Source: Armatimonadota bacterium (GTDB lineage: Bacteria > Sysuimicrobiota > Sysuimicrobiia > Sysuimicrobiales > Humicultoraceae). From it: 64,000 nucleotides of DNA. Position 1 is the first letter of the stretch. Every line of letters starts with the position of its first letter. Both the position numbers and the translations under genes were made by a program. This document shows, one piece after another, positions 1 through 64,000 of the stretch. The notes below the pieces were generated by a model. That model was not told the origin of the DNA. It did no database searches and worked only from the letters and a program-made list of their open reading frames with translations. Location: the NCBI GenBank assembly GCA_031459855.1, contig JAVKHP010000001.1, forward strand, positions 3,076,309 through 3,140,308, given 5' to 3'.

Positions 1-487
1 CCCGCTTCGCCGCGATCTGCGCCTGGAGGGAGCGCAGCGCGGCCTCGGTCTTGGCGACGACCAGCAGCCCCGAGGTGTCCTTGTCCAGCCGGTGCACGAT
101 GCCCGGCCGGTGCACGCCGCCGATCCCCGGCAGGTCCGGACAGTGCGCGAGCACGGCGTGCACCAGCGTGCCCGACGTGCGCCCCGCGCCCGGATGCACC
201 ACAAGCCCTGCGGGCTTGTTGACCACCAGCACGTCGGCATCCTCGTACACGATGTCCAGCGGCAGGGGCTCGGGCTGCAGGATCGCCGGCGCAGGCGGTG
301 GGACGACCAACACGACCACGTCGCCGGCCCGCAGGCGCGCGGCAGGGCGGAGGCGCCGCCCCGCCAGACGCGGGACGGTGACGTGGCCGGATGCGATCAG
401 CGCCTGGATGCGTGCCCGCGACAGCGCAGGCGCTCGCGCAGCCAGGAACGCGTCCAGGCGCTGCCCGGCGGCCGCCGCATCGACCAC
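1..487 (-). CDS. rluD: RluA/RluD-family 23S rRNA pseudouridine synthase (C-terminus off window)
   Basis: Converts uridines of 23S rRNA to pseudouridine. The visible 162 residues hold an N-terminal S4-like RNA-binding segment (GQRLDAFLAARAPALSRARI, about residues 8-27) and the start of the catalytic domain, with NKPAGLVVHPG and the active-site motif HRLDKDTSGLL, whose Asp is the conserved nucleophile. The reading frame runs off position 1, so the C-terminal half is missing only because the window ends. The GTG at 487 is chosen because it follows a GAGGAG sequence by 12 nt and no other start lies between it and the lgt stop. It is last in the dksA-like/lspA/lgt/rluD transcription unit, a common arrangement. 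Whether it is RluD rather than another RluA-type enzyme cannot be settled from this fragment. Confidence 0.88.
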   Translation of the reverse strand, partial: MVDAAAAGQRLDAFLAARAPALSRARIQALIASGHVTVPRLAGRRLRPAARLRAGDVVVLVVPPPAPAILQPEPLPLDIVYEDADVLVVNKPAGLVVHPGAGRTSGTLVHAVLAHCPDLPGIGGVHRPGIVHRLDKDTSGLLVVAKTEAALRSLQAQIAAKR

Positions 488-524
488 GTAGGTGTACCGC
501 TCCTCGATACCGTCCCCGCGCCGG

Positions 525-1295
525 CTACGGCGGCGTCTGCGGCGCGGGCTCCACGCGTACCGCGGGCCCGCGGCGCTGCAGCCAGCCCAGCAGCAGGCCA
601 CTGGCCACGGCGACGGTGCCGCTGGCGAGCTGGCCGAGGGTCAACGGCCCGGCCACCGCCGGCGCCTCGACGAAGACGTCCACGAAGAACCGGGCCACCG
701 CCTGCAAGAACAGTGCCAGCACGAAGAGGGTGCCGTCGGCCAGGGCCTGGTCGCGCTGGCCCCGCAAGATCACCAGGATCGCTGCCGCGGCCAGGGCCAG
801 GTAGATCTGGGTCGGGTGGCGCCGCTCGAGGAACAGGTCGATCGCCCAGGGCACCCCTGTTGGCTTGCCGGGGAACAGGCCGTGCAGCAGCGCCCCGATC
901 ATGGCGATCCCGTAGCCGATGATCAGCGCCGGCGCATAGGCGTCCAGCAGCGCGCCAAACGACACCTGCCACCGGCGGGTATACAACCGTGCGAGCACCA
1001 GGCCCGCTGCGAGCGCCCCGTAGTAGACCAGGCCGCCGTCCCGCCAGATCGTCAGCATGCGCCGCGGCTCGCCGGCGAACGCCTCGAGGTTGGCCAGCAC
1101 GAACCCGATGCGGCCGCCGACGATCCCCGCCACGATGGCGTAGAGGGCCAAGTCCAGGGTGTGGGTGGGGTCGATGCCAAGCCGCGCGTACGCCGACCGG
1201 CGCGCGACGACGATGGAGGCGCCGAAGGCCAGCAGCAAGAACAGCCCGAAGGCCGAGATCGGCACGCCCCAGACGTCGTACAGGATCTGTTGCAC
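525..1295 (-). CDS. lgt: Prolipoprotein diacylglyceryl transferase (divergent)
   Basis: Transfers diacylglycerol from phosphatidylglycerol to the lipobox Cys of prolipoproteins in the cytoplasmic membrane. The 256-aa protein has about seven hydrophobic segments and the family landmarks GGRIGFVLAN (near 61), RDGGLVYYGAL (near 85), GKPTGVPWAI and RHPTQIY. GTG start lies 4 nt after the lspA stop, so it is translationally linked to the peptidase acting on its product. Oddity: where E. coli Lgt has GRLGNF with catalytic Arg143 and Asn146, this protein reads AMIGAL. The H of the HGG motif is Tyr, and Tyr235 aligns with Gln. The Arg239 equivalent (VARFFVD) is kept. It is clearly family Lgt by overall pattern and context, but its activity is worth testing. 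Confidence 0.88.
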   Translation of the reverse strand: MQQILYDVWGVPISAFGLFLLLAFGASIVVARRSAYARLGIDPTHTLDLALYAIVAGIVGGRIGFVLANLEAFAGEPRRMLTIWRDGGLVYYGALAAGLVLARLYTRRWQVSFGALLDAYAPALIIGYGIAMIGALLHGLFPGKPTGVPWAIDLFLERRHPTQIYLALAAAAILVILRGQRDQALADGTLFVLALFLQAVARFFVDVFVEAPAVAGPLTLGQLASGTVAVASGLLLGWLQRRGPAVRVEPAPQTPP

Positions 1296-1298
1296 CGG

Positions 1299-1817
1299 TC
1301 ACCTCCCGGGATGTCCCTGGCGAGGGTTCCTGCTCCCGGCCGCTGCACGGGTGGTCCCAGTCCCGCCGAGCAGCCCGGTGGCGAGGAGCACACCGCCTGC
1401 GACGATGGCCGCATCGGCCAGGTTGAACACCGGCCAGCGGTGCAGGTCGATGTAGTCGATGACGTAGCCCCAGCGCAGGCGGTCGACCAGGTTCCCTGCC
1501 GCCCCGCCCAGCACGAGGGCACTACCCGCCCCCACCTGCCAGCGCTCCAGGGGGTCGCCGCCCCTCCACACGACCAGAAGCACGAGGCAACCGGCGACGA
1601 GCCCGAGGACCAGCGGGGGCAGGCCGGGCAGCAGCCCGAACGCCACGCCGCGGTTGTGCACGTGGGTCAGGGTCAGGACGCCCGGGACGACCGGCACTTC
1701 CACGCCGGCCGGCAGCGTCGCCGCAACTGCCGCCTTGATCGCCTGGTCCGCGATGGCCAGCAGGCTTGCGGCGAGCAGGCGCCCGGGCCAGCGCCGATGT
1801 CGGGACGACGGCTGCAA
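1299..1817 (-). CDS. lspA: Lipoprotein signal peptidase II
   Basis: Membrane aspartyl protease that removes the signal peptide of diacylglyceryl-modified prolipoproteins. Four hydrophobic segments are visible, with the diagnostic blocks VHNRGVAFGLL, GAAGNLVDRLRWGYVID and WPVFNLADAAI. The Asp residues in NLVDR and NLADA are the catalytic pair. The start is uncertain: the frame is open back into the dksA-like gene without a good ATG or GTG, so a TTG at 1817 (or CTG at 1820), about 14 nt after a GAGG, is the most plausible. This gives 172 aa, slightly longer than typical because of a short basic N-terminus. It sits between the dksA-like gene and lgt. Confidence 0.9.
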   Translation of the reverse strand: MQPSSRHRRWPGRLLAASLLAIADQAIKAAVAATLPAGVEVPVVPGVLTLTHVHNRGVAFGLLPGLPPLVLGLVAGCLVLLVVWRGGDPLERWQVGAGSALVLGGAAGNLVDRLRWGYVIDYIDLHRWPVFNLADAAIVAGGVLLATGLLGGTGTTRAAAGSRNPRQGHPGR

Positions 1818-1906
1818 CAGTGCGCGGTCGACCTCGGTCGGCCTCCCGGTAGACAGGCTGCACCGATCCCAGGTGCGAGGAAGCCGGAAGCGTCCCCGAG
1901 GGTGCG

Positions 1907-2479
1907 CTAGCGCGCGTTGGCCTGCTCTTCGCGCGCCTTGCACTGGATGCACAGGCGAGCGTACGGGATGGCGCGCAGGCGCTCGATGTGGATCGGCTGA
2001 CCGCACAGCTCACAGGTGCCGTAGGTGCCCTCGTCGATGCGGCTCAGCGCTTCCTCCACCTGGGTCAGCAACGCCTGCACGCTGTTCTCGATCGCGAAGC
2101 CCTTCTCCCGCTCGAAGGTGTCGGCGGCCACGTCGGCGATGTCCTCGTCGTAGCCGCTGGAATCCACGCTGATCTGCTCGACCTCGGGCAGGTGCTCCTC
2201 GATCGCCTCCAGCTCCTGCGTCAGCCGGTCGCGCTCCTCCTCCAACAGCTGGCGGAACTCCTCGAGCTCGCGCTTGGTGAGGGGCCGTGCTGCCGTCACG
2301 ACCCGCGGTGCTGGCTTGATCGACGTCGGGGCGCGCGAAGCACGGACGGGGGCCCGCGACGCGCCAGCCCGCGGGGCCTGGGCCCGACGAGACGCCTTGG
2401 CCTGGCCCTTCTTCGTGGACGAGGCCGCCTTGGTCGCCTGGCGCTGCGCGGTACGGGCCCGAGCGGCCTTATTCGGCAT
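1907..2479 (-). CDS. DksA/TraR-family C4 zinc-finger protein with basic N-terminal extension
   Basis: Family members bind RNA polymerase through its secondary channel, or act as small zinc-finger regulators. The 190-aa product ends in a TraR/DksA zinc finger (CELCGQPIHIERLRAIPYAR then LCIQC) preceded by an acidic coiled-coil segment (EEFRQLLEEERDRLTQELEAI, about residues 73-93, continuing to about 160). The first 65 residues are almost only Ala, Arg, Lys, Ser, Thr and Pro, an extension most DksA-like proteins lack and which may bind nucleic acid. The coiled-coil tip of classical DksA (two Asp residues in DXXDXA) is not clearly recognisable, although YDEDIADVAADTFE could be related. It heads the lspA-lgt-rluD unit behind a good promoter. 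Confidence 0.85.
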   Translation of the reverse strand: MPNKAARARTAQRQATKAASSTKKGQAKASRRAQAPRAGASRAPVRASRAPTSIKPAPRVVTAARPLTKRELEEFRQLLEEERDRLTQELEAIEEHLPEVEQISVDSSGYDEDIADVAADTFEREKGFAIENSVQALLTQVEEALSRIDEGTYGTCELCGQPIHIERLRAIPYARLCIQCKAREEQANAR

Positions 2480-2523
2480 GATACGGCCCTCCTTACCCGC
2501 TGTGGGGGCTTGAGACCGCGCCT

Positions 2524-2552
2524 ATCTTACTCAAGAGCCTCTGCACTGGCAA
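2524..2552 (-). promoter_or_regulatory. Sigma-70-type promoter for the dksA-like/lspA/lgt/rluD unit
   Basis: Reading the minus strand: TTGCCA (2547-2552), 17-nt spacer, TAAGAT (2524-2529). The -10 overlaps the TAA stop codon of the upstream racemase gene, and a transcript would begin about 35-40 nt before the ATG at 2479. The match is good in both hexamers and spacing. Seen in sequence; activity inferred. Confidence 0.6.
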
Positions 2553-3294
2553 GGGGGACTGGACGACGCGCAGGCGGCCAGTCCGCCTCGCCCAGCGCCA
2601 GGGCCACCGCCCGTCGGGCCAGCACCTCGGTGGCATCGAGCACGGGGACCGGGGCCGCAGCCAGCGCGTCCGCCGCAAGGACGATCGGCAGCTCCGTGCA
2701 CCCCAACACGACAGCCTCCGCCCCCTGCGCCGCCAGCGTCTGGACCAGCGCCGTCGCCTGGGCGCGGTGCTCTGGCCGCGGACCGGCCTTGACGGCGGCG
2801 ATGAGCGCGTCGGTGGCCGCCTGGTCTGCCGCCGCAGGCACCACGACCTCCACGCCGTAGCGCGCAAACGCCCGGGCATACAGGCCGGCACGCACCGTGC
2901 CGGCGGTGGCCAGCAGGCCGACGCGGCGCACCTGCGGGTAGGTCCCGGCCGCGGCCGCGGCCGTTTCCTCCATCATGTGCAACACCGGGATCGCCACGCT
3001 GCCGGCGATGGCCGCGTAGAACGCATGAGCCGTGTTGCAGGGGATGGTCAGGAAGTCGGCGCCGGCGGCAGCGAGCCCCCGGGCGCCAGCGACCAGCCAC
3101 GGCGTCGGATCCTCGCCGCATCCCAGGAGGAACGCGCTCCGATCCGGGACCGCCGGGTTGTTGTCGATGAGGATCCGGAGGTGGTCCTGATCCCGGGCCG
3201 CGGGCGTCAGGCGCAACAGGCGCCCGAAGAAGTCCAGGGTGGCCCAGGGCCCCATGCCCCCCAGCACGCCGATCGTCCGCCGGGGTGCGCTCAC
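2527..3294 (-). CDS. Aspartate/glutamate racemase family protein
   Basis: Cofactor-independent amino-acid racemase of the Asp/Glu/hydantoin racemase superfamily, 255 aa, cytoplasmic. The two catalytic cysteines of the family are present in TIPCNTAHAFY (near 84) and VVLGCTELPIV (near 198). The N-terminal IGVLGGMGPWAT (8-19) is the aspartate-racemase-subfamily signature, as opposed to MurI. Because the region is devoted to peptidoglycan, a D-amino-acid supply role is possible, but the signature argues for aspartate racemase (YgeA/RacX-like). The start overlaps the ileS stop by 4 nt, so it is translationally coupled to ileS. Confidence 0.85.
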   Translation of the reverse strand: MSAPRRTIGVLGGMGPWATLDFFGRLLRLTPAARDQDHLRILIDNNPAVPDRSAFLLGCGEDPTPWLVAGARGLAAAGADFLTIPCNTAHAFYAAIAGSVAIPVLHMMEETAAAAAGTYPQVRRVGLLATAGTVRAGLYARAFARYGVEVVVPAAADQAATDALIAAVKAGPRPEHRAQATALVQTLAAQGAEAVVLGCTELPIVLAADALAAAPVPVLDATEVLARRAVALALGEADWPPARRPVPLASAEALE

Positions 3295-6200
3295 GCCCGC
3301 ACCACGGCCACCCGGGCGACGGCGCCGTCCAGACGGATCTCACGGGCGCCGGGCTGCTCGGCCGCGCCCGATCGCACGTCGACGGCCAGCGTCTCGCCCA
3401 TCACGTAGGCACGGTGGGCCACCAGCGTGGCCTGCACCTCGGCGTCGCCGTCCACGTAGAGCACGATGCGGTCGCTCACCTCCAGACCCAGCTCCTTGCG
3501 CAGCTGCTGGATGTGGTGCACGAGCTCACGGGCCCATCCCTCGCGGGCCAACGCGTCGTCAATGGCGGTCTCGAGCACGACCAGGTGGGCGCCGGCGCCC
3601 TCGGCGGCGTACCCGGGCGCCGCGCGCACGCGCACCTCCAGGTCGTCGGGGGCGAGCTCCACCCGCTCGCCGTCCACGGTCACGGCCACCGCCTCGCCGC
3701 GCTGGACGGCCGCGGCGGCCGTAGCGGGTGAGAGTGTGCGCAGGGCGCCCGCCACGGCCTGCACCCGCGCCCCAAGCCGCGGACCCAGCCGGTCGAACCG
3801 CGGCTTGACCTCGAACGTCACGTACGGCGCGGCGTCGTCGAGGACGCGCACCTCCTTGACGTTGAGCTCGTCGGCCAGCAGCTCCCGCAGCTCGGGGTCC
3901 TCGACGATCCCGCGCTGGGTCGTGGCCACGAGCACCGCCGGCAGGGGCTGGCGCACCCGGATCCGGGCGGCGCTGCGGGCCGCCCGGCCCAGCCGCACCA
4001 AGTCCCGCACGGCGTCCATGGCGGCCTCCACAGCCGGCTCGCGCCAGGCCGCGGGCAGCACCGGGTAGTCGCAGAGGTGGACACTCTCCGGGGCCTGGGG
4101 CTCGACGGTCCGCACCAGGTTCTGGTAGATGGCCTCGGTCAGGAACGGCATGAAGGGCGCCAGCGCCTGCGCCAGCGTCTTCAACACCGTGTAGAGGGTG
4201 TAGTAGGCCGCGCGCTTGTCCTGGTCGTCCTCGCTCTTCCAGAACCGCCGCCGGCTGCGCCGGACGTACCAGGTGGAGAGGTCGTCGACGAACGCCTCGG
4301 CCACCCGACAGGCGCCGGCCGGGTCGTAGTCATCCAAACGCGCGGCCACGGTCTGGACCAGGTGGGCCAGGCGCGAGAGGATCCAGCGGTCGAGCAGGCG
4401 CAGCGGCGGCGGCGCGGCCAGCAGGCCGGCCAGGTCGAGGCCGCGCTCCAGCGAGGCGTAGGTCACGAAGAAGGCGTACACGTTCCACCAAGGCAGGACG
4501 AACCGCCGGCGCACGTCGTCGGCCGGCCCGTAGCCGAAGTTGGTGTTCACCGCGGGGTTCTGGGCGGCGAAGACCCACCGCACCACGTCGGCGCCGATGC
4601 GGTCGGCGGCCTCCTCGAACTCGATGGCGTTGCCCCACGACTTGTGCATCTCGCGGCCGTGCTCGTCGCGCACCAACGCGTGGCCCAGACAGACCCGGAA
4701 CGGCGCCGTGCCCTCCAGCACCGTGCTCATCACCAGCAGGGAGTAAAACCAGTTCCGGTACTGCCCCGGGAACGCTTCGGTGATGAAGTCGAACGGGAAC
4801 CACTCGCGCCAGTAGCGTCGATCGTCCAGGTACGACACCTTGCCGGTGGCCGGGTCGATCAGTGTGGAGAACGGCACGATGCCGGCGTCCAACCACGGGT
4901 TGCCGACGTCGGGGATGCGACTGGTGACCGCGCCGCAGGCACGGCAGCGGATCTTCACCGCGTCCACCCACGGTCGGTGGGGCGAGTGGCCCTCGAACGC
5001 CTCCCATCCCTCCACGGCCCGCGCCCGCAGCTCCTCCCGGGAGCCCAGCACCTCGAACGCCCCGCAGGCCTGGCACTCGTAGATCGGCAGCGCCAGGCCC
5101 CAGTAGCGCTTCTTGCTGATCATCCAGTCGTGCATGTTGCGCAGCCAGTCCAGCTCGCGCTCCAGCCCGAACTCGGGAATCCAGCGCACCTGCCGCGCCG
5201 CGTCCATGATCGCCTCGCGGATCGGGTCCATAGCGATGAACCACTCGTCGACGACGCGGAAGACCAGCTCGGTGCCGCAGCGCCAGCACACCGGGTACCG
5301 GTGGGTGTAGGGGTCGGCACGGTAGAGCAGCCCTCGCGCCCGCAGGCGCTCCTCGATCGGCCCCGCCACCTCGGCCGCCGTCCGGCCCGTGAACTCGCCG
5401 AAGCCGTCGACGAACACGCCGAACTCGTCCAGCGGTGCCAGCACCGCCAGGCCAAACCGCTTCCCCAGCGCGAAGTCCTCGGCACCGGCGCCCGGCGCGA
5501 TGTGCACGATGCCGGTCCCCTCCTCGGCGCTGACGTCCTCCCAGGGGATCACCCGGTGCTCCACGCCCTGCTGGGCGGGGAGGTCGTCGAACGGCCCGCG
5601 GTACCGCCAGCCCACCAGGGCCCGGCCCGGGAGGGTCTCCACCACGGTGTAGCGGCCGGTCAGGATCTCCAGGCGGGCCTCCATCACGTAGAACTCCTCG
5701 TCACCCTGCCGGACCCGCACGTAGGGCTGATCGGGGTGCACGGCCGCGGCCACGTTGCTGGTCAGCGTCCAGGGGGTGGTGGTCCAGACGAGCAACGACC
5801 GGCCCGGGGCGTCCACCAGCGGCAGGCGCACCACCAGCCCCGGGTGGGTCACCTCGCGGTAGCCTTCGGTGACGATCTCGTGTTCCGAGATGCCGGTCCC
5901 ACAGCGCGGGCACCACGGCATCGCGTCGTGCCCCTTGTAGATCAACCCGCGCTCCCAGCAGCGCTTGAGGAAGTACCAGATCATGTAGTTGTTCTCGTCG
6001 GCCATGGTGTGGTAGGAGTTGTCCCACCGCATCCAGTAGCCCAGCCGCAGCGACTGCTGGGTGATGATCTCGGCGAAGCGGCGCACCCGCGCCTTGCACA
6101 GCTCCACGAACGGCGCGATGCCGTACACCTCGATGTCCCGCTTGCTGGTGAAGCCCAGCTCCTTCTCGACCTCCACCTCGACCCACAGCCCCTGGCCATC

Positions 6201-6464
6201 GAACCCGTTCTGGTAGCGCTGTCGGTAGCCGGCCATGGTCTTGTAGCGCTGGAACAGGTCCTTGTAAGTCCGTCCCCAGGCGTGGTGGATCCCCATGGGG
6301 TTGTTGGCGGTGATGGGCCCGTCGAGGAACGCGAAGCGGCGCGGGGAGGTCTCGTTGCGGCGCAGGTACTGGCCGAGGATGTCCCGCTCGAGCCACCACC
6401 GCAGCAGCTCCCGCTCCTGCGCCGGGAAGTCGATCTTGACGGGCACGGGGCGAAACGACGGCAT
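3291..6464 (-). CDS. ileS: Isoleucyl-tRNA synthetase
   Basis: Charges tRNA-Ile; class I synthetase, 1057 aa, full length. Order: Rossmann fold with the HIGH region read as ANNPMGIHHAWGRTYKD (near 53-69), a CP1 editing domain containing WTTTPWTLTSN (about 230) and paired zinc-type CXXC sequences (WCPRCG near 190, CWRCG near 395, CQACG and CRACG near 470-520). The KMSKS region is read as GREMHKSWGN (near 605), followed by the anticodon-binding domain and a long C-terminal domain. Both signature motifs deviate from the textbook forms; the whole framework is otherwise IleS and this looks like a lineage-specific subclass. ATG follows AAGGAGA by 7 nt. No T-box leader is visible upstream. The next gene downstream is the coupled racemase. 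Confidence 0.96.
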   Translation of the reverse strand: MPSFRPVPVKIDFPAQERELLRWWLERDILGQYLRRNETSPRRFAFLDGPITANNPMGIHHAWGRTYKDLFQRYKTMAGYRQRYQNGFDGQGLWVEVEVEKELGFTSKRDIEVYGIAPFVELCKARVRRFAEIITQQSLRLGYWMRWDNSYHTMADENNYMIWYFLKRCWERGLIYKGHDAMPWCPRCGTGISEHEIVTEGYREVTHPGLVVRLPLVDAPGRSLLVWTTTPWTLTSNVAAAVHPDQPYVRVRQGDEEFYVMEARLEILTGRYTVVETLPGRALVGWRYRGPFDDLPAQQGVEHRVIPWEDVSAEEGTGIVHIAPGAGAEDFALGKRFGLAVLAPLDEFGVFVDGFGEFTGRTAAEVAGPIEERLRARGLLYRADPYTHRYPVCWRCGTELVFRVVDEWFIAMDPIREAIMDAARQVRWIPEFGLERELDWLRNMHDWMISKKRYWGLALPIYECQACGAFEVLGSREELRARAVEGWEAFEGHSPHRPWVDAVKIRCRACGAVTSRIPDVGNPWLDAGIVPFSTLIDPATGKVSYLDDRRYWREWFPFDFITEAFPGQYRNWFYSLLVMSTVLEGTAPFRVCLGHALVRDEHGREMHKSWGNAIEFEEAADRIGADVVRWVFAAQNPAVNTNFGYGPADDVRRRFVLPWWNVYAFFVTYASLERGLDLAGLLAAPPPLRLLDRWILSRLAHLVQTVAARLDDYDPAGACRVAEAFVDDLSTWYVRRSRRRFWKSEDDQDKRAAYYTLYTVLKTLAQALAPFMPFLTEAIYQNLVRTVEPQAPESVHLCDYPVLPAAWREPAVEAAMDAVRDLVRLGRAARSAARIRVRQPLPAVLVATTQRGIVEDPELRELLADELNVKEVRVLDDAAPYVTFEVKPRFDRLGPRLGARVQAVAGALRTLSPATAAAAVQRGEAVAVTVDGERVELAPDDLEVRVRAAPGYAAEGAGAHLVVLETAIDDALAREGWARELVHHIQQLRKELGLEVSDRIVLYVDGDAEVQATLVAHRAYVMGETLAVDVRSGAAEQPGAREIRLDGAVARVAVVRA

Positions 6465-6659
6465 CGCGTTTTCTCCTTATAGCACGCGGCCCGCGCGGCC
6501 GTCCAGCGGCCTGCGGCCGGGCTGCCGCGGCGCCCCGACGGGCAGGGGACGCGCGGGCGGCGGCGAATGCATGCATGTGTCCGGGCATGCGGCCGCCGGA
6601 CGCCGCTCCCGCGTGCCCCGGGAGGCGGGAACGGCATCCCGACGACGCCGGGGGACCGC

Positions 6660-7646
6660 GTGAAAGTCTGCGTGTATCTCGAGCACGCCCAGCCCTCCTC
6701 CTGGAGCAGCGGGGTCCGTCAGGCCTACGACAACCAGCTGCGCGCCCTGCGGGCGGCGGGTGTCACGGTCACCAGCGATCCCAGCGAGGCGTTCGACCTG
6801 CTGCACCTCCACCAGCTCGGTCCGCGCTCGCTGTACCTGGCCGAGAAGTGCAGCGGCCGGGTCCCGGTGGTCATCTCCGCGCACACCACCGCCGAGGACT
6901 TCGCCAACTCGTTCGTCATGAGCGATTCGCTGGCGCCGTACCTGGGACGGCTCCTGACCTATTTCTACAACAAGGCTGACCTGGTCATCACGCCGTCTGC
7001 CTACACCAAGCAGGTCCTGGAGCGGGCAGGCGTCGTCCGGCCCATCGAGGTGGTGAGCAACGGCGTGGACCTGCAGCGCTTCCACTCCCTCTACCGGGCG
7101 CGGCGGCTGGCGCGGGGCCGGCACTTCCTGCGGGGCGTCGTGGCCTTCGCCGTGGGGCTGGTGTTGCTGCGCAAGGGCGTCGACCTGTTCTGTGAGGTCG
7201 CCCGGCGGCTACCTCACCTGACGTTCGTCTGGTTCGGCCGTATCCCCAAGGCCGTGAAGCCCGAAACGTTGCGGGTGATCGACGAGGCCCCTCCCAACGT
7301 CCGCTTTCCCGGCTACGTCGAGAACGTCACCGAGGCCTATGCGGCCGGCGACATCTTCTTCTTCCCCAGCAGCGTGGAGAACGAGGGCATCGCGGTGCTG
7401 GAAGCGGCCGCGGCCGGCCGCCCGCTGGTGCTGCGCGACGCCGAGTGCTTCGCCGGCCGCTTCGTCGACAACGAGAACGCGCTGCTGGCCGCCGACGCCG
7501 ACCAGTTCTCCCTCCAGCTGCGGCGGCTGGTGGAGGAACCCGACCTGCGCGCCCGCCTGGCCGCCGCGGCCCGACGGTACGCCGCCGCGCACTCCCTCGA
7601 GCGCGTGGGCGCGCGCCTGCGGGAGGTCTACGCCGGGCTGCTGTAG
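6660..7646 (+). CDS. GT4-family glycosyltransferase
   Basis: Nucleotide-sugar-dependent retaining glycosyltransferase of the GT-B fold, 328 aa. The N-terminal domain begins KVCVYLEHAQPSSWSSGV and carries LHLHQLG and SAHTTAEDFA. The C-terminal nucleotide-binding domain carries the E-x7-E element as ENEGIAVLE (about 240-248), preceded by DIFFFPSSV. This layout resembles diacylglycerol or phosphoinositide glucosyltransferases; the acceptor cannot be named from sequence. GTG at 6660 is preferred because GGGGGA lies 4-9 nt upstream and homology begins at its second residue; a longer frame from 6567 has no family similarity. It is transcribed away from ileS and converges on the GT2 gene. Confidence 0.85.
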   Translation: MKVCVYLEHAQPSSWSSGVRQAYDNQLRALRAAGVTVTSDPSEAFDLLHLHQLGPRSLYLAEKCSGRVPVVISAHTTAEDFANSFVMSDSLAPYLGRLLTYFYNKADLVITPSAYTKQVLERAGVVRPIEVVSNGVDLQRFHSLYRARRLARGRHFLRGVVAFAVGLVLLRKGVDLFCEVARRLPHLTFVWFGRIPKAVKPETLRVIDEAPPNVRFPGYVENVTEAYAAGDIFFFPSSVENEGIAVLEAAAAGRPLVLRDAECFAGRFVDNENALLAADADQFSLQLRRLVEEPDLRARLAAAARRYAAAHSLERVGARLREVYAGLL

Positions 7647-7680
7647 ACCGCTCAGCCCGCCCCGCCCTCGTGGGCGGTCT
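7645..7680. terminator. Bidirectional terminator-like inverted repeat between convergent glycosyltransferase genes
   Basis: AGACCGC (7645-7651) and its exact complement GCGGTCT (7674-7680) flank a 22-nt C-rich loop and overlap the stop codons of both convergent genes. There is no long T-run, so efficiency is uncertain. Confidence 0.4.
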
Positions 7681-8980
7681 TGCGCCAGTCCCGCACGCCG
7701 GTCAGGGCGGCGTGGACGTAGCGGCGGATCGCCAGCGGCACGATCACCAGGACGTGGAACGAGAACAGCGTCCACCGGGCCACCACCCCCAGCAGCCGCA
7801 GGGGATGGTACCCCACCTCGGTGGCGAGCGCCGCCAGCGTCGCCGCGGTGAGCAGCGCCGAGGCCCAGGCCACCAGCGGGCCCGGCAGCTGCACGTAGAC
7901 CACCGCCTCCAGCAGCGCCCCCACCAGCGCGTAGGCGTACCCCGTGAGGGCGGCCAGCGCGCCCATCAGCGACCCCGCGAGGAAGAAGAGCATGTCGACC
8001 TTGCGCACCAGGGGAAGGCCGCTGCGCAGGATCGCCGGCAGGTACTCCCCCAGGCACTGGAGGGCGCCCTCGAACCACCGCTCGCGCTGCCGGAGGAGGT
8101 CGCGCAGCGTCACCACAGCCTCCTCCCAGATCTGCGCCTCGTAGCAGTACCGGATCTGCCAGCCTGCCAGGTGCAGGCGCACCGACAGATCGATGTCCTC
8201 GGTGAGCGCGTCGGCGTTCCAGCCGCCGACCGCCTCCAGCGCCTCCCGCTTGACCAGCAGCCCGTTGCCCGCCAGGCAGACGAAGCCGCCCAGGGCCTGG
8301 CGGGCCCGCTGCATCAGCGTCTGGAAGATCCGGTACTCGTCGTCCTGGAACCGCGTCAGCAGGTTGCGGCCGGCGTTGTAGACGAGCCGGCGGCCCTGCA
8401 CTGCGGCGACGCGCGGGGCGGCCAGCAGCGGCACCATGGTGGCGATCACGTCGGGCGCGATGCGCGCATCGGCGTCCAGGACCGCGAGGACCTCGCCGCG
8501 GCTGGCCCGCACGCCCGCCCGCAGCGCCCCGGCCTTGCCGAAGCTGCCTGGCCGGGTCTGCACCACGGTGATCGGCAGCTCCGCCTGCAGGCGCTCCAGC
8601 AGCGCGCCGGTCCCGTCCGTCGAGCGGTCGTCGACCACGATGACCTCGAGGCTGCCGGCGTAACGCTGGGCGCATGCCGCGCGCACCGCCCCTTCGATCA
8701 CCCGCACCTCGTCCTTGGCGGGAATGATGATGCTGACCGAGGGCAGGGACGCCCAGGTCCCGGCGGGCGGCCGCGGGCGGCTGCGACCGGCCAGCAGGAT
8801 CAGCGCGCTCAGCGCCCCCAGCGCCAGGACCACGTCCTGGAGCCAGACCACGTTGACCACGTAGTACCGAAACCACAGCGCGTCGCGGTACGTGATCCCC
8901 TGCACCACGACGGCCAGCCACCCGACGGCCACGGCGGCCAGCACCAGGTGGCGCACCATCGCCGGGCGCCGCGCCGTCAT
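7652..8980 (-). CDS. Membrane GT2-family processive glycosyltransferase
   Basis: Inverting GT-A glycosyltransferase, 442 aa. Two N-terminal membrane segments (about 8-30 and 45-65) precede the catalytic domain: SIIIPAKDE (near 82), [10 protein letters not shown], a DADARIAPD metal site (near 167), the acceptor element [11 protein letters not shown] (near 260) and [11 protein letters not shown] (near 298), equivalent to the Q/RXXRW motif of synthases. Three or four C-terminal membrane segments follow. This matches BcsA/IcaA/hyaluronan-synthase-like enzymes that polymerise and export a sugar chain, or polyprenyl-linked enzymes; the product is unknown. The ATG overlaps the mtnA stop (ATGA), so it is probably co-translated with mtnA despite no obvious functional link. 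Confidence 0.85.
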
Positions 8981-10059
8981 CGCCGGCCCACCCCCGCGCG
9001 CACCAGCGCGGCCAGGCTGACGTCGAACGGCGGGCGCGCCACGCCGGCCTCGGTCACGATCATGGTGACCAGCGTATGGGGCGTGACATCGAACGCCGGG
9101 TTGCGGGCCGGCACGTCCGCGGGCGCCAGCGGCACACCGCCGATGCGGAGCACCTCGTCGGCCGGGCGCTCCTCGATGGGGATCCCGGCGCCGCTGGGCG
9201 TGGCGAGGTCCACGGTCGAGGTGGGAGCCGCGACGACGAACGGCAGGCCGTGGGCGCGCGCCAGGACCGCCAGGGTGTACGTCCCGATCTTGTTGGCGAC
9301 GTCGCCGTTGGCGGCGATCCGGTCGGCCCCCACGACGACGCGGTCCACCTCCCCGCGCGCCATCAGCGCGCCCGCGGCGTTGTCGGTGATCAGCGTGACG
9401 GGAATGCCCAGCGCGCGCAACTCCCACGCCGTCAGCCGCGCACCCTGCAGCACCGGGCGCGTCTCACAGGCCAGGACCTGGATGCGCTTGCCGGCCTCCC
9501 AGGCCGCGCGCAGGATCCCCAGGGCGGTGCCGTAGCCGGCAGTGGCCAGCGCCCCCGTGTGGCAGTAGGTGAGCACGCGCTCGCCGTCACGGATCTCCGC
9601 GGCGCCCAGTCGGCCGATCGTCTCGTTGGCGGCACGGTCCTCCGCAGCGATGCGCTCGGCTTCCTCCCGCAGCGCCCGGGCGCGGGCCGCGGCGTCGACC
9701 CGGCGGGCCACAGCCAGCATCCGCTCGACCGCCCACCGGAGGTTCACCGCCGTGGGACGGGCGGCCGCCAGGCGCGTGCCCGCCGCCTCGAGCCGCGCCA
9801 TCGCCGCCTCCGCCGGCTGCCCGGCGGTCTGCGCCGCGGTCAGGGCCAGACCGAACGCCGCCGCCACGCCGATGGCCGGGGCGCCCCGCACGCGCAGGGT
9901 ACGAATCGCCTCGGCCACCTCGTCGGCGCTCTGACAGGTGAGGACCACGACCTCGTGCGGCAACCGGGTCTGGTCCACCAGGCGCACGCCCTGCTCGTCC
10001 ATCCAGACGGCCCGTAGCACGGTCCTCGCAGGGGTGGACGCCGCGCACCGCCTGCGCAC
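8977..10059 (-). CDS. mtnA: S-methyl-5-thioribose-1-phosphate isomerase
   Basis: Isomerises methylthioribose-1-phosphate to methylthioribulose-1-phosphate in methionine salvage. At 360 aa it has the usual MtnA length. Visible signatures: [20 protein letters not shown] (15-34), [15 protein letters not shown], the catalytic Cys in [14 protein letters not shown] (near 165) and the catalytic Asp in [16 protein letters not shown] (near 243), which together separate it from eIF2B-like relatives. GTG start at 10059; homology begins about 13 residues in, so an internal start is possible. No other salvage genes lie nearby. It overlaps the downstream GT2 gene by 4 nt. Confidence 0.94.
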
Positions 10060-10073
10060 CCGGCACGTCCTGA

Positions 10074-10113
10074 GGCCGACCGGCTACCCGTCCGGCCGAC
10101 CGGCTACCCGTCC
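10074..10113. repeat. Perfect 20-bp tandem duplication
   Basis: GGCCGACCGGCTACCCGTCC occurs twice without a gap (10074-10093 and 10094-10113) in the 109-bp spacer between the mtnA start and the sepF stop. It lies in the mtnA upstream region, where it could affect the promoter or 5' leader of mtnA. Confidence 0.9.
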
Positions 10114-10168
10114 GCGGCAGACGCGGGCCGGTGGCTCTACCGGGTGCGCCGCCTGCCGGGTGTGGGCG

Positions 10169-10570
10169 TCATGGGAGCGGGAACAGCCCCCGCGGATCCT
10201 CGCGCGGCGCGTCGGCCACGACCGTGACGGTGCTGGGCGTGAACAGGAAGATCTCCTCGCCCACGCGCTGCATCTGCCCGTCCACGGCGTACGTGACGCC
10301 GCAGGCGAAGTCCACGATGCGCCGGGCCAGTTCCCGGTCCGTCCCCCGGAGGTTGACCAGCAGGGGGCGCCGCGCCTTGAGGTGGTCGGCTCCGGCGCGC
10401 GCCTCCTCGAAGCTGCGCGGCGCCAGCACCACGATCTCCATCGGGCGCGCGGCGTGCAGGCTGAACACCGGCGCGCGGCGCCGCCGCCCCTCGCCCTCGT
10501 CGGGCGGCGCAGGCTCCGCCTCCTCGTCGCCAAACCCCAGGAACGCCCACAGGCGCTGCATCGCGCTCAC
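10169..10570 (-). CDS. sepF: Cell division protein SepF
   Basis: Membrane-associated FtsZ-bundling protein of the Z-ring, 133 aa. A short N-terminal amphipathic helix (MQRLWAFLGFGDEE) that would bind membrane is followed by a charged linker and the SepF core: EIVVLAPRSFEEA, RPLLVNLRG (near 75), RIVDFACGVTYAVDG and IFLFTPSTV. GTG at 10570 is favoured by a GGAGG 6 nt upstream. It directly follows yggS, as in Firmicutes and Actinobacteria, but the usual downstream yggT, ylmH and divIVA genes are absent and mtnA lies there instead. It is one kilobase-scale block removed from ftsZ. Confidence 0.94.
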   Translation of the reverse strand: MSAMQRLWAFLGFGDEEAEPAPPDEGEGRRRRAPVFSLHAARPMEIVVLAPRSFEEARAGADHLKARRPLLVNLRGTDRELARRIVDFACGVTYAVDGQMQRVGEEIFLFTPSTVTVVADAPREDPRGLFPLP

Positions 10571-10571
10571 C

Positions 10572-11312
10572 TCACACCTCCTGCGCTCCCTCCTCTCCCT
10601 GGACGCCTGGCCTCTCCCGTGGCCCCGTCCCGCGTGGTCCGAAGATCGCGCGGCCCAGGCGCACCAGCGTGGCGCCTTCCTCGACCGCGACCTCGAAGTC
10701 GTCGCTCATCCCCATGGACAACTCGACGAAGGCCGGACCGCCCGGTCCCTCCCGGAGGCGATCCCGAAGCGCCCGCAACGCCCGGAAGATCGGCCGCACC
10801 TGCTCGGGCGACGCCGCGACCGGCGCCACGGTCATCAGCCCCACCGGCTCCAGGTGCGCCCGGGCCCGCACCGCTGCCACCAGGGCCGCGGCCTCCTCGG
10901 GCGCGACGCCGGCCTTGGTGGGCTCGCCCGCCACGTTCACCTCGATGAGCACAGGCAGCCGTCGCCCTGCGCGTGCGGCGGCCCGGTCCAAGGCGTCCGC
11001 CAGGGGGACCGAGTCGACCGAGTGGACCATGGCGAAGGACGCGGCGGCCCACCGGGCCTTGTTGCGCTGCAGCCGTCCGACGAAGTGCCACCGCGGCCCC
11101 GGGCCCAGCGCGGCGATCTTGGGCAGGGCTTCCTGGATCCGGTTCTCCCCGAGGTCGCGCAGCCCCGCGGCGAGCGCGTCCCGGATCCGCGCGACGTCCA
11201 CGCCCTTGGTCACGCCGACGATGGTCACCGCTGCCGGATCGCGTCCGGCGCGCGCGGCCGCGGCGGCGATCCGGGCCCGCGCGCGGTGCAGCCTCTCGTC
11301 GATCCCGGACAC
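10572..11312 (-). CDS. YggS/PLPBP-family pyridoxal phosphate homeostasis protein
   Basis: Binds PLP as an internal aldimine and buffers vitamin B6 and amino-acid pools; no enzymatic activity is established for the family. The 246-aa protein carries the PLP Lys in IVGVTKGVDV (about 36) and the family motifs GENRIQEAL, WHFVGRLQRNK, SVDSVPLA, IEVNVAGEPTKAGV, GLMTV and LSMGMSDDFEVA, which ends with the phosphate-binding region. GTG at 11312 is chosen because similarity begins immediately after it. It sits between pgeF and sepF, the conserved order in Gram-positive division clusters. Confidence 0.94.
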   Translation of the reverse strand: MSGIDERLHRARARIAAAAARAGRDPAAVTIVGVTKGVDVARIRDALAAGLRDLGENRIQEALPKIAALGPGPRWHFVGRLQRNKARWAAASFAMVHSVDSVPLADALDRAAARAGRRLPVLIEVNVAGEPTKAGVAPEEAAALVAAVRARAHLEPVGLMTVAPVAASPEQVRPIFRALRALRDRLREGPGGPAFVELSMGMSDDFEVAVEEGATLVRLGRAIFGPRGTGPRERPGVQGEEGAQEV

Positions 11313-11401
11313 GCCGCACCAGTATTCGCCAGCCGCCGGACAATCCCTGGTGGGCGCCGGCCGGCGCCCGACGTCACCCGCAGCGCTGCGCCTGCCGCGG
11401 C

Positions 11402-12220
11402 TTATCCCACGGGCGCGATCAACGCCGCCATGTGCCCGGTGCGGCCGTCGCGTCGGTGCGAGAAGAACAGCGCGGGGTGGTGGGCGGTGCACAGGCGTGC
11501 GGTGACCACGGCGTCCGCCGGCACGTCGGCGCCATGCAGCTGCTGGCGCGTCGCCTCCCAGAGGTCCAGGGCCCAGTGGCCGGGGCGCCGGCGCACGAAC
11601 ACCGTCTCGTGCCACGGCCAGGAGGCGAACTGCTGGCGCACCGGCGCGTCCACCTCGTAGCAGCACGGCCCGATCGCCGGGCCGATGGCCGCGACGAGGT
11701 CCCCGGGGGCTGTCCCGAACGCGGCGCGCATGGTCGCCACGGCAGCGGCCACCACGCCCGCGGCCAGCCCGCGCCAGCCCGCGTGCACCGCCGCGGCCGC
11801 CCCGCGCCGGCGGTCCCACAGCAGGACCGGCACGCAGTCGGCGCAGTGCACCGCCAGCACCACGGCGGGATCCTCACACGCCACGCCGTCGGCCCGCCCG
11901 ACGGTGCGGCCCCGGTCGGTGGCCGTGGCGACGACGACGTCGCGCCCGTGCACCTGGGCGACCTCCACGTGGTCGCCGGGATCGCGCCCCAGGGCGGCGA
12001 GGACCGCGGCGCGGTTGGCCGCCACGGCCGCGCCGTCGTCGCCCACGCCCCGGCTGAGGTTGAGGGTGTCGTAGGGGGCGCGGCTGATCCCGCCGTGGCG
12101 GGTGGTGAACGCGTGGCACACCCCGGCGGCGGCCAGGACGTCGGCCCGCAACAGCACCAGCCCGTCGCGGGACCACCACGACCATCCCGCGGGGAGCGCG
12201 GGCACCACGGCCGGGACCAT
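11402..12220 (-). CDS. pgeF: Peptidoglycan editing factor PgeF (YfiH/DUF152)
   Basis: Family members are copper-independent multi-reactive hydrolases; E. coli YfiH removes wrongly incorporated L-Ser muropeptide precursors, and others show laccase or purine nucleoside phosphorylase activity. The 272-aa protein has the zinc-site residues and signatures FTTRHGGIS, VAQVHGRDVV (near 87), VHCADCVPVLL (near 127), AAVHAGWRGLAAG (near 144) and GPAIGPCCYEVD (near 184). It lies between phnE and yggS and continues the usual ftsZ-pgeF-yggS-sepF order, here interrupted by the phn and nrd genes. Confidence 0.92.
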   Translation of the reverse strand: MVPAVVPALPAGWSWWSRDGLVLLRADVLAAAGVCHAFTTRHGGISRAPYDTLNLSRGVGDDGAAVAANRAAVLAALGRDPGDHVEVAQVHGRDVVVATATDRGRTVGRADGVACEDPAVVLAVHCADCVPVLLWDRRRGAAAAVHAGWRGLAAGVVAAAVATMRAAFGTAPGDLVAAIGPAIGPCCYEVDAPVRQQFASWPWHETVFVRRRPGHWALDLWEATRQQLHGADVPADAVVTARLCTAHHPALFFSHRRDGRTGHMAALIAPVG

Positions 12221-12224
12221 CGGC

Positions 12225-13388
12225 TCAGACGATGCGCTCGCGGACCCTGGCGCTCAGGTAGTCCATGCCCGCCACCACCAGCGTGATCGCCCACACCACC
12301 GTCGCCGCCTGCTTCCACTGCAGCAGGTTGATGTACTGCTGGAGCAGGAACCCGATGCCGCCCCCGCCCACGAAGCCGATGACGGTGGACATGCGGACGT
12401 TGATGTCCCAGCGGTAGATCGTGAAGGCGATGAACGGCGGGACGATCTGCGGCACCACCGCGTAGCGCACCACCTGCAACATCGTCGCGCCGGTGGCGGT
12501 GATGGCCTCGATGGGTCCGGGATCGATCGATTCGATCTGCTCCGAGTAGAGCTTGCCCAGCGAGGCGATGGAGTGCACCCCCAGGGCCAGGACGCCGGCG
12601 AAGGGGCCGATCCCCACCCAGACCGCGAACACGGTGGCCATGATCAGCGGCTCGATCGACCGCGCGATGTTGAAGACCGTGCGGATCAGGTAGTACACGC
12701 CGGTCCCCAGGGGGGTGCGCGCCATCAGGTTCTTGGCCCCGAGGAACGACAGCGGCACGGCGAAGACCACCGCCATCGTGGTGCCCATCAGGGCCAGGAA
12801 GACGGTCTCCAGCATGCGGTAGGCGGTGAGCGCCAGCGTGTTGCTGGGGCGCAGGACCGTGCCGCCGAGGTGGACCTGCGCGACCACGTGGTGGCTGACC
12901 CCGATGACGTCGGGCACGGGCACGGTGACCCGAAACGCTCCGGTGGCGTCGGTGGTGGTCCGGGCCAGCGGCGCCGTGGATCCCGCCTGATCGCGCCAGA
13001 GCAGCTCGACGGGACGCTGCGGCGCGAACCCTTCGCCGACGATGGTCACCGGCTGGCCGATGGTCGCCCGGGCCGGGTCCACCGTCAGCCGGCCCGGGCC
13101 CGCCACCCGTGGGGCGGGCGGGGCGGCGCCCTCCAGGCCGACCCCGGCCTCCGCCACCTGCAGCCGGGGCCGCCGCTCCAGCACGTCCGGGCGCACCAGA
13201 TCCAGCAGCAGGGGCCGCACCAGGTGCGCCTTGCGCAGCAGTTCGCCCAGGTTGATCTGGGTGACCCGCCACCCGTAGACGTAGATCACGAGCAGGGCCA
13301 ACAGCCACGCGGCCGTGCGCAGCGCGCCCTGCCCCCCACGCGGGAGCTCCGGCGCGGACGGCGCGCGGGCCGTGGCGTTACGGCCCAC
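12225..13388 (-). CDS. phnE: Phosphonate-type ABC transporter permease with Ig/IPT-like insert
   Basis: Membrane subunit of a phosphonate or phosphite importer. At 387 aa it is about 100 residues longer than usual PhnE. After TM1 (about 25-42) comes an extracytoplasmic stretch whose residues about 96-170 look like an IPT/TIG or CARDB-like beta domain (LTVDPARATIGQPVTIVGEG, then PVELLWRD and GAFRVTVPVPD). The permease core (about 185-387) carries the EAA loop SIDPGPIEAITATGATMLQVV. It lies directly downstream of phnC with a 47-nt gap. No C-P lyase or phosphonatase genes are present, so the substrate (phosphonate, phosphite or phosphate ester) is open. Confidence 0.88.
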   Translation of the reverse strand: MGRNATARAPSAPELPRGGQGALRTAAWLLALLVIYVYGWRVTQINLGELLRKAHLVRPLLLDLVRPDVLERRPRLQVAEAGVGLEGAAPPAPRVAGPGRLTVDPARATIGQPVTIVGEGFAPQRPVELLWRDQAGSTAPLARTTTDATGAFRVTVPVPDVIGVSHHVVAQVHLGGTVLRPSNTLALTAYRMLETVFLALMGTTMAVVFAVPLSFLGAKNLMARTPLGTGVYYLIRTVFNIARSIEPLIMATVFAVWVGIGPFAGVLALGVHSIASLGKLYSEQIESIDPGPIEAITATGATMLQVVRYAVVPQIVPPFIAFTIYRWDINVRMSTVIGFVGGGGIGFLLQQYINLLQWKQAATVVWAITLVVAGMDYLSARVRERIV

Positions 13389-13435
13389 GGCGGCCTCCCG
13401 CCCCCGCGCACCGGGGCCCGCCGTAGCGCGTCGGC

Positions 13436-14206
13436 CTAGCGGATCTCGACCTCGACCGCGTCCTCACCGAAGATCTCCTTGAAGCGCCGCTCGTCGACCT
13501 CTGCGGGTTCCCCCTCGAAGACGATGCGCCCGGCCTTCAGCGCGATCAGCCGCGTCCCGTAGCGCCGGGCCAAGCTCAGGAAGTGGAGGCTGCAGATCAC
13601 CGTCACGCCGTCGCGCCGGTTCAGGGCCTCGATGTACTGCAGCACCGAGTGGGACGTCGCCGGGTCGAGGCTCGCCACCGGCTCGTCGGCCAGGATCAGC
13701 TTCGGGCTTTGCATGAGGGCCCGGGCGATGCCCACGCGCTGCTGCTGGCCGCCCGACAGCTGGTCGGCACGGGTGTGCGCCTTCTCGGGAATCCCCACGG
13801 TCTCCAGGTGTGCCAGGGCCCGCTCCCGCAGCTCCCGCGGCCAGTAGTTGACCAGCGCCCACCACGACGGGGTGTAGCCCAGCCGGCCCGTGAGCACGTT
13901 GGTCAGGACCGTCTCGCGCTTGACCAGGTTGAACTGCTGGAAGATCATCCCGATCTGGCGGCGCAGGACGCGCAGCTGCTCGGGCGACAGCGCCGTGACG
14001 TCGACGTCGTCGACGTAGACCTTGCCGCTGGTGGGCTCGATGAGGCGGTTGATGCACCGCATCAGCGTGGACTTGCCCGACCCCGACAGCCCGATGACGA
14101 TGAGGAACTCGCCCGGGCGGACGGCGAAGGTGACGTCGGTCAGGGCCCGGGTGCCGTCGGGGTAGACCTTGGTCAGGTGCTCGACGCGGACCGCCGCCCC
14201 GGCCAT
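13436..14206 (-). CDS. phnC: Phosphonate-type ABC transporter ATP-binding protein
   Basis: ATPase subunit powering import by PhnE/PhnD, 256 aa, cytoplasmic face of the membrane. Walker A GLSGSGKST (about 38-46), Q-loop FQQFNLVKRETV, ABC signature LSGGQQQRVGIARAL (near 147), Walker B LILADEPVASLDP and the switch His in CSLHFLS. FNLV plus the long post-Q-loop segment GYTPSWWALVNYWPREL is characteristic of PhnC. Start ATG at 14206 follows GGAG by a short spacer. It is the middle gene of phnD-phnC-phnE. Confidence 0.94.
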   Translation of the reverse strand: MAGAAVRVEHLTKVYPDGTRALTDVTFAVRPGEFLIVIGLSGSGKSTLMRCINRLIEPTSGKVYVDDVDVTALSPEQLRVLRRQIGMIFQQFNLVKRETVLTNVLTGRLGYTPSWWALVNYWPRELRERALAHLETVGIPEKAHTRADQLSGGQQQRVGIARALMQSPKLILADEPVASLDPATSHSVLQYIEALNRRDGVTVICSLHFLSLARRYGTRLIALKAGRIVFEGEPAEVDERRFKEIFGEDAVEVEIR

Positions 14207-14277
14207 GGGCGCTCCTCATGCGGCGGGGGAGAGGTCCGCCCCTCTCCCCCGCCTGTCCCAGCCCGCACGCCCGAGGG

Positions 14278-15231
14278 TCACCGCGGCCGTACGAGCTCCT
14301 CCAGGTTGAGCCCGAGGAACTTGGCCGCGTCGCGGATCGGCTGGAAGTACTCGTCGAACGTCTTGAGCTTCGTCATCTTGTAGGTCGTGGTCAGCGCCTG
14401 GAAGTCGGCGAACCCCTGGATCTGGTACAGGCGGTCGATCGTCTCCTTCCCCGGCGCGGTCTCGGCGATCCGCAACAACGCCTTGGCGGTGCGCTCCTTC
14501 ACGTCCTCGGCCAGGCCGCGCCGGAAGGCGACGGTGTCGTTGGGGATGGGGTCGGTGTACATCAGCACCCTGACCTTGTCCTTGACGTCCCGGTACTGGG
14601 CCTCCACGCGGGTCCGCGCGTCGCTGAAGACCTCGTCACCGAACGTGGCGCCCGCGTCCACCGATCCCGTGTAGATGGCCAGGACCACCTTGTCGTGTCC
14701 GCCCGCGAAGACGACCTGACTGAAGAAGCGGTCGGGGTCGATGCCGTGTTTCTTGAGCAGCGCGGCCGGGAACAGGTACCCCGACGCCGACGCCGGGTCG
14801 ACGAACGCGAAGCGCTTCCCGCGCAGGTCCTGCAGGGACTTCACGTTGAGGTCGGCCCGGTAGAGGATCTGCGACTTGTAGAAGGGCAGATTGGCCCGAA
14901 TGCTCACCAGGCGGACGTCCGCCCCGCAGCGCTGGTTGGCCAGCACGTAGGCGAACGGCGCGAGGAACGCCACGTCCACGCGGTTGGCGCACATCGCCTC
15001 GATGGTGGCCGCGTAGCTCGTGGGCACCTCCGCCCGCACCCGGTAGCCGGTCGCCACCTCCAGCATCTTCGCCAGCGTGCTGCCCGTGGCCAGCACCCGT
15101 TGCGCGTCCAGCGACGGGACGAACGCCAGCACCAGGCTCGTCTGCCCTGCTGCCGGCGACACCGGACCGGCGGCGCCGACCGCCAGCCCGACCACCAGCG
15201 CCACCACCATGCTGCCCATGCGACGCGTCAC
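14278..15231 (-). CDS. phnD: Phosphate/phosphonate-binding periplasmic (or lipid-anchored) protein
   Basis: Substrate-binding component of the phn importer, 317 aa. A signal peptide (GSMVVALVVGLAVGAAGPV, cut near AAGQ) lacks an obvious lipobox Cys. The mature protein has the PhnD-family pattern: VLAFVPSLDAQRV, DVAFLAPFAYV (near 93), LQDLRGKRFAFVDPASASGY (near 142-161) and IPNDTVAFRRGL. The SASGY loop contacts the phosph(on)ate group in characterised homologues. GTG at 15231 begins the signal peptide. It is first in the operon, with an extended -10 promoter and a strong leader hairpin upstream. Confidence 0.9.
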   Translation of the reverse strand: MTRRMGSMVVALVVGLAVGAAGPVSPAAGQTSLVLAFVPSLDAQRVLATGSTLAKMLEVATGYRVRAEVPTSYAATIEAMCANRVDVAFLAPFAYVLANQRCGADVRLVSIRANLPFYKSQILYRADLNVKSLQDLRGKRFAFVDPASASGYLFPAALLKKHGIDPDRFFSQVVFAGGHDKVVLAIYTGSVDAGATFGDEVFSDARTRVEAQYRDVKDKVRVLMYTDPIPNDTVAFRRGLAEDVKERTAKALLRIAETAPGKETIDRLYQIQGFADFQALTTTYKMTKLKTFDEYFQPIRDAAKFLGLNLEELVRPR

Positions 15232-15245
15232 GGCGACACCCCCAT

Positions 15246-15267
15246 CGGGACGGCGCCTGCCGTCCCG
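15246..15267 (-). promoter_or_regulatory. Strong hairpin in the phnD 5' leader
   Basis: A 9-bp perfect stem (CGGGACGGC and its complement) closes a 4-nt loop. It lies 14 nt before the phnD GTG and downstream of the likely transcription start, so it would occupy nearly the entire leader and the ribosome-binding area. It could be a translational attenuator or an RNA stabiliser. Confidence 0.55.
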
Positions 15268-15283
15268 CGCTCCCCCCACGGCT

Positions 15284-15292
15284 AGCATACCA
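15284..15292 (-). promoter_or_regulatory. Extended -10 promoter for phnDCE
   Basis: Minus strand reads TGG then TATGCT (15284-15289), an extended -10 element. No convincing -35 is seen. It lies just after the stop of the upstream hypothetical gene and about 50 nt before phnD. Confidence 0.45.
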
Positions 15293-15309
15293 GCCGGGTC
15301 GGGCCGCGG

Positions 15310-15837
15310 CTACTTGCGGGGCACGACGGTTACGGCGCTCACGCGACCCTGGTCGCCCTCGATGCGAAAGCGGATCCCCTCCGCCTCGTACGACAGCAAC
15401 ACCGCGCCCCGGCCCACGCCGGAGAGCCGCTCGGGCGGGCCGTAGTGCGTGAAGACGTCGCGGAAGGTCGACTGCCCCAACGCCACGCCCTTGCTCGTGA
15501 CGAATCGGGCGTGGTCGGTGAAGATGAAGTCCACGCCGCCGGCCTCGCCCTGCCGCTTGGTCCACGAGACGACCAGCACCGACCGGTCGCCCTGCGGGTA
15601 GACCCAGTAGACGTTGAGCCCGCCGTCGGCGGCCCGATCGTTGGAGATCTCGTCGGGCATGCCCAGCCGGTTCAGCACCTGTTGCTGCGTCATGCCCAGC
15701 TGGATGTCGCCCACGGCATGTCCCGGCACGATGATCCAGTTGGCCGGCCCCTGCGGCTGGGTGCGTGTCTGTGCGCTCCCCCCGACGGCCGTTGTCAGCA
15801 CCAGCAGTACCGCCGCACCTGCGATGATCCCGCGCAT
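15310..15837 (-). CDS. Secreted hypothetical protein with SmpA/BamE-like GLxxxxVxxxLGxP repeat
   Basis: Unknown function. The 175-aa protein has a clear signal peptide (IIAGAAVLLVLTTAVGGSAQ) without a lipobox. Residues about 41-62 (VGDIQLGMTQQQVLNRLGMP) match the small SmpA/BamE or DUF-type motif found in many secreted proteins, and a second, weaker unit (VALGQSTFRDVFTHYGPP) starts near 118. The remainder is beta-rich, with YWVYPQGDRSVLVVSW between the two units. It is a single-gene unit between nrdJ and phnD and probably acts outside the membrane. No enzymatic motif is seen. Confidence 0.75.
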   Translation of the reverse strand: MRGIIAGAAVLLVLTTAVGGSAQTRTQPQGPANWIIVPGHAVGDIQLGMTQQQVLNRLGMPDEISNDRAADGGLNVYWVYPQGDRSVLVVSWTKRQGEAGGVDFIFTDHARFVTSKGVALGQSTFRDVFTHYGPPERLSGVGRGAVLLSYEAEGIRFRIEGDQGRVSAVTVVPRK

Positions 15838-16157
15838 CCCTGCTCCCTCCGATTTCGCCTCGACGCCCCGCTGCCGGCTCGCCGGATGACCCCATGGCGC
15901 CGGCGGCCGGCTCCCGGCGTCCGCGGTGTGCCATGGTTGCCCTTCAGTGTAGCACGTTCCCGCAGGCGTGGAGGGGTGCCCGGAGGCGAGCGCGCGACCG
16001 CACGGCGCTCATCGCACGGCGCCCGCCCGACGCGGGCGGACGGGCGGCCGTCAGCCCCCTGCACACGCGTAGAGATCGGGCGCGAACGGAGCGCACGGCC
16101 GGCCTGGGGCCGCGCCCCGGAACGCGATCCGACCGGAGAGCGCGGCCTGGGGCCACG
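15838..16157. other. Intergenic region with a promoter candidate for the secreted hypothetical gene
   Basis: About 320 bp without a supported gene. On the minus strand an extended -10 element (TGC then TACACT, -10 at 15946-15951) lies about 110 nt before the 15837 start. Two copies of GGCCTGGGGCC (about 16104 and 16144) are spaced about 40 bp apart. The small reading frames here have no recognisable similarity. Confidence 0.4.
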
Positions 16158-16185
16158 GGCCCGGGCTCAGCGGCCCGGGCTCAGC
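16158..16185 (-). terminator. Tandem palindromic repeat overlapping the nrdJ stop codon
   Basis: Two exact 14-nt tandem copies of GGCCCGGGCTCAGC (16158-16171 and 16172-16185). Each contains the palindrome GCCCGGGC, so the two copies can form an 8-bp stem with a 6-nt loop. The nrdJ TGA lies inside the second copy. A terminator role is inferred; there is no T-run. Confidence 0.45.
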
Positions 16186-18652
16186 ATCGTGAGTACCCGC
16201 ACTGCCGGCAGGTCGCGCAGCCGTTCTCGTGGACCAGCGAGCTGCCGCAGTCGGGGCAGATGCCGATGAACTCCAGGGCCATGTCACCCATGCCCCGGAC
16301 CTGCTGCGCCTCCGCCACCCCCTCGCCGGTCCCCCCGGCCACGGGCGCGAGCGGCGACGCCGCGGCGGACGGGGCGAAGCGCAGCGTCTGCTGGCGGGCC
16401 CGCGGGCCGGGGTCGGGCAGCGCGTCGGCGCGCGGGAAGGCCTTGTCCGGGCGGAACCCGTCGCCGTAGAGCGCGCGGCCCAGGGCCAGGGCCACCGCCT
16501 GGGCGATGGTCGTCACGCGGACCACCGTGCCGTCGGCCGAGCGATCGAACGCCACCTCACGGCTCTGCACGCGCCAGAGCTGCTCGATGACGTCGCGGGG
16601 GTCCAGCCCGCCGCGCAGGGCCAGCGACGCCATGCGGCCGATCGCCTCGGCCTCCACGTCCAGCGAGTGCACGAACACCTCGCAGATGCCCAGCTCGTCC
16701 TCGTTGATGACCACGTAGACGCGACCCCGCGGCGTCTCCACGCGCTCGGTCCGACCGGTGGTCACCTTGGGGCGGGGCCGCGGCGTCACCGACAGCCGCG
16801 CCGGGGCCACCGGGGCGACGGTGGCGACGACGGGTTGACTCCGCGCGTGCTCGTCGGTGATCAGGATCCCCTCGCGGCTCCCCTCGCGGTACACGGTGAT
16901 GCCCTTGCACCCCAGCTTCCACGCCAGCAGGTAGATGCGCTCGACCTCCTCGGGCGGCGTGTCGTGGGCCAGGTTGACGGTCGAGGAGATGGAGTGGTCG
17001 ATGTGGCGCTGGATCGTCGCCTGCATCCGCACGCGCCCCTCGGGCCGGATCTGGTGGGCGGTCACGAAGTAGTCGGGCAGGTCCTCCTCGCGCTCCACCC
17101 CAAACCGCGCCATGTACTCCCGCACCAGCGGGTGGTACACGCGGAACACGTCCTGGGACAGCGACTCGCTGCGCCGAATGTACGACAGGTCGAAGATCGG
17201 CTCGATCCCGCTGGTCACGCCCGCCAGCGCGGCGCCCGAGCCGACCGGTGGCACCGTGAGCAGCGCGACGTTCCGCAGCCCGTGGCGCTCGATCCGCTGC
17301 CGCACCCGTGGCGCCAGCCCCTGGATGAACGGTGAGGACAGGTGCGCGTCGCGGTCGTAGCCCGGGAAGGGACCCTTCTCGGCGGCCAGGGAGACGCTCT
17401 CGTCGTAGACCGTGTTCTTGATCCGGTCGAACAGGCCGTCGACGAACTGGATCGCCTCGTCGCTGTCGTAGCGCAGGCCCAGCTTGATCAGCATGTCGCC
17501 CAGGCCCGTGAACCCCACACCGATGCGCCGCGAGTACAGGCTGGCGGCCTTCTGCGCGGGCAGGGGGTGCTTCTCGGCGTTGTAGTCCAGGACGTTGTCC
17601 AGGAACCGCGTGGCGTACCGCAGGGCCCGCTCCAGCGGGTCCCAGTCCACCCGGGCCTGGCTGGTGAACTCGTCGCGGACGAAGCCCGCCAGGTTGACGT
17701 TGCCCAGGCAGCAGCAGCCGTAGGGCTCCAGCGGGATCTCACTGCACGGGTTGGTGGTGATGACCCCCATGCCGTTGTACTCGGAGGTGGACCAGCGCTT
17801 GACGGTGTCCCAGAAGATGACGCCCGGCTCGGCGTAGTCGCGCGCCCCGCGGATCAGCTCCGTCCAGACCTCCCGGGCCCGGACCGTGCGTCGCACCGTG
17901 GCCCGCTCGTTCTCGAAGACCAGGTCCCAGGTACCGTCCTCCTCCACAGCCCGCATGAAGGCGTCGGAGACGCGCACGCTGATGTTGGCGTACCGCACCT
18001 TGTCCAGGTTCCGCTTCACCTTGATGAAGTCCAGGACGTCGGGGTGCGAATCGGCGATGGTGATCATGAGGGCGCCGCGGCGCCCTGCCTGCCCGATGGT
18101 GCCGGTGGTCAGGGAGAACAGCTCCATGAACGACACGGCGCCGGTGCTGCTGCGGGCGGCGTTGTTCACCGGCGCCCCCCGGGGCCGGAGGATCGAGATG
18201 TCGGTCCCCACGCCGCCGCCCAGGCTGTAGGTGCGCGCCGCCTCCTTGGTCCACTCGAAGATGGCCTCGATGGAGTCGTCCTTCACGGGGAGGACGTAGC
18301 AGTTGAGCAGGGTGACGCGCTTGGGATTCCCCGCCCCGTGCATGATGCGGCCCCCGGGGATGAACCGGAACGCGTCGAGCAGCCAGTAGAAGCGCCGCTC
18401 CCACTCCTCCCGCAGCGCCGGCGTGGCCTCCACCGACGCCAGCTCGCGGGCGATGCGCCGCCACATCTCCTGCGGCGTGTGCTCCAGGACCCGGCCCTCG
18501 CGGTCCCGCAGGGCGTACTTGTCGTGGAAGACGCGCGCCCGGAGCTCGTCGCCGCCGAACGCGGCAAGGGTCTGGGCTGGCAGGTCCGGTGCGGCGGCTG
18601 CGGCGAGGCGGGGCGATGCCAGCGGCTGCGAGAACGACGACGCGCCTTCCAT
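16181..18652 (-). CDS. nrdJ: Adenosylcobalamin-dependent ribonucleoside-diphosphate reductase (class II)
   Basis: Reduces ribonucleotides to deoxyribonucleotides using coenzyme B12 as radical source, independent of oxygen. The 823-aa protein has NCYVLPVKDDS (near 115, first active-site Cys), ITTNPCSEIPLEPYGCCCLG (near 304, radical Cys region), the barrel segments GGGVGTDISILRPRGAPV and VPPVGSGAALAGVTSGIEP, and a C-terminal zinc ribbon with redox cysteines (CPDCGSSL then CATCRQCGYSRC) that can deliver electrons from thioredoxin. ATG at 18652 is preferred; the open frame continues upstream but overlaps nrdR. It is the second gene of the nrdR-nrdJ unit, 28 nt after nrdR. No cobalamin riboswitch is visible. 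Confidence 0.95.
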   Translation of the reverse strand: MEGASSFSQPLASPRLAAAAAPDLPAQTLAAFGGDELRARVFHDKYALRDREGRVLEHTPQEMWRRIARELASVEATPALREEWERRFYWLLDAFRFIPGGRIMHGAGNPKRVTLLNCYVLPVKDDSIEAIFEWTKEAARTYSLGGGVGTDISILRPRGAPVNNAARSSTGAVSFMELFSLTTGTIGQAGRRGALMITIADSHPDVLDFIKVKRNLDKVRYANISVRVSDAFMRAVEEDGTWDLVFENERATVRRTVRAREVWTELIRGARDYAEPGVIFWDTVKRWSTSEYNGMGVITTNPCSEIPLEPYGCCCLGNVNLAGFVRDEFTSQARVDWDPLERALRYATRFLDNVLDYNAEKHPLPAQKAASLYSRRIGVGFTGLGDMLIKLGLRYDSDEAIQFVDGLFDRIKNTVYDESVSLAAEKGPFPGYDRDAHLSSPFIQGLAPRVRQRIERHGLRNVALLTVPPVGSGAALAGVTSGIEPIFDLSYIRRSESLSQDVFRVYHPLVREYMARFGVEREEDLPDYFVTAHQIRPEGRVRMQATIQRHIDHSISSTVNLAHDTPPEEVERIYLLAWKLGCKGITVYREGSREGILITDEHARSQPVVATVAPVAPARLSVTPRPRPKVTTGRTERVETPRGRVYVVINEDELGICEVFVHSLDVEAEAIGRMASLALRGGLDPRDVIEQLWRVQSREVAFDRSADGTVVRVTTIAQAVALALGRALYGDGFRPDKAFPRADALPDPGPRARQQTLRFAPSAAASPLAPVAGGTGEGVAEAQQVRGMGDMALEFIGICPDCGSSLVHENGCATCRQCGYSRC

Positions 18653-18680
18653 CAGGGCACCTCCATGGGCTGCGGTCGAC

Positions 18681-19199
18681 CTACCGGGGTCGCGTGTCAG
18701 GGATGGGGAGCAGCGGCACCTGCGCGCGCGCGGCTTCCTCGCGCCGCTTGCGTTCCTTGAGGGTCTCGATCTCCTCGGCAATCGAGTCGACGTCCCGGAA
18801 GCGGCGGTGCTCGGACGCAAACCGCACGTAGGCGACGTCGTCCAGCCGGCGCAGACGCTCCATGACCAGGTCGCCGATGGCGGCGGACGCGACCTCCTGG
18901 GCGCCCATCTGCCGGACCTCCCGTTCCACGTCGTCCACCAGCTGCTCCAGCGCCTCCATCGAGATGGGCCGCTTGCCGCACGCGCGCAGCAGGCCGTTCA
19001 GGATCTTCTGCCGGTCGAACGGCTCGCGCCGCCCGTCGCGCTTCACCACCATGAGCGGGGCCAGGTCGGGCCGCTCGTAGGTGGTGAACCGACGCCCGCA
19101 GGCCTTGCACTCGCGCCGGCGCCGCACGGCCCGGCCCTCCAGGACCGGCCGGGAGTCCAACACCTTACTGTCCTCGTGGCCACAGAGCGGGCATCGCAT
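18681..19199 (-). CDS. nrdR: Transcriptional repressor NrdR
   Basis: Zinc-ribbon/ATP-cone repressor of ribonucleotide reductase genes that senses ATP/dATP. The 172-aa product begins with the zinc ribbon MRCPLCGHEDSKVLDSR then CKACGRRFTTYER (1-45), followed by the ATP-cone (VVKRDGRREPFDRQKIL, about 51-67, to about 140) and a short charged tail. Length fits the family with about 15 extra C-terminal residues. It is cotranscribed with nrdJ, the reductase it would control, and its own promoter carries an NrdR-box-like spacer. Confidence 0.96.
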   Translation of the reverse strand: MRCPLCGHEDSKVLDSRPVLEGRAVRRRRECKACGRRFTTYERPDLAPLMVVKRDGRREPFDRQKILNGLLRACGKRPISMEALEQLVDDVEREVRQMGAQEVASAAIGDLVMERLRRLDDVAYVRFASEHRRFRDVDSIAEEIETLKERKRREEAARAQVPLLPIPDTRPR

Positions 19200-19229
19200 A
19201 GGGGGCCCCCACCGGTAGAGGCACCGTTG

Positions 19230-19259
19230 ATTCTAGGAGCCCAAGATCTAGCGTGTCAA
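19230..19259 (-). promoter_or_regulatory. nrdR-nrdJ promoter with possible NrdR box in the spacer
   Basis: Minus strand: TTGACA (19254-19259), 18-nt spacer, TAGAAT (19230-19235), about 30 nt before the nrdR ATG. This is the best sigma-70-type promoter in the window. The overlapping segment ACACGCTAGATCTTGG partly matches the NrdR box (acaCwAtATaTwGtgt), a position suited to autorepression. A second box at the usual spacing was not found. Confidence 0.65.
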
Positions 19260-19263
19260 CGTC

Positions 19264-19314
19264 GCCCAGCGCCGCTGGGACGCGCTGGGCGCGCGCGGGC
19301 GCCCGTTTTCGGGC
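19264..19314 (-). terminator. GC-rich dyads downstream of the ABC-2 permease gene's neighbour region
   Basis: GCCCAGCG (19264-19271) can pair with CGCTGGGC (19283-19290) or with the nearer CGCTGGG. A second small hairpin is GCCCG-TTTT-CGGGC (19301-19314). They separate the stop of the ABC-2 permease gene (19333) from the nrdR promoter and may terminate the dcw-distal transcript. No T-run follows. Confidence 0.35.
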
Positions 19315-19332
19315 CCGGGCTGGCCCCTGGCG

Positions 19333-20547
19333 TCAGTTCGTTCGCCGGTCCGCCTCGAGCAAGCGCGCCCCCAGGGCCAGCACCGGAACGGCCGCAAGCC
19401 CCAGCGACCCCACCGTCACCGCCAGGGCCCACGGCCGGGCATCCCCCAGCAGGACCCCGCGGAACGCCCCCACCGCGTTCAGCACGGGCACCAACGGCGC
19501 CCACCAGGAGGCCGCCCAGTGGCCGAGGAACGGCTCCAGGGCCACCGGCACCGCCACGAGCAGGTAGAGCGCCGTGAACGCCTGCTGCGCTTCCCCGAGC
19601 GTGCGTGCGCCCAGGCTGGCGGCGAGCTGGAGCGCCGAGAGCAGGGCCGCCAGGGACATCCCCACGACGAGCAGAAGGCCGGCAGCTGGTAGGGGCAGCG
19701 TCACCTCCACAGGCCCTGGTGAGAGCAACCGCGCGCCCAGCCGGGCCGACGCCACGCCCGCGGCCACCATCACCACCAGCGCGAGGGTCGCCGGCGCGAG
19801 GACCGCCAGGAACTTCCCGAGCACGATCGCCGACCGGGGTGCGGGCGCGGTCAGCAGCGCGTCCAGGCTGCCCCGCTCGCGCTCCCCCACCCCTACGTCG
19901 AGGGCGGCGTACTGCCCGCCCAGCAGCAGCCACACCGCCAGGAAGAAGGGCAGGGCCGTGGCCAGCAGGTGCGCGCCCACGCGATGCGGCGGCGCGACGT
20001 TTCGGGGCTCGAGGCCGATCGTGACCAGCGCCGCGGGGTCCAACCCCCGTGCCCGCGCCGCCGTCTCGAGGTCGTGGAGGGCCCGGCGCGCCACCAGCCT
20101 CGTCAGCCGCTCAAGCGCCGCGCGCGACGCCGGCCGACTCTCGTCGTACAGAATGACGACCCGGCGCGGCCCGCCGGGGCGCGGGCCGGTGTCCACCAGG
20201 ACGGCGTCCACCTCGCCCCGCAGGAGGGCGTCCTGCGGATCGGAGACGGTCACCGGGTGCAGCACGCCTTCGGTGAGCCCATCGGCGACCAGCCCCCCGG
20301 CGTCGCCACCGGTGAGCGCTACCCGCACCGGCCGACGTTCCAACGCTGTCTGCTGCTGGCGCGCGAGCATCGGGAGGACGAAGACCGCAACGGGCATGAG
20401 CAGGGCCGGGAGGAGCACGGCTGCGACCACCGTGCGCCGATCGCGGCGCGTCTCGGCGAGCTCCTTGGCCGCCACGGCGCGGGCCGCCCGCCACCACCGG
20501 CGCGGGTCCCGGCCTGCGCGGCCACCGGCCCGGGATCCCATCACCAC
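19333..20547 (-). CDS. ABC-2 type transporter permease (NatB-like)
   Basis: Predicted integral-membrane subunit of an ABC exporter, 404 aa. One N-terminal membrane segment (about 40-61) is followed by a large extracytoplasmic domain (about 62-205) and five more membrane segments, the layout of NatB and other ABC-2 permeases. GERERGSLDALLTAPAPRS (about 224-242) is the typical cytosolic coupling-loop motif. No ATPase gene is adjacent, so it must work with one encoded elsewhere. The start overlaps the site-2 protease stop by 7 nt, making it the last gene of the dcw-linked transcript. Confidence 0.82.
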   Translation of the reverse strand: MVMGSRAGGRAGRDPRRWWRAARAVAAKELAETRRDRRTVVAAVLLPALLMPVAVFVLPMLARQQQTALERRPVRVALTGGDAGGLVADGLTEGVLHPVTVSDPQDALLRGEVDAVLVDTGPRPGGPRRVVILYDESRPASRAALERLTRLVARRALHDLETAARARGLDPAALVTIGLEPRNVAPPHRVGAHLLATALPFFLAVWLLLGGQYAALDVGVGERERGSLDALLTAPAPRSAIVLGKFLAVLAPATLALVVMVAAGVASARLGARLLSPGPVEVTLPLPAAGLLLVVGMSLAALLSALQLAASLGARTLGEAQQAFTALYLLVAVPVALEPFLGHWAASWWAPLVPVLNAVGAFRGVLLGDARPWALAVTVGSLGLAAVPVLALGARLLEADRRTN

Positions 20548-21623
20548 CCGAGCGGCAACCGGACCGCGCTCAGCATGAAGATCACCAGCAGCACCCCGCC
20601 CACGAGCCAGCGCGACCGGCTGATGGGGGTGACGTCGTCCAGGGGACCCACGTGGCCACGCCGCATCAGAAGGAGGATCAGCAGCGCCATGGGCAGGAAG
20701 CCCATGACCGCGGCCAGAGCGGCGCCAGCATACGAGACCACCAGGTGCACCCGTGGGCCGAACAACGCTCGCACGGCGTGCCCACCGTCCAGCATCCCGG
20801 CCGGCAGCAGGTTGATGCTGGTGACGATCAAGCCGATCCAGCCAGCGAACAGCACGGGGTGGCCGAGCACGACCGCCTCGGGCGGACGCGGGAGCAGCCA
20901 GTCGACGAGCCAGCGGATGAGCAGCGGGTCGGGAATCGCCAGGAACCCTTCCAGGCCGGTCGGGGTCACCACGTACGAGCGCGAGATCCCGTAGAGGAGC
21001 ACGGGAATGGCGGCCAGGAAGCCGGCCACGGGTCCGGACGCGCCCAGGTCCATGAGGCTGTCGCGGTCGGGCGCAGGGGTTCGCGTGACGATCACCGCGC
21101 CCATGGTGCCCACTGGCGGCAGCATCGGCAGGAAGTAGGGCAGGCTGGCGTCGATGCCACGGCGGATCGCCACAAGCTTGTGCCCCATCTCGTGCGCTCC
21201 CAGGATGAACATCACCGAGGCCGAGAACAGCACCCCGCCGGCCACGGGCGCGTCCAGGAACCCGGCGCGCACCAGCGCCTGCGACTGCAGGTAGCCCGCG
21301 ACGAACGTCGTGGCCACGGTCGCCAGCAGCAGGAGGAGGTTGACCTGCCAGGCCCAGCGACCGCGTGGGGGCCTGGGCAGCAGCAGGAGCGCCAGCCGGC
21401 CGTCGCGCCGCCGCAGCAACGGGAGGAAGCCCAGCGGCTCCAGCCGGCGTCGCAGGTCCACGAACCGCACGCCGGGCGCGTCCATCGCCGGCAGGAAGAA
21501 CAGGGGGGGCGCCTGGTCCGCCGGCACCGCGCCGGGGAAGAGCACCTCGACGATCCGGCGCGCGACCTCCAGACGCTCGGCGAGCGCCGGTCCGTCTCCT
21601 CCGACCGCTGACACGTCGTCCAC
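20541..21623 (-). CDS. Site-2 protease family (M50) membrane metalloprotease
   Basis: Intramembrane zinc protease, 360 aa. Zinc ligands: HEMGH (near 144-148, inside a membrane segment) and the Asp in NLLPAGMLDGGH (near 268-279). The N-terminal 90 residues are soluble (RLEVARRIVEVLFPG) and resemble EGY-type M50 proteins rather than RseP, and there is no PDZ domain. The substrate is unknown; family members release membrane-tethered transcription factors or process envelope proteins. It lies 82 nt after ftsZ and is coupled to the ABC-2 permease gene, suggesting these two ride on the division operon. GTG at 21623 is the annotated start; the RBS is weak. Confidence 0.85.
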   Translation of the reverse strand: MDDVSAVGGDGPALAERLEVARRIVEVLFPGAVPADQAPPLFFLPAMDAPGVRFVDLRRRLEPLGFLPLLRRRDGRLALLLLPRPPRGRWAWQVNLLLLLATVATTFVAGYLQSQALVRAGFLDAPVAGGVLFSASVMFILGAHEMGHKLVAIRRGIDASLPYFLPMLPPVGTMGAVIVTRTPAPDRDSLMDLGASGPVAGFLAAIPVLLYGISRSYVVTPTGLEGFLAIPDPLLIRWLVDWLLPRPPEAVVLGHPVLFAGWIGLIVTSINLLPAGMLDGGHAVRALFGPRVHLVVSYAGAALAAVMGFLPMALLILLLMRRGHVGPLDDVTPISRSRWLVGGVLLVIFMLSAVRLPLGW

Positions 21624-21705
21624 GATGCTGGCCTGGCCGGGACCGATCCGCCAGCGGGCGCGTGCGCCCGCCCGGCCGCGCGGATGGCGCCGGGACGCGC
21701 GGGCC

Positions 21706-22764
21706 CTAACGCCGCCGCAGGAACGCCGGAATGTCCAGGTCGTCGATGAGCTTCACCGGCTCGCGGGCGCGTTCCTGACCGGGCGCCGGCACCGCGTCGT
21801 CCCGCCGGGCCGCCTCGAAGCCGGTGGCGATCACCGTGATCCGCACCTCGTCCCGCGCCTTCTCGTCGATCACCGCGCCGAAGATGATGTTCGCCTCGGG
21901 ATCGGCGGCGTCCCGCACGATCTGGGCCGCCTCGCTCACTTCCAGCAATCCCAGGTCCAATCCGCCCGTCACGTTGATGAGCACGCCGCGGGCACCGTCC
22001 ATCGAGGTCTCCAGCAGCGGGCTGCTGATCGCCGCCTGCGCCGCGCGCACGGCCCGGTCCTCGCCGGTGCCGACCCCGATCCCGATCAGCGCCGAGCCCG
22101 CCTCCGCCATGATGGTGCGGACGTCGGCGAAGTCCAGGTTGATCAACCCGGGGATGGTGATGAGATCCGCAATGCCCTGGACCCCCTGGCGCAGCACGTC
22201 GTCGGCCGTGCGAAACGCCTCGATCACCGTGGCCTGCCGGTCGATGATCTGCAGCAGCCGGTCGTTGGGGATGGTGATGAGCGTGTTGACCTTCTGCTTG
22301 AGGGTCCGAATGCCCTCGTCGGCCACGGCGGCCCGGCGCTTACCCTCGAAGCCAAAGGGCCGGGTCACGACCCCGATGGTCAGGGCGCCGTGCTCGCGGG
22401 CCAGCTCGGCGATCACCGGAGCGGCGCCGGTCCCGGTGCCGCCGCCCATGCCGGCCGTAATGAAGACCATGTCCGCCCCTGCCAGCGCGTCGTGGAGCTC
22501 TTCGCGGCTCTCCTCGGCCGCCTGCCGACCGACGGCAGGATCCCCGCCCGCCCCCAGCCCCTTCGTGAGCTTGGCGCCCACGTGGATCTTGCGGTCGGCC
22601 GACGAGAGCGCCAGGGCCTGGGCATCGGTGTTGATGGCGATGAACTCCACGCCGCGCAGGCCGGTGGCGATCATGCGGTTGACCGCGTTGCTGCCACCTC
22701 CGCCGACGCCCACGACCTTGATCGCGGCGGCATATCGACGAAGATCACGCTCCGGGTTGGCCAT
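21706..22764 (-). CDS. ftsZ: Cell division GTPase FtsZ
   Basis: Tubulin homologue that builds the cytokinetic ring, 352 aa. GTP-binding: [15 protein letters not shown] (near 17-31), the tubulin signature [11 protein letters not shown] (near 107) and [11 protein letters not shown]. Synergy-loop residues [11 protein letters not shown] (near 207) complete the GTPase site of the next subunit. The C-terminal linker is short and ends in the conserved peptide [12 protein letters not shown], which docks FtsA and SepF, both encoded in this window. ATG at 22764 follows AGGAGGAGGAG, a very strong ribosome-binding site, fitting high expression. It is directly downstream of ftsA. Confidence 0.98.
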
Positions 22765-22844
22765 CGGCGCTCCTCCTCCTGATCCGCGCGTTCCTCCTGG
22801 ACCCACACGTCCCTGCACTGACCCGTGCACCGGGTGACCCGCGG

Positions 22845-24083
22845 TCATCCGCCCTGCAGCACGTCGCGCAACCACGCCCGCGCACGCGCCCAGAACGACG
22901 CCGCGCCGTTGCGCGCGCCCCCGGCGGTGTAGGCGCGGCCGCGGGCGCCGTAGAGGACCAGCCCCACCCCGGTGGCGAAGGCGGGCGACCCCACCGCTTC
23001 CACCAGGCCGGCGATGTGGCTGGGCGCTCCGATGCGCGCCGGCATGCGCAGGCGCTGTTCGGCGTAGCCATCGATGCCCTCGAGCTGCGCGGTCCCGCCC
23101 GTCAGCACGATGCCGGCGGGCACACGGTGCAGGAACCCGCTGCGTCGGATCTCGTCCTCCACCAGCGCGAAGATCTCCTCCAGGCGCGGCTCGATGACCT
23201 CGGCCAGGGCCCGCCGCGGCAGGATCCGCGGCTGACGGCCCCCGACGGCGTACACCTCGATCATCTCGCCCTCGCTGACGTACGCCGGCGCCGCCGCGCC
23301 CCACCGCACCTTGAGCTTCTCGGCCTCGGGCATGGCCGTGCGCAAGCCCACGGCGATGTCGCCGGTCAGGTGCTGGCCGGCCACCGGGAGGATCGCCGCG
23401 TGGCACAACCCGCCGTTGGCGAAGACCGCCACGCTGGTCGTGCCGCCGCCGATGTCGGCGACCACCACACCGAGCTCGCGCTCGTCGGGGGCCAGCACCG
23501 CCTCCGCGGAGGCCAGCGGCTCGAGGACCATGGCGTCGACCTCGACCCCGGCGCGCTGCGCGCACTTGGCCACGTTGGCCAGCGCCGTAGCGACGCCGGT
23601 GACGATGTGGGCCTCCACTTCCAGCCGCGTGCCGTACATCCCGACCGGCCGCTTCACCCCGTCCTGCCCGTCGACGATGAAGTCGCGCGGCAGCAGGTGG
23701 ATCACCTCACGGTCGGACGGCGGCAGCGCGGCCATGCGGGCGGCGTCGATCACGCGCGCCACGTCCCCGTCGCCGATCTCGTGGTCGGTACGCGCCACCG
23801 CCACCACGCCGCGGGCCTCGGCCGACGCGATGTGCTCGCCGGAGACCGCCACGTAGGCCGTACGCACCTCCACGCCGGCCATCCGCTGGGCGCGCTCCAG
23901 CGCCTGCCCGATGGCCGCCGCCGTCCCGTCCAGGTCGACGACCACGCCGCGGCGCACCCCGGGCGACGGGGCCGTCCCGACGCCGACGATGTGGACATCG
24001 CCGTCGTCGTCGGCCTCTGCCACGATGGCCGCGACCTTCGTGGTCCCAATATCCAGGCCCGCGATGGAGCCTCGTCGCGCCAT
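22845..24083 (-). CDS. ftsA: Cell division protein FtsA
   Basis: Actin-family ATPase that tethers FtsZ to the membrane, 412 aa. Phosphate-1 [15 protein letters not shown] (near 7-21), the 1C domain with VSGEHI, phosphate-2 [16 protein letters not shown] (near 207), adenosine motif [13 protein letters not shown] (near 334). The C-terminus [17 protein letters not shown] forms an amphipathic helix suitable for membrane binding. It lies between ftsQ and ftsZ, as in nearly all dcw clusters. The 61-bp spacer to ftsQ contains no clear promoter. Confidence 0.96.
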
Positions 24084-24144
24084 ATGCTACCTGTAGTAGG
24101 CGAATGGCTTCGGCTGCCCCCAGATCTAGGCGGCTATTCCACGC

Positions 24145-25020
24145 CTACCGGACATCTCCTCCTCGTACCGGCACCACGACCAGCGACCCCGCGTACCGGA
24201 GGTCGACGATCCGCGGCACGATGCCGCGGGCGACGAGCGCCTCCAGCATCTCGGGAAGGCGCGCCAGGCGGTCGGGGAGGTCCTCCCGCAGCGTAGCGCG
24301 GACGACGAGGTCCGGGGCGAACGCCATGGCGACATCGCCGCCCTCGCGCACGACCACCCGCGCCAACCGCGCCGCCATGGGGGCGGGGAGCGCGTCCAGG
24401 GCCCCCAGGGCTGCGCGCACCGCCCCGGTGGCCACGCGGGCACCCGGAACCAGCACCTGTGGCGGTGCCACGCGGTCGTCCACCACGGGCAGTCCGGCCG
24501 GGTCGGCGGCGACGGCGACCACGATCCCGTCGTCCCCGACCAGGGCGAACTGCCCGCCGCTGCCCACCGCCACGCGGGGGATCCGCTCGGTCACCTCGAT
24601 CTCGACCGCGTCCGGCCACCGCACGCGCACGCGGGCCGCGCTGATGCGCGGGTGGGCCTGGAGCCGCGCCTGTGCGTCTGCCGGCCGGACGGTGATCAGT
24701 GGGCGGCCCGAGGCGATCCCGGCGACAGCCGCGACAGCGTCGGGCGACAGGACGCGGGCCCCGGTCACCTCCAGACGCCGTACCTGGAAGAACGCCGACC
24801 CCGGGACCGACACCACCGCCAGGAGCCAGGCCATGACGACGCCAAAGCGGAGGATCCGAAGGACCGAAGCCGGGGACCCTGCCGCGACGGGAGCGGTGCC
24901 TGCCCCGGAGGGGGCTGCCTGCGGGGACCGCGCAGGGCGGTGTGGCGCCTGCGCGAGACGCCGACGGCGCCATCGGGCAACCGACGATGCTGCGTGCGAG
25001 GTGTGCGAGGTCAGAGGCAT
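24145..25020 (-). CDS. ftsQ: Cell division protein FtsQ/DivIB
   Basis: Bitopic division protein linking early and late divisome parts, 291 aa. A basic, Ala/Pro-rich cytoplasmic N-terminus (1-55) is followed by one membrane segment (FGVVMAWLLAVVSVPGSAFF, about 60-79) and a POTRA domain starting at QVRRLEVTGARVLSPDAVAA (about 80-99), then the beta domain. ATG at 25020 is used; a GTG 6 nt upstream is an alternative. It lies 38 nt after murB and upstream of ftsA, the usual order. Confidence 0.9.
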   Translation of the reverse strand: MPLTSHTSHAASSVARWRRRRLAQAPHRPARSPQAAPSGAGTAPVAAGSPASVLRILRFGVVMAWLLAVVSVPGSAFFQVRRLEVTGARVLSPDAVAAVAGIASGRPLITVRPADAQARLQAHPRISAARVRVRWPDAVEIEVTERIPRVAVGSGGQFALVGDDGIVVAVAADPAGLPVVDDRVAPPQVLVPGARVATGAVRAALGALDALPAPMAARLARVVVREGGDVAMAFAPDLVVRATLREDLPDRLARLPEMLEALVARGIVPRIVDLRYAGSLVVVPVRGGDVR

Positions 25021-25058
25021 GATCACGATCCAGGTGCGACGGCGTCGTCTCGATCGTC

Positions 25059-25979
25059 TCAGAAGTCGCCCAGCAGCTTGACCTCCAGGTCGAGGTGTAC
25101 CCCGGCGTGCACGGCCAGCCGCGTGCGCACCTGCTCGATGAGCGCCAGCACGTCGGCCGCCGTCGCCCCGCCGGTGTTCACGATGTAGTTCGCGTGCACC
25201 TCCGAGATCCGCGCGCCCCCCACCGCCAGCCCCTTCAGGCCCGCCGCGTCGATCAGGCGACCGGCGTGGTCCCCGGGCGGGTTGCGAAAGATGCACCCGG
25301 AGCTGGGCGGGCCGATCGGCTGGGTGGCTCCCCGCAGCGCCAGCCACGCCTCCATCCGGCGCATCACCGCCGCAGGCTCGTCGGGCTGCAGCACCAGCGT
25401 GGCCGACGCGACGATCCAGGGCTCCGTCTGCAGCACCGACGTCCGGTACCCGAACTGCAGCGCGGCCCGGTGCAGCCGGCGCGGGCCGTCGGGGGTGAGG
25501 AGGTCGACCGCGTACACCACCTCACCCATGGCGTGGCCATGCGCGCCGGCGTTCATGACCACGGCCCCCCCCACCGACGCGGGAATGCCCGCGGCGAACT
25601 CCAGACCGGCAAGCCCTGCTCGTGCCGTGCGCAACGCCAGGGCTGGCAGGCCCGTGCCGCCCTCCGCGACCACCCGCGTACCGTCGATGTGCACGCGGTC
25701 GAGCCCTTTCCCGAGCTTGACGACGACGCCGCGGATCCCGCGGTCGCCGATCAGGACGTTCGAGCCCGCGCCCAGCACCACCGGACGGACGCCTTCGGCG
25801 AACAGGACGTCGCAGGCCGCCCGGAGTTCCCGCATCGACCGCGGAATGACCAGGAGGTCGGCCGGGCCGCCGATGCGGAACGAGACGTGGCGCGCCAGCG
25901 GCGCGTTGCGCCGCACGTCGCGCACGACGGCCCGGAGCCGTTGCTCGAGGGCGGCCAGCGGCCGCGCCACCGTCGTCAC
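25059..25979 (-). CDS. murB: UDP-N-acetylenolpyruvoylglucosamine reductase
   Basis: NADPH- and FAD-dependent reduction that yields UDP-MurNAc, 306 aa. Landmarks: SFRIGGPADLLVIP (near 33), GAGSNVLIGDRGIRGVV (FAD loop, near 71), GIPASVGGAVVMNAGAHG (near 123), the proton-donor Ser in GPPSSGCIFRNP (near 232) and the catalytic Glu in ISEVHANYIVN (near 274). The shorter substrate loop marks a type II (Gram-positive) MurB. GTG at 25979 overlaps the murC stop (GTGA). Confidence 0.96.
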   Translation of the reverse strand: MTTVARPLAALEQRLRAVVRDVRRNAPLARHVSFRIGGPADLLVIPRSMRELRAACDVLFAEGVRPVVLGAGSNVLIGDRGIRGVVVKLGKGLDRVHIDGTRVVAEGGTGLPALALRTARAGLAGLEFAAGIPASVGGAVVMNAGAHGHAMGEVVYAVDLLTPDGPRRLHRAALQFGYRTSVLQTEPWIVASATLVLQPDEPAAVMRRMEAWLALRGATQPIGPPSSGCIFRNPPGDHAGRLIDAAGLKGLAVGGARISEVHANYIVNTGGATAADVLALIEQVRTRLAVHAGVHLDLEVKLLGDF

Positions 25980-27382
25980 GACCGCTCCTCCGCGCCGGCC
26001 GGCGCCGGATCGCGCAACCGCAGGCGCCCCAGCAGCGCGTCCGCCACTGCGCCGATGTCGCCCGCGCCCAGCGTCAGCACCAGGTCGCCCGGCCGCACCA
26101 GCCGCTCCAGCGCGGCCAGGACGTCCTCGGCGGTGGGACAGTAGGTCACCGCGCGGTGCCGGCCGACGGCGTCCACGATCAGCTGCGCGCTGACCCCCGG
26201 GACCGGGCGCTCGCCGGCGGGGTAGATCTCCGTCACGATCACCTCGTCGGCCAGCGCGAACACCTCGCCGAAGGCGCGGTGCGTCGTCCGCGTGCGCGAG
26301 AACCGGTGGGGTTGGAAGACGGCCACCAGGCGCCGCCCGGGCCACCCCTCCCGCGCGGCCTGCAGCACCGCCGCCAGCTTCACCGGGTTGTGCGCGTAGT
26401 CGTCGACGACCAGCACGCCGGCAGCCTCGCCGCGAATCGCGAACCGGCGCGCGGCCCCCCGGTACCCCCGCAGGGCTGCCAGCGCGGTCTCCAGGGGCAC
26501 TCCCACCGCGCGGGCCGCGGCCAGGGCCCCCAGGGCGTTGGCGACGTTGTGCCGGCCCGGTACCTGCAACTCCAGCTCCCCTGCCGGCCGCCCGCCCACG
26601 GTCAGGCGCGCGCGGGTGTGTGTTCCGTCCACGCGCACCGCGTCGCCGCGCACCTCGGCCTTCGGATGAAAGCCGTAGGTGACCACGGCGCGCCCGAGCC
26701 CGGCGACGACCGCGCGCACCGCCGCGTGGTCGATGCAGGCCGCCACGAAGCCATCATGCGTCACGCCCCGCAGGAAGCGCGCGAACACACCCACCAGGTG
26801 CGCCGCCGACGTGTAGAAGTCCCGGTGGTCGGTGGCGTCCAGGCTGGTCAGCACCGCCGCCGCGGGCCGCACGTGGACCAGCGACCCGTCGCTCTCGTCG
26901 ACTTCGGCCACGATCCACTCGCCGCGGCCAGCCCGCGCGTTCCCATCGTAGTCGGGCACCTCGGCGCCGATGAGCGCCGTCGGGTCGAGCCCGGCCGCCG
27001 TGAGCACCCGCGCCAGCATCGCCGCGGTCGTGGTCTTGCCGTGCGTTCCGACGACGGCGACGCCACGGCCGGCCGCCATCACGGCCCCCAGCAGCTCGGC
27101 CCGATGGTAGACCGGCAAGCCGCGCCGCCGCGCCGCGTCCACCTCGGCGTTGCCCTCCCCGATGGCCCGCGAGACCACCAGCGCGTCGGCGCCGTCTACG
27201 TGCGTCGCGTCGTGCCCGCACGCGATGCCGACCCCGAGCCGGCGCAGGCGCGCCGTGGCCTCGGACTCGCGCAGGTCGCATCCCGAGACGCCGTAGCCGC
27301 GGTGCAGCAGCACCTGGGCCAGCGCGCTCATGCCGGCGCCGCCGATCCCCACGAAGTGCAGGTGTGCGCCCCGCGCGATCAC
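25976..27382 (-). CDS. murC: UDP-N-acetylmuramate--L-alanine ligase
   Basis: Adds L-Ala to UDP-MurNAc, 468 aa, cytoplasmic. N-terminal UDP-binding motif HFVGIGGAGMSALAQVLL (9-26), P-loop VVGTHGKTTTAAML (near 110), EVDESDGS (near 165), the Mur-ligase His element DATDHRDFY and the C-terminal DDYAHNPVKL (near 330), which is typical of MurC. GTG start at 27382 overlaps the murG stop. All Mur-ligase invariants are intact, unlike its neighbours MurD and MurE. Confidence 0.97.
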   Translation of the reverse strand: MIARGAHLHFVGIGGAGMSALAQVLLHRGYGVSGCDLRESEATARLRRLGVGIACGHDATHVDGADALVVSRAIGEGNAEVDAARRRGLPVYHRAELLGAVMAAGRGVAVVGTHGKTTTAAMLARVLTAAGLDPTALIGAEVPDYDGNARAGRGEWIVAEVDESDGSLVHVRPAAAVLTSLDATDHRDFYTSAAHLVGVFARFLRGVTHDGFVAACIDHAAVRAVVAGLGRAVVTYGFHPKAEVRGDAVRVDGTHTRARLTVGGRPAGELELQVPGRHNVANALGALAAARAVGVPLETALAALRGYRGAARRFAIRGEAAGVLVVDDYAHNPVKLAAVLQAAREGWPGRRLVAVFQPHRFSRTRTTHRAFGEVFALADEVIVTEIYPAGERPVPGVSAQLIVDAVGRHRAVTYCPTAEDVLAALERLVRPGDLVLTLGAGDIGAVADALLGRLRLRDPAPAGAEERS

Positions 27383-28506
27383 GCTGGCGCCTCCCGGGCG
27401 ACGGCGCGCTGCGCGGTCCGCGCCACCAGCGTCGCCACCACCTCGGCGGCGTCGGGCCGCCCCAGCTGGCGGCTCGCCCTCGCCATCGCCGCGCGCCGGG
27501 CGCCATCCGCGATCAACGCGCGCACGACCTCGAGCAACGCGCCGTCACCCAGCGCCGCGTCGGCGATGCGCACCGCGGCGCCGGCGGCCACCAGGACCGC
27601 CGCGTTGTCCTCCTGGTGTCCGTCGGCGGCGTGTGGATACGGCACCAAGATGGCCGGCAGGCCCCATGCGGTGACCTCGGCCAGCGTCGCCGCGCCTGCG
27701 CGGCAGAGCACCAAGTCCGCGCAGGCGTAGGCGTCGCCGATCGGATCCAGGTACGGCACCGCCACGTGGCGGATCGCTCCAGGGCCACGGTCACGCCGGT
27801 CGATCGCCTCGCGGACCCACTGAACGTGGGCCGCGCCGGTCTGGTGCAGCAGCTGCAGGCCGCCCTCGCCCATCAGGAGGTCGGCGAGGCGGCAGGCCGC
27901 GCGGTTCAGGCTGTCGGCGCCCTGGCTGCCACCGAGCACGAGCAGCGTCAGCCGCTCGGGGTCGAGCCCCCAGCGGGCCAGGCCACGGGCGCGCTCGCCC
28001 TCCAGTGCCCTTTGGCGGACCGGGACGCCGGTGACCTCCACGCGCCGCGCACCGAGGCGGGCACCCGCCGCAGGATGGGGCACCGAGACCCACCGCGCCC
28101 AGCGGGCCAGTACGCGGTTCGCCAGTCCTGGCCGCATGTTCTGTTCCTGCAGCACCAGCGGTCGCCCCAGGGCGACGGCCGCCACGCCCACGGGCACGCT
28201 CACGTACCCGCCGGTGGCGACCACCACGTCGGGCCACAGGCGGGCCAGTACGGCCAGCGCCTGGGCCGCGCCCACGCCGGTGGCGACCAGCGCGCCGACC
28301 ATGGCGACGCCGCGGCCCCGCACCAGCGGCCGGGCGCGGATCCTGCGGTACGGCCACCCTGCCTGCGGCACGATCTGCGCCTCCAAGCGGTCGCCGCCGA
28401 TGAACACGATCCCCGCGTCCGGGTGCCGCCGCCGCAGCGCCTCCGCAATGGCCAGGCCGGGGTACACATGCCCGCCGGTGCCACCGCCCGTGATGACGAC
28501 CTTCAT
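27379..28506 (-). CDS. murG: Undecaprenyldiphospho-muramoylpentapeptide N-acetylglucosaminyltransferase
   Basis: Adds GlcNAc to lipid I to make lipid II on the inner membrane face; GT28 family, 375 aa. N-terminal ITGGGTGGHVYPGLAIAEAL (5-24) and VVATGGYVSVPVG (near 95) are the G-loops; the C-terminal domain has VLGGSQGADSLN (near 190), CRAGAATLAEVTAWGLPAI (near 265) and PYPHAADGHQEDNA. ATG at 28506 overlaps the ftsW stop by 4 nt, so synthesis of lipid II is translationally tied to FtsW. Confidence 0.97.
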   Translation of the reverse strand: MKVVITGGGTGGHVYPGLAIAEALRRRHPDAGIVFIGGDRLEAQIVPQAGWPYRRIRARPLVRGRGVAMVGALVATGVGAAQALAVLARLWPDVVVATGGYVSVPVGVAAVALGRPLVLQEQNMRPGLANRVLARWARWVSVPHPAAGARLGARRVEVTGVPVRQRALEGERARGLARWGLDPERLTLLVLGGSQGADSLNRAACRLADLLMGEGGLQLLHQTGAAHVQWVREAIDRRDRGPGAIRHVAVPYLDPIGDAYACADLVLCRAGAATLAEVTAWGLPAILVPYPHAADGHQEDNAAVLVAAGAAVRIADAALGDGALLEVVRALIADGARRAAMARASRQLGRPDAAEVVATLVARTAQRAVAREAPA

Positions 28507-29696
28507 GGCGCCACGAGCGCGCGAACGCCGCCCGTCCGGGCAGGCTGGTGCCCGGGCCGGGCAGGCGCCCGCTCGGCCGGTCGGGCACGCTGCGCGTACC
28601 GCGAGATGTTCAGCAGCACCCCGACCTGGAGCATCGTGGTGACCATGGACGAGCCACCGAAACTGACGAACGGCAGCGGGACGCCGGTCACCGGCAGGCT
28701 GCCGGTCGCCACGCCCATGTTGAGCAGCGCCTGCCCCGTCACCGATATCGTGATGCCGGCCGCGAGCAGACTGCCGAACCGGTCGGGCGCGTACGCCGCG
28801 ATGCGCAACCCGCGGTACGCAAACACCGCGAACAGCACCAGCAGCCCCAGCGTGCCCACCAGCCCGAGCTCCTCCCCGAGGATGGCGAAGATGAAGTCCG
28901 TGTGCCGCTCCGGAAGGTAGAAGAACTTCTGCCGGCTGGCGCCCAGTCCCAGGCCGACGATGCCGCCGGAGCCGAACGCCAGCAGCGCCTGGATGATGTG
29001 GAAGCCCGCCCCCTGCGGATCGCGCCACGGGTTCAGGAACGCCACGATCCGCGCCATCCGGTAGTCGGCCACCACCACGGCTGCGGCCACCAGCGGGAGC
29101 GCGGCGCCCGCGATCAGCCCCAGGTGCAGCGGTCGCGCGCCGCCCAGGAACAGCATGACGAACACCGCCGCCCCCAGCACCAGCGCCGAGCCCATGTCGG
29201 GCTGGCGCAGCGCCAGCGCGCCCAGCAGCCCGGTGATCAGCAACGGTGGGACCACGCCGCGCCGGACATCCCCCATGCTCAGCCCGCGCCGGGTGGCGAA
29301 CTGCGCGACGTAGAGCAGCACCGCCAGCTTGGCGAGCTCGACCGGCTGCAGGCGCAGCGGCCCGACGACGAGCCAGCGCCGGGCGCCGCCCGCGACGACC
29401 CCGATCCCCGGGATCAGGACCAGTCCCATGAGCACCACCGCTACCAGCAGCACCGGCACGGCCAGACGCCGCCAGTGGAGGTAGTGCACGTGCCACGCCA
29501 CGCCCAGCGCCGCCAGTCCCAGCGCCGCCCACAGGGCCTGGCGCTTGAAGAAGTACGCGCTGTCCTGCACCCGTTCGAGCGCCACGATGCTGCTCGCACT
29601 GTACACCATCACCAGGCCCACGGCCACCAGGGCCAGCACGCACGCGAAGAGCGCCACGTCGCCGGTGCGTCGATGCAGGGCCGCGACGGTGCCCAC
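28503..29696 (-). CDS. ftsW: Septal peptidoglycan glycosyltransferase FtsW (SEDS family)
   Basis: SEDS-family polymerase that works with a class B PBP at the septum, 397 aa with about ten membrane segments. Family motifs: GLVMVYSASS (near 27), GARRWLVVGPLRLQPVELAK (near 103-122), QPDMGSALV (near 163), NPWRDPQGAGFHIIQ and a C-terminal GVPLPFVSFGGSSM (near 345). The catalytic Asp lies in the large loop near GEELGLVG. It is between murD and murG, overlapping murG by 4 nt, and its cognate PBP (ftsI) is further upstream in the same operon. Confidence 0.95.
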   Translation of the reverse strand: MGTVAALHRRTGDVALFACVLALVAVGLVMVYSASSIVALERVQDSAYFFKRQALWAALGLAALGVAWHVHYLHWRRLAVPVLLVAVVLMGLVLIPGIGVVAGGARRWLVVGPLRLQPVELAKLAVLLYVAQFATRRGLSMGDVRRGVVPPLLITGLLGALALRQPDMGSALVLGAAVFVMLFLGGARPLHLGLIAGAALPLVAAAVVVADYRMARIVAFLNPWRDPQGAGFHIIQALLAFGSGGIVGLGLGASRQKFFYLPERHTDFIFAILGEELGLVGTLGLLVLFAVFAYRGLRIAAYAPDRFGSLLAAGITISVTGQALLNMGVATGSLPVTGVPLPFVSFGGSSMVTTMLQVGVLLNISRYAQRARPAERAPARPGHQPARTGGVRALVAP

Positions 29697-31198
29697 TAGC
29701 GCCCCGCCTCCTCGACGGCCATCGCAGGCAGCGACGCGACCAGCTGGCAGAACCGGTCGCCGCGCTCCCGATAGTCCGCGAACTGGTCGAAGCTCTCGCA
29801 GCCGGGCGACAGCAGCACCGCCTCGCCGGGACGCGCCGCAGCCCGCGCCGCTGCCACGGCGCGCTCCAGCGTCTGCACCTGGACCACGGCCAGCCCGCGG
29901 GCCCGCGCCAGCGGGGCCAGCGCCGCAGCCAGCACGGGCGCCGTGGCACCGATCAGGTAGACGCCACGCGTCGCGATCGCGGCCAGAGCATCGACCATCG
30001 GCTCGAACTCCTCCGCGCGCGGCGTCTGGCGGTACCCGCCCGCGATCAGGTGGACCGGCCGGCGCATGCTGCGGATCGCCGCGGCGGCCGCCGCCGGGTT
30101 GGTGGCCAGCGAGTCCTCATAGAAGGCGACGCCGTCGCGCTCGGCCACCAGCCGGCATCGATAGGGAAGCCCCCGGAAGGCGCGCAGGGCTTGCGCCATG
30201 GCCTCGGGCGGCACTCCCACGATCGCCGCTGCCGCCATGGCGGCCAGGGCGTTCTCGACCACGTGGTCCCCGGGCACTGCCAGCGCCGCAGCATCCAGCA
30301 CGCGCACTGGCTGCCGACCCGCCAGCACGAGCCAGCCGTCCGCGAGGTACGCGCCCCGGGGGACCACGCGACGACGGCTGAACCAGTGGACCTGCGCGCC
30401 CAGTCCCGAGGCCATGCCCGCCACCAGCGGATCGTCCGCGTTCAGCACCGCGCAATCTGAGGGGCGCTGCCAGCGCACGATCGTCCGCTTGGCCTCCACG
30501 TACGCCTCCAGGCTCCCATGGTCGTCCAGGTGGTGCGGGGCGATGTTGGTGACCACGGCGACGTGGGGGCTGTAGGGCAGGCCAACGAGCTGGCGATTGC
30601 TGATCTCCAGCACCAGCCACGTCTGCGGTGTCAACCGCTCCAGCGCGTAGACCGCCGGGACGTGCGTGCGGTCGTTCCCCGAGACCACCGCCGGGATTCC
30701 CGCGGCTTCCAGCATGGCACCGAGCAGGGTGACCACCGTGAACTTCCCGTTGGTGCCGGTGACGCCCAGCACCGGCCCCGGGTGCACCTCGAAGTACAGA
30801 CGCGTCAGGCTCCACAGCGGGATCCCCCGCGCCACCACCTCGCGCACCGGCGCGTTCTGCGGATAGCGGAACCACGACTGGGGCGCGAAGACGAGCTCGG
30901 CCTCTTCCAGCCCCTCAAGGTACCGCGCGCCCTGCCGCCACGTCACCGGGCCGGCCCACAGGCGTGCCACCAGCGCGGCGCGGCCCGCCGCATCCAGCCA
31001 AGGATGGGTGCGGTCCACCGTGGCGGCGAACCGCTCCGCGGGCTCCACGTCGTGCGCGGTGATCGTCGTGATGCCGTGGGCCAGCAGGAAGTCGAGCACC
31101 GCCGAGCCCTCGGTCCCCGACGGCCCGAGCACGTGGATCCGCCGGCCGCGGAGCCGGGCCAGAACCGCCTCGAGGCGTGCGGCTGCCGCAGTGTTCAT
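29696..31198 (-). CDS. murD: UDP-N-acetylmuramoylalanine--D-glutamate ligase (divergent P-loop)
   Basis: Adds D-Glu to UDP-MurNAc-L-Ala, 500 aa (slightly long). N-terminal Rossmann HVLGPSGTEGSAVLDFL (about 22-38) replaces the usual GLGxSG form. The P-loop reads GVTGTNGKFTVVTL (near 145): the Ser/Thr after Lys, normally a Mg-phosphate ligand, is Phe. The Mur-ligase triad region reads NIAPHHLDDHGSLEAYVEAK (near 223), and the C-terminal motif is YEDSLATNPAAA (near 358). It is a MurD by order and motifs but a divergent one. It overlaps ftsW by one base and mraY by four. Confidence 0.92.
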   Translation of the reverse strand: MNTAAAARLEAVLARLRGRRIHVLGPSGTEGSAVLDFLLAHGITTITAHDVEPAERFAATVDRTHPWLDAAGRAALVARLWAGPVTWRQGARYLEGLEEAELVFAPQSWFRYPQNAPVREVVARGIPLWSLTRLYFEVHPGPVLGVTGTNGKFTVVTLLGAMLEAAGIPAVVSGNDRTHVPAVYALERLTPQTWLVLEISNRQLVGLPYSPHVAVVTNIAPHHLDDHGSLEAYVEAKRTIVRWQRPSDCAVLNADDPLVAGMASGLGAQVHWFSRRRVVPRGAYLADGWLVLAGRQPVRVLDAAALAVPGDHVVENALAAMAAAAIVGVPPEAMAQALRAFRGLPYRCRLVAERDGVAFYEDSLATNPAAAAAAIRSMRRPVHLIAGGYRQTPRAEEFEPMVDALAAIATRGVYLIGATAPVLAAALAPLARARGLAVVQVQTLERAVAAARAAARPGEAVLLSPGCESFDQFADYRERGDRFCQLVASLPAMAVEEAGR

Positions 31199-32169
31199 CG
31201 GGCGGCGATGACGCCGAGCACCAGGCAGACTCCGCCGGCGGCGTAGAACCGCCGGACCACCTGGGGCTCCGACCAGCCCACGAGCTCGAAGTGGTGATGC
31301 AGTGGGCTCATGCGCAAGATGCGCCGGCCTCCGGTCGCCTTGAAGTAGGCCACCTGCGCCAGCACCGACGCCGCTTCCGCCACGAAGACGCCGCCGATGA
31401 TCGCCAGGGGGAGTTCCGTGCCCGTGGCCATCGCCAGCGCCGCCAGGCCTCCGCCCAACGCGTTGGACCCCACGTCACCCATGATGAGGCGCGCAGGGTA
31501 CCTGTTCACCGACAGGAAGCCCGCTGCCGCGCCAGCGATGGCGGCGGCCACCACGGCCGCGTCGGGTGCCGCGCGCCTGGCGGCCACGAGCGCCAGCCCC
31601 GCCGCGGCCGCGGCCGACAGCCCTGCGGCGAGCCCGTCGAGCCCGTCGGTGAGGTTCACGGCGTTAGCGAACCCCGTGAGCCACAATGCGGCGACGACAG
31701 CGTAGGCGCCGCCCAGGTCGATCGCGGCACCGCCGGGCAGCCGCACCGCAGACCCCAGCGTAGCGGCCGTGACGCTGCCCAGCAGCAGGCCCAGCCCCAG
31801 TTGCAGGGTCAGCCGCTCCCTGGCCCGCAGGCCCAGATTGCGCCCCCGGCGCACCTTCTGCAGATCGTCGAGGAATCCGATGGCCCCAAACCCCAAGAGG
31901 CCTGCCAGCCCCAACCCGACCCGTGCCGTCCAGCCGCCCGTGATCGCTGTCGCCAGCACCACGGCAGCCACGATCAGCACGCCGCCCATGGTCGGCACGC
32001 CGGCCTTGGCCCGATGGCGCGCGGGGGCATCCTCGCGGATCTGCTGCCGCGACCCCAGGGCCGACAGCCACGCCACCGCCCGCGGTGCCGTCACCAGCAC
32101 CGCCGCAGCCGCCAGCAGGGCTGCCGCGCCCGCCTGCGCCCACAGGGGCCACGTCGCCACCGCGGTCAC
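31195..32169 (-). CDS. mraY: Phospho-N-acetylmuramoyl-pentapeptide-transferase
   Basis: Transfers phospho-MurNAc-pentapeptide to undecaprenyl phosphate, forming lipid I; integral membrane, about ten segments, 324 aa. Family motifs are all visible: KAGVPTMGGVLI (near 55), GFLDDLQKVRR (Asp-Asp metal site, near 96), NAVNLTDGLDGLAAG (near 168), MGDVGSNALGGGLA (near 224) and PLHHHFELVGW (near 288). GTG at 32169 overlaps the murF stop (GTGA). It lies between murF and murD as usual. Confidence 0.97.
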   Translation of the reverse strand: MTAVATWPLWAQAGAAALLAAAAVLVTAPRAVAWLSALGSRQQIREDAPARHRAKAGVPTMGGVLIVAAVVLATAITGGWTARVGLGLAGLLGFGAIGFLDDLQKVRRGRNLGLRARERLTLQLGLGLLLGSVTAATLGSAVRLPGGAAIDLGGAYAVVAALWLTGFANAVNLTDGLDGLAAGLSAAAAAGLALVAARRAAPDAAVVAAAIAGAAAGFLSVNRYPARLIMGDVGSNALGGGLAALAMATGTELPLAIIGGVFVAEAASVLAQVAYFKATGGRRILRMSPLHHHFELVGWSEPQVVRRFYAAGGVCLVLGVIAAR

Positions 32170-33566
32170 AGCGAGCCCGCCGGCGCTCCTGCGCCCAATC
32201 CGGCCACGAGGCGCTCCATCGCCACGGCGCGCGACCCCTTGATCAGCACCGCATCGCCGGCCCGCACCATGCCGCGTACCACCGGCAGGGCAGCCTCGAC
32301 GTCGGGCACCCAAACGAGGGCGTCGGCCGGCATCCCGGCGGCCATCGCTCCCTCCACGTAGCCGCGCGCCGCGGGTCCCACCGCCAGCAGCACCGCGGGA
32401 CGCACGGCCGCGGCTGCCCGGCCGACGTCGCGGTGCAGCTCGTGCGCCTGTGGCCCCAGCTCGCGCATCTCCCCCAGCACCAGCACCCGTCGCCGCGCGC
32501 CGCTCACCTGATCCAGCACCTCGAACGCCGCCCGCATCGACTGGGGGCTGGCGTTGTACGAGTCGTCGACCACGAGCACGTCGTCGATCAGCACCACCTG
32601 CTGGCGCATCGCGGGTGGACGCGCCTGGCGCAGTCCCGCGGCCACCTCGGCGACCGGCAGCCCCAGCGCCACACCCACGGCCGCCGCCAGCACCGCGTTC
32701 TGGACCTGGTGACGCCCGGGCAGCGGCAGCAGCACCTCCGCCTGCTCGCCGCCGCCGTGGAGCACGAAGCGCATGCCGTCGCCCGCCGGCGCGACGGCGG
32801 TGGCGCGGACGTCGGCGTCTGGCCCCAGGCCTGCGCGCAGCACCCGACTGCGGACGTCGCGAAGCACGCGCGGGGTCCACGGGTCGTCGGCGTTCACGAT
32901 GGCGAGGCCATCGTCGGGCAGGCTCTCGAGCAGCTCGGCCTTGGCTGCCGCGATCGCCTCGTGGGAGCCCAGCAATTCCAGGTGCGTGTCGCCGATGAGG
33001 GTAACGACGCCCAGCTGGGGCCGCGCCATGGCGGCCAGGGCGCGAATCTGCCCGCGGCCACGCATCGCCATCTCCAGCACCGCCACCTCGTGGTGTGGTC
33101 GCAGCCCCAGCAGCGCCAGCGGCACACCGAGCTCGGCGTTCCACGACTCTGCGGTACGCGCGACCCGCCAGCGCCGCGCGAGCACGTGCGCCGTCAGGGC
33201 CACCGTCGTGGTCTTCCCCACGCTGCCGGTGATCCCCACGACGACCGGTGCCAGCTGTCGCCGCCACAGCGCCGCCACCGCCCCCAGGGCCCGCAGCGTA
33301 TCGTCGACCACGATGGCCGGCAGCCCGCGGGCTGCCGGCGGCTCGCTGACCAGCGCCAGCACGGCGCCCCGCGCGGCCGCATCGTCCACGAACCGGTGCC
33401 CGTCGGTGGTGGTCCCCCGCAGTGCAACGAACAGATTGCCGGGCGCGGCCGTGCGACTGTCGATGGTCACGCCGGTCACCGCCGCGGGCACCGCGCCCCC
33501 CGGCGGCACCACGAGCCGGCCGCCGGTGGCTGCCACCAGGTCGTTGACCATCAGGCGGACGCTCAC
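32166..33566 (-). CDS. murF: UDP-N-acetylmuramoyl-tripeptide--D-alanyl-D-alanine ligase
   Basis: Adds D-Ala-D-Ala to complete the UDP-MurNAc-pentapeptide, 466 aa. N-terminal domain with GVTIDSRTAAPGNLFVAL (near 32), P-loop VVGITGSVGKTTTVAL (near 108), TLIGDTHLELLGSHEAIAA (near 190), NADDPW and the C-terminal DDSYNASPQSMRAA (near 332) with GEMRELG. The GxVGKTTT form of the P-loop is normal for MurF. ATG at 33566 overlaps the murE stop by 4 nt. Confidence 0.97.
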   Translation of the reverse strand: MSVRLMVNDLVAATGGRLVVPPGGAVPAAVTGVTIDSRTAAPGNLFVALRGTTTDGHRFVDDAAARGAVLALVSEPPAARGLPAIVVDDTLRALGAVAALWRRQLAPVVVGITGSVGKTTTVALTAHVLARRWRVARTAESWNAELGVPLALLGLRPHHEVAVLEMAMRGRGQIRALAAMARPQLGVVTLIGDTHLELLGSHEAIAAAKAELLESLPDDGLAIVNADDPWTPRVLRDVRSRVLRAGLGPDADVRATAVAPAGDGMRFVLHGGGEQAEVLLPLPGRHQVQNAVLAAAVGVALGLPVAEVAAGLRQARPPAMRQQVVLIDDVLVVDDSYNASPQSMRAAFEVLDQVSGARRRVLVLGEMRELGPQAHELHRDVGRAAAAVRPAVLLAVGPAARGYVEGAMAAGMPADALVWVPDVEAALPVVRGMVRAGDAVLIKGSRAVAMERLVAGLGAGAPAGSL

Positions 33567-35056
33567 GGCGTGGCCGTCCTTCCCGCCGGCATCCCGGCCC
33601 GGAGGAGCGCGCGGGCAACCTGCCGGTCATCGAAGGGGTGCTTCACCCCGCGAATCTCCTGGTACGGCTCGTGTCCCTTGCCGGCGATCAGGACCAGATC
33701 GCCGGCCCGCGCCGTCGCCAGAGCCAGGGAGATCGCCCGGCGCCGGTCCGGCTCGACCATGACCTCCACCGCGCGCCCTGCGGCACCCTGCACCACGCCC
33801 GGCCGGATCTCCTCGATGATCGCCAGCGGGTCTTCCCCGCGCGGGTTGTCCGATGTGACGACGACGACGTCGCCCCACTCGGCCGCGATGCGGCCCATCA
33901 GCGGCCGCTTGGTGCGATCGCGATCGCCACCGCACCCGAACACCACGATGAGCCGACCGGCGGTGATCGCCCGTGCGGCGCGCAGCACGTTCTCGAGCCC
34001 GTCGGGCGTATGCGCGTAGTCCACCACGACCCCAAACGGCTGTCCTTCGTGCAGCGCCTCGAAGCGCCCCGGGATGCCCGGCATGGCGCCGAGTGCCTCG
34101 ACCATCGTGGCCAGGGGCACACCCTGCGTGAGGCCGACGGCTACGGCCGCCAGCGCGTTGGCGACGTTGAAGGCGCCGACCAGGCGCAGGCGGACACGCG
34201 CCGTGCCCTGCGGCGTCTCGATCACGAACGTGCTGCCGCGCTGATCCAGCTCGACGTCGCGGCCCCGAACGTCGGCGGGCGCCCGCAGGCCGTAGGTGAC
34301 GACGGGCGCCCGACTCACGCAGCGCATCACGGCCGCGGCCGGGTCGTCGGCGTTCAGGACGGTCCAGCCCGACGGCGGGACCATGGCGAACAGCCGCGCC
34401 TTCGCTGCGCGGTACGCCTCCAGGCTGCCATGGAAGTCCAGGTGGTCGCGGGTGAGGTTCGTGAAGACCGCAACCTCCACGCGCGTGCCGGCGACCCGCT
34501 CCAGCACCAGCCCGTGGGACGCCACCTCCAGGGCGGCGTAGCTGCACCCCCGGTCCACCATCTGCCGCAACGCGGCCTGCAGCGCCGGCGCCTCCGGCGT
34601 CGTGCGGTCACCGGGCATCGTCGCGCCGTCCACCACGACGCCCATGGTCCCGATGATCCCGCACCGCTGCCCGGCGTGGCGGAGGATCGCCTCGACGAGG
34701 AACGTCGTCGCCCCTTTCCCGTTGGTGCCGGTCACGCCGATCACCCGCAGGTGGCGCGACGGATGTCCGAAGAACGCCGCAGCCAGCAGTCCCAGGGCGC
34801 GACGGCTGTCGGCGACACGGATCCACGTCACGCCGGGCCGCGGCGGCACCGGGCGGTCCACCAGCACGGCGGCCGCGCCGCGCGCGATCGCCTCGTCGAT
34901 GAACGCATGCCCGTCGTGCTGCTGACCCCGAAGGGCGGCGAACAGGAAGCCGGGGCGCACCTCCCGGGAGTGGTACGCCAGGCCCGCGATCTCCCGGTCC
35001 GCGTCGCCGGCCACCGACGGCGCGTCGAGCTCCGCCAGCAGCGCGCGTACCCGCAT
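33563..35056 (-). CDS. murE: UDP-MurNAc-tripeptide synthetase, meso-diaminopimelate type
   Basis: Adds the third peptide residue, 497 aa. The specificity motif SDNPRGEDP (near 400) predicts meso-diaminopimelate. Other landmarks: AYHSREVRPGFLFAAL, the P-loop VTGTNGKGATTFLV (near 110), NLTRDHLDFHGSLEAYRAAK (near 200) and DYAHTPDGLENVLRAAR (near 340). The P-loop has Gly-Ala after the Lys instead of Thr-Thr, recalling folylpolyglutamate synthetases. ATG at 35056 is preferred over 35086 because GGGAGG precedes it by 8 nt, and the upstream ATG lies inside the TATAAT of a probable promoter. Confidence 0.95.
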   Translation of the reverse strand: MRVRALLAELDAPSVAGDADREIAGLAYHSREVRPGFLFAALRGQQHDGHAFIDEAIARGAAAVLVDRPVPPRPGVTWIRVADSRRALGLLAAAFFGHPSRHLRVIGVTGTNGKGATTFLVEAILRHAGQRCGIIGTMGVVVDGATMPGDRTTPEAPALQAALRQMVDRGCSYAALEVASHGLVLERVAGTRVEVAVFTNLTRDHLDFHGSLEAYRAAKARLFAMVPPSGWTVLNADDPAAAVMRCVSRAPVVTYGLRAPADVRGRDVELDQRGSTFVIETPQGTARVRLRLVGAFNVANALAAVAVGLTQGVPLATMVEALGAMPGIPGRFEALHEGQPFGVVVDYAHTPDGLENVLRAARAITAGRLIVVFGCGGDRDRTKRPLMGRIAAEWGDVVVVTSDNPRGEDPLAIIEEIRPGVVQGAAGRAVEVMVEPDRRRAISLALATARAGDLVLIAGKGHEPYQEIRGVKHPFDDRQVARALLRAGMPAGRTATP

Positions 35057-35084
35057 GCGGACGACCTCCCGAAAGCCCCCGCCC

Positions 35085-35093
35085 ATTATAGCA
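35085..35093 (-). promoter_or_regulatory. Internal dcw promoter upstream of murE (extended -10)
   Basis: Minus strand reads TGC then TATAAT (35085-35090), a perfect -10 with extension, in the 66-bp gap between ftsI and murE. A start about 7 nt later gives a 20-nt leader containing the GGGAGG of murE. No good -35 is visible. Confidence 0.5.
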
Positions 35094-35122
35094 GCCGCCC
35101 CCAGAGCCGACCGCCGCGCGTC

Positions 35123-36907
35123 TCAGCGATCCACCGCCGCTGCGGGCGCCACCCGCAGGTGCCACAGCGTCTGCGCCGCGATCGCCCGGAAGACCGGCGC
35201 GGCCACCACCCCACCGTAGTAGGCCCCGCGGGGCTCGTCGAGCAGGACGAACACGGCCAGGACCGGCCGGTCGGTGTGCACGATCCCCAGGAACGACGCG
35301 ATGTAGGCGTCGGCCCGATACCCGCCGCCCGGCGCCGGCTTCTGGGCCGTTCCGGTCTTGCCCGCCACGCGGTAGCCGTCGAGCTTGGCCAGTGTGCCGG
35401 TTCCGCGCTCCACCACCTCGTCCATCATCGCCAGGACCTGCCGCGCCACCTGCGGGCTCGTGACGGCTCGCGCGGGCTCGGCCGCGGGCACGCGGATCGT
35501 GCGGCCCGCCGGGTCCCGGACCTGGCGCAACACGCGGGGACGCACCCACACGCCCTCGTTGGCCAGCGCGGCCCCGGCGGCCAGCATCTGCAGCGGCGTG
35601 ACCGAGATCCCCTGCCCGAACGCGATCGTCTGCAGCCCCGGGCCCAGCCAGTGGTCCGGCGGGGGCACGAGCCCCACGGCCTCGCCCGGGAGCTCCACCC
35701 CGGTCGCGGCCCCGAAGCCAAAGCGGCGGATCGTGGCGTAGAAGCGCTCCTTGCCCAGCCGCGTGGCCACCATGGCGACGCCGACGTTCGACGAGTTGGC
35801 GATGATGTCGGTCAGCGTCTGCCGGCGGTAGACGCGCCCGTGCGCCTCGCGAATGAGGTGGCCGGCGACGCGGTACGTGCCGTCGCTGGTGAAGACGTCC
35901 TGCAGGCTCACCACACCGTGCTCCAGCGCCGCCGCTGCCAGGACCACCTTGAACGTCGACCCCGGCTCCACCACCGCCGCGATCGCGGGGTTGCTCCAGC
36001 GGGCGGGCGGCACCGCGTCGAAGCGGTTGGGGTCGAAGCCGGGCGTGGCGGCCACGGCCAGCAACTCGCCGGTCGTCGGGTCCATGACCAGGACGACCCC
36101 TGCCCGCGCCCGCGTCTGCGCCACCGCCAGGTCCAGTTCGCGCTCGGCGATGTGCTGCACCACCTGATCGATGGTCAGCACCACGTCCGCACCGTCCCGG
36201 GGTGGGCGGACGATCCGCTGGGTCTCGACCAGGGGGCGGCCCATCGCATCCCGCTCGACCGTGGCGCGCCCTTCAACCCCGCGCAGTTCCTGGTCGAACG
36301 CCAGCTCCGCGCCGGCGAGGCCCTGCGTGTCGAGGCCGGCGAAGCCCACGACGTGGGCTGCGAGAGGGCCGTTGGGGTAGACCCGACGGTACTCGGTGCG
36401 CAAGCCCAGCTGGGTGCCAAGGCGCAACGCCCGCACACGCTCGGCGACGGGCTGCGGCACCTTTCGGGCCAGCCAGACGAAGTGCTTGCGCCCGTCGAGC
36501 CGGGCGGCCACGTCCGCGACCCGCAGGCCCAGGATGGGTGCGACCGCGCGGGCGAAGGCCTGAGGGTCTGGGATCGCGGACGGGACGGCGTAGACGGACG
36601 GGGCCTCGACGGTCACCGCCAGCGGACGCCCGGCGCGATCCAGCAGCCGGCCCCGGACCGGCGCCAGCACCACCGTCTCCTGCTGCTGACGCTCGGCCAG
36701 CGCCTCGAGCTGGCCGGCGTCGAGGACGTGCAACGTGATCAGCCGCACCGCCAGCGCCAGCATGGCGACCGCCATGGCGCCGCCCACCACCACGGCCCGG
36801 GTCCGAATCAGCCGGTGGTGCGCGCGCTCCTCGCGGGCGACACGAAACGAGCGACTTCCGGACCGCTCACCCGCCCCAGGCGGCCGCCGATGACGGTGGC
36901 CGGTCAT
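35123..36907 (-). CDS. ftsI: Division-specific class B penicillin-binding protein
   Basis: Septal DD-transpeptidase, 594 aa. A basic cytoplasmic N-terminus is followed by a membrane anchor (VVVGGAMAVAMLALAVRLI, about 39-57), a PBP dimer domain from RGRLLDRAGRPLAVTV, and the transpeptidase domain with SXXK in EPGSTFKV (near 312), SXN in ANSSNVGV (near 370) and KTG in VAGKTGTAQK (near 514). No C-terminal PASTA repeats are present, unlike many Gram-positive homologues. It follows ftsL (4-nt overlap) and pairs functionally with FtsW. Confidence 0.96.
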   Translation of the reverse strand: MTGHRHRRPPGAGERSGSRSFRVAREERAHHRLIRTRAVVVGGAMAVAMLALAVRLITLHVLDAGQLEALAERQQQETVVLAPVRGRLLDRAGRPLAVTVEAPSVYAVPSAIPDPQAFARAVAPILGLRVADVAARLDGRKHFVWLARKVPQPVAERVRALRLGTQLGLRTEYRRVYPNGPLAAHVVGFAGLDTQGLAGAELAFDQELRGVEGRATVERDAMGRPLVETQRIVRPPRDGADVVLTIDQVVQHIAERELDLAVAQTRARAGVVLVMDPTTGELLAVAATPGFDPNRFDAVPPARWSNPAIAAVVEPGSTFKVVLAAAALEHGVVSLQDVFTSDGTYRVAGHLIREAHGRVYRRQTLTDIIANSSNVGVAMVATRLGKERFYATIRRFGFGAATGVELPGEAVGLVPPPDHWLGPGLQTIAFGQGISVTPLQMLAAGAALANEGVWVRPRVLRQVRDPAGRTIRVPAAEPARAVTSPQVARQVLAMMDEVVERGTGTLAKLDGYRVAGKTGTAQKPAPGGGYRADAYIASFLGIVHTDRPVLAVFVLLDEPRGAYYGGVVAAPVFRAIAAQTLWHLRVAPAAAVDR

Positions 36908-37362
36908 CGCCGCCGCGCGCGCGCCTCGGCCTCACGGTCCGCGAGGAGCCCGACCAGCCGGCGCAGCGTGCTGGGTGGCGCGGGCGCCTGGGCCCGTGCC
37001 GTGGCCGGCCCGATGGTGATGGCGGCGAGCTGCGGCTGGCGGGGCGGCACCATGCCCAGCTCTGTGGTGGCGATCCGTTCGATCCGTTGCGGGGCCCGCA
37101 GCGCCGAGGCCATCGCGGCCAGCCGCGCCTGTTCGGCGCGCAACTGCGCGACCTCCCGCTGGAGCCGCAGGATCGCATAGCCCGTCTCCGCTCGCTGGGC
37201 CCGCTGGGCGACCAGGAACAGAGCGGGCAGGGTGCAGAGCACCGCCATCACCATCGCACCGGCCACCGGCGACAGACGCCGTCGGCGTCCCCGGCTGCGA
37301 CGGATCGGCCGGTCGGGGATCCAGACCGGGTAGACCCGGGCGTGCTGCGCAGTGGCGTTCAT
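36904..37362 (-). CDS. ftsL: Cell division protein FtsL
   Basis: Small bitopic divisome protein, 152 aa, fast-evolving and recognised by position and layout. A basic cytoplasmic segment (RRSRGRRRRL) is followed by one membrane segment (GAMVMAVLCTLPALFLVAQ, about 35-53) and a coiled coil (AILRLQREVAQLRAEQARL, about 63-81). A Pro/Ala-rich linker and a basic tail follow. The coiled coil is expected to pair with FtsB/DivIC, which is not encoded here. It lies between rsmH and ftsI, overlapping both. Confidence 0.88.
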   Translation of the reverse strand: MNATAQHARVYPVWIPDRPIRRSRGRRRRLSPVAGAMVMAVLCTLPALFLVAQRAQRAETGYAILRLQREVAQLRAEQARLAAMASALRAPQRIERIATTELGMVPPRQPQLAAITIGPATARAQAPAPPSTLRRLVGLLADREAEARARRR

Positions 37363-38444
37363 GACGGCGGAACATCGCGCCGCCAGGGACGAGAGCGCCG
37401 GAAGCCGGGTGCCGGAGGGGAAGCGTCAGGCAGGATGGAGGGGAGGGTGGGATCAGCGCTGTGTTGCCCGGCCTCCGGCGCATCTGTCGAACCGTCGTGG
37501 GGCAAGCGTTCCGCAACCCGCAGCTTCGCACTGCGCGCCCGCGGGTTTCGCGCGAGCTCGTCGGCCGACGGCGTCTGGGGCCGGCGCGTCAGCACGCGCA
37601 GCCATCGCCGTCCGCCGCAGGTGCAGGTGGGGCTCCCGGGAGGGCAGGTGCAGCCACGGGAGAGACGCAGGAAGGTGTGTTTGACGAGACGATCTTCCAG
37701 GGAGTGGAAGGTGATGACGCAGAGTCGACCGCCCCCCCGGAGAGTCCCCACCGCATCGGGCAGTGCGCGTTCGAGGTGTTCGAGTTCCCGATTGACCGCG
37801 ATCCGCAGGGCCTGGAACGTGCGCGTCGCCGGGTGCGTCCCGGGTGGCCACGCGCGCCGGGGAATCGCCGCGGCGACGACCGCCGCCAGCGCGTCGGTGG
37901 TCGCCAGAGGCCGGTGCGCCACGATCGCCCGCGCGATCCGCCGCGCCCACCGTTCCTCGCCGTACCGCCAGATGAGGTCGGCCAGGGCGTCCTCCGACAA
38001 CGTGTTCACCAGCTCGGCAGCCGTGTGCGGCTCACTGCGGTCCATGCGCATGTCGAGCGGCCCCGACCGGAGGAAGCTGAACCCGCGGTCTGGCGTCTCA
38101 AGCTGCAGCGACGAGACTCCAAGGTCCATCACGATCCCGTCCACCGCCTCTATCCCGAGGTCCGCGACCACCTGGCGTATCGCCGCGTAGTTCGCGTGTC
38201 GAAGCTGGACTGCCGCGCCAAACCGCGCGAGCCGACGCGCCGCCACCGCCAGGGCCTCGGGATCGCGATCGATCCCGATCAGCAGCCCGCCGGGCACGAT
38301 CCGCGCCAGGATCGCCTCCGCGTGGCCGCCACCGCCGACCGTGGCGTCCACGAACACCCCCCCTGGCCGCGGGGCCAACCAGGCGAGGACTTCCTCGAGC
38401 ATCACCGGAACGTGTCCGGTGGCGTCAGCGGTCCCCGCCGCCAT
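37359..38444 (-). CDS. rsmH: 16S rRNA (cytosine1402-N4)-methyltransferase
   Basis: SAM-dependent methylation of C1402 in 16S rRNA, 361 aa (family about 310; the extra length is a C-terminal Pro/Ser-rich tail from about 320). Motifs: HVPVMLEEVLAWL (11-23), DATVGGGGHAEAIL (SAM site, near 33), IGIDRDPEAL, GIVMDLGVSSLQLETPDRGF (near 103-122), SGPLDMRMDRS and VITFHSLEDRLVKHTF (near 245). The tail includes a Cys-rich GCTCPPGSPTCTCGG segment near 265 that is common in the family. It lies 5 nt after mraZ. Confidence 0.96.
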   Translation of the reverse strand: MAAGTADATGHVPVMLEEVLAWLAPRPGGVFVDATVGGGGHAEAILARIVPGGLLIGIDRDPEALAVAARRLARFGAAVQLRHANYAAIRQVVADLGIEAVDGIVMDLGVSSLQLETPDRGFSFLRSGPLDMRMDRSEPHTAAELVNTLSEDALADLIWRYGEERWARRIARAIVAHRPLATTDALAAVVAAAIPRRAWPPGTHPATRTFQALRIAVNRELEHLERALPDAVGTLRGGGRLCVITFHSLEDRLVKHTFLRLSRGCTCPPGSPTCTCGGRRWLRVLTRRPQTPSADELARNPRARSAKLRVAERLPHDGSTDAPEAGQHSADPTLPSILPDASPPAPGFRRSRPWRRDVPPS

Positions 38445-38449
38445 CCGTC

Positions 38450-38872
38450 CTAGATGCTCAGTTCCTCGATCTGCTCGGCGATCTTCGGCGCCGACTTCCT
38501 GGCCTGCTCGAGGTAGGTCTGCCAGGTCGCGAGGCTCCAGATCTCCACCCGGCTGACCAGACCTACCACCACGACCTCCCGCTCGATCCCCGCGTGCTGC
38601 CGCAGGTGTGGCGGCAGCGTGATCCGCCCCTGGCGGTCCAGGTCCAGGTCAACGGCACCGGCCAGCAGGTACCGCATCACGTCCCGTTTGCTGGTCGAGA
38701 GCCGTTTCAGGGCCTCTTCGACCCTGGCCCACTCCGTGGGCGAGTACACCGTGACGCACGGGTCGATGCCCCGGGTGGCGATCACCTGGTCGCCCAGCGC
38801 GCGCCTGAACCTGGGGGGCAGCACGACGCGGCCCTTCTCGTCCAGGGCGTACTGGAACTCTCCTCGGAGCAT
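38450..38872 (-). CDS. mraZ: Transcriptional regulator MraZ
   Basis: DNA-binding AbrB-like ring protein that represses its own dcw operon, 140 aa. Two MraZ repeats are visible: LDEKGRVVLPPRFRRALGD (about 11-29) and LDRQGRITLPPHLRQHAGI (about 79-97), each carrying the DXXGR-LP DNA-binding loop. ATG at 38872 is chosen over GTG at 38878 because homologues begin M-(L/F)-RGE and GAGGAG lies 6 nt upstream. It is first in the dcw operon, with a periodic operator directly upstream. Confidence 0.95.
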   Translation of the reverse strand: MLRGEFQYALDEKGRVVLPPRFRRALGDQVIATRGIDPCVTVYSPTEWARVEEALKRLSTSKRDVMRYLLAGAVDLDLDRQGRITLPPHLRQHAGIEREVVVVGLVSRVEIWSLATWQTYLEQARKSAPKIAEQIEELSI

Positions 38873-38918
38873 CCCCACTCCTCACCACTTTGTCCCACGC
38901 TATTCTCCAGGTTCCCAC
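38873..38918 (-). promoter_or_regulatory. MraZ-type operator: five 10-bp-phased GTGGG-like units
   Basis: On the minus strand, units start every 10 bp: GTGGGA (38913-38918), GGAGAA (38903-38908), GTGGGA (38893-38898), GTGGTG (38883-38888), GTGGGG (38873-38878). Known MraZ boxes are TGGG repeats at 10-bp spacing. The last unit abuts the mraZ ATG, and the Shine-Dalgarno sits between units, so binding could block transcription and the start site. Confidence 0.75.
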
Positions 38919-39260
38919 AAACTCCTCCTGGTAGACGCGAACCAACTCGGAAATTTTTCCGCCGGCGTCGACATGCAGCCCTCGGCCAGCCGCAGCACGG
39001 CCGCCATGGACGTGTCGGGTCCTGCTGGCGGCTGTGCGCCGGTCGGACCTAGATGTCGTTGCTCCTAGCCACGGCTCGCCCACATCTAGCAACGGCGATA
39101 CAGCGAAACTGTGAGCGCGGATGTGCCGTCCTGCTGACCAGGACACCGCGCGGGCGCCGTGGAGCCGCCAGGTTGGGGGACACATCCTTGTGACACGCGG
39201 GCGTACCGGTGAGAGCACGTGGGTCGCGCGCCCGGCGTGCGCTGAACGTCACCTGCCGGT
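38919..39260. other. Intergenic region upstream of mraZ with an 8-bp inverted repeat
   Basis: No gene is supported here. CTAGATGT (39050-39057) is repeated in inverse at ACATCTAG (39083-39090), and CGTTGC/GCAACG lie next to the arms, forming a compound dyad about 180 bp before mraZ. A distinct dcw promoter with both hexamers was not recognised; TTGCTAGATG on the minus strand (39083-39092) is a weak extended -10 candidate. Confidence 0.45.
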
Positions 39261-39491
39261 GCAGGGGCGTTCGGGGTTAGGCCTGGCAGTCTCCCCTGTG
39301 GCCCGTACTCGCGTTCGGTGGGGAGCTCGTGCCGAAGGGTCTTCGGAGTACGATTGGCAGGTCCTGACCGCTGCCGGACGCCGTGTGCGCCTCATAGCCC
39401 GTGCCGGAGGTTCTTCGGGTTAGGTTGACAGTCTTCGGCGCTCGTGGGCTACGACGGGGTGCAGACGCCCGTGCCGGGTTAGGATTGACGG
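39261..39491. repeat. Degenerate tandem repeat, period about 60-72 bp
   Basis: Four related cores: TTCGGGGTTAGGCCTGGCAG (from 39270), TTCGGAGTACGATTGGCAG (39342), TTCGGGTTAGGTTGACAG (39414) and CCGGGTTAGGATTGACGG (39475). Aligned TA-starting hexamers TAGGCC, TACGAT, TAGGTT and TAGGAT are 71, 72 and 59 bp apart. Between cores, CGTGCC recurs, and the second and third copies carry a CCGAAG-GGT-CTTCGG type hairpin. On the plus strand the cores look promoter-like, but no plus-strand gene follows. Confidence 0.6.
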
Positions 39492-39531
39492 AGGACTGGC
39501 GGCGGCCAGCTGCTGCCCTGCGCGCCCCCGG

Positions 39532-39565
39532 ACGGGATCGTCAGGAGAACGGGATCGTCAGGAGC
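39532..39565. repeat. 17-bp tandem duplication
   Basis: ACGGGATCGTCAGGAG plus one base occurs twice back to back (39532-39548, 39549-39565), 16 of 17 identical. It is in the non-coding gap downstream of the orphan gene at 39709. Confidence 0.85.
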
Positions 39566-39708
39566 GGTAGGTCAACCCCGAAGTGCGGCCGGGGCGCTGG
39601 TGGTATCGCGACGTTGGGGGCCCGGACCGGATCGCTGCCACCGAGACTACAACCCCAACTGAGCGGCCGGTGGGTGGTGGCGTCGTGGCACCACCGAGGC
39701 GCTGCTTG

Positions 39709-40461
39709 TCAGTCGCGTGGCCTGGACCGTGCGCGGGCCTCTCCCGGTGCTGGCGGCTGTAGCCGTCCGATGCGGCCTCGTACCCTGCGCAACAGCCACT
39801 GGGCCTGCTCTCCCAGACCGAGCACGCCGTCCAGTTCGTGGCGGAGCGCGATCCCTTCGGGCGTGTCGGCGATCGCGGGGCTCGGGTGCGTCACCACCAT
39901 GATGCCGCCGTCTGGCAGGATCTCGACCATGAACGCCAGCGAGGTGAGCACGCGGGCCGGCCCCACTCTGGCCACAAGCTCAGGTCCAAGGAAGTTCGCC
40001 CACTGGAGCAGTGGGGGCTCCACCTCCCCCGCCCCCCCGAGGCCCTCCCACTCCCCGGACCCGACAGCGCCCCAGGGAGCCTCGAGAAAGAGGTAGAGCC
40101 CCTTGCACACCCCCAGCAGCCGCTCGACTTCCTGACTGGAGGACAGCGTGTCCGCCGGCACGACAAGCCCTACGCGTGTCGGGCTGGTCCGCGGGTTCGG
40201 GCTGATCGCAAGCGAGAGCACCGGCTCCGGCGTGTTCTCGGCCACGCGTAGAAAGGTGGCCTCCCCGGCGGCCCCCAGCTGCTCGAGGAGCGCGGCGGAC
40301 CGCGTCCCGGTCAGCCGATGCAGGGCTCCGTCGGCGGCCCGCCGGACCAGCTGCGGCGCGTAGGGGCCGCCCTGCGCCTGCAGGGTGTCCAGAATCGCTC
40401 TCACCATACCCGGCTGGATCGGACGGTCGACGACGAACCGGGCCACCACCTGTCCCGGCAC
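39709..40461 (-). CDS. Orphan protein, possibly Imm52/DUF3396-type immunity-like
   Basis: Function unknown, 250 aa, no signal peptide or membrane segment. The central and C-terminal parts (LLQWANFLGPELVARVG near 166, then LTSLAFMVEILPDGGIMVV near 187) recall proteins annotated as type VI or polymorphic-toxin immunity (Imm52/DUF3396), which share a W/Y-x-N-x-(L/F)-GPELV segment followed by LPDGG. This is a memory-based resemblance and weak. GTG at 40461 is favoured by GAGGTGG about 10 nt upstream; the open frame continues to 40638 without a better start. No adjacent toxin gene is seen. It lies between the dcw operon and the AT-richer island. Confidence 0.5.
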   Translation of the reverse strand: MPGQVVARFVVDRPIQPGMVRAILDTLQAQGGPYAPQLVRRAADGALHRLTGTRSAALLEQLGAAGEATFLRVAENTPEPVLSLAISPNPRTSPTRVGLVVPADTLSSSQEVERLLGVCKGLYLFLEAPWGAVGSGEWEGLGGAGEVEPPLLQWANFLGPELVARVGPARVLTSLAFMVEILPDGGIMVVTHPSPAIADTPEGIALRHELDGVLGLGEQAQWLLRRVRGRIGRLQPPAPGEARARSRPRD

Positions 40462-40963
40462 CTTGCCCCACCTCGCCTTCGCTTCCGGCTGGTGAGATAC
40501 AGGTGTAGCGCCCCGATCTCTCCGCGGTCTCTCACGCCGTTGCAGGGCGGCATGATGACACCCCGTGGGCGCCCGCCCGCGTAGGGGGCAACCGCGGCGC
40601 TGCGGGGACGCTGGGGGGCTCTGGGCTTTCAGGTGCAAGCTCGCAGGAAGCCCTGCCTGCTCCCTGGAAGCTTGCAGGAGTCTGAACGAAAAGCGCGTAT
40701 TTCAATAAAGTAACCGGACCGACAGCGCAGCAGGTGCGGCACTCCACGCCGCCGAGCCGCCTCGTCGCGAGAAGCTCGTGGAAGTCCACGATTACGAGGC
40801 GCGCGTCATCGTAAGCGATCCATAGCGCCGCCTGCACGAGAGCGTACCCGCCGAGGTGGGGAATGAGGATTATACGCGCTCTCAGCAATGCGATAGCGCG
40901 TGGGTTGTTAGTGTACAACGATCGCGAGATCTAAGACCGTCGGTCTGGTTCTTCTTTTTTGAG
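40462..40963. other. Island left boundary: dyads, divergent promoter candidates, possible gene remnant
   Basis: TGCAAGC (40634-40640) and GCTTGCA (40670-40676) form an inverted repeat enclosing a smaller GCAGG-CCTGC hairpin. A minus-strand frame from GTG 40837 to 40532 (101 codons, with VQAALWIAYDDARLVIVDF) has no recognised family; a TATAAT lies upstream of it at 40869-40874 (minus). GTTGT-TAGTGT-ACAAC (40904-40919) is a small dyad next to a weak plus promoter candidate (TTGTTA at 40905). Base composition shifts to AT-rich here. Confidence 0.4.
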
Positions 40964-42232
40964 ATGATGCAGACGATCTCGCCACCCGTCCAATGGTTCA
41001 CGTTGGCCGTCATTGCGACAGCTGAAGTAGTTCTGGCATTTTCTTTGCATCAAGTATCGTGGCAGCTGTGGCACGAATTGTTGCTTTTCTACATCGTGAC
41101 CGTAGTAGCGTACTCAGTACGTGTACCCGATCCTAGAGGTGGTGCTGTCACACCTAGCGATGTCCTCTCATATCTCGCGACCTACCTTTTCAATCCCCCT
41201 ACAGCTCTGCTGGTCGTTGGGACGGGGCGTACGTTGGGTTACGTGGTTTCCCGAGGATGGATACCGTGGCGGGCGCTGTTGAACGGCGCACAGATGGGAA
41301 TCAGCGTTGCAATCGGTGCACTAGTATTCTCTGCGTTGGGTGGCACGCCCGGCCACATCGACTTGGAAAAAGGACACCTGGCGCTGGTTGCGGCGCCGCT
41401 CGCGCACCAAGCGGCGAACAACTTTTTCTACGCGTACAGCTTCAGCAGATGGCGCGGAACAAGTCTGTCAGCTATTTGGCTCGTCGGGATCCGGGATCTT
41501 TTTTGGCCCAACCTACTGCATATTCCGACTGCCATATTTTTAGGGATCCTCACCACAAGAGTGACAGCCTTTGCGATTGTGCTGTACATGCTTTTGCTCC
41601 CGTTTCAGTGGCGGGCGTTGCGGCTTTATCTCGGAAGAAGACAGCTCTATGCTCAGATCGTAGACAGGCTTGTAGTGGCGATGGATGTCGACTTTCCTTC
41701 GAGCGGAGCGCACGCGAGAAGGGTCGCGGCCATCGCAGTGGCAATTGCAGAAGAAATGCGCTTGGGTGAGACTCACGTCGAGGCCATTCAGTTTGCTGCC
41801 CTATTACACGACGTAGGGCTAATTGGGAAGGTGGATCTGTTGCAAAAGCATCGATTTGATTCGGAAACGAGTAGGAACTTCGAAGAGCACGTATACGTGG
41901 GTGCGAGCATCGCACAAGAACTGCCACGCAAGGATATCGGACTGTTGGTGCTCCACCACCACGAGCGCTACGACGGGCAGGGATACCCGAAGGGGCTCAA
42001 GGCAGACGCGATCCCCTTGGGGTCACGGGTGATTGCTGTGGCTGAGTATGTAGATAGTATGAGGTTCGGTCTCCCCCCCTATACCGTTGCGTCCGAGGAA
42101 TCAGATGTGATTGCTGCCGTTCGAAACGAGAGCGGGCGCGCATTCGACCCGGAAGTCGTTGATGCTTTTTTGCGGGCCGTTGCCAAAGGACTGTTCGTGC
42201 GATTGGGAGAAAAGACAGCGTTCATCCCGTAG
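40964..42232 (+). CDS. Membrane HD-GYP domain protein, partly degenerate
   Basis: First gene of the island operon, 422 aa. About six membrane segments (residues about 8-225) are followed by an HD-GYP domain (about 240-420), the family that hydrolyses cyclic di-GMP. Metal-site residues are largely kept: AHARRV, LLHDVGLIGK (HD pair), EEHVYVGA, HHHERYDGQGYP. However, the region that normally reads D-A-(L/M)-T-x-x-R-P-Y is VDSMRFGLPPY, and the usual Lys after HDxG is Leu. It may be a binding-only or weakly active form. ATG at 40964 lacks a strong ribosome-binding site. Codons are AT-richer than the flanks. It ends 16 nt before its intact paralogue. Confidence 0.82.
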   Translation: MMQTISPPVQWFTLAVIATAEVVLAFSLHQVSWQLWHELLLFYIVTVVAYSVRVPDPRGGAVTPSDVLSYLATYLFNPPTALLVVGTGRTLGYVVSRGWIPWRALLNGAQMGISVAIGALVFSALGGTPGHIDLEKGHLALVAAPLAHQAANNFFYAYSFSRWRGTSLSAIWLVGIRDLFWPNLLHIPTAIFLGILTTRVTAFAIVLYMLLLPFQWRALRLYLGRRQLYAQIVDRLVVAMDVDFPSSGAHARRVAAIAVAIAEEMRLGETHVEAIQFAALLHDVGLIGKVDLLQKHRFDSETSRNFEEHVYVGASIAQELPRKDIGLLVLHHHERYDGQGYPKGLKADAIPLGSRVIAVAEYVDSMRFGLPPYTVASEESDVIAAVRNESGRAFDPEVVDAFLRAVAKGLFVRLGEKTAFIP

Positions 42233-42248
42233 CACTCTGGAGCTGCGC

Positions 42249-43517
42249 ATGACGATAGATTGGGTTACTCATTTCGGATCCTCGCTGTGGAGCGCCAGTT
42301 TGGCTGTAGCGGGCGCTGGTTTTTCGGCCGGTGTAGCTCTCCTGGCGGTGACCACATCGCAAGCGTGGGTACCCTTGCTACTTCTCTTGGCTCTTGGGGT
42401 TATTGGGGACATTTTCCGCATACGTTTGAGTCACCATAGTGAGATTGCGCTGCGGTCTGTTCCTGCTTTCGTTGCGCTCTGGAGTATTGGGGTGCCGGCG
42501 TACTTGCTCGTCGGCTTGTCGCCGCTAGCCGTCCTTGGAGCGATCCGCAGGGATAGGGAATGGGCGCAAACCTTTGCACGCGAGGCAACATCTCTTTGGG
42601 TCGGGCTGGGCACCCAGGGCATCGTGGAGTCAGTCATCTTCCACGTGTCCTCCTCCGAAACGACGGAGAGCCTTTTGGTGCACATGTCTGGCCCACTAGC
42701 TTACTGGGTGTCGACCTTGGTGATGCAGGCGTTCGCTATTCACCGCCAAGAAGGCGTGGCGTATCGTTCACTCGCGCGCGGACTTAGCCGCGAGGCCTTA
42801 CCCCACATTTTCGTGCTGAGTGCCGCCGCAGTCACGTTAGGGTACTTGCTGGATAGGTTTGGAGCCGCAGCGATGGCCGTTGCGGCCGTGGTCCTAGTCG
42901 AAGGCTACTATCCATGGAAACTTGTCGGTGAGCAGAGTGGGCTGCTTCTCACCAGCCTTCAGATGATGGCGCAAGCCGTAGACCTCAAGGATCCTTACAC
43001 GTCCAATCACTCGCAGCGAGTGGCGCGCCTTGCAGTTCGGCTTGCGCGGGAACTGGATTTGTCAGAGGCGGAGGTGGAGCGCGTTAGGATCGGTGCTTTG
43101 CTACATGACTTAGGCAAGATAGGAGTGAGCAACGAGATCATTCGGAAGCCAGGGAAACTAACCTTAGAGGAATATCGTGCCGTCATGAAGCACTCAGAAG
43201 TCGGTGCGGACATTATCGAACCCCTTGAGATTCTTGGGGACTCCGCAGCCATGGTGCGACACCATCACGAGCACTGGGACGGATCGGGGTATCCAGATGG
43301 CCTAGCTGGGCGAGCTATTCCACTGGGCGCAAGAATCATACTTGTGGCCGACGCGTTCGACGCGCTTACGACGGACAGGCCCTATCGCAAAGGTACGAGT
43401 CCGGAGAAAGCCCTAGAGGTAATTCGAGCAAACGCGGGCGTGCAATTTGATCCAGACGTAGTAAGGGCTCTTGAGCGTATAGTCACGCGGCACGGATCGA
43501 GTAGCGTGACGTTGTGA
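42249..43517 (+). CDS. Membrane HD-GYP phosphodiesterase-like protein
   Basis: 422 aa, exactly the length of the preceding gene product. Membrane segments fill residues about 12-225, and a canonical HD-GYP domain follows: SNHSQRVARLAVRLA (near 255), LLHDLGKIGVSNEII (HD pair, near 287), KHSEVGADIIEPL, HHHEHWDGSGYPDGL (GYP motif, near 337) and VADAFDALTTDRPYR (near 368). It should hydrolyse cyclic di-GMP or a related dinucleotide at the membrane. ATG at 42249. It is 45 nt before the regulator gene, so the three form one transcript. The membrane part may sense an envelope or small-molecule signal. Confidence 0.88.
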   Translation: MTIDWVTHFGSSLWSASLAVAGAGFSAGVALLAVTTSQAWVPLLLLLALGVIGDIFRIRLSHHSEIALRSVPAFVALWSIGVPAYLLVGLSPLAVLGAIRRDREWAQTFAREATSLWVGLGTQGIVESVIFHVSSSETTESLLVHMSGPLAYWVSTLVMQAFAIHRQEGVAYRSLARGLSREALPHIFVLSAAAVTLGYLLDRFGAAAMAVAAVVLVEGYYPWKLVGEQSGLLLTSLQMMAQAVDLKDPYTSNHSQRVARLAVRLARELDLSEAEVERVRIGALLHDLGKIGVSNEIIRKPGKLTLEEYRAVMKHSEVGADIIEPLEILGDSAAMVRHHHEHWDGSGYPDGLAGRAIPLGARIILVADAFDALTTDRPYRKGTSPEKALEVIRANAGVQFDPDVVRALERIVTRHGSSSVTL

Positions 43518-43562
43518 AAGGACAGCTGGAAATCGTGAGATAGTGCACGGGAGCGTAGGCAT

Positions 43563-46500
43563 ATGAAAAGCGCTGCCCTGAGGCTGTTTGGCCGCTTTTC
43601 GTTAACAATGTCCTCGCATCAAGTTTCTCTGGGTGACAAAGAAGAAGCGTTGCTTGCCGTTCTTGCCCTGGGAGACGGAGGCGCCACTCCAAGATCTCGT
43701 GTGGCAGGGATGCTTTGGCCCGACCACTCAGAGTCTCGGGCACGGGCAAACCTGAGCACCGTTATCTGGCGGGTAAGAGCCGCAGTTAAGCGACACGACC
43801 TACGGGGCGATCTACTTTTGTCAGATGCGTCTCGCATTTGGTTAGACACGTCACGTATTTGGGTGGACGTTCAGGAGTTTAGGAAGGGAGCAATTGCCAA
43901 GCCCGGACAGTTACTAGACCTAGAGGCGTTGGGGCGCGCGGTAGCCAGTATGGAGCTCTATGTTGGAGACCTGTTACAAGACTGGGACTATGAGTGGTGC
44001 GTGTTGGAGCGGGAGTCACTCCGCGAACTCTACCTTTGCACCGCCGAGGCGGTCATCGACGGTTTCGAGCAACGGCATAGATGGGACGTTGCGCTTAGAT
44101 GCGCCCGCAAGGCGATACAGATGGATCCCTATCGGGAGCGGCTCCAGCGTGCGCTAGTGCGTCTCTTGCTGCGAAGTGGAGACCGGGCAGCGGCTTTGGC
44201 ACAGATCTCTAGATTCGCCAGACTGGTAAGACACGAATTTGGTGTCGAACTCGACAACAGCATTCTCGACCTTTCTCGTGCGATGCGAGGGTCTCATCCG
44301 TGGCTGTCCCGCACGGAGGGCAATCCAATTGCACAGAGCCACTTTCCTCCTGCGCGAGAGCTTCCTTTGATTGGACGTCTTGTCGAGAGACAATGCCTCC
44401 TTGCCGCTCTTGAGAGAGCAAGAAACGGCAAGGGCACTGGGATCTTCATCACAGGTGACGCCGGTATGGGCAAGACGAGGTTGCTCAACTGGTTTTTGGA
44501 GGAGTGGGCTGCTTTCGGTGGCATCACGAAGCGGGGCCGGTGCATCGAATTTTGTCAACCGGTGGCTTATCATCCGGTCAAAGACCTCCTCGGGCTTGAA
44601 CTCTCTGGCCAGCATGAAGCGCACTCAGTTGAAACCGGTGTAGGAACCAGCCCCAACGACAATTACTCTGGGCCTGCCAAGAGCGGTGCTCGGCTACACT
44701 TCACGCAGGTGATGTCGAAAGTTGAGGCGCTTACGACTCAGCGGCCGGTCCTATTAGTCATCGAGGACGTACAGTGGGCCGACGCCTATACCGTTGACCT
44801 CGTCGCATTCCTCCTGGAGAGGGCCAATGGTCTTCGCCTTGTCGTAGCAGTTAGCGCGAGCTTGCCGCTGACTTCGTCCCAGGTCGCGCTGCACTATCGC
44901 CTGCAGCGCTGTGCGGACATTGCATTGAGACTGGCACCCTTGACAAGGTCAGAAATTGCCGAGCTGGTTAGCAATGTTGCGGCAGGTCTGGAGGATCCGG
45001 CTCGGGCTATTGATCGAGTTTGGCTCGAATCGGAAGGCAACCCTTTTATCGCCTTGGAGGTTCTTAAAGTCATTGGCACCCGGAACAAAACCTCCGATCG
45101 ACGCATGAGGGTCTCGGTACTACCAGGGAATGCTGCGTCATCCGATGCAATGCCTGATGCAGTCCGTTCACTCCTACAGCGGCGCCTGTGTGGGCTTCCT
45201 CCGGACGCACGGACGGTTGCCGAGGTCGCCTCCGTGCTAGGGCGAAGTTTTGATTTGGAGGTACTCACCGGACTCGCAGGTATAGAGACACGTGAACTGC
45301 AGGCTGCAGTGGAACTGCTAGATGCTGCCGGTGTGTTTCAGCGCGAACAGTCAACCATTAGGTTTTCGTTAGAGCAATACCGCCTCCTGTGCTACGAGCG
45401 CCTGCCTCCGCGCGACCGCGTGACGTATCATCAAAGAGCTTACAAGATTCTGCTACCGCGTGGCGACGCCGCGGCTACAGAGCTAGCTTGGCATCAGTAT
45501 GCATCAGGATGCCTTAAGAGAGCCGCACGGTGGTGGGAGGCGGCGGGTGATCGGGCGGCTGCCGCGTACCAGTATGAAGTGGCAGACCGGGCTTACAGCA
45601 TGGCAGCGGAGTGCTGGAAACGAGTTAGTCGCCGAGGTGCAACTGAGAGTGTTACTTGTAGCGAGTTTCGAGTACTGAGCAAACTCGACGAAGTAATGAC
45701 AGTGATGGGACGAACTCGAGAGCGGCGTGAAGTACTTGATGAGATGAGAGCGCTGGCTTCGCGGGATCCCTCCAAGAAGCTTTTGGCTTCCTGGTATCTC
45801 CGCGCCGCATGTTTTGACGAGCACGTAGGCAATTTTGATACAGCAGTGCGACTCGCAAGGAGAGCCTGGCATCTGGCTGGTAGTCTCAGAGCGCAGGATC
45901 TGCAGGTGACAGCTCTACGAGACTTTGCATGGGCGCTGAGTAGAGCGGGCCGGAATTGGAGAGCCCTGGCGGCCTTCAGGGCGTGCCTGAGACGGGCGCG
46001 ATACGCAGAACCACGCGAAGTCATTACGGCGCTTTGGCAGACTGCCGTGGTATGCATCAAGCTATCTGATTTCGCACTGGCCTCGGCGTGCCTAGAGCGG
46101 GCCAAGTTAGCAAGCAAAGTATCAAGTTTCGTGCATGAAAGTTCGGAGATATTAGGTGTAGAAGCGATTGCGGATAAATGGATGGGCAGGCCAGAAGCAG
46201 CGAGAGAAAAACTAAGCCGTTCGATGAACATCGCGAAGAAGAGACGTGACCGTGTGATGATAGCTCGTCTCGACTTTCACCTGGCAACGCTTGATTGCCT
46301 TGAAGGACAGCTTGGCCAGGCTCTGTGTAGATTGCGCAGAGCCATTGTGGCAAGTCGTGAGATGGAGTATGTGAGGACGCATCTTTCCTGCCTTACCGAA
46401 GTTGCCAGCGGGCTTGGCCGTGTGATAGGCAGCTTTGAGTTGGCCCGGATGGCGGTACGGCATGCTCTTAGAATCGCACACTACACTCAAAGCCGATTTC

Positions 46501-47192
46501 TGTATGCTGTTTGTAGAGATGCGGAGGCGCAGTTACTTATCGAAGAAGGGCGCTTCGCTGAAGCGGGATTCGTGGTAGCGGATGTGTTTGAGACGCTTAA
46601 GGCTGCGGGATATCCTGTGGCTGGCCTGTCAGAGGCGGTGATGCGACGCGGCGTCATCAGTCTGCTCCTTGGACAGGTCGAGACGGCGCTCGCGGATCTG
46701 GAGACAGCAGCGAGGCTGCAGTCTCAAGCCGGCGATCGGCTCCTTCTGGTCAACTGTTTGAGCTACTTAGCAGCAGCCTATGCAGCGATTGGCAACATGG
46801 CATCCGCCCTCGCCGTGTCCACCGATGCGGTTCGACTGCTTCAAGCAACTAATCACGCGAACCCTCAACCGCAGCGGATCTATTGGCACCATTACCTGAT
46901 CCTCAAGTGCATGGGCCTAGAACCACGTGTGCCGTACCTACAGAGGGCGGCAGAACTGATTGAAACAAGGGCCGTCACGCTCTCACGGGCACAACAGCGG
47001 CGGTTCAAGACGGCGGTTCCATTGAACCGTGAGATCTTGGCGGCCTGGGAACACTATCGGCAGACTGGCGCAGAGTTGGAAGCGGTCGACTTGCGCGGGG
47101 GAGTCTTGCCAAATCCGATGGGAAGGCTGGATGGTGGCGTGCCTGTGTCCGCGAAGGCTCACCCGACGGAATGCTTGGGAACCGTCTCCTGA
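43563..47192 (+). CDS. SARP/BTAD-type regulator with AAA ATPase and TPR domains
   Basis: Large signal-integrating transcription regulator, 1209 aa. Order: an OmpR-like winged helix (about 5-95: LRLFGRFSLTM, RSRVAGMLWPD, ANLSTVIWRVRAAV), a bacterial transcriptional activation domain (about 98-245, WVDVQEFRKGA onward, with ALRCARKAIQMDPYRE), a STAND/AAA_16 ATPase (LIGRLVERQCLLAAL near 278, Walker A GDAGMGKTR near 297, Walker B VLLVIEDVQWAD near 397) and a long TPR region (about 640-1150). There is no C-terminal LuxR helix-turn-helix. Such proteins usually activate nearby secondary-metabolite or transport genes; the MFS exporter downstream is the obvious candidate. Composition matches the island, not the flanks. 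Confidence 0.85.
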   Translation: MKSAALRLFGRFSLTMSSHQVSLGDKEEALLAVLALGDGGATPRSRVAGMLWPDHSESRARANLSTVIWRVRAAVKRHDLRGDLLLSDASRIWLDTSRIWVDVQEFRKGAIAKPGQLLDLEALGRAVASMELYVGDLLQDWDYEWCVLERESLRELYLCTAEAVIDGFEQRHRWDVALRCARKAIQMDPYRERLQRALVRLLLRSGDRAAALAQISRFARLVRHEFGVELDNSILDLSRAMRGSHPWLSRTEGNPIAQSHFPPARELPLIGRLVERQCLLAALERARNGKGTGIFITGDAGMGKTRLLNWFLEEWAAFGGITKRGRCIEFCQPVAYHPVKDLLGLELSGQHEAHSVETGVGTSPNDNYSGPAKSGARLHFTQVMSKVEALTTQRPVLLVIEDVQWADAYTVDLVAFLLERANGLRLVVAVSASLPLTSSQVALHYRLQRCADIALRLAPLTRSEIAELVSNVAAGLEDPARAIDRVWLESEGNPFIALEVLKVIGTRNKTSDRRMRVSVLPGNAASSDAMPDAVRSLLQRRLCGLPPDARTVAEVASVLGRSFDLEVLTGLAGIETRELQAAVELLDAAGVFQREQSTIRFSLEQYRLLCYERLPPRDRVTYHQRAYKILLPRGDAAATELAWHQYASGCLKRAARWWEAAGDRAAAAYQYEVADRAYSMAAECWKRVSRRGATESVTCSEFRVLSKLDEVMTVMGRTRERREVLDEMRALASRDPSKKLLASWYLRAACFDEHVGNFDTAVRLARRAWHLAGSLRAQDLQVTALRDFAWALSRAGRNWRALAAFRACLRRARYAEPREVITALWQTAVVCIKLSDFALASACLERAKLASKVSSFVHESSEILGVEAIADKWMGRPEAAREKLSRSMNIAKKRRDRVMIARLDFHLATLDCLEGQLGQALCRLRRAIVASREMEYVRTHLSCLTEVASGLGRVIGSFELARMAVRHALRIAHYTQSRFLYAVCRDAEAQLLIEEGRFAEAGFVVADVFETLKAAGYPVAGLSEAVMRRGVISLLLGQVETALADLETAARLQSQAGDRLLLVNCLSYLAAAYAAIGNMASALAVSTDAVRLLQATNHANPQPQRIYWHHYLILKCMGLEPRVPYLQRAAELIETRAVTLSRAQQRRFKTAVPLNREILAAWEHYRQTGAELEAVDLRGGVLPNPMGRLDGGVPVSAKAHPTECLGTVS

Positions 47193-47589
47193 CCCCGTGT
47201 GCCGTTTTCCGCGATGGTCTTCGAAGCCACGGACGCCGGAAGAAGCACGTTGGAGCTGTCCCCCTTGACGCAGCTGACCCACACGGTGCTGGCTTCCTCG
47301 GCACGGCACCGGTAGACGCGTCGCTGCGGGCCCCATAGGCATCACTAGCCGCAAGCCTCCCCGGGCCCGGCCCACTTGCTCCCGCCACAGCCCCGAACTC
47401 GTAGACCTCCGCAGCCCCCGTCGAACCAAACACCCCGCTGCGCGTCCTGGCGGTCGCGGATCGCCTTGGCGTCCAGTCACAAGGGCAACCGCCGGTAACT
47501 TGCCCTGCCAATCCCGCGGCTATCTCTCCACGGAGCCCGAATTCCTACCCATTACCCAGAACGCTACTCATCTCGCCAGAGCCGCCCAC
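47193..47589. other. Convergent intergenic region with terminator-like dyad
   Basis: Between the stops of the regulator and the MFS gene. AGGGCAA (47482-47488) and TTGCCCT (47500-47506) form a 7-bp stem with an 11-nt loop. The 5' half (47193-47480) is GC-rich like the core genome; short frames there are not recognisable and could be remnants of a broken gene. Confidence 0.4.
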
Positions 47590-49122
47590 CTACTTCGACG
47601 ATCCAAACCTCGTAATCAGCGCGCGAACCACGACAGCCGCGATAACGGTGGCGGCCACGACTCCGGTCGCGATGACGTTCTGCAGTGGAAACGCAACCAA
47701 GAAGACAAGCCAAAACGCTGCAACCATCGCAAGGACGACGCTATTCAGCCATACTTGCTCTTCTCTAGCAAACTCGGGACTGCACCGATCCACAAGGCTG
47801 ACGAAAAAGTCTGACAGGATGCGTTCCGCAAATACGCCTATTCCGAGTCGTGTGTTTGCACCGATTGCCCGCCCGTCGTAGTGCCAGACGCTTGGAAACC
47901 TGATAGCAGCGAGCAGTGTTCCAATCGTGGAAATGGTCGCCATGGCCAAGATGGAAAACCTAACCCCGACCGCGTCCGCAACCCACCCGAAACCCACTAA
48001 CGACACTGCGCGCATCAATGCAACTAGTACCTGCCTGGTAGTGATAGTACGGCCCATCTTGTCAGCTGGAGTGTATTCCATCAGGATCGTGGCTACACTA
48101 ATAAAGACGATCATGTTGGCAAAACCCGCCCAAAAGTTCGCAACAACTAACATCGCAACGTTCGCCGATAACCCCACCGCCGCAACGGCCATGGCCCATA
48201 GAAGGTAGGCGGCAACGATGACGTGCCCCCTGCGCAGAGTCAAGCCGCACCATGCAAGCAGTAAGGATGCCGCAACATAGCCAATCCCTCCGCTACTCTG
48301 GAACCAACCAAACTGCTGGTCTGTGACTCGCAGCACCCCTTTTGCCATCGGTGTCTGGAGGGAATTTAGGCCAGCAACCCAGTAGCCACCGAGCACGAGG
48401 GCAAGTAGTCCCAGTTGAATCTTGTCGTTCTTAACATAGCGAAGACCCTCAACTATTGAATGGAATACTCCCTTTTGATGCACGTCCGCCGGATTGACAG
48501 CACCGACGTCCCCGTTGGTTATTTTTAAAAGACTAACCAACACGGCCGATGCTAAGAACGTGATCCCATCCAGGTAAAGCGCCGTTTGATAGCCAAGTGT
48601 CGAAACAACTAATCCTGCCAAAACTGGCCCAATGATCTCCGTGCCTGAGTCCATGGATGCGAATAGGGCATTGGCCTGTAGTAAGCTACCCCGAGGTACA
48701 GACTGAGGGATGCACGCAAACATCGCGGGACGAAAGAAAGCGGTCGCCGCTGATATTAGAAAAAGGACCACGTACACCAGAAGAAGGTTGCGCTCCATCA
48801 AATCGGGAATAGCAAAGACGAGAGTAGCGCGTATCAAATCAGCATAAACTAGAATCTTGCGGCGGTCTAGACGGTCGACCAAAGCGCCGGCTGGCACACC
48901 AACGACTGCCGAACCCACCAGCAACGCCATAATCGCAAACGACACTGACAGCGCCGAGCCCGTCTTCTGATAGACCCAGAGCGAGATGGCCATCCAGTGC
49001 AGTCTGTCGCCCAGTTGTGAGATGAGCTGGCCGGTCCACAGCAGGGCGTAGTTCCGATGCCGCATGACGGACCAGAACCCGCCTGCACCGGGCTCAGCGA
49101 TGTCGGCGACGGAAGAGGTCAT
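47590..49122 (-). CDS. MFS transporter (MFS_3/enterobactin exporter-like)
   Basis: Proton-driven exporter of the major facilitator superfamily, 510 aa, twelve membrane segments. N-terminal FWSVMRHRNYALLWTGQLIS (16-35) and the loop 2-3 motif GVPAGALVDRLDRRKILVYA (about 75-94) are typical of the MFS_3 group (EntS, macrolide and siderophore exporters). The C-terminal half has IFISV-like VFISVATILMEYTPADKMGR. A cytoplasmic loop of about 60 residues lies near 410-455. It converges on the SARP-type regulator operon, shares its AT-richer composition and is likely under its control. The substrate is unknown. Confidence 0.85.
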   Translation of the reverse strand: MTSSVADIAEPGAGGFWSVMRHRNYALLWTGQLISQLGDRLHWMAISLWVYQKTGSALSVSFAIMALLVGSAVVGVPAGALVDRLDRRKILVYADLIRATLVFAIPDLMERNLLLVYVVLFLISAATAFFRPAMFACIPQSVPRGSLLQANALFASMDSGTEIIGPVLAGLVVSTLGYQTALYLDGITFLASAVLVSLLKITNGDVGAVNPADVHQKGVFHSIVEGLRYVKNDKIQLGLLALVLGGYWVAGLNSLQTPMAKGVLRVTDQQFGWFQSSGGIGYVAASLLLAWCGLTLRRGHVIVAAYLLWAMAVAAVGLSANVAMLVVANFWAGFANMIVFISVATILMEYTPADKMGRTITTRQVLVALMRAVSLVGFGWVADAVGVRFSILAMATISTIGTLLAAIRFPSVWHYDGRAIGANTRLGIGVFAERILSDFFVSLVDRCSPEFAREEQVWLNSVVLAMVAAFWLVFLVAFPLQNVIATGVVAATVIAAVVVRALITRFGSSK

Positions 49123-49228
49123 GAGTCTGCCTGGACGGGAGTGAGCACCCGGTTGCGCGCCACCGGTGGAGCCATGGGGGACCGCAGGCCAGGAAACTGA
49201 CGACGGCGGCCCGAATCATCCGAGGTCA

Positions 49229-50434
49229 ATGCGAGGTCCGCGAGCGTTCCTCCTACTCCTCATGCTGCTGGCGACGCCTGTCCCGCCCCCGGCAGCGGCG
49301 CAGGTGCCGGTCGCCACGCGTCCGGGCGTGGATGTTCTGCTGGGGTCTCCCGGCCTCCTGCAGGGTCGCCGTATCGGGCTGGTGACACACGCTGCAGGGG
49401 TCACCAGCACCGGCGAGCCGACGTGGGCTGTGCTGCGGCGGGACCCGCGGTTCCTGGTGACCGCGCTGTTCGCACCGGAACACGGGCTAACGGGAACGCT
49501 GCCCGCCGGGCAGCCGGTGCCTGACGGCAACGGGGACCTGCCGGTCTTCAGCCTCTACGGCCGCACCCGCCGCCCCACGCCTGCCATGATGGCGCACATC
49601 GATCTCTTCCTCATAGACCTGCAGGACGTGGGAACGCGGGCGTACACCTACGCCTCCACCATGGCGCTGGTCCTGCAGGCCGCGAAGGACGCGGGCAAGC
49701 CGGTGGTGGTGCTGGATCGCCCCAACCCCATGGGCGGGCTGCACCTGGACGGCCCGGTGCTCGAGCCACCTTACCAGTCCTTCATCGGTCTCTATCCCAT
49801 TCCGCTCGTGCACGGCATGACCATCGGCGAGCTGGCGCAGCTGTTCAACGGCCTCTTCGACATCGGGGCAGACCTCACCGTGATCCCCATGCGCGGCTGG
49901 ACACGGCGCATGACCTGGCAGGAGACTGGGCTCCCGTGGGTGCGTCCCTCCCCCAACATCCCGACGATGCTCACGCCCTTCTACTATGCCGCCACGGGGG
50001 TGCTCGACGGCACGACGCTGTCGGCGGGGGTCGGCACCGACGCGCCGTTCCAGCTGATCCACAGTCCGTGGCTCGATGGGGCGCGGCTGGCCGCGCGCCT
50101 CAACGCGGTGGGGCTGCCGGGGGTCGTGTTCGACCCCTACGCGTTGCGAGGGGAAGATCCGCCGCGGGCGGTGCGGCTGGTCGTCACAGACCCGCTGGGG
50201 TTCCGGCCGGCGACGACCGCGGTCCACATTCTGGTCGAGACGCGCCACCTGCACGGGCCGCTCCTCGCGTTCGTCGCTCAGGGGGGTCGGTACAGGTTCG
50301 ACTACGTGTGGGGCACCAGCGGCGTCCGTGAAGCGATCGACCGCGGGGCGCCGGCCTGGGCGATCGTTGCACGCTGGGACGCCGAGTTGCGCCGGTTCCA
50401 GATGTTACGCAGTCCCTACCTGCTCTACCCTTGA
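49229..50434 (+). CDS. namZ: Exo-beta-N-acetylmuramidase NamZ family (DUF1343)
   Basis: Secreted glycosidase of the GH171/NamZ family, which removes terminal MurNAc from peptidoglycan fragments during recycling; 401 aa. Signal peptide RAFLLLLMLLATPVPPPAAA (5-24). Mature-domain landmarks: PGVDVLLGSP, IGLVTHAAGVTSTG (near 49), ALFAPEHGLTG (near 78), LFLIDLQDVGTRAYTYAST (near 124), VVLDRPNPMGG (near 158), LVHGMTIGELA (near 188), WVRPSPNIPT and GTDAPFQLIHSPWLDG. Start ATG 49229 follows GAGG. Composition returns to core GC levels. It diverges from the MFS gene and probably marks the right edge of the island. Confidence 0.88.
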   Translation: MRGPRAFLLLLMLLATPVPPPAAAQVPVATRPGVDVLLGSPGLLQGRRIGLVTHAAGVTSTGEPTWAVLRRDPRFLVTALFAPEHGLTGTLPAGQPVPDGNGDLPVFSLYGRTRRPTPAMMAHIDLFLIDLQDVGTRAYTYASTMALVLQAAKDAGKPVVVLDRPNPMGGLHLDGPVLEPPYQSFIGLYPIPLVHGMTIGELAQLFNGLFDIGADLTVIPMRGWTRRMTWQETGLPWVRPSPNIPTMLTPFYYAATGVLDGTTLSAGVGTDAPFQLIHSPWLDGARLAARLNAVGLPGVVFDPYALRGEDPPRAVRLVVTDPLGFRPATTAVHILVETRHLHGPLLAFVAQGGRYRFDYVWGTSGVREAIDRGAPAWAIVARWDAELRRFQMLRSPYLLYP

Positions 50435-50830
50435 GAGGGAGGGGTATGTCCTCCTGCAGGCCAACCGGGTAGTTCGAGATCGTGCGCCGCCCGGATGCGC
50501 CGCTTGAGGGCGGCGGCATATGCGCGTGGGCAGGCCAACGGCGCGAGCACTGTCTCTACCACTGAACCGGAGCAGCGACGTCCGGCGCCGGGCCGAAGGT
50601 CACGTGGAATGAGCGCTACCCCAGAAGGCGGAGCGCCACCGGTCTCACCCGAACGCGACACCGCCGCAGGAAAACCGCCACCGGCGCGACACGTCCGGCG
50701 GCTGGCGGAGGTCGGCGGATACCGCTCGCCTCTCGGCGGACACCGCTCGCCTCGTCAGCGGGCAGCGCTCTCGCCGCCGCCGAGATGCGCGCGCCCCCCG
50801 GGCGAGGGCATGCCGGTCACGGACGGCGAG
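50435..50830. repeat. Intergenic region with a 21-bp tandem repeat
   Basis: About 400 bp with no supported gene. TCGGCGGA-(T/C)-ACCGCTCGCCTC occurs twice back to back (50712-50732, 50733-50753), 20 of 21 identical. A minus frame of 78 codons (50425-50661) has no recognisable similarity. The region lies between the namZ stop and the 3' end of rnpB. Confidence 0.6.
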
Positions 50831-50831
50831 G

Positions 50832-51197
50832 AAACGGGAGCAGGTCTGTAAGCCGGGTTCTGTGCGCCGCGCGCTCGCCGCGCGGCGCGACGGTCATCTC
50901 TCTGCGACCGCGGTTGCCCGCGGCCTCCAGCAGCCTACCCGGGGATCGGCGGGCCGCCTCATCTCCCCCTACCTGGCCTTGCTCCGGGCGGGGTTTGCCT
51001 GGCCGGACTGTCGCCAGCCCGCCGGTGGGCTCTTACCCCACCGTTGCACCCTGGCCGCCGCGTGCGCGCGCGACGGTGGTCTGTTTCTGTGGCACTCTCC
51101 CTGGGGTCGCCCCCGCTGGGCGTTACCCAGCGCCCTGCCCTGCGGAGCCCGGACTTTCCTCGGCGCGATTCGCGCCGCGACCGTCCGACCTGCTCCC
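50832..51197 (-). ncRNA. rnpB: RNase P RNA (bacterial type A)
   Basis: Catalytic RNA that removes 5' leaders from pre-tRNAs. On the minus strand the RNA begins GGGAGCAGGTCGGACGG and its 3' end contains the complement ACCTGCTCCC, forming the terminal helix. The universally conserved core is present: GAGGAAAGTCCGGGCTCC near the 5' end, the central ACAGAAA and AGGGTGCAACGGTGG(GG)TAAGAGCCCACC region, GGCAAACCCC, and the 3' ATGACCGTC...ACAGAACCCGGCTTACAG block, which can base-pair with tRNA CCA. Length about 366 nt fits type A. Ends are set by the terminal helix, accurate to a few nt. Confidence 0.96.
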
Positions 51198-51203
51198 GCA
51201 ACC

Positions 51204-51212
51204 ATGGTAGCA
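51204..51212 (-). promoter_or_regulatory. rnpB extended -10 element
   Basis: Minus strand: TGC then TACCAT (51204-51209). The predicted start, 6-7 nt downstream, coincides with the 5' G of the RNase P RNA. No clear -35. The decamer reads as an extended -10 on both strands (ATGGTAGCAT on plus). Confidence 0.45.
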
Positions 51213-51371
51213 TCCCCGGCGCGGGGCGCAAAGGTGCAGAATACTGCGTTCCTCGCCGCCCGCCACCGCGCGCTGTGCCCGCATGCATCCCGATGGCATC
51301 AAGAGGTAGGCCGCGGTGTCCGTCCCGTCGTCGGCGTGGCGCGCGACCGGGGTCGGGGTGTTGGCTAGAGG

Positions 51372-51542
51372 TATTCGCCTATGCTGCGGAATCCGGACCG
51401 TCTGCCCACCCGAGGGTGTGGTAGCATTGGTGCCGACTGGAGGCCCTCACCTTGACCATGGCCGTTCCCGTTGACCGGCCTGCGTCGAAGGGTGTGGTAG
51501 CGCGGGTGTCGACGGGAGTCCTCACCTACGCTGTGGTATCCG
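51372..51542. repeat. Imperfect direct repeats with TGGTA cores, period about 76 bp
   Basis: GGGTGTGGTAGC followed by a diverged GGTG-CGAC-GGAG-CCTCACCT block occurs at 51414-51453 and 51490-51528 (76 bp apart). Related TATTCG (51372) and TGG-TATCCG (51537) cores flank them. The region upstream of rnpB holds no gene. Read on either strand the cores resemble extended -10 elements (TGGTAGCAT on plus, TGCTACCAC on minus), so they may be extra rnpB promoters or remnants. Confidence 0.55.
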
Positions 51543-52197
51543 CCCTGTCACCGGCGGTGCCGCCAGTTGTACCGCGTCCGCGTGCGTCGACGACGATGCG
51601 CAGTCGGTGCTCCCTGGGCAGGGGGCCTCCCGCGCGCAGGTGTGCGCTCACCCGTTCGGCTGCCAGGTGCTGCAGCCTGGCAAGCGCTGCGGTCTCGGTC
51701 GGCGCGGTGGCTTCGCAGTCTGGCAACGCCGGCACCCACGCGCGCCAGCCTGCGGGGCCCGGGGCCACCAGCGCCGTGAGCTCGACCACCCGACTGACCG
51801 CCGTGGCGTCGAGGGCACGGTTGGCAAGGGCGTCGGCTGCAGCGTTCTCGGTCCGCGGCACGTGCCGGATACGCCACCGGCGGAATTGGCGCAGCGCCGT
51901 CAGCACGTCCTGGTGGAGGGGCCGGAGGTGGGGGCTCTTCACGCGGTACGCGCCGCTGACCTGGCGCACCAGCAGGTCGCTGTCGGCGAAGATCTCCACC
52001 TCATCTGCGCCCATCGCCCGCGCCTCGGCCAGGGCTCGGAGCAGCGCCCGATACTCCGCGACGTTGTTGGTGGCGTGGCCCAGGGCCTCGGACAGCTCTG
52101 CCAGCGTCTTACCCTGCGCGTCCTGGATGACCACCCCAAGAGCGGCTGGCCCGGGGTTGCCCCGCGACGCGCCGTCCACGAACAGACGCAGTTTCAC
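51526..52197 (-). CDS. RNase HI-family protein with HicB-like C-terminal extension
   Basis: Cleaves RNA in RNA-DNA hybrids. 223 aa, against about 130-150 for the one-domain family. The four catalytic acids are present: RLFVDGASRGNPGP (Asp8), NNVAEYRALLRAL (Glu near 48), IFADSDLLVRQ (Asp near 70) and AAADALANRAL (Asp near 122). Residues about 148-195 (GWRAWVPALPDCEATAPTE, then AERVSAHLRAGGPLP) resemble a HicB-type fold, in which a short beta strand, a polar turn and a helix precede (I/L)P. GTG at 52197 is used; the upstream open frame overlaps the zinc-ribbon gene. It lies between rnpB and the zinc-ribbon gene, an order also seen in Actinobacteria. Confidence 0.85.
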   Translation of the reverse strand: MKLRLFVDGASRGNPGPAALGVVIQDAQGKTLAELSEALGHATNNVAEYRALLRALAEARAMGADEVEIFADSDLLVRQVSGAYRVKSPHLRPLHQDVLTALRQFRRWRIRHVPRTENAAADALANRALDATAVSRVVELTALVAPGPAGWRAWVPALPDCEATAPTETAALARLQHLAAERVSAHLRAGGPLPREHRLRIVVDARGRGTTGGTAGDRADTTA

Positions 52198-52223
52198 CGC
52201 GCGGCCCGCACCCGTGCGCCCGC

Positions 52224-52946
52224 TCACGGGGCGGGCAGCACCACGAGCAGGCGGCCGCAGCCGTCGCAGGCGGCCAGGAGCGCAGGGTCGTCCTGGAGTC
52301 GGACGACGAGGCGCTCGGGCACGACGACGTGGCACCCCTCGCAGACCCCCGCGCGCACGAGCGCCACGGCGATCCCCCCCTTGGCCTGTCGAAGGCGCTC
52401 GTAGCGGCGGTACACCGCCTCGTCGATGCCCTCCAGGAGGGCGGCCCGCTGTGCCTCGAGCGCCGCCAAACGCGCATCCAGCGCAGCCACCGTTGCCCGG
52501 TACGCGTCCAGGCATGCCGCCAGCGCACGCTGTGACTCGAGGAGACGCTGTCGGGCAGCACGCTCTGCAGGCTCCAGACGCTCGAGGTCGCCCAGGAGGC
52601 TCAAGAGCTCGTCTTCACGGTGGGCTTGCTGCCGCGCGAGCTGCGCGACTTCCTCCTGCATCGCCGCCAGCTCCTTGGGATTCCGCACGCGGCCACTATA
52701 GAGATCGGCCTCCACCCGCGCGCGTTTGGCTTCCAGCGCGGCAATCGCCAGTTCCGCTTCCTTGGCCCGTCCGTGCACCTGACGAACACGCTCGGCGAGC
52801 TCGGCGACCTGCGCTTCCGCCGCCGCCACCTCGGCGCGTGCGGCAGCGCCGTCGTCGAGCGCGGCGCGCTGGGCTGCAAGCTGCGCGAGCGCCGAGTCGA
52901 CCTGCTGGAGTTGGTACAGCACGGCCCTGGCCACCGAAGACCCCAT
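52224..52946 (-). CDS. C4-type zinc-ribbon coiled-coil protein (DUF164 family)
   Basis: Function unproven; probably nucleic-acid or translation related. 240 aa. Residues about 8-180 form an extended Ala/Glu/Leu-rich coiled coil (LYQLQQVDSALAQLAAQRAA, VADLYSGRVRNPKELAAMQE-type hinge near 88), and the C-terminus is a zinc ribbon, CEGCHVVVP and CDGCGRLLV. This pattern, including the YSGRVRNPKEL element, is the zf-RING_7/DUF164 family, frequently next to RNase HI genes, as here (26-nt gap). ATG at 52946; the open frame further upstream is not conserved-looking. Confidence 0.88.
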   Translation of the reverse strand: MGSSVARAVLYQLQQVDSALAQLAAQRAALDDGAAARAEVAAAEAQVAELAERVRQVHGRAKEAELAIAALEAKRARVEADLYSGRVRNPKELAAMQEEVAQLARQQAHREDELLSLLGDLERLEPAERAARQRLLESQRALAACLDAYRATVAALDARLAALEAQRAALLEGIDEAVYRRYERLRQAKGGIAVALVRAGVCEGCHVVVPERLVVRLQDDPALLAACDGCGRLLVVLPAP

Positions 52947-53088
52947 CGTGACTTCGCGGTGGGAAGCGATCTCCCCTGGCAGCCGGCCCCAGTGGTGGTC
53001 GCCGAAGGCTGGGGAGGTGACTGCGCAGTGGTACGCCGTCTCCCGGCAGGGCGGACACGGCACCGGACTGCAGGTGTGGAAGGAATCG

Positions 53089-53781
53089 TTAGCGCCGGGC
53101 CTTGGCTTTCCCCCCGGGGCGCGCCGCCGACTTGCCGGCAGCCGGTGGCGTCGGCTTGCGTTCCTCCCTGGGTTCTTTGCCCGCTGGCGGCCTGGCCTCC
53201 GGACGGGCGACCACCCGCAGCGGCTGCGCCCCGCCGGGTTGCGGCTTCGGCGGAACACCCGGGCGCGCCCCGGGTGCGGCGGTCGCTGGGCGCGGCGGCG
53301 CGGGCGGCCGGACGGGAGCCGGCGGCCGGGTGCGGGCCACGGTCAGCGCGCGAGGTGCGGCTTTGACTTCTTCGAGCGGCGGCAGCGGCTTGATCCGCTT
53401 TCGTTTGGCCTCCCACCACTTGAGGTAGTCGCGCCCCAACCGCTCGAAGTAGTCGAAGGCGTCGGGCCAGTCCAGCTCCCGCCGCATCCCCTGGATGATA
53501 GGCTCCACTTTGGCCCAGGGAATCGGGAACAGCTCGTAGACCGCTTCGCGATCGACGGCGTCGTGCTCCACCAGGAACCCGAGGTTGTCGCAGAACACCG
53601 CCACCCGCAGCAGGTTGTTGAACCGGATACTTCCGGGAGGGCACTCGATGATGAACTGCTCGTAGTCCTTGAAGTCGAACTGGAAGACCACGTACTGCAT
53701 CGCCTCCAGGTTCTGGGGGGAGTCCGCCAGCTCCAGCAGGCGCAGCATCGTCTCCAGGTGCGGCTGAGCCAGTTTCTTCAC
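53089..53781 (-). CDS. Hypothetical protein with Pro/Arg-rich basic tail
   Basis: Not recognised. 230 aa in two parts: an acidic, helical, well-folded-looking N-terminal domain (about 1-140: HLETMLRLLELADSPQN, YVVFQFDFKDYEQFIIECPP, LRVAVFCDNLGFLVEHDAVD, DYLKWWEAKRKRIKPLPP) and a disordered tail (about 145-230) made of Pro, Ala, Arg, Lys and Gly. No signal peptide, membrane segment or metal motif. ATG at 53781 is supported by GAGGTGAC upstream. The basic tail suggests RNA or DNA binding. Codon use matches the core genome, and it is upstream of the zinc-ribbon gene with a 142-nt gap. Confidence 0.7.
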   Translation of the reverse strand: MKKLAQPHLETMLRLLELADSPQNLEAMQYVVFQFDFKDYEQFIIECPPGSIRFNNLLRVAVFCDNLGFLVEHDAVDREAVYELFPIPWAKVEPIIQGMRRELDWPDAFDYFERLGRDYLKWWEAKRKRIKPLPPLEEVKAAPRALTVARTRPPAPVRPPAPPRPATAAPGARPGVPPKPQPGGAQPLRVVARPEARPPAGKEPREERKPTPPAAGKSAARPGGKAKARR

Positions 53782-54203
53782 CGGGCGTCACCTCAGGTTG
53801 ACCGCCATCGTGGTCCGGCAGGCTCGGGATCTCACCTCCAGCCGGGGCATGTCGGCAACGGATTCGCCAAAATTCGATGTTTTCCCTGCGAAACATCGTC
53901 CGCAAGGTCCGACACTATGGAATTTGCGCCTGGAAACACTCGGGGACCAGCGAGCCGCCTCAGTCGGAGCGTCTGGCACCCAAGATACAGATAAAATAAA
54001 TAATACACTACTTAGTGCCAATTTTGGTGGTCTGACCGCCGTACGGGGTCTACAAGCACTTGTCTGCCGAGAGCGCCGGTGGTGAACTGCCAGTGTATCT
54101 ACAGGATATCAACACCGCCGCCGGTGGCGTCGGGCCGATGGTAGGCTGAGTCCCGGCAAGCACCGTATCCTTTGGGCCACGGCCGCCGGCGCCGTCGGGA
54201 CGA
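53782..54203. other. Intergenic region with AT-rich segment and repeated promoter-like modules
   Basis: Holds a short AT-rich stretch (ATAAAATAAATAATACAC around 53990-54010) with CACTAC-TTAGTG, and copies of CGCCGGTGG-n-GCC-TGGTA type modules at 54074 and 54118 ahead of the tRNA-Val promoter copy at 54184. The last two align over about 37 bp and are 65 bp apart (TGG-TAGGCT at 54139-54147; TGG-TATACT at 54204-54212). Confidence 0.5.
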
Positions 54204-54212
54204 TGGTATACT
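54204..54212 (+). promoter_or_regulatory. tRNA-Val extended -10 promoter
   Basis: TGG then TATACT (54207-54212). Transcription would start at about 54218-54219, at the mature 5' G of the tRNA, leaving essentially no leader for RNase P to remove. Confidence 0.5.
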
Positions 54213-54217
54213 GGGGC

Positions 54218-54293
54218 GGGCGAGTAGCTCAGCGGTACGAGCGCCTCCCTTACACGGAGGAGGTCGGGGGTTCGAGACCCTCCTCGCCCACCA
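54218..54293 (+). tRNA. tRNA-Val (anticodon TAC)
   Basis: 76 nt with encoded CCA. Acceptor GGGCGAG pairs with CTCGCCC; D-arm GCTC/GAGC; anticodon stem CCTCC/GGAGG with loop CTTACAC, giving anticodon TAC (Val); T-arm GGGGG-TTCGAGA-CCCTC. Stands alone between a hypothetical gene and the solute-binding-protein gene. Confidence 0.95.
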
Positions 54294-54331
54294 GGCAGCC
54301 ATCGGGGCGAGAGACCGCACGCAGGGCCCCG

Positions 54332-54510
54332 TGGCATGATCCCGCGGGATCTGCATCGGTCACCGGCGTGGTTGCAGTGAGAGAACCATTCCCAAGCCAG
54401 GTGCTACAATCCATACGATTGCCACCGATCCCCGGCGTGGCGCCAGCGGGCGAGCCATGTCCGAGCCACGTGGTGGTATAATCCACCACGATTGCCATTG
54501 ACCCCGGAGG
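54332..54510 (+). repeat. Three tandem promoter-leader modules upstream of the solute-binding-protein gene
   Basis: Extended -10-like cores TGG-CATGAT (54332-54340), TGC-TACAAT (54402-54410) and TGG-TATAAT (54474-54482) lie 70 and 72 bp apart. Each is followed by a related leader (CC, then GATTGCCACCGATCCCCGG in copy 2 and GATTGCCATTGACCCCGG in copy 3; GGATCTGCATCGGTCACCGG in copy 1). The third copy has the best -10 and leads to GGAGG (54506-54510) and the ATG at 54516. Confidence 0.65.
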
Positions 54511-54515
54511 TGCCC

Positions 54516-56084
54516 ATGGTCCGTGTGCCGTGGTTGACCCGTCGCCTCGTTCCGCTCTTTCTGCTGCTGCTCCTCGCATGGGGGCCGCTGCTGCCGGGAC
54601 ACGCGCAGCAACCCAGGCGCGGAGGCGTGCTCCGTTTCGCGCTGGCCGGCGAGCCGCCAACGCTCGACCCGCATGCCACCACGGCGCTGATCGCCGCCTA
54701 CGTGATGCATCACGCCCTCGAACCGCTGTTCACCGTGAACAGCCGGCTGCAGCCGGTGCCGATGCTGGCCGAGCGCTACAGCGTCAGCCCTGACCGGCGA
54801 ACCTACACGATCACCCTGCGCCGGGGCGTGCCGTTCCACCACGGGCGCGAGATGACCGCCGACGACGTGGTGGCGTCGTTGACCCGCTGGGGGCGCGTCA
54901 GCCCGCGCGGCCGCGCCGTGTTCGCCAACGTGGAGACGATCCGCGCCAGCGATGCCGCCACGGTGACCATCCGGCTGCGGGAACCCAACGTCCTCCTCAT
55001 CACCGACCTGGCCTGGTGGGCGCAGCCCGCGGTCATCTACCCCAAGGAGATCCTGGACGAGGCCGGCACCGCCCCGCTGCGCCGGTTCATCGGCACGGGA
55101 CCCTTTCGTTTCGTGGAGTACGTCCCCGATCGGCACATTCGGTTCGAACGGTTCGACCGGTACGCGGCGCGGACGGACCGTCCCGACGGCATGGGGGGCC
55201 AGCGCATCGCGTACCTCGACGGGCTCCTGTTCACGCCCGTCCCGGATCCGGCGGTGCGCACGGCGCAGGTGATTCGCAACGAGGCCCATTTCGCCGAGAT
55301 CCTCAACCCTGACGAGTACGAGCGCCTGCGCCGGGAGCCCGGCATCGTCCCCGTCAAGGCGCCGCTGCCCAGCACGCTCGCCTTTGTGTTCAACAAGCGC
55401 TCCGGGCCGATGACGAACCCCAAGCTGCGGCAGGCCTTCGCCGCCGCGCTGGATGCGCCGGCCATCCTGCGCGCCACCTATGGGCATCCTGAGTTCTTCC
55501 GGTTGAACCCCAGCCTGCTGCCCAAGGAGCACTACATGTGGACCGACGCGGGCAAGGAGTTCTACAACCGGAACGACCTCGCCCTGGCGCGCCGGCTCCT
55601 CCAGGAAGCCGGCTACCGCGGCGAGCCGCTGCGGTGGCTCGTGATCTCCGACTTCTTCTGGGCGTACAACTCCGCCCCGGTGGCGAAGGCCCAGCTGGAG
55701 CGCGCGGGGTTCACCGTGGAGCTGATCGTGACCGACTGGCCCACCAACCAGACGCTCCGCAACCGCGCCGAGGGGTGGGACATCACGCCCGTGCACTTCC
55801 CGACGGTCGCCGATCCGACGATCCATCTGGCGTTGAGTCCGACGTACGTGGGCGGCTACGAGAGCCGGGAGCAAGCGGCGCTGGTGGCGCTGATGCGGCG
55901 CCATGCGGACCCCAAGGTGCGCATGGAGTTGTGGCGGCGCTCCCAGGCGCTGTTCTGGCGCGATCTACCTATGGTCATCATCGGCGAGGGGTTCTTCATG
56001 CACGGGCACCGGCCCGAGCTCAAGGGCTACAACGGCCTCCCCTCGCACTACTTCTGGAACACTTGGCTGGAACCGTCGCGGTAG
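54516..56084 (+). CDS. ABC transporter solute-binding protein, family 5 (peptide/nickel type)
   Basis: Extracytoplasmic binding protein for peptides, nickel or other solutes, 522 aa. Signal peptide LVPLFLLLLLAWGPLLPGHA (about 11-30), with no lipobox Cys. SBP_bac_5 landmarks: GGVLRFALAGEPPTLDPHAT (about 36-55), LAERYSVSPDRRTYTITLR and GVPFHHGREMTADDVVASL (about 85-125), GTGPFRFVEY (near 198), NPKLRQAFAAALD (near 305) and LARRLLQEAGYRGEP. ATG at 54516 follows GGAGG by 5 nt. No permease or ATPase genes are adjacent. Expression appears to be driven by tandem promoter modules. The next gene starts 9 nt after its stop. Confidence 0.88.
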   Translation: MVRVPWLTRRLVPLFLLLLLAWGPLLPGHAQQPRRGGVLRFALAGEPPTLDPHATTALIAAYVMHHALEPLFTVNSRLQPVPMLAERYSVSPDRRTYTITLRRGVPFHHGREMTADDVVASLTRWGRVSPRGRAVFANVETIRASDAATVTIRLREPNVLLITDLAWWAQPAVIYPKEILDEAGTAPLRRFIGTGPFRFVEYVPDRHIRFERFDRYAARTDRPDGMGGQRIAYLDGLLFTPVPDPAVRTAQVIRNEAHFAEILNPDEYERLRREPGIVPVKAPLPSTLAFVFNKRSGPMTNPKLRQAFAAALDAPAILRATYGHPEFFRLNPSLLPKEHYMWTDAGKEFYNRNDLALARRLLQEAGYRGEPLRWLVISDFFWAYNSAPVAKAQLERAGFTVELIVTDWPTNQTLRNRAEGWDITPVHFPTVADPTIHLALSPTYVGGYESREQAALVALMRRHADPKVRMELWRRSQALFWRDLPMVIIGEGFFMHGHRPELKGYNGLPSHYFWNTWLEPSR

Positions 56085-56093
56085 CCGCACGCC

Positions 56094-56969
56094 GTGGCCA
56101 CGGTGCGCGTGGGCTTCATCGGGCTGGGCGCCATGGGGCTGCCCATGGCCGAACGCCTGCTGCGGGCAGGGTTCCCCGTGGTGGCCGTCCGCCACCGCGA
56201 CCATCGCGGCCCCACCGCCCTGACGGCCGCCGGCGGGCGCGTCGTCGACACCCCGGCCGCCCTGGCGCCACTCGTCGACGTGGTCGTGACGATGCTGCCC
56301 TCGTCACGTGAGGTCGAGGCCGTCGTCACCGGCGAGGCCGGCCTCGAGCCGGACCTGCGGCCCGGGCAGGTGGTTTTGGATATGGGCACGAGTGACCCTG
56401 CCGCCACGCGAGCGCTCGCTGCGCGACTGGCGCCGCGCGGGGTGGACGTCGTCGACGCACCGGTGAGCGGCGGCGTCCGAGGCGCGGTGGACGGCACGTT
56501 GCTCATCATGGTCGGGGGCGCCCCGGCGGCCGTGGCGCGGGTCCGCCCGATCCTGGAGGCACTGGGCAGCCATCTCGTGCACGTGGGGCCCGTCGGCGCC
56601 GGCCACACCCTCAAGCTCGTCAACAACCACGTGGCCCTCACCACCATGGCGGTGTTGGCGGAGGCCATGGCGCTGGTCCGCGCTGCCGGCCTGTCGCCGA
56701 CAGACGCCCTCCAGGCGCTCCGGCACGGGTCGGCCGACAGCGCGATGCTGCGGGCACTGGCGCACCGGCTCCAGACGCGGCAGTTCGAGCCCGGGTTCAG
56801 GATCCGGCTGGCGCACAAGGACCTGACGCTGGTCCAGCGGCTGGCTGACGCTCTGGGCGTCTCCCTGCGCGTGGGGGCCAGCGCACGCCTGATCCTGGAG
56901 GAAGCACTGGCCCGAGGTCAGGGGGAGCGTGACATCGCGGCACTCGCCGCAGACCTCGACGTATCCTGA
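56094..56969 (+). CDS. 3-hydroxyisobutyrate dehydrogenase-family NAD(P) oxidoreductase
   Basis: Beta-hydroxyacid dehydrogenase, 291 aa. Rossmann motif VGFIGLGAMGLPMAERLL (6-23), the family substrate motif DAPVSGGVRGAVDGTL (near 121) and the catalytic Lys in GAGHTLKLVNNHV (near 171). The substrate could be 3-hydroxyisobutyrate, tartronate semialdehyde, 6-phosphogluconate-like or other short hydroxy acids. GTG start at 56094, 9 nt after the solute-binding protein, so the imported solute may be related to its substrate; that is inference. The C-terminal helical domain is complete. Confidence 0.88.
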   Translation: MATVRVGFIGLGAMGLPMAERLLRAGFPVVAVRHRDHRGPTALTAAGGRVVDTPAALAPLVDVVVTMLPSSREVEAVVTGEAGLEPDLRPGQVVLDMGTSDPAATRALAARLAPRGVDVVDAPVSGGVRGAVDGTLLIMVGGAPAAVARVRPILEALGSHLVHVGPVGAGHTLKLVNNHVALTTMAVLAEAMALVRAAGLSPTDALQALRHGSADSAMLRALAHRLQTRQFEPGFRIRLAHKDLTLVQRLADALGVSLRVGASARLILEEALARGQGERDIAALAADLDVS

Positions 56970-57060
56970 CGCCCATTCCGGCGGGAGCACGAGGCCTACG
57001 TGCCCGTGTCGGCTGCCCCCTGGTGGCTGGTCCGCCGGCGGTGACGGCGCAGGGGGGGCG

Positions 57061-58332
57061 CTATCCTGCCTCGCGGGCCTGGACCCCAGCCCGCACCACC
57101 CGGGCGCCCAGCGCCGTGAGTTTGTGCTCGAGGGCTTCGTAGCCGCGATCGAGGTTTTCGACCCGGGAGATCTCCGTCTCGCCCTCCGCCGCCAGCGCGG
57201 CGATCACCACCGCGGCACCGCCCCGGATGTCGGGCGCCTCTACGGGCGCGCCCGAGAGTCGCGTCGGGCCGGTCACGTGGACGTTCTCTCCCTCCACCCG
57301 GATGTCGGCGCCCATGCGGCGCAGTTCGTCGGTGTAGGCGAAGCGGGCTTCGAAGATCCGCTCCCGCACCGTCGAGGTGCCCCGGGCCTGGGTGAGCACC
57401 GCCACCATCTGGGGGTGGAGGTCGGTGGCGAACCCCGGGTAGGGCGCGGTGTCGACATCCACCGGCCGGAGCTCGTCGGAGCCGCGCACCCGCACGCCCT
57501 CGGCGGTGACCGCCACCTCGACCCCCGCCTCCTCCAGCTTGGTGAGCAGGGCGGTGACGTGTTCCGGGATCATCCCCTCGACGAGCACGTCGCCGCCGGT
57601 GGCCGCGCCCGCCAGCAGGTAGGTGCCGGCTTCCAGCCGATCGGGGATGATCGTGTAGGTGGCGCCGTGCAGCGCCTTGACCCCCTCGATGGTGATCGCG
57701 TGGGTGCCGGCGCCCTTGATCCGCGCCCCCATCAGGTTCAGGAAGACCGCGGTGTCGACGACCTCGGGTTCGCGCGCGGCGTTCTGCAGCACGGTAGTGC
57801 CGCGGGCGGTGCTGGCGGCCATCATGAGGTTGATCGTCGTCCCCACGCTGCTCCGCGGCACGTAGAACGCCGTCCCCTTGAGCCGCCGGGCCGTAGCCTT
57901 CATGTACCCATGCTCGGTGGTGACACGCGCGCCCAGGGCCGCGAAGCCCCGCATGTGGAAGTCCACCGGTCGCGCCCCAATGGAACACCCGCCCGGCAGC
58001 GGCACCTGGGCCCGCGCCAGCCGCCCCAGCAGCACGCCCGCCATGTAGAACGAGGCGCGCATGCTGCGACAGAGTTCGTAGGGCGCCACGTGGGTGGTCA
58101 ACGTGCGCGCGTCGATGGTGAGCCGGCCGCTGCGGAAGGTGATGCGCGCCCCCAGGGCTTCCAGGATCTCGATCAGCGTCAGGACGTCACGGCAGTAGGG
58201 CACGTTCTCGAGGGTGGAGACGTCGGCGGCCAGGGCGGCCGCCGCCAGCACGGCCAGCGAGCTGTTCTTGCCACCTGCGACCCGCACCGTCCCGCGCAGC
58301 CGGCGGCCGCCGGTGATCACCAGTTTGTCCAC
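57061..58332 (-). CDS. murA: UDP-N-acetylglucosamine 1-carboxyvinyltransferase
   Basis: First committed step of peptidoglycan synthesis (enolpyruvyl transfer to UDP-GlcNAc), 423 aa, cytoplasmic. Motifs: [15 protein letters not shown] (near 19; Lys22-Asn23 substrate pair), [18 protein letters not shown], the fosfomycin-reactive Cys in [14 protein letters not shown] (near 114), ASTARGTT and [15 protein letters not shown] (near 290). Cys instead of Asp predicts fosfomycin sensitivity. GTG at 58332. It is away from the dcw operon but 32 nt downstream of ireB/reoM, a family known to control MurA stability. Confidence 0.96.
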
Positions 58333-58364
58333 TCGATTCCCCCTGCCGCGCGTGACGGTGGCTG

Positions 58365-58634
58365 CTACGGTGTGGGCGCGCGCAACCGGTGATCCACGTA
58401 GGCCTGGACTAGCTCCTCCAGCAGGGCCAGCCGGTCGACCTGCCGGATCACCTTGCGCGCGTCGCCATGGCTCGTGATGTAGGTCGGATCGCCCGACAGG
58501 AGGTACCCGACGATCTGCTCGACCGGATTGTACCCGCGCTCCTCCAGCGCCCGGTAGACGTAGAGCAGGACCTCCTGGGTGTTGCGCCGCGTGACGCCGC
58601 CCCGAAAGACCCCGGTGCGCTCCCGCTCGTCCAC
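58365..58634 (-). CDS. IreB/ReoM family regulatory phosphoprotein (UPF0297)
   Basis: Small cytoplasmic regulator, 89 aa. In Enterococcus IreB affects cephalosporin resistance through the IreK kinase, and in Listeria ReoM protects MurA from ClpCP until phosphorylated by PrkA. The family block is unmistakable: [20 protein letters not shown] and [20 protein letters not shown] (about 25-64), then a short acidic helix. N-terminal Thr/Ser residues ([15 protein letters not shown]) occupy the place of the kinase target Thr. GTG at 58634 follows GGGAGG by 8 nt; a GTG 9 nt upstream is an alternative. It lies just upstream of murA and downstream of tRNA-Met. Confidence 0.92.
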
Positions 58635-58699
58635 GTCGCTCACCTCCCGTACACCAGCCTCGGAGGCGCCCCGGATCCTTCGGGACGGCCACGCGCCAG

Positions 58700-58775
58700 T
58701 GGTGGGCCCGCCTGGCTTCGATCCAGGAACCTGCGCCTTATGAGGGCGCTGCTCTACCACTTGAGCTACGGGCCC
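58700..58775 (-). tRNA. tRNA-Met (anticodon CAT)
   Basis: 76 nt with encoded CCA (minus strand). Acceptor GGGCCCG/CGGGCCC; D-arm GCTC/GAGC; anticodon stem GCGCC/GGCGC with loop CTCATAA, so anticodon CAT; T-arm CCTGG-ATCGAAG-CCAGG. The A1-U72 or C-A mismatch of initiator tRNA is absent, so it is elongator Met, or Ile after lysidine modification. Probably transcribed with ireB and murA. Confidence 0.95.
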
Positions 58776-58783
58776 GCGGGACG

Positions 58784-58792
58784 ATTATAGCA
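58784..58792 (-). promoter_or_regulatory. tRNA-Met/ireB/murA promoter inside the truA stop
   Basis: Minus strand: TGC then TATAAT (58784-58789). The -10 contains the TAA stop of truA (ATG CTA TAA). Transcription would start 1-2 nt before the mature tRNA 5' end. Any -35 would be inside truA and is not obvious. Confidence 0.55.
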
Positions 58793-59594
58793 TCGCCCCA
58801 CCACGTCGTGACGCGCCGTCGGGCGGTACGCGACGCGCCCCCGCGCCGGGCGGCGCCGGCTGGTAGGACACCCCCAGCAGGTACAGCCCGCCGGGCGGTG
58901 CGGCCGGTGGTACGCGAGCTGGATCGCCTGCGGCCAGCAGCGTGCCCACGGCACCGGCCGGCAGCATGCCGCGCCCGACCTGCAGGAGGGTCGCGACGAT
59001 GCGCCGCACCATCTGCCGGAGAAACCGGTCGGCGACGACCGTGATCACCACGAACGTCCCCCGGCGGGTCACCGTGGCCTCGGTCAGGGTGCACTCGGTG
59101 GTCCTGGTGGTCGTGCCGGCGACGCGAAAGGCCGCGAAGTCGTGGCGGCCGACCAGCGCGGCGGCGGCCGCCTGCATGGCCTCCAGGTCGAGCGGCTCCG
59201 GCACGTGGTACGCGTAGCGTCGCAGCAGCGCCGAGGGGAGCGGCCGGGCCAGCACCAGGTAGCCGTAGGCGCGCCACCGGGCGTCGCGCCGGGCGTGGAA
59301 CCCTGGCGGTGCGTCGTCGACGGCGCGCACGACGACGTCGGGCGGAAGCAGGGCGTTCAGCCCGGCCCGGATGCGCTCGGTGGACAACCGGCTCGCGGTC
59401 ACCAGGTGGGCCACCTGGCCCAGGGCGTGGACGCCGGCGTCGGTGCGTCCGGCTCCCACGACCCGCGTCGGCGCGTTGAAGAGGCGGCTGGCCGCGCCCT
59501 CGAGCACGGCCTGCACCGTGGGCGCAGCAGGCTGTCGCTGCCAGCCGGCGTAGTTGGTGCCGTCGTACTCCACGACCAGGCGCAACGTGCGCAT
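58785..59594 (-). CDS. truA: tRNA pseudouridine(38-40) synthase
   Basis: Modifies uridines 38-40 of the tRNA anticodon stem-loop, 269 aa. N-terminal RLVVEYDGTNYAGWQRQ (5-21), the catalytic Asp in VGAGRTDAGVHALGQVAH (near 51), GLNALLPPDVVV, FHARRDARWRAYGYLV (near 108) and the C-terminal FLRQMVRRIVATLLQVG (near 195). The last 30 residues are a Gly/Arg/Pro-rich tail. ATG at 59594, 5 nt downstream of the ecfT stop. Its 3' end contains the tRNA-Met promoter. Confidence 0.96.
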   Translation of the reverse strand: MRTLRLVVEYDGTNYAGWQRQPAAPTVQAVLEGAASRLFNAPTRVVGAGRTDAGVHALGQVAHLVTASRLSTERIRAGLNALLPPDVVVRAVDDAPPGFHARRDARWRAYGYLVLARPLPSALLRRYAYHVPEPLDLEAMQAAAAALVGRHDFAAFRVAGTTTRTTECTLTEATVTRRGTFVVITVVADRFLRQMVRRIVATLLQVGRGMLPAGAVGTLLAAGDPARVPPAAPPGGLYLLGVSYQPAPPGAGARRVPPDGASRRGGAML

Positions 59595-59599
59595 GGGGC

Positions 59600-60406
59600 C
59601 TACCTGAAGCGCACCAACAGCACCGCCCCAGCGACCACCAGCGCGGCGGCCACGGCGTCGGCCGGGCGCCAGCGCAGTTCGCGCATACGCGTCCGCGGAG
59701 CCCCCGCCGTGTAACACCGCGCTTCCATGGCCAGCGCCAGTTCCTCCGAGCGGCGGAACGCGGAGTGCAGGAGCGGGACCACCACGGGCACCAGGGCCTG
59801 CGCGCGGCGTAGCAGCGGGCCCTGGCCGAACTCGGCGCCGCGGGCCATCTGCGCTTTGAGGATCCGCTCGGTCTCCTCCAGCAACGTGGGGACGAAGCGC
59901 AGGGCGATCGTGGTCATCATGGCCAGCTCGTGTCCGGGCACGCCGACCCGTCGCAGCGGACCTACCAGCCACGCGATGCCGTCGGCCAGCTCCACCGAGG
60001 ACGTGGTGAAGGTCAACAGGGACGCCAGCGCGACCACGAGCAGCAGGCGGCCGGCGGCCAGGGCGCCGGCGCGCAGGCCCTCGGCCGTAGCCACCAGCGG
60101 GCCCAGGGTGACCACCGGCGTCGCCTCCTCACCGCCGGTAAAGAACGCGTTGAGCACGACGGCCAGCGCCAGGAGCGCCGCCAGTGGCCGCAGCCCCCGT
60201 GTGGCGAAGCCCAGGGGGATCCGCCCCACCACCAGCAGCCCGCCCAGCGCCAGGGCCACCGCACCCAACGCCGCGAACGATCCTGTCAGGAACAGCGCCA
60301 CCGACATGACCCCCACGGCCAGGATCTTGGTGCGCGGGTCCAGCCGGTGGAGTGCGGAGTCCCCCGGCACGTACTGCCCCAGCGGCACCGCGCTACGGAT
60401 CTCCAC
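59600..60406 (-). CDS. ecfT: ECF transporter T component
   Basis: Transmembrane coupling subunit of a group II energy-coupling-factor vitamin/metal importer, 268 aa with five or six membrane segments. SALHRLDPRTKILAVGVMSV (about 18-37) and the two ATPase-contact motifs of the family are visible as AQMARGAEFGQG (near 196) and LALAMEARCYTAGAPRTR (near 228). GTG at 60406 is chosen because GGGAGGAG lies 6 nt upstream; an upstream GTG at 60427 lacks such a site. It overlaps ecfA2. No substrate-specific S component is in the window. Confidence 0.92.
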   Translation of the reverse strand: MEIRSAVPLGQYVPGDSALHRLDPRTKILAVGVMSVALFLTGSFAALGAVALALGGLLVVGRIPLGFATRGLRPLAALLALAVVLNAFFTGGEEATPVVTLGPLVATAEGLRAGALAAGRLLLVVALASLLTFTTSSVELADGIAWLVGPLRRVGVPGHELAMMTTIALRFVPTLLEETERILKAQMARGAEFGQGPLLRRAQALVPVVVPLLHSAFRRSEELALAMEARCYTAGAPRTRMRELRWRPADAVAAALVVAGAVLLVRFR

Positions 60407-61265
60407 GGCTCGCTCCTCCCAGCGCACGCCCGATGGCGCGCCGGGCGTCGGGCAGCGTCAGGGCCTCGGCCACCGGCACGCCGAGGGCCCGCAGGCGGCG
60501 GGTCAGCCGCGCGGCCACCGGCAGGTCGAGCCCCAGCCGCCGCACCTCCTCCTCGCGGGCAAAGACGTCGCCCACGGAGCCCGCGAGCGCGACCGTGCCG
60601 TCGCGCAACACCACCACCCGCTGCGCGAGCTCCGCGACGTCGTCCATGTGGTGGGTGACCAGCACCACGGTCTGCCCCCGGCGGTGGAGGTCGCGCAGGA
60701 TCCGGCGGATCTCCCCTCGCCCCTGGCCGTCGAGGCCCGCCGTCGGCTCGTCGAGGACCAGCACTGCGGGCCGCATGGCCAGGACGCCGGCCAGCGCCAC
60801 CCGCCGCATCTCGCCGCCAGACAGCGCAAACGGCGAGCGATCCGCGAACCGCTCGGGGGGAAGCCCAACCAGGCCGAGCGCCTCCTCGACGGCCTCGGCG
60901 ACCGCCGCGGGCGTCCACCCGAGGTTGCGCGGGCCGAACGCCACGTCCCGCGCCACGGTCTCTTCGAAGAGCTGGTACTCCGGAAACTGGAACACGAGCC
61001 CGACCAGGCGCCGCGCGGCACGGCGATCGGCCCGCGGCGCCCAGAGGTCCTGGCCGGCCACGAGCACGCGTCCCGCGGTCGGCCGCAACAGGCCGTTGAA
61101 ATGCTGGATCAACGTGGACTTGCCCGAGCCGGTGGGGCCCAGGATGGCGACGAACTCTCCCCGGGCGATCTGCAGGGACACGCCCCGTAGCGCCGGAGCC
61201 TCCATGGGCGTGCCGCGTAGGTAGGTGTAGTGGACCTCCTCGCAGGCGACGAGTGGCTCAGCCAT
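60393..61265 (-). CDS. ecfA2: ECF transporter ATPase A2
   Basis: One of two ATPases of the ECF module, 290 aa. Walker A AILGPTGSGKSTLIQHFN (near 41-58), Q-loop GLVFQFPEYQLFEETV (near 90), signature ALSGGEMRRVALAGVLAM (near 149), Walker B VLVLDEPTAGLD and switch VTHHMDD. The FPEYQLF Q-loop form is typical of EcfA2 (EcfA'). ATG at 61265 overlaps the ecfA1 stop by 8 nt, and its end overlaps ecfT by 14 nt. Confidence 0.94.
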   Translation of the reverse strand: MAEPLVACEEVHYTYLRGTPMEAPALRGVSLQIARGEFVAILGPTGSGKSTLIQHFNGLLRPTAGRVLVAGQDLWAPRADRRAARRLVGLVFQFPEYQLFEETVARDVAFGPRNLGWTPAAVAEAVEEALGLVGLPPERFADRSPFALSGGEMRRVALAGVLAMRPAVLVLDEPTAGLDGQGRGEIRRILRDLHRRGQTVVLVTHHMDDVAELAQRVVVLRDGTVALAGSVGDVFAREEEVRRLGLDLPVAARLTRRLRALGVPVAEALTLPDARRAIGRALGGASRGDP

Positions 61266-62124
61266 CGCGCGGGGGCCGGTGGGGGGACAACGCGGCCAGC
61301 GCGGCGACCAGCCGATCCTCGGTGTGGATCCCCGGCGGCACGGGCAGCCCATCGGCGCGCAACCAGGCCGCCAGCTGGGCCACGGGCGGCGCCGCCAGCC
61401 CGGGCCGTCCGCGCTCGGCCAGGCGGTCGAAGACCTCCGCCGGGGGACCGTCCTCCATGATGCGTCCGGCCTCGAGGACCAGGATCCGGTCGGCGTCGGC
61501 CAGGTCCTCAAGCGCGTGGGAGATCATCACCACCGTGAGGCCGTGCTCGCGATGCAGGGCCCGGACCACGCGCAGGACCTCCGCACGTCCCTCCGGGTCC
61601 AGCATGGTGGTCGGCTCGTCGAGTACCAGGCACTCCGGCCGCATGGCCAGCACGCCGGCCAGCGCCACGCGCTGCTTCTGGCCGCCCGACAGCGCATGGG
61701 GCGCGTGCCGGCGGTAGGCTGTCATGCCCACGGCCTCCAGGGCCCACTCCACGCGACGGCGGATCTCCGCGGGCGGGAGGCCCAGGTTCTCCGGGCCGAA
61801 GGCCACGTCTTCCTCGACCACCGTCGCCACGAGCTGGTTGTCGGGGTTCTGGAAGACCATGCCCACACGGCGGCGAATGGCCGGGACAGCGTGGCGGTCC
61901 CGCGTGTCCAGCCCGCTCACCCGCACCACGCCCGCGGTCGGCACCAGGAGGGCGTTGAAGTGCTTCGCCAGGGTTGACTTGCCGGAGCCGTTGCCGCCCA
62001 CGATGCCCACGTACTCGCCCCGGCGAATCACGCACGACAGGCCGTCGAGGGCGACGACGGCCTGGGGGGTCTCGGGATGGTAGACGTACCGGAGGTCGGT
62101 GGCCTCGAGCAGCAGCTCGCCCAC
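61258..62124 (-). CDS. ecfA1: ECF transporter ATPase A1
   Basis: The other ECF ATPase, 288 aa. Walker A GIVGGNGSGKSTLAKHFNAL (near 39-58), Q-loop MVFQNPDNQLVATVVEED (near 90), signature ALSGGQKQRVALAGVLAM (near 144), Walker B CLVLDEPTTMLDPEG, switch MISHALED. QNPDNQLVA is the EcfA1 type. It follows rplQ by 8 nt, the standard rpoA-rplQ-ecfA1-ecfA2-ecfT-truA arrangement of Firmicutes. Confidence 0.95.
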   Translation of the reverse strand: MGELLLEATDLRYVYHPETPQAVVALDGLSCVIRRGEYVGIVGGNGSGKSTLAKHFNALLVPTAGVVRVSGLDTRDRHAVPAIRRRVGMVFQNPDNQLVATVVEEDVAFGPENLGLPPAEIRRRVEWALEAVGMTAYRRHAPHALSGGQKQRVALAGVLAMRPECLVLDEPTTMLDPEGRAEVLRVVRALHREHGLTVVMISHALEDLADADRILVLEAGRIMEDGPPAEVFDRLAERGRPGLAAPPVAQLAAWLRADGLPVPPGIHTEDRLVAALAALSPHRPPRDG

Positions 62125-62132
62125 GCGCGGGG

Positions 62133-62486
62133 CTACTTCACGAGCTCGACCAGCGCCATCTCCGCGCCGTCGCCCCGCCGGGGCCCCAGCTTGACCACCC
62201 GCGTATACCCGCCGCGACCGGCCTGATAGCGGGGCACGATCTCGCGAAACAGCCGCTTGAGGACCTTGGGGTCGGTGAGGAAGCGCCGGACCTGGCGCCG
62301 GGCGTGCACGTCGTTGGCCAGGGCCGTGGCGATCAGGCTATCGGCGATCTTCTTGGTCTCCTTGGCGCGGGCGTCGGTGGTGCGGATCCGCTCGTGCAGG
62401 ATCAACCCGCCCACCAGGTCCCGGAACAGCGCCCGACGCTCCCCGGTATCGCGCCCCAGCTTGCGCCGTTTGGCTCCCAACCCCAT
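62133..62486 (-). CDS. rplQ: 50S ribosomal protein L17
   Basis: Large-subunit protein near the exit tunnel, 117 aa, usual length. Typical L17 sequence: RRKLGRDTGERRALFRDLVG (7-26), LILHERIRTTDARAKETKKI (about 28-47), LTDPKVLKRLFREIVPRY and the C-terminal GGYTRVVKLGPRRGDGAEMA (about 92-111). It follows rpoA with a 13-nt gap. Confidence 0.98.
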   Translation of the reverse strand: MGLGAKRRKLGRDTGERRALFRDLVGGLILHERIRTTDARAKETKKIADSLIATALANDVHARRQVRRFLTDPKVLKRLFREIVPRYQAGRGGYTRVVKLGPRRGDGAEMALVELVK

Positions 62487-62499
62487 CGCCCGTCGCCCC

Positions 62500-63462
62500 C
62501 TACGGCTGCTCCGGCTGGCGCAGGCTCAGACCGTGCGCCGCCAGCTTCTCCTTGACCTCGTCCAGCGACTTGCGCCCGAAGTTCTTGACCGCCACGATCT
62601 CGTCCTCGGTCTTCTTCACCAGGTCGCCCACCGTGTGGATGCCGGCGCGCTTGAGGCAGTTGTAGGGGCGCACCGACAGGTCGAGCTCCTCGATGGGCAT
62701 GGCCAGCAGCCGGGCCCGCTCGGGATCCTCGGGGCCCCCGAAGGGCGCGCCGGCGCCGGTCTCGTCGGCGATGGCGGCGAACAGCCGGAAGTGGTCGATG
62801 AGGATCCGGCTCGCCTCCTGCAGCGCTTCCTCGGGCCGCACCGACCCATCGGTCCAGATCTCGAGCACCAGGCGGTCCAGGTCGGTGGCGTGCCCCACCC
62901 GCGTGTCCTCCACCACGTAGTTCACCTTGCGGACCGGCGAGAAGATGGAGTCCACGGGGATGACGCCGATGACGTGCTCGCTCCGGCGATGGCGCTCGGC
63001 GGGGACGTAGCCCTTGCCCCGCTCCACCACGATCTCCATGGCCAGCCGGGCGTCCCGGCGGTCCAGCGTCGCCAGGTGCAGCCCGGGATTGACGATCTCC
63101 ACCTCGGGATCGGGCTGGATGTCCGCTGCCGTGACGTCCCGCTTGCCGTGCACGTCGAGGCGCAGGAGCTTGGGCTTGTCGGTGTACAGCCGCAGCGTGA
63201 GCTCCTTCAGGTTGAGGATGATCTGCGTCACGTCCTCGACCACGCCCGGAATGGTGGAGAACTCGTGCAGCACCCCGTCGATCTTGACCGACGTGACCGC
63301 CGCGCCCGAGATGGACGACAGGAGCACGCGGCGCAACGCGTTGCCCACCGTCACGCCGAACCCCCGGTCGAGCGGTTCCACCACGAACTTCCCGTAGGTA
63401 TCCGAGAGCTCGGCGTACTCGACCTTGGGGGTCGGTGCCTCCCACAGCGTACCCACACTCAT
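62500..63462 (-). CDS. rpoA: RNA polymerase subunit alpha
   Basis: Platform subunit of RNA polymerase, 320 aa with both domains. The N-terminal dimerisation domain contains FVVEPLDRGFGVTVGNALRR (about 26-45), LLSSISGAAVTSVKIDGV and VGHATDLDRLVLEIWTDG (near 185). The C-terminal domain (about 250-315) contains the -35/UP-element and activator-binding helices: LSVRPYNCLKRAGIHTVGDL and VKNFGRKSLDEVKEKL. It lies between rpsD and rplQ in the ribosomal alpha operon. Confidence 0.98.
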   Translation of the reverse strand: MSVGTLWEAPTPKVEYAELSDTYGKFVVEPLDRGFGVTVGNALRRVLLSSISGAAVTSVKIDGVLHEFSTIPGVVEDVTQIILNLKELTLRLYTDKPKLLRLDVHGKRDVTAADIQPDPEVEIVNPGLHLATLDRRDARLAMEIVVERGKGYVPAERHRRSEHVIGVIPVDSIFSPVRKVNYVVEDTRVGHATDLDRLVLEIWTDGSVRPEEALQEASRILIDHFRLFAAIADETGAGAPFGGPEDPERARLLAMPIEELDLSVRPYNCLKRAGIHTVGDLVKKTEDEIVAVKNFGRKSLDEVKEKLAAHGLSLRQPEQP

Positions 63463-63561
63463 GATCTCCAGACCTCCCGATCGGCCACCCGACCCACCAG
63501 CAGCCGCCCGTCCGTGCGCCGCGGGGCGCCAGCGGGCGCGCCGCAGCGGTGCGGGCGACGG

Positions 63562-64000
63562 TCAGCGCGAGTAGTACTCCACGATCAACTGCTCCTGCAC
63601 CGGCACGTCGATCTCTTCCCGGGCCGGCAGGGCCAGCACGCGCCCCGTCAGGCGCGCGGGATCGAACTCCAGCCACGACGGCGGTCGGCGACCGGGCAGG
63701 GACGCCAGCTCCTTCATGCGCGGGGGCATGGCCGCCGGCGCGCTGGGCCCCACCACCTGGCCGGGCCGCAGCTGGTACGACGGGATCGTCACCCGACGCC
63801 CGTCCACGGCGATGTGGCCGTGGACGACCAGCTGCCGCGCTTCCTTCCGGGACGCCGCGAAGCCCAGGCGGTAGACGACGTTGTCCAGGCGCGTCTCCAG
63901 CAGCTGCAGCAACCGGGTCCCGGTGACGCCCTTGGCCTTGGCGGCACGCTCGAAGTAGTTCTTAAACTGCGTCTCCAGCAGCCCGTAGATCCGGCGCAGC
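63562..64000 (-). CDS. rpsD: 30S ribosomal protein S4 (N-terminus off window)
   Basis: Primary 16S rRNA-binding protein of the small subunit, also a translational repressor of the alpha operon in some bacteria. 145 C-terminal residues are visible, starting [16 protein letters not shown]. The S4 RNA-binding domain [20 protein letters not shown] and [17 protein letters not shown] (about 33-70 of the fragment) is complete, and the protein ends [13 protein letters not shown]. The N-terminal 60 or so residues lie beyond position 64000. Confidence 0.97.

Follow-up and report, generated by a model that had tools for sequence, protein, structure and literature searches.

The window, i.e. the whole stretch of 64,000 nucleotides that was analysed, belongs to a 3.19-Mb assembly of 4 contigs, and relatives were taken from a phylum sample of 43 genomes in seven families (f1 to f7). 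Four genes, named here HD1, HD2, REG and MFS, were located with their neighbours as follows:

38450-38878, minus strand: mraZ, first gene of the dcw cluster, a kept neighbour in f1, f5 and f6
39709-40638, minus strand: F10, an ORF of unassigned function between the module and mraZ, common to several f1 genomes
40964-42232, plus strand: HD1 (Pfam HD_5), S-component-like membrane domain and altered HD-GYP domain
42249-43517, plus strand: HD2 (Pfam HD_5), S-component-like membrane domain and canonical HD-GYP domain
43563-47192, plus strand: REG, SARP-type ATPase-TPR regulator of 1209 aa (Pfam BTAD, AAA_16 and TPR)
47590-49122, minus strand: MFS, drug-exporter-like transporter (Pfam MFS_1/MFS_3)
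49229-50434, plus strand: namZ (exo-beta-N-acetylmuramidase), divergent from MFS and a kept neighbour in f1 and f2

HD1 and HD2 are separated by 16 nt, HD2 and REG by 45 nt. These positions and gaps are those given for the four genes by the first-pass annotation, and its family assignments (two HD-GYP proteins, a SARP-type ATPase-TPR regulator and an MFS transporter) were also obtained with Pfam. It had reported neither integrase, transposase nor phage gene, in agreement with the Pfam scan of the HD1, HD2, REG and MFS proteins, none of which matched these families. F10 had zero matches in the Pfam and NCBIfam searches. The scan for sigma-70-type promoters returned 1 match for 3.0 expected, and terminator-like sites were no more numerous than by chance. 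An RNase P RNA of bacterial class A lies just past namZ (50833-51196, minus strand).

Close orthologues of HD1 were detected in 13 of the 43 genomes, spread over f1, f2, f5 and f6. HD2 adjoins HD1 in all 13 (the HD1 orthologue of G011 being cut by a contig end), as does MFS except in one or two cases at contig ends. The HD1-HD2-REG trio is present in 11 genomes of two families, f1 and f2, usually with MFS alongside. In f1, a divergent namZ is followed by MFS-HD1-HD2-REG-(F10)-mraZ-rsmH-ftsI-mur, with all genes from MFS to mraZ on one strand, a view interrupted by contig ends in G004 and G010. The f5 and f6 order is MFS-HD1-HD2-mraZ, without REG alongside. In most relatives, the module heads the mraZ/dcw cluster and the unit begins with MFS, on the same strand as HD1. 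This neighbourhood could indicate a cell-wall function, in which MFS would move an envelope precursor or a recycling product while HD1 and HD2 tie it to the dcw genes and to NamZ. The adjoining mraZ of f1, f5 and f6 and the adjoining namZ of f1 and f2 are compatible with such a role; however, in f2 the four genes stay beside namZ at a distance from mraZ, in f7 the module adjoins oxidoreductase and fumarase genes (Pfam annotation for L160 only), and f4 has mraZ without the module, so that we accord this function little likelihood. The module was found neither in f4 nor in the single f3 genome examined.

The source genome alone carries HD1-HD2-REG inverted relative to MFS and mraZ. The convergent MFS gene noticed at first is indeed seen in the window but does not stand as a general layout, since it stems from a local inversion that only this genome carries and that separates MFS from HD1 and from the leader that precedes HD1. 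A search of the window gave no inverted repeats convincingly bracketing the inverted block, and a misassembly may be another source of the apparent inversion. Outside the phylum (343 genomes), ten neighbourhoods read among those of the best HD1-profile matches contain lone HD-GYP proteins, without second HD-GYP, MFS or leader, and these proteins are canonical wherever the motif scan read them. Recurrence of the trio in unrelated genomes had been proposed as a check of the system: the trio does recur, in 11 genomes and two families, but within one phylum and not in unrelated phyla. The block is thus a recurring gene module within one poorly studied phylum.

Over the four-gene block the GC content falls to 0.535-0.62, whereas most windows on either side have about 0.67-0.77, one at 53.5-54.5 kb being lower (0.62). 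Of the 12 genomes tabulated, 11 have a module of low GC3, the source genome among them, with HD1 ranging from 0.52 to 0.76 and rsmH and ftsI from 0.73 to 0.94. No GC3 drop was seen in HD2 or REG of G011, whose HD1 is incomplete, and single module genes have flank-like GC in some genomes (MFS of G008, G002 and G020, HD2 of G015). In gene trees, HD1, HD2, MFS and REG separate f1 from f2 and match rsmH and ftsI at the f1/f2 level. Across three near relatives, the dN/dS ratios (omega) of the module genes are 0.10-0.22, in a set from which the rsmH comparisons with G010 were left out (9 stops in frame). The sharp fall of GC at the block, together with the absence of the module from f4 and from the f3 genome, could evoke a recently acquired genomic island, for which incongruent trees and missing synteny are expected. 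The conserved gene order, the family-consistent trees of the four genes and the recurring low GC3 rule it out, and recent acquisition is to be considered extremely improbable. The AT-rich block reported by the first-pass annotation is therefore real as a drop in GC but not as an island. Because the families separate in these gene trees in the way they do for rsmH and ftsI, and nearly all relatives share the low GC, the module has been inherited vertically and not by recent transfer. A sharp AT-rich patch inside a GC-rich genome can thus be ancient and vertically inherited.

The two HD-GYP domains of the window differ in their motifs. In HD2, the HDxGK, mid H, HHE, GYP, R, VAD-motif D and RPYR elements are all present, and its relatives are canonical save for a change of HH to SH in G004, G015 and f7. 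Its closest PDB relative by sequence is V-cGAP3 (5z7c), a cyclic-dinucleotide phosphodiesterase, and HD2 has the residues predicted for an active enzyme of this type. c-di-GMP is a plausible substrate, since GGDEF was matched seven times and PilZ once in the source genome. HD1 fails the HD-GYP phosphodiesterase signature, the lysine of HDxGK and the VAD-motif D being both replaced: the window protein reads HDVGL (K to L at 286) and has the metal-site D changed to E at 361. In every HD1 aligned (A1, A7), three f7 proteins included, the lysine is L or M and the VAD-motif D is E, and the lysine is replaced by I or T in two further HD1-like proteins of f7. HD is retained, as are the HHE ligands in most members, and the closest structural match is DvhD (PDB 9rbz). 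Judged by its residues, HD1 is an HD-GYP protein in an altered but conserved form, and not a decayed one; its role is probably regulatory or nucleotide-binding and it likely pairs with HD2. Both proteins had initially been taken as HD-GYP proteins of the c-di-GMP-degrading type, which would fit the canonical HD2 but not HD1, altered at signature residues in every aligned member.

The AlphaFold models of the two proteins have mean pLDDT of 86.7 and 83.0. In Foldseek searches, both membrane domains matched S components of the RibU, ThiT, FolT and BioY type with TMt of about 0.58-0.68 and a probability of 0.97-1.00 for most, at weak E values of 0.05-0.8; for the TmRibU chain 5kbw_A, the values with both modelled domains were TMt 0.62-0.68, probability 1.00 and E 0.05-0.14. 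HD1 also gave a sub-threshold match to Pfam PF07155. Both membrane domains are thus modelled with the six-helix fold of ECF S components.

The MFS protein scores above the cut-offs of the Pfam MFS models and reaches 213 bits against TIGR00900 (2A0121 drug/H+ antiporter), below the cut-off of 319.6; its resemblance to Mef(A) is also below cut-off (NCBIfam). In five of the 12 f7 genomes, Pfam finds in one ORF both an HD2-like region and, after it, an MFS region. These fusion ORFs measure 832 to 1193 aa, taken as the longest ORF with uncertain start codons. The HD1-like gene adjoins the HD2::MFS ORF on its 5' side or overlaps it, by 4 nt in the three genomes (3/3) whose ends were compared, and REG is not beside the fusion. 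The fusion implies, at the level of sequence, a direct relation between HD2 and MFS, from which the HD1/HD2 pair would act on or with the exporter. We found no such arrangement, with a transporter and cyclic-dinucleotide turnover in one polypeptide, described in the open-access literature searched.

REG consists of a SARP-type N-terminal region, a BTAD domain (above the Pfam cut-off), an AAA_16 ATPase and TPR. It was classed as SARP by a profile match to the AfsR chains (E 8.3e-37, best stretch 4-315) and is far from the NCBIfam AfsR equivalog cut-off (22.1 against 1430 bits). An HTH_11 was found at the C-terminus of REG in L113 (1219-1259, above cut-off) and L110 (1250-1277, below) and not in the window protein, and REG of G004 (L114) is split over two frames that overlap, which may reflect a frameshift or a sequencing error. 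REG could belong to a linear relay in which HD1 and HD2 sense a signal and alter c-di-GMP, which is read by the SARP-like ATPase to turn on MFS. The position of REG, directly 3' of HD2 in all 11 f1/f2 module genomes, and the similarity of its N-terminal 300 residues to the AfsR profile are compatible with this relay. Nevertheless, the modules of f5, f6 and f7 have MFS, HD1 and HD2 without adjoining REG, the f7 fusion implies that HD2 is linked to MFS directly, and Pfam and NCBIfam report no cyclic-dinucleotide-binding domain in REG. The chain from sensor pair through REG to exporter, as first proposed, is weakened by these observations and appears to us unlikely. Since REG is absent from the f5, f6 and f7 modules and the fusion implies a direct relation of HD2 to MFS, REG is probably an accessory added in f1 and f2.

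HD1 is preceded by a structured RNA, the elements of which are, in the window:

40708-40963, plus strand: structured leader of HD1, about 250 nt, defined by alignment, folding (z -2.98) and covariation
40712-40723 and 40939-40950, plus strand: 5' arm and 3' arm of the closing stem P1
40736-40752, plus strand: hairpin P2, with the 7-nt loop ACTCCAC
40863-40934, plus strand: 23-codon ORF MRIIRALSNAIARGLLVYNDREI with its stop, inside the leader, its end 4 nt short of the P1 3' arm
about 40951-40959, plus strand: U-rich tract following P1

Neither this leader nor its small ORF figured in the first-pass annotation. The leader lies between MFS and HD1 in f1, f2, f5 and f6 and ahead of HD1 in f7; in relatives it measures about 210-300 nt, with P1, P2 with its 7-nt loop and further stems. 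The two P1 arms of a leader pair with each other at a mean of -25.7 kcal/mol, whereas arms exchanged across family groups give -13.2; in P2, 65 of 70 pairs are canonical, for a shuffled mean of 46. With the automatic alignment, RNAalifold recovered 8 pairs of P1 only and zero double changes because P2 is misaligned there, and the pairs were therefore counted on hand-registered arms. In that alignment of 12 sequences, with arms placed by judgement and G020 and G015 omitted since a P1 bulge breaks the ungapped register, 87% of the cells pair against 68.9% after shuffling, and double changes occur at 15 of 18 pairs, a number reached by none of 500 shuffles. The leader is thus a conserved structured RNA supported by compensatory changes, without match above the gathering score in Rfam and bearing a short coding-like ORF.

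A covariance model run over the 43 genomes gave 15 matches below 1e-10, 13 of them being the sequences used to build it. The others are a partial leader in G009, where it follows an MFS gene at the end of a contig, and a copy in G014 unused in the model (E 1.2e-25), between MFS and a second HD1-like ORF. The f7 leaders score weakly (E 0.002 and 0.028 at two loci) and were recognised by eye from P1 and P2. Among the genomes searched, the strong matches all fall in this module, so that the leader gives a starting point for finding what is sensed by the module. In G006 (L108, same contig as L025), a transposase/integrase-like stretch was noticed by eye between MFS and leader (13581-13952), and G017 (L157) has an extra, truncated MFS-leader-HD1 copy and a diverged HD2-like ORF.

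The small ORF has a coding-like signal in f1: pN/pS is 0.13-0.54 (five genomes), and the differences fall mainly at third codon positions in most close pairs (1, 1 and 10 over the three positions for G008/G002). Similar short frames were read by eye in the f2, f5 and f6 leaders, and 7-codon frames in f7. The U-rich tract follows P1 in f1, f2, f5 and f6; it did not appear in those f7 leaders that were read. This arrangement suggests a translation-coupled attenuation by the leader; given the 7-codon frame and the U-rich tract not seen in f7, one mechanism need not hold there. A small ORF ending beside a P1 arm, with a U-rich tract next, could also reflect antibiotic-induced efflux, in which the ORF would stall on a drug-bound ribosome, P1 would open and the downstream genes would rise, a Mef-like MFS exporting the drug. 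The sub-cut-off resemblances of MFS to TIGR00900 and Mef(A) go in the same direction. However, outside f7 the leader sits after MFS and before HD1 and would therefore not induce the exporter, and the two HD-GYP proteins and the fusion are left unexplained; such induction seems to us rather improbable.

Taken together, we consider it an even call that this vertically inherited module works as a cyclic-dinucleotide unit in the membrane, one that acts on the exporter or in concert with it, under translation-sensitive control by its leader, with REG as a later accessory. HD2 would be the predicted cyclic-dinucleotide phosphodiesterase and HD1 the altered partner paired with it, the S-component-like membrane domains of both would sense a ligand, and the pair would have the MFS exporter as its target or its working partner. 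The structured leader would set how much HD1 and HD2 is made: a ribosome translating the small ORF as far as the stop codon would sit over the P1 3' arm and should, while there, keep P1 and the U-rich tract from terminating transcription in f1, f2, f5 and f6. Added in f1 and f2, REG would probably activate the unit. More tentatively, and as a possibility that we do not favour strongly, the module could represent a new class of membrane complex, in which a phosphodiesterase and its altered partner directly control an exporter via S-component-like ligand-binding domains while an undescribed structured RNA with its own leader peptide sets their synthesis. HD1 and HD2 offer a natural couple of altered and canonical HD-GYP proteins, readily testable.

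The open-access literature searched gave no report of a system combining HD-GYP with SARP, of an HD-GYP/MFS fusion or of HD-GYP with a leader peptide, and the comparison was made with systems resembling single parts of the module. In the tnaC and ermC leader-peptide attenuators, the stop of a short ORF abuts a base-pairing arm and a U-rich tract comes next. The window leader likewise has its short-ORF stop close to the P1 arm, followed by a U-rich tract, but it is a large, closed RNA with several stems, about 250 nt long and placed between exporter and signalling genes. REG shares with AfsR (PDB 8jke, 8k60) a SARP N-terminus and BTAD followed by ATPase and TPR, whereas its score is far under the AfsR equivalog cut-off and its ATPase is of the AAA_16 type. 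The S-component fold serves as receptor domain in the 5TMR histidine-kinase receptors (PMC11109136), as would be the case in HD1 and HD2; the outputs discussed in that work are kinase, GGDEF, EAL and others, its text giving no HD-domain or phosphohydrolase terms. DvhD of Desulfovibrio vulgaris (PDB 9rbz) is a membrane-protein c-di-GMP receptor with a non-canonical, non-hydrolysing HD-GYP domain (PMC13090378). HD1 also has a non-canonical domain, but DvhD is without the HD and double-His metal ligands that HD1 retains in most members, and it carries PAS and periplasmic dCache domains in place of the S-component-like domain (PMC13090378). Finally, V-cGAP3 (5z7c) and the HD-[HD-GYP] enzymes combine, like HD1 and HD2, an active HD-GYP domain (predicted in HD2) with a degenerate HD domain; compared with the latter, HD1 retains HD and mostly the HHE ligands, other residues being gone, and the two domains that share a single chain in those enzymes are carried here by two membrane proteins.
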